From positions 1 to 6,329 of the forward strand of contig JAKSBB010000665.1 of the NCBI GenBank assembly GCA_022361315.1: 6,329 nucleotides of DNA, written 5' to 3'. The stretch comes from Desulfobacterales bacterium (GTDB taxonomy: Bacteria; Desulfobacterota; Desulfobacteria; Desulfobacterales; Desulfobacteraceae). Made by a program: the position numbers and the translations under genes. The notes beneath the pieces are model-generated. The model saw only the letters and a list, made by a program, of their open reading frames with translations. It was not told where the DNA came from and did no database searches. Shown here piece after piece: positions 1-6,329 of the stretch. Numbering within the stretch: position 1 is the first letter of the stretch; each line of letters opens with the position of its first letter.

Positions 1-183
1 CAGAACCGGGACAGCCAGATGCGCACCCTGCTCACCAACGAATTCGATCTCTCCCAGGAGCAGATCACGGCAGTGCCCTTTGTGGACGCCATCCCCATTG
101 ATGCCCGGTCCATCTGCCGGAGTATCCAGGACAATTTGACCACCGGGCCCGGAGCCCGTGACACCAAAGGAGGTGACGCATGA
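1..183 (+). CDS. korA: 2-oxoacid (probably 2-oxoglutarate):ferredoxin oxidoreductase subunit alpha, C-terminal end (5' truncated by window)
   Basis: Only the last 60 codons lie in the window, in an open frame from base 1 to the TGA at 181-183. The peptide begins QNRDSQMRTLL and later reads VPFVDAIPIDARSI. This 'E/Q-NRD-x-Q-M/L-x-x-LL' segment is typical of the C-terminal end of the alpha (pyrimidine-binding) subunit of 2-oxoacid:ferredoxin oxidoreductases. The identification rests mainly on the complete beta subunit that follows with a 4-base ATGA overlap, the standard korA-korB arrangement. In the complex the alpha subunit supplies the gamma-like and pyrimidine-binding domains, and the beta subunit supplies the diphosphate-binding half and the Fe-S cluster. 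The last residues (after about residue 48 of the fragment) are Gly/Asp-rich, and their DNA also carries the korB ribosome binding site. Substrate specificity cannot be read from this fragment. Confidence 0.8.
   Translation, partial: QNRDSQMRTLLTNEFDLSQEQITAVPFVDAIPIDARSICRSIQDNLTTGPGARDTKGGDA
166..176 (+). promoter_or_regulatory. Strong Shine-Dalgarno sequence for korB inside the end of korA
   Basis: AAAGGAGGTGA is close to a full complement of the 16S rRNA 3' end. The GGAGGT core ends six bases before the korB ATG at 180. It lies within the last codons of korA, whose stop overlaps the korB start, so the two subunits are probably translationally coupled and made in equal amounts. Confidence 0.85.
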
Positions 184-1232
184 GTTCCCGCCGACCCAAT
201 TTCCGCCACCCGGACCTGCCCACCAATGACCTGGGGTATACCCGCCGGGATTATGAAGGACTGGACTCGACACTGTGCGCCGGCTGCGGCCATGACTCCA
301 TTTCCAATGCCATTATCCAGGCCTGTTTTGAACTCTCGGTGCCCCCCCACCGCGTGGCCAAGGTTTCCGGTATCGGGTGCAGTTCCAAAACCCCCACCTA
401 TTTCCTGGGAAAATCCCACGGCTTCAACTCGGTCCACGGCCGGATGCCCTCCATCACCACCGGGGCCAATATGGCCAACAAAGACCTGCTGTACATCGGG
501 GTTTCCGGGGACGGAGACACCGCCTCCATCGGTATGGGCCAGTTTGTCCATGTGGCCCGCCGCAACATCAACATGGTCTATATCGTCATGAACAACGGCT
601 GCTACGGCCTGACCAAAGGCCAGGACTCAGCCACGGCAGACAAGGGTTCGGCCACCCGAAAGGGCCGTCCCAATCCCTTTGAGTCCATTGACCTGTGTGA
701 AATGGCCCTCCAGCTGGGCGCGGGTTTTGTGGCCCGGGGATTCTCCGGGGACAAGGCCCACCTGGTACCCATGATCAAAGCGGCGATCAAGCACAAGGGC
801 TTTGCCCTGGTGGACGTGGTCTCCCCCTGTGTGACCTTTAACAACAGCGCGTCCTCCACCAAGAGCTACCACTGGGTGCGGGACCATATGGAAGCCACGG
901 GCACCTTTGATTTTGTCCCCTTTCAGGAGGAAATCCTTGCCGAGGTCCCCCAGGGTTCGGACACCACCATCACCCTGCACGACGGCAGCCTCATCCGCCT
1001 TCATCAAAGCGATGATTCCCTGGATATCACCAGCCGGCGGGCTGCGGTTGATGCCCTGGCAGCGCACCGGGAAAAGGGGCAGCTTCTCACAGGCATCCTC
1101 CATGTGAACCAGAGCCAGACCGATACCCACGACATCCTCGAGACCACCGAGGCCCCCCTTAACACCCTGACGGAAAAAGAACTCTGCCCGGGCAACAAGG
1201 CTCTGGAAGAAATCACAGACAATTACAGGTAG
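180..1232 (+). CDS. korB: 2-oxoacid:ferredoxin oxidoreductase subunit beta (probable 2-oxoglutarate type)
   Basis: This 350-residue protein is the TPP-binding beta subunit of the cytoplasmic KorAB enzyme, which interconverts 2-oxoglutarate plus CoA with succinyl-CoA, CO2 and reduced ferredoxin. Visible signatures are CAGCGH at 33-38, GIGCSSK at 64-70, HGRMPSITTGANMAN at 86-100, the TPP/Mg motif GDGD at 110-113 with its NN partner at 138-139, and CYGLTKGQ at 141-148. Cys33, Cys36, Cys67 and Cys217 match in spacing the four [4Fe-4S] ligands known for two-subunit 2-oxoacid oxidoreductases. The YGLTKGQ form favours a 2-oxoglutarate or broad 2-oxoacid enzyme over a pyruvate enzyme, but specificity is inferred. 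About 90 residues follow the catalytic core (from about 255), including TLHDGS and TGILHV; similar tails occur in longer KorB proteins. The start is fixed by the strong ribosome binding site and the ATGA overlap with korA. A hairpin terminator follows the stop. Confidence 0.9.
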   Translation: MSSRRPNFRHPDLPTNDLGYTRRDYEGLDSTLCAGCGHDSISNAIIQACFELSVPPHRVAKVSGIGCSSKTPTYFLGKSHGFNSVHGRMPSITTGANMANKDLLYIGVSGDGDTASIGMGQFVHVARRNINMVYIVMNNGCYGLTKGQDSATADKGSATRKGRPNPFESIDLCEMALQLGAGFVARGFSGDKAHLVPMIKAAIKHKGFALVDVVSPCVTFNNSASSTKSYHWVRDHMEATGTFDFVPFQEEILAEVPQGSDTTITLHDGSLIRLHQSDDSLDITSRRAAVDALAAHREKGQLLTGILHVNQSQTDTHDILETTEAPLNTLTEKELCPGNKALEEITDNYR

Positions 1233-1254
1233 ACGGGTGAACATAGATTAGACA

Positions 1255-1295
1255 GGGGCCGGCTGCAGGGTAGATACCTGTGCCGGCCCCGTTTT
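1255..1295 (+). terminator. Rho-independent terminator after korAB (possibly bidirectional)
   Basis: GGGGCCGGC at 1255-1263 pairs perfectly with GCCGGCCCC at 1282-1290. An inner CAGG (1266-1269) pairs with CCTG (1277-1280) around a seven-base loop. The hairpin is followed by GTTTTC, a short T-run, so it reads as a terminator for the + strand korAB operon, starting about 22 bases after its stop. It also lies between two convergent genes, and the minus-strand channel gene stops at 1332. On the minus strand the bases after the stem are T-poor, so intrinsic termination in that direction would be weak. Confidence 0.75.
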
Positions 1296-1331
1296 CAAGC
1301 TTAAATTTAGATATGGCGGGATACGCCCGGC

Positions 1332-2441
1332 CTAAAACCACTTCTCGTAAATTTCTTTGTACACCCCGTCCTCTTTTAATTTCAACAGGGTCCGGTTGAT
1401 GGCCTCTTGGAGATGACTGTCCTCAGGAAAGGCAAACCCGTAGTGGTTGCCGGCAAAGCCTTTGCCCACCAGTGCCACGTTACGGTTATCCTTTTCATGG
1501 TGCATCAGTCCGGGGAGATCGTAGACCACGGCTTCTACTTCTTCATTCATCAGCAACGCATAGGCCTCGGCAATGGTGGGGACTTCAATGATAATTGCAT
1601 CGTACTTTTGCAGGACCTCCACGGCGTAGGTGTCTGCCTTTGTTGCCACGGTTTTCTTGCTCAAATGAATGGGGCCGGAGATCCTGGATTCCAGCACCTC
1701 AATGTCCCGGACAAGAAATGCGGCATTGATGGGGGCCATGATCAGGCTGAGGGCGATGACGCCTGTAATAAATATCGGCAATGTGGTGAGCCGCCCCAGG
1801 AACCGCTTGGGATAAACGTCGCCGAATCCGATGGTGGTTTTGATCATCCAGGCACACCAGACCGCATCCGGGTAACCGTCCTTAAAACTGTGCCGTATGA
1901 GATTCGAACCTTTTTCAGCCATCCAGAGCCAGAATCCCCAGAAAAGAAGGCATCCGAACAGCATGAGAAACAGCCCTGCGATTTCCCAAGTGAAGAGTTT
2001 GCCGGCGATAATGGGTAGAATCGATTGGTTCTCGACGGTTTTTTTAATCAGTATCCCAAGACCGGCATTGAACGTGGGGCTTGAAAAGTTCATATCCTCC
2101 TCACGTTCCGCAGTGATGGTGATGCCACCAATGGCAAGATCTACTTTTTTGGATCTTACATTGTCGAGTTTGGTTTTGAAATCACTATAAACGTACTCGA
2201 ATTTCCACTGGTTATCCCGGGCGATCTTTTCCCAGAGGTCGATTGCAAAGCCCTGAACAGAATCCTGCTCAAATTTCTGGTCAGATCCCTGCCCCGGGCC
2301 GCCCTGTTCGCCAAAGACAAAGGGTTTATAATAGCTGATCCCCACGAGAAGCGGTCGATCCTGTCCATAAGTCCCGCCGGACAGGACCAAAACTAAGATG
2401 AGGGTGTAAAAGACCTTACGGACCATTCTGCACATTCTCAT
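1332..2441 (-). CDS. GluR0-like ligand-gated potassium channel: split periplasmic amino-acid-binding domain with inserted TM-pore-TM module
   Basis: This 369-residue membrane protein has the order of a prokaryotic ionotropic glutamate receptor. Residues 1-26 look like a signal peptide (basic start, hydrophobic 11-20, then SGGTYG). Lobe S1 (about 29-145) contains GFAIDLW at 64-70 and GGITITAEREE at 105-115, followed by FSSP. Residues 150-174 form TM1, 192-208 a re-entrant pore with filter TIGFGD at 203-208, and 218-243 TM2. Lobe S2 (about 250-369) contains VVYDLP at 305-310. Thr108 and Arg113 align with the residues that hold the ligand alpha-carboxylate in iGluRs, and Asp308 is placed to bind its amino group, so an amino acid ligand is likely. 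The filter predicts K+ selectivity. Plain SBP proteins end after S2 and lack the insert. There are 13 bases after the kinase stop, with GGGG at 2449-2452 seven bases before the ATG; ATGs at codons 3 and 6 are alternatives. The fold call is firm; ligand and ion are inferred. Confidence 0.85.
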   Translation of the reverse strand: MRMCRMVRKVFYTLILVLVLSGGTYGQDRPLLVGISYYKPFVFGEQGGPGQGSDQKFEQDSVQGFAIDLWEKIARDNQWKFEYVYSDFKTKLDNVRSKKVDLAIGGITITAEREEDMNFSSPTFNAGLGILIKKTVENQSILPIIAGKLFTWEIAGLFLMLFGCLLFWGFWLWMAEKGSNLIRHSFKDGYPDAVWCAWMIKTTIGFGDVYPKRFLGRLTTLPIFITGVIALSLIMAPINAAFLVRDIEVLESRISGPIHLSKKTVATKADTYAVEVLQKYDAIIIEVPTIAEAYALLMNEEVEAVVYDLPGLMHHEKDNRNVALVGKGFAGNHYGFAFPEDSHLQEAINRTLLKLKEDGVYKEIYEKWF

Positions 2442-2454
2442 CGGCAGACCCCGG

Positions 2455-4179
2455 TTACAAATCCTGAAGGGCCTTCTTCAGGGTTTCAATGGAAAAGGGC
2501 TTGGACAGGGCGGATGAAAATCCGAAATAGGTGCAGTTTTCCATGGTGGGATCGTTGGAGTAGCCGGAGGCCACGATGCCCTTGATGCCGGGGTTGAGGG
2601 AAAGAAGTTTTTCCATGGCTTCCACGCCGCCCATGCCATGTTTGACTTCGAGATCCAGAATCACCTTGCCGATGATCTTTCCCTCCAGAAGGCAGGAGCG
2701 ATATTTATCCACCGCCTCTTCACCGGTTCTGGCCAGGACGGGTTCGTAGCCCAGGCGTTCGAGGATTTTCCCGGTGATCTCCAGGATCATGGCATCGTCA
2801 TCCATAAAGAGAACCAGGGGTTTGCGGCTGGAGATCCTCCGGACGGGGGGATTTTCCTTTTTAACGGACTTGGTGGCTGCGGCTGTGGGGCCTTCCTTCT
2901 GGAAGACGGGGAGAATCATGTCCACCTGGGTGCCCTGACCCGGGCTGGATTCGATGCGGATGGTGCCCTGGTGATTCTTCACGATGGCCCAGGCAATGGA
3001 AAGGCCGAGGCCGGTGCCCTTGCTTTTCCCCATGGGTTTGGTGGAGAAATAGGGGTCGAAGACTTTTTCAATATCCCCTTCCGCAATACCGCGGCCGTGG
3101 TCGGTGATGGAGATGAGGACCATGCCCTGCTTGTCCGGATGGCTTTTGGCTTCGATCTTCACGGGCTCGGCCTTGTCCATGGCTTCTCCCGCATTGATCA
3201 CGATGCTTCTAAAAGCTTCCTGAAGCTGTTCCTTGTCTGCCTCCATGACCGGAGGCAGGTCTTCAATGTTCAGGTTAAATTGAACACCGTGCTCGGCTTC
3301 CATGGGCTCCAGGGCATCGGTGATAAAGCCATGGGTGTCGATGTGGGATTTGATACGGATGCCACCGCCCTTGGAGAAGACCACAAACTTGGAGGCCAGT
3401 TCCTTGGCCTGGAGGATGGACTGCTCGGCGTCGGACAGGTACTCTTTCACCGGATCGCTGCTGGCGATCATCTGCGCCAGGTTGATATTTCCCAGAGTGA
3501 TGGACAGGGTGTTGTTAAAGTCGTGGGCAATGCCGCCGGCCAGGGTACCGATGGCTTCCAGCTTCTGGGAGCGCAGGAGGCGTTCCCGGGCCTGGAGGAG
3601 TTCGTTTTCCGCCCGTTTCTTTTCTATGGCCACGGCAATGGTTTCGGAGACAAAGCTGAGCAGCTCCACATGGTCCTGGTTGTATTTGATGGGATTGTTG
3701 TAACTTTTCACCGCCATGACGCCGAGGACATCCCCCTGGATCATCAGGGGAACCCCCAGCCAGTTTTTGGGAAGGCTGCCCAGGACCCGGCCTTTGGCCG
3801 CGAGTTGTCCCAGTTCTTTTTCGTCCAGAAGCAGGGGCTTTTTCTTGAGAATGACATCGCCGGTGAGGGAGGGGTTTTCCCTGAAATTATGAATCCATTT
3901 GGGTGAAAGGTCTGCCTCCTGGTCCCGGCGGAATACGTATTGGACGGCGTTTTTATCCTGGTAGTAAACAGCAATGAAAAAATTTGTCATGTCCATGAGA
4001 GAGGACAAATGCCTGTGGATGGACCGGTAGAGGTCCTGGAGGGTTTCACTGGTGTTCAGGGCGCTGGCAATATGGAAAAGGGTCTCGTTGACCAACTCTG
4101 CCCGGCGGGTCCTGGCAACGGTTTGTTCCAATCTTTTGATCTGCTGTTCAAGCTCTTCGTAACTGGGTTTGTCACTCAT
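2455..4179 (-). CDS. Cytoplasmic hybrid sensor histidine kinase (coiled coil - GAF - HisKA - HATPase - receiver)
   Basis: From the chosen ATG this is 574 residues with no membrane segment or signal peptide. A short coiled coil (about 6-27, SYEELEQQIKRLEQ) leads to a GAF-type sensor (about 32-187, with LGVPLMIQGDVLGVMAVKS at 141-159). A linker helix follows, then the HisKA H-box GGIAHDFNN with phospho-accepting His219. The ATPase domain shows the N-box (Asn329 in INAGEAM), G1 DHGRG at 360-364, F-box FDPYFSTK at 374-381 and G2 GTGLGL at 388-393. After a linker rich in Ala, Lys and Pro comes a receiver domain (about 455-574) with acidic DDD at 460-462, phospho-acceptor Asp509 before GMGG, Ser538 and Lys560. 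All catalytic residues are present, so it should be active. A receiver after the kinase core suggests a phosphorelay or self-tuning; no Hpt or DNA-binding partner is visible. It is the first gene of a unit with the channel gene. The GAF ligand is unknown. Confidence 0.9.
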   Translation of the reverse strand: MSDKPSYEELEQQIKRLEQTVARTRRAELVNETLFHIASALNTSETLQDLYRSIHRHLSSLMDMTNFFIAVYYQDKNAVQYVFRRDQEADLSPKWIHNFRENPSLTGDVILKKKPLLLDEKELGQLAAKGRVLGSLPKNWLGVPLMIQGDVLGVMAVKSYNNPIKYNQDHVELLSFVSETIAVAIEKKRAENELLQARERLLRSQKLEAIGTLAGGIAHDFNNTLSITLGNINLAQMIASSDPVKEYLSDAEQSILQAKELASKFVVFSKGGGIRIKSHIDTHGFITDALEPMEAEHGVQFNLNIEDLPPVMEADKEQLQEAFRSIVINAGEAMDKAEPVKIEAKSHPDKQGMVLISITDHGRGIAEGDIEKVFDPYFSTKPMGKSKGTGLGLSIAWAIVKNHQGTIRIESSPGQGTQVDMILPVFQKEGPTAAATKSVKKENPPVRRISSRKPLVLFMDDDAMILEITGKILERLGYEPVLARTGEEAVDKYRSCLLEGKIIGKVILDLEVKHGMGGVEAMEKLLSLNPGIKGIVASGYSNDPTMENCTYFGFSSALSKPFSIETLKKALQDL

Positions 4180-4184
4180 GAATG

Positions 4185-4190
4185 CCACCT
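4185..4190 (-). promoter_or_regulatory. Ribosome binding site that sets the kinase start at 4179
   Basis: On the minus strand AGGTGG occupies 4190-4185, five bases before ATG at 4179-4177. An upstream in-frame GTG at 4188-4186 would give three extra residues (MAF), but it lies within this Shine-Dalgarno sequence, so the ATG is preferred. Confidence 0.7.
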
Positions 4191-4375
4191 GTACAACTTC
4201 AGCTGCGTCTTGATTCGCTGCTATTTAAAAAGTTCGGGCGCTTTTAGATCTGCTGTCGGTAGAAACAAAGGAAAGAATACCGCCATCCCCGGAATTTCGC
4301 AGCGCCTCAAGTTATGCTGTTTATTAGAAGTATGTATACTATCAAAAATTATTTAATTTATATACTTAATTTCTT

Positions 4376-4403
4376 AAAAAATATGGGGTTTTTCAGCAAC
4401 CCC
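4376..4403 (-). terminator. Terminator-like hairpin facing the minus strand
   Basis: GGGGTT at 4385-4390 pairs with AACCCC at 4398-4403 around a seven-base loop. Read on the minus strand, the hairpin is followed by ATA and then a run of six T (complement of the A-run 4376-4381), as in an intrinsic terminator. Read on the + strand there is no T-run. The stem is only six pairs. There is no minus-strand gene just upstream for it to end, because hisS runs the other way. Confidence 0.45.
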
Positions 4404-4445
4404 TGCAACATACCGGACAAGACTGAATATTATATATATTACCCA

Positions 4446-4475
4446 TTGACTAACACTCTGATTTTAATCTATATA
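4446..4475 (+). promoter_or_regulatory. Candidate sigma-70-type promoter for hisS(-aspS)
   Basis: TTGACT at 4446-4451 matches the -35 consensus at five of six bases. TATATA at 4470-4475 follows after 18 bases as a four-of-six -10 element. Transcription would begin near 4482, leaving a leader of about 45 bases before the hisS ATG. The surrounding DNA is AT-rich, so alternative -10 registers (for example 4472-4477) are possible. Confidence 0.5.
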
Positions 4476-4527
4476 TAGCGTTTGTATATTTTTGGCCGTA
4501 ACCCTATATAAGCAAAGACGAAAGATA

Positions 4528-5781
4528 ATGCAGACCATACGCGGGTTTAGAGATATATTACCGGAGCACATTGCCCTGTGGCAGAAGGTGGAAAGAGAAG
4601 CTGCCGACCTTTTTGAATCATTCGGATACAGTGAAATCCGGATCCCCATTCTGGAGAAAACGGAGCTGTTTGCCAGAAGTATCGGGGAGACCACCGACAT
4701 TGTTGAAAAAGAAATGTATACCTTCGCGGACCGGAAAGGGGATAAGCTGACCCTCCGCCCGGAAGCCACCGCCTCCATCTGCCGGGCCTATATCCAGCAC
4801 AAGCTGTATGCCTCCGAGCCGGTGCAAAAATTCTACCTCTTCGGTCCCATGTTCCGCCGGGAACGTCCCCAGAAGGGCAGATACCGCCAGTTTTACCAGA
4901 TTGATGCCGAAGTATTCGGGGTTGAATCCGCTTATATTGACAGCGAACTCATCTTCCTGCTCAACGAGCTGTTCAAGCGGCTGGGCCTGACGGGGCTGTC
5001 CGCCCATATCAACAGCCTGGGCTGCCCGGAATGCCGCCCCGCCTATCAGCAGGCACTGTTGGATTTCCTGGGGGAACGCAAGGAAACCCTGTGCACGGAC
5101 TGCAAACGCCGGATCGAAAAGAATCCCCTGCGGGTACTGGACTGCAAGGTGGAAACCTGCAGAGAGGCATTGAAAGGCGCCCCCACCACCGTTGATCACC
5201 TGTGCGAGGGCTGCGACGACCACTTCAAAACGGTTCGCGCCTCCCTGATCCGCCAGGGGGTAGACTTCAAGGTGGATCACGCCCTGGTCCGCGGCCTGGA
5301 TTATTACACAAGGACGGCCTGGGAAATTCAGACCACCAGCCTCGGTGCCCAGTCTGCGGTGGCCGGCGGTGGCCGGTATGACCGTCTTGTGGAAGAGCTG
5401 GGTGGCCCTGCCACACCTGCCATCGGTTTTGCCATCGGTTTTGACCGCCTGGTGGAGGTGATGGATCAGCTGGGAACCCAGGTTGATGAAAAGGCACTGG
5501 ACCTCTTTATCGTTCCCCTGGGCAACGCAGCCATGGACCTGAGCTACCACTGGTCCTGCGACCTGAACCGCGAGGGCGTCCGCACCGACACCGATTTCAG
5601 GGGCAAAAGCATGAAGGCCCTGATGAAAAGAGCCAATAAGCTTTCGGCCCGCTACGTGCTGATCGCCGGGGAAAACGAATTGTCGGAGAACAAGGCCATC
5701 CTCCGGAACATGGAAACAAAAGAACAGACCGATATTCCCGTGGATTCACTGGTTACCGATCTTGTGAAAATTTTAAAATAA
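4528..5781 (+). CDS. hisS: Histidine--tRNA ligase (HisRS)
   Basis: This complete 417-residue cytoplasmic class II aminoacyl-tRNA synthetase attaches histidine to tRNA-His; its length is normal for bacterial HisRS. The N-terminus IRGFRDILP (4-12) is the family's usual beginning. Motif 2 is FRRERPQKGRYRQFYQID (109-126), the histidine-binding HisA block is LVRGLDYYT (253-261), the Gly-rich block AGGGRYD is at 279-285, and motif 3 is GFAIGFDRL (300-308). The anticodon-binding domain fills about 325-417 (LFIVPLG at 326-332, DFRGKSMKALMKRAN at 356-370). The middle segment has four CxxC or single-Cys groups (166/169, 189/192, 206/211, 226/229), which could bind a metal. The frame stays open upstream to a TTG at 4492, but the ATG at 4528 gives the standard N-terminus; its ribosome binding site is weak (GAAAGA just upstream). 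aspS follows after 34 bases, probably co-transcribed. Confidence 0.96.
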   Translation: MQTIRGFRDILPEHIALWQKVEREAADLFESFGYSEIRIPILEKTELFARSIGETTDIVEKEMYTFADRKGDKLTLRPEATASICRAYIQHKLYASEPVQKFYLFGPMFRRERPQKGRYRQFYQIDAEVFGVESAYIDSELIFLLNELFKRLGLTGLSAHINSLGCPECRPAYQQALLDFLGERKETLCTDCKRRIEKNPLRVLDCKVETCREALKGAPTTVDHLCEGCDDHFKTVRASLIRQGVDFKVDHALVRGLDYYTRTAWEIQTTSLGAQSAVAGGGRYDRLVEELGGPATPAIGFAIGFDRLVEVMDQLGTQVDEKALDLFIVPLGNAAMDLSYHWSCDLNREGVRTDTDFRGKSMKALMKRANKLSARYVLIAGENELSENKAILRNMETKEQTDIPVDSLVTDLVKILK

Positions 5782-5803
5782 TAACGATTAACAGACTGGA
5801 TGT

Positions 5804-5808
5804 AAGGA
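5804..5808 (+). promoter_or_regulatory. Ribosome binding site that favours the GTG start of aspS
   Basis: AAGGA ends seven bases before the GTG at 5816. The alternative in-frame ATG at 5837 has GGGAG only one base upstream, which is too close, so the GTG start is preferred. Confidence 0.7.
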
Positions 5809-5815
5809 AAAAAAC

Positions 5816-6329
5816 GTGACTGATTTACTCGGGAGTATGACCCGCACACATACCTGTATTGAACTGAGAGACACCCATATTGACCAGGAAGTTGTGCTCA
5901 TGGGATGGGTTCAGCACCGCCGGGACCACGGCGGGGTTATCTTTGTGGACCTCCGGGACCGGGAAGGCATTACCCAGGTGGTTTTCAACCCGGTGGTATC
6001 CGAAGCCGTCCATGCCAAAGCCCAGGAAATCAGGAGCGAGTATGTCCTGGGTGTCCGGGGCAAGGTTTCTGCTAGGCCCGGCAGCATGCTGAACCCCAAC
6101 ATGGCCACCGGCGCCATTGAAATTCTGGTGGAGGAACTCAAGATTTTCTCCCGGGCCAAAACCCCTGCCTTCCAGATCGAAGACCGGGTGGAAGCCTCCG
6201 AAAGTATCCGGCTGCAGTACCGGTATCTGGACCTGAGACGGAACCAGCTCAAGAACAACATCCTGGCCCGCCACAAGGCCACCATGGCCGTCCGCAACTA
6301 CCTGGACGACAGCGGATTCGTGGACATCG
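5816..6329 (+). CDS. aspS: Aspartate--tRNA ligase, N-terminal part (3' truncated by window)
   Basis: The frame stays open from GTG at 5816 to the window end, giving 171 residues of a protein expected to be about 590. Residues 8-110 form the OB-fold anticodon-binding domain of bacterial AspRS: GWVQHRRDHGG (30-40), FVDLRDREGITQVVF (43-57) and NPNMATGAIEIL (93-104). RYLDLRR (136-142) marks entry to the class II catalytic domain, and the last residues (FVDI) lead into motif 1. It attaches aspartate to tRNA-Asp in the cytoplasm. His38 replaces the Leu seen in E. coli AspRS ('RRRDLG'), and Ser90 stands where E. coli has Lys; this pattern leans toward a non-discriminating enzyme that also makes Asp-tRNA-Asn. 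The spacing from hisS (34 bases, no terminator) suggests one operon. The catalytic core and GAD insertion lie outside the window. Confidence 0.95.
   Translation, partial: MTDLLGSMTRTHTCIELRDTHIDQEVVLMGWVQHRRDHGGVIFVDLRDREGITQVVFNPVVSEAVHAKAQEIRSEYVLGVRGKVSARPGSMLNPNMATGAIEILVEELKIFSRAKTPAFQIEDRVEASESIRLQYRYLDLRRNQLKNNILARHKATMAVRNYLDDSGFVDI

Follow-up and report, generated by a model that had tools for sequence, protein, structure and literature searches.

A GluR0-type receptor channel gene in a Desulfobacterales contig and its prokaryotic relatives

A 6,329-nucleotide stretch of DNA from a Desulfobacterales bacterium (hereafter the window) carries a gene that, with high confidence, we assign to the GluR0-type prokaryotic ionotropic glutamate receptors (iGluRs), in which an amino acid would close a periplasmic clamshell and an inverted K+ pore would open. 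Computation establishes the architecture, the monomer fold, a K+-type filter and a conserved ligand clamp, while ligand class, gating and K+ selectivity are expected by analogy with GluR0. The protein presumably assembles as a tetramer, and we infer that it serves osmotic or ionic adjustment. Most likely, the window holds a clear new example of a channel type already known from cyanobacteria.

Domain order and pore unit

The open reading frame runs from 2441 to 1332 on the minus strand (369 codons); the plus-strand frame contains four stops, and translation could also begin at M3 or M6. The features of the gene are as follows.

1332..2441, minus: coding sequence of the GluR0-like ligand-gated K+ channel, 369 aa, stop codon at 1332-1334
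2364..2441, minus: predicted signal peptide, residues about 1-26, with four K/R and then a hydrophobic core; model helix 3-22
1989..2363, minus: S1 lobe, residues 27-151, from Lig_chan-Glu_bd (39-135) and alignments
2103..2105, minus: codon of R113, predicted from conservation to be the Arg for the ligand alpha-carboxylate
1914..1988, minus: TM1, residues 152-176, from model helix and hydropathy
1818..1886, minus: pore helix and selectivity filter, residues 186-208, within Ion_trans_2 (185-238); filter TTIGFGD at 202-208
1704..1802, minus: TM2, residues 214-246, from model helix and hydropathy
1335..1703, minus: S2 lobe, residues 247-369, from SBP_bac_3; 243-369 matches 2pyy
1518..1520, minus: codon of D308, predicted from conservation to be the Asp for the ligand alpha-amino group

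The original prediction arranged this 369-residue chain as S1-TM1-pore-TM2-S2, and Pfam, the structure model and hydropathy agree on that order. SBP_bac_3 spans residues 59-369 (1.4e-27) and the iGluR glutamate-binding model, Lig_chan-Glu_bd, covers 39-135 (2.6e-10), both above their gathering cut-offs, as is Ion_trans_2 (PF07885) at 185-238 (1.1e-7, 32 bits against a cut-off of 22.5). The SBP_bac_3 domain is split by the pore unit, its two halves enclosing Ion_trans_2. In the profile search proposed earlier, these three families were matched; Lig_chan (PF00060) found no match in the protein, and Ion_trans reached 20.7 bits, below its cut-off of 25.

By charge and hydropathy, the n-region with its four K/R residues leads into a hydrophobic core with a KD value of 2.45. 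S1 starts directly after this signal-peptide-like segment, and neither Pfam nor the model shows an amino-terminal domain. Two further hydrophobic stretches follow (19-residue windows starting at 141-158 and 214-229), and hydropathy detects no more of them beyond residue 247 or so, which leaves no M4 after S2. An AlphaFold model of the monomer, built with 30 sequences (mean pLDDT 88.2, pTM 0.70), predicts both lobes well and sets three helices between them (152-176, 186-206 and 214-246), which bears out the claim that residues 150-243 form a TM-pore-TM unit. Within the filter, G207 and D208 are invariant in the 30 aligned rows. Each loop flanking the pore segment carries three K/R residues, which fits a pore loop on the cytoplasmic side; for GluR0, PhoA fusions, some of them without statistical significance, are reported to give the same location (PMC13099474).

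Some homologues carry the source name 'polar amino acid transport system substrate-binding protein', which would suit a solute-binding protein of an ABC amino-acid transporter that has gained a membrane insertion and has no channel function. We consider this reading very improbable: the K+ filter and the pore fold are conserved, the Pfam scan found no ABC permease domain in the channel protein, and no ABC permease or ATPase was present in the three neighbouring proteins scanned. Nor are the best homologues all ABC permease fusions or plain binding proteins, an outcome that the original prediction had named as counting against it; 33 of the 36 proteins in the homologue set (query included) combine SBP_bac_3 with Ion_trans_2, Ion_trans or Lig_chan, and P0034-P0036 lack such a combination. 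Separately, the Pfam domains and the TM-pore-TM model speak against a plain ABC binding protein. GlnH, unlike the window protein, has no membrane insertion and works with an ABC transporter.

The GluR0-type assignment is best seen beside known systems. Synechocystis GluR0 (Slr1257; ligand-binding domain 1ii5/1iit) shares the one-chain S1-TM1-P-TM2-S2 order, the absence of an NTD and of M4, a K+-type filter and the Arg/Asp clamp (PMC2950845, PMC6385376 and PMC12664993). It differs in being cyanobacterial, in a binding core with 33% identity over the VIA alignment, and in its filter, given as Gly-Tyr-Gly in PMC13099474 against GFGD in the window. The binding core of the Nostoc punctiforme GluR0 homologue (2pyy, an entry that holds the ligand-binding domain only) is 37% identical. 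Group 1 in the survey of prokaryotic iGluRs by Ger et al. 2010 (PMC2950845) likewise has S1 and S2 around a pair of TM helices with a pore loop, an Ion_trans_2-type filter and the conserved Arg and Asp; the window protein falls in a TTIGFGD clade, which any of the 12 proteins listed there for Group 1 may share. With the animal AMPA, NMDA and kainate receptors it has in common a clamshell with an inserted inverted pore and a gapless TIT..REE..FS.P segment, whereas it has no ATD, no M4 and no Lig_chan (PF00060) match, and its filter is of the K+ type.

The ligand clamp and a predicted gating mechanism

The gapless S1 match to animal iGluRs noted in the original prediction holds over query residues 96-138 against 79-121 of the GluA2 chain, segments of equal length. 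The Arg of this segment is indeed R113, which is invariant in all 30 aligned rows and present in 70 of 83 in the wider set; D308 is found in at least 90% of the 30 rows and in 69 of the 83. S1 also has a 13-residue insert at about 47-59, modelled with low pLDDT and missing from the other 29 of the 30 rows. K268, a position that may bear on Glu versus Gln specificity and is present in 19 of 24 GFGD rows, aligns by eye with a Lys of glutamine-binding protein.

Across several branches of the tree, R113 and/or D308 are altered in 16 of the 83 relatives, suggesting that the ligand class varies across the family, and the SBP_bac_3 fold binds many different ligands. Both points would favour a GluR0-fold channel that is gated by a small metabolite other than an alpha-amino acid, or that is largely constitutive. 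We regard this as an unlikely account that still carries some weight; against it, the window protein and its 11-row clade retain the R113 and D308 pair, and its best sequence and fold matches are Gln-, Glu- and Arg-binding proteins.

For an amino acid-gated GluR0-type channel, we propose the following mechanism. After export, the S1 and S2 lobes would form a periplasmic clamshell, and an alpha-amino acid would settle between them with its carboxylate on R113 and its amino group on D308. Closure of the clamshell would then pull on the S1-TM1 and S2-TM2 linkers and open a tetrameric inverted K+-channel pore, with the TTIGFGD filter predicted to lie close to the cytoplasmic side. An external amino acid would in this way set off a K+ flux and alter the membrane potential or the turgor. 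According to PMC13099474, a Synechocystis deletion mutant grows better on high-KCl agar, a difference not seen in liquid, and its cells shrink more quickly upon KCl upshock, making an ionic or turgor role of the window channel a reasonable inference.

Neighbouring genes

The genes flanking the channel encode a hybrid kinase and a TPP-enzyme protein, with no permease or ATPase genes alongside.

2455..4188, minus: hybrid histidine kinase, GAF - HisKA (weak, below cut-off) - HATPase - receiver, adjacent upstream with a 13-bp gap
180-1232, plus: TPP-enzyme protein similar to the beta subunits of 2-oxoacid:ferredoxin oxidoreductases (matches below NCBIfam cut-offs)
4492-5781, plus: histidyl-tRNA synthetase, an ordinary neighbour
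5817-6329, plus: partial open reading frame, aspartyl-tRNA synthetase-like by eye

Kinase and channel genes lie on the same strand 13 bp apart, with no terminator-like site between them on the minus strand, and are possibly co-transcribed. The kinase has no TM-like segment (peak KD 1.27). One could speculate that the pair forms a dedicated signalling unit, in which the ligand sets a K+ flux or a change of potential and the soluble kinase reads it. The comparison with other loci makes this quite doubtful. At L001, the sole member of the 11-row clade with genomic context, the upstream genes differ (an Fe-S oxidoreductase-like gene and one for a small cysteine-rich protein, both named by eye). 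In a blastp search with the window kinase, a kinase-like gene occurred within three open reading frames at 6 of 53 other loci, a set that includes the pore-less L132 and in which contig ends truncate many loci; identities were 24-31%, and the gene was immediately adjacent only at L112. A conserved operon with a histidine kinase is likewise unsupported by the L001 context and the 53-locus comparison.

Relatives of the channel and their genomic contexts

The ten nearest relatives are 62-72% identical to the window protein by BLAST and up to 74% in the 30-row alignment; the only one with a source organism name, P0011 (locus L001, 66%), comes from a Desulfobacteraceae MAG. A quick tree of 83 rows groups the window protein with P0002 and P0003 (support 99), inside an 11-row clade (100) that is nested in a 20-row clade (96) made up mostly of TTIGFGD proteins. 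Left out of the tree were cores shorter than 260 aa, L105 (a duplicate of L151), L132 (no pore), P0011, P0018, P0030 and P0034-P0036, and long-branch warnings apply to L006, P0020 and the Nitrospirota rows. The TTIGFGD rows do not form one supported clade: the 20-row clade includes P0019, with the filter SKVIFGD, and L006 falls outside it, while four Nitrospirota TTIGFGD proteins join it at only 84, with a long-branch warning. The count of 24 GFGD rows among 83 is biased because the scan pattern contained TTIGFGD.

The 20-row clade also holds L002 and the Victivallales locus L165, which is the same stretch as L003. L002 (6974-8077, plus, contig G002:C8) is a GluR0-like channel on a 75-kb contig labelled archaeon, from one MAG; 151 of 348 aligned residues are identical to the window protein. 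The same contig encodes an archaeal-type IF-2 and an archaeal-type glutamyl-tRNA synthetase, both above NCBIfam cut-offs. The 2010 survey (PMC2950845) reports no archaeal members, whereas the window's clade has this one.

Matches at E<=1e-30 occur in at least 37 of 389 genomes in the order of G001, the genome of L001, and at E<=1e-40 in at least 5 of 86 in its family, pointing to a patchy distribution. These tallies are lower bounds, since at most 5 candidates per genome were scored in the 389-genome order and class scans, 24 in the family and 8 in a further scan. Among the candidates scored, G001 alone had a match better than 1e-100, both in the family (1 of 86) and in the class (1 of 389). 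The rarity implied by the earlier description of the class was somewhat overstated: with at least 37 of 389 genomes and 22 prokaryotic members in the 2010 survey (PMC2950845) it is not very rare, although only 5 of 86 genomes in the family of G001 had a match at E<=1e-40. Among the literature matches listed, titles and abstract openings name no GluR0-type channel from Desulfobacterota, the Group 1 species of the 2010 survey being outside this comparison. The window offers a clean GluR0-type channel, of a size that suits structural work and electrophysiology; its clade has the filter GFGD, and one of the members sits on an archaeal contig.

The most unusual material is in the relatives rather than in the window. 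Five loci encode an in-frame fusion of an N-terminal OpuAC (glycine betaine binding) domain to a GluR0-like channel: L120 (3285-5468, minus), L121 (3097-5301, minus), L122 (2983-5184, minus), L123 (1-1977, plus, 5' open) and L124 (2092-3603, minus, 5' open). Three of the five are complete (727-734 aa), the OpuAC matches range from E 1.7e-20 to 2.8e-52, and the channel filter is TTVGYGD (order-scan matches). They form one tree branch (99) with L148, where the OpuAC gene is a separate overlapping open reading frame directly upstream of the channel; at L120 and L121 a further OpuAC open reading frame overlaps the fusion start. A term search of the open-access literature found no OpuAC-iGluR fusions among the matches listed. 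These proteins are possibly two-sensor receptors, in parallel to the ATD of animal iGluRs. If they work as their domain make-up suggests, they would be natural two-sensor K+ channels and a bacterial counterpart to what the amino-terminal domain is in animal glutamate receptors, and a link from osmolyte sensing to K+ release would be directly testable.

At L140 (1748-5109, minus) and L142 (2372-5853, plus), the channel gene is followed directly by a gene for a 752-776 aa fusion of a periplasmic-binding-protein part and a pentameric-channel-like part. A protein of the same family lies one open reading frame after the channel gene at L126 (6613-10791, plus; copy found by tblastn, 76%). Relatives of two neurotransmitter receptor classes are thus encoded side by side at these loci. 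Both the L140 and L142 fusions have an N-terminal Peripla_BP_6/ANF_receptor domain and a Neur_chan_memb match below the Pfam cut-off, and the C-terminal part of the L142 protein matches a proton-gated/GABA-A chimera (4.6e-9) and 6v4a (3.1e-7). Full-length relatives of the fusion protein with at least 65% identity occur in 5 of the 14 genomes searched, its own included; in two of the five, G219 and G148, the fusion and the channel gene are on different contigs.

Tentatively, and with considerable doubt, the window channel could be viewed as the single-sensor version of a broader iGluR toolkit in prokaryotes. This toolkit, frequent in Desulfobacterota, would link both external amino acids and compatible solutes to K+ flux and so serve to control turgor. 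Some of its receptors would have independently gained an ATD-like N-terminal OpuAC clamshell, and some would be encoded together with pentameric channels that carry a periplasmic-binding-protein domain.

Other arrangements were seen as well. Two Nitrospirota loci, L004 (5817-7999, plus) and L005 (5500-7724, plus), hold tandem pairs of GluR0-like open reading frames that overlap by 13 and 25 bases. In the alignment, which is unsure on these long branches, all four proteins lack the two ligand residues, Arg and Asp, and the pairs are possibly heteromeric channels with another ligand. At L139 (870-4399, plus), a gene for an MscS-type mechanosensitive channel precedes, by 17 bp, the gene of a GluR0-like channel in which the Arg and Asp of the clamp are missing. 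A GluR0-like gene is followed by a chemoreceptor at L130 (179-3433, plus) and L131 (4051-8340, plus), and by an SBP_bac_3-PAS sensor protein, cut at the end of the stretch, at L134 (1161-4999, plus) and L135 (2-4318, minus).
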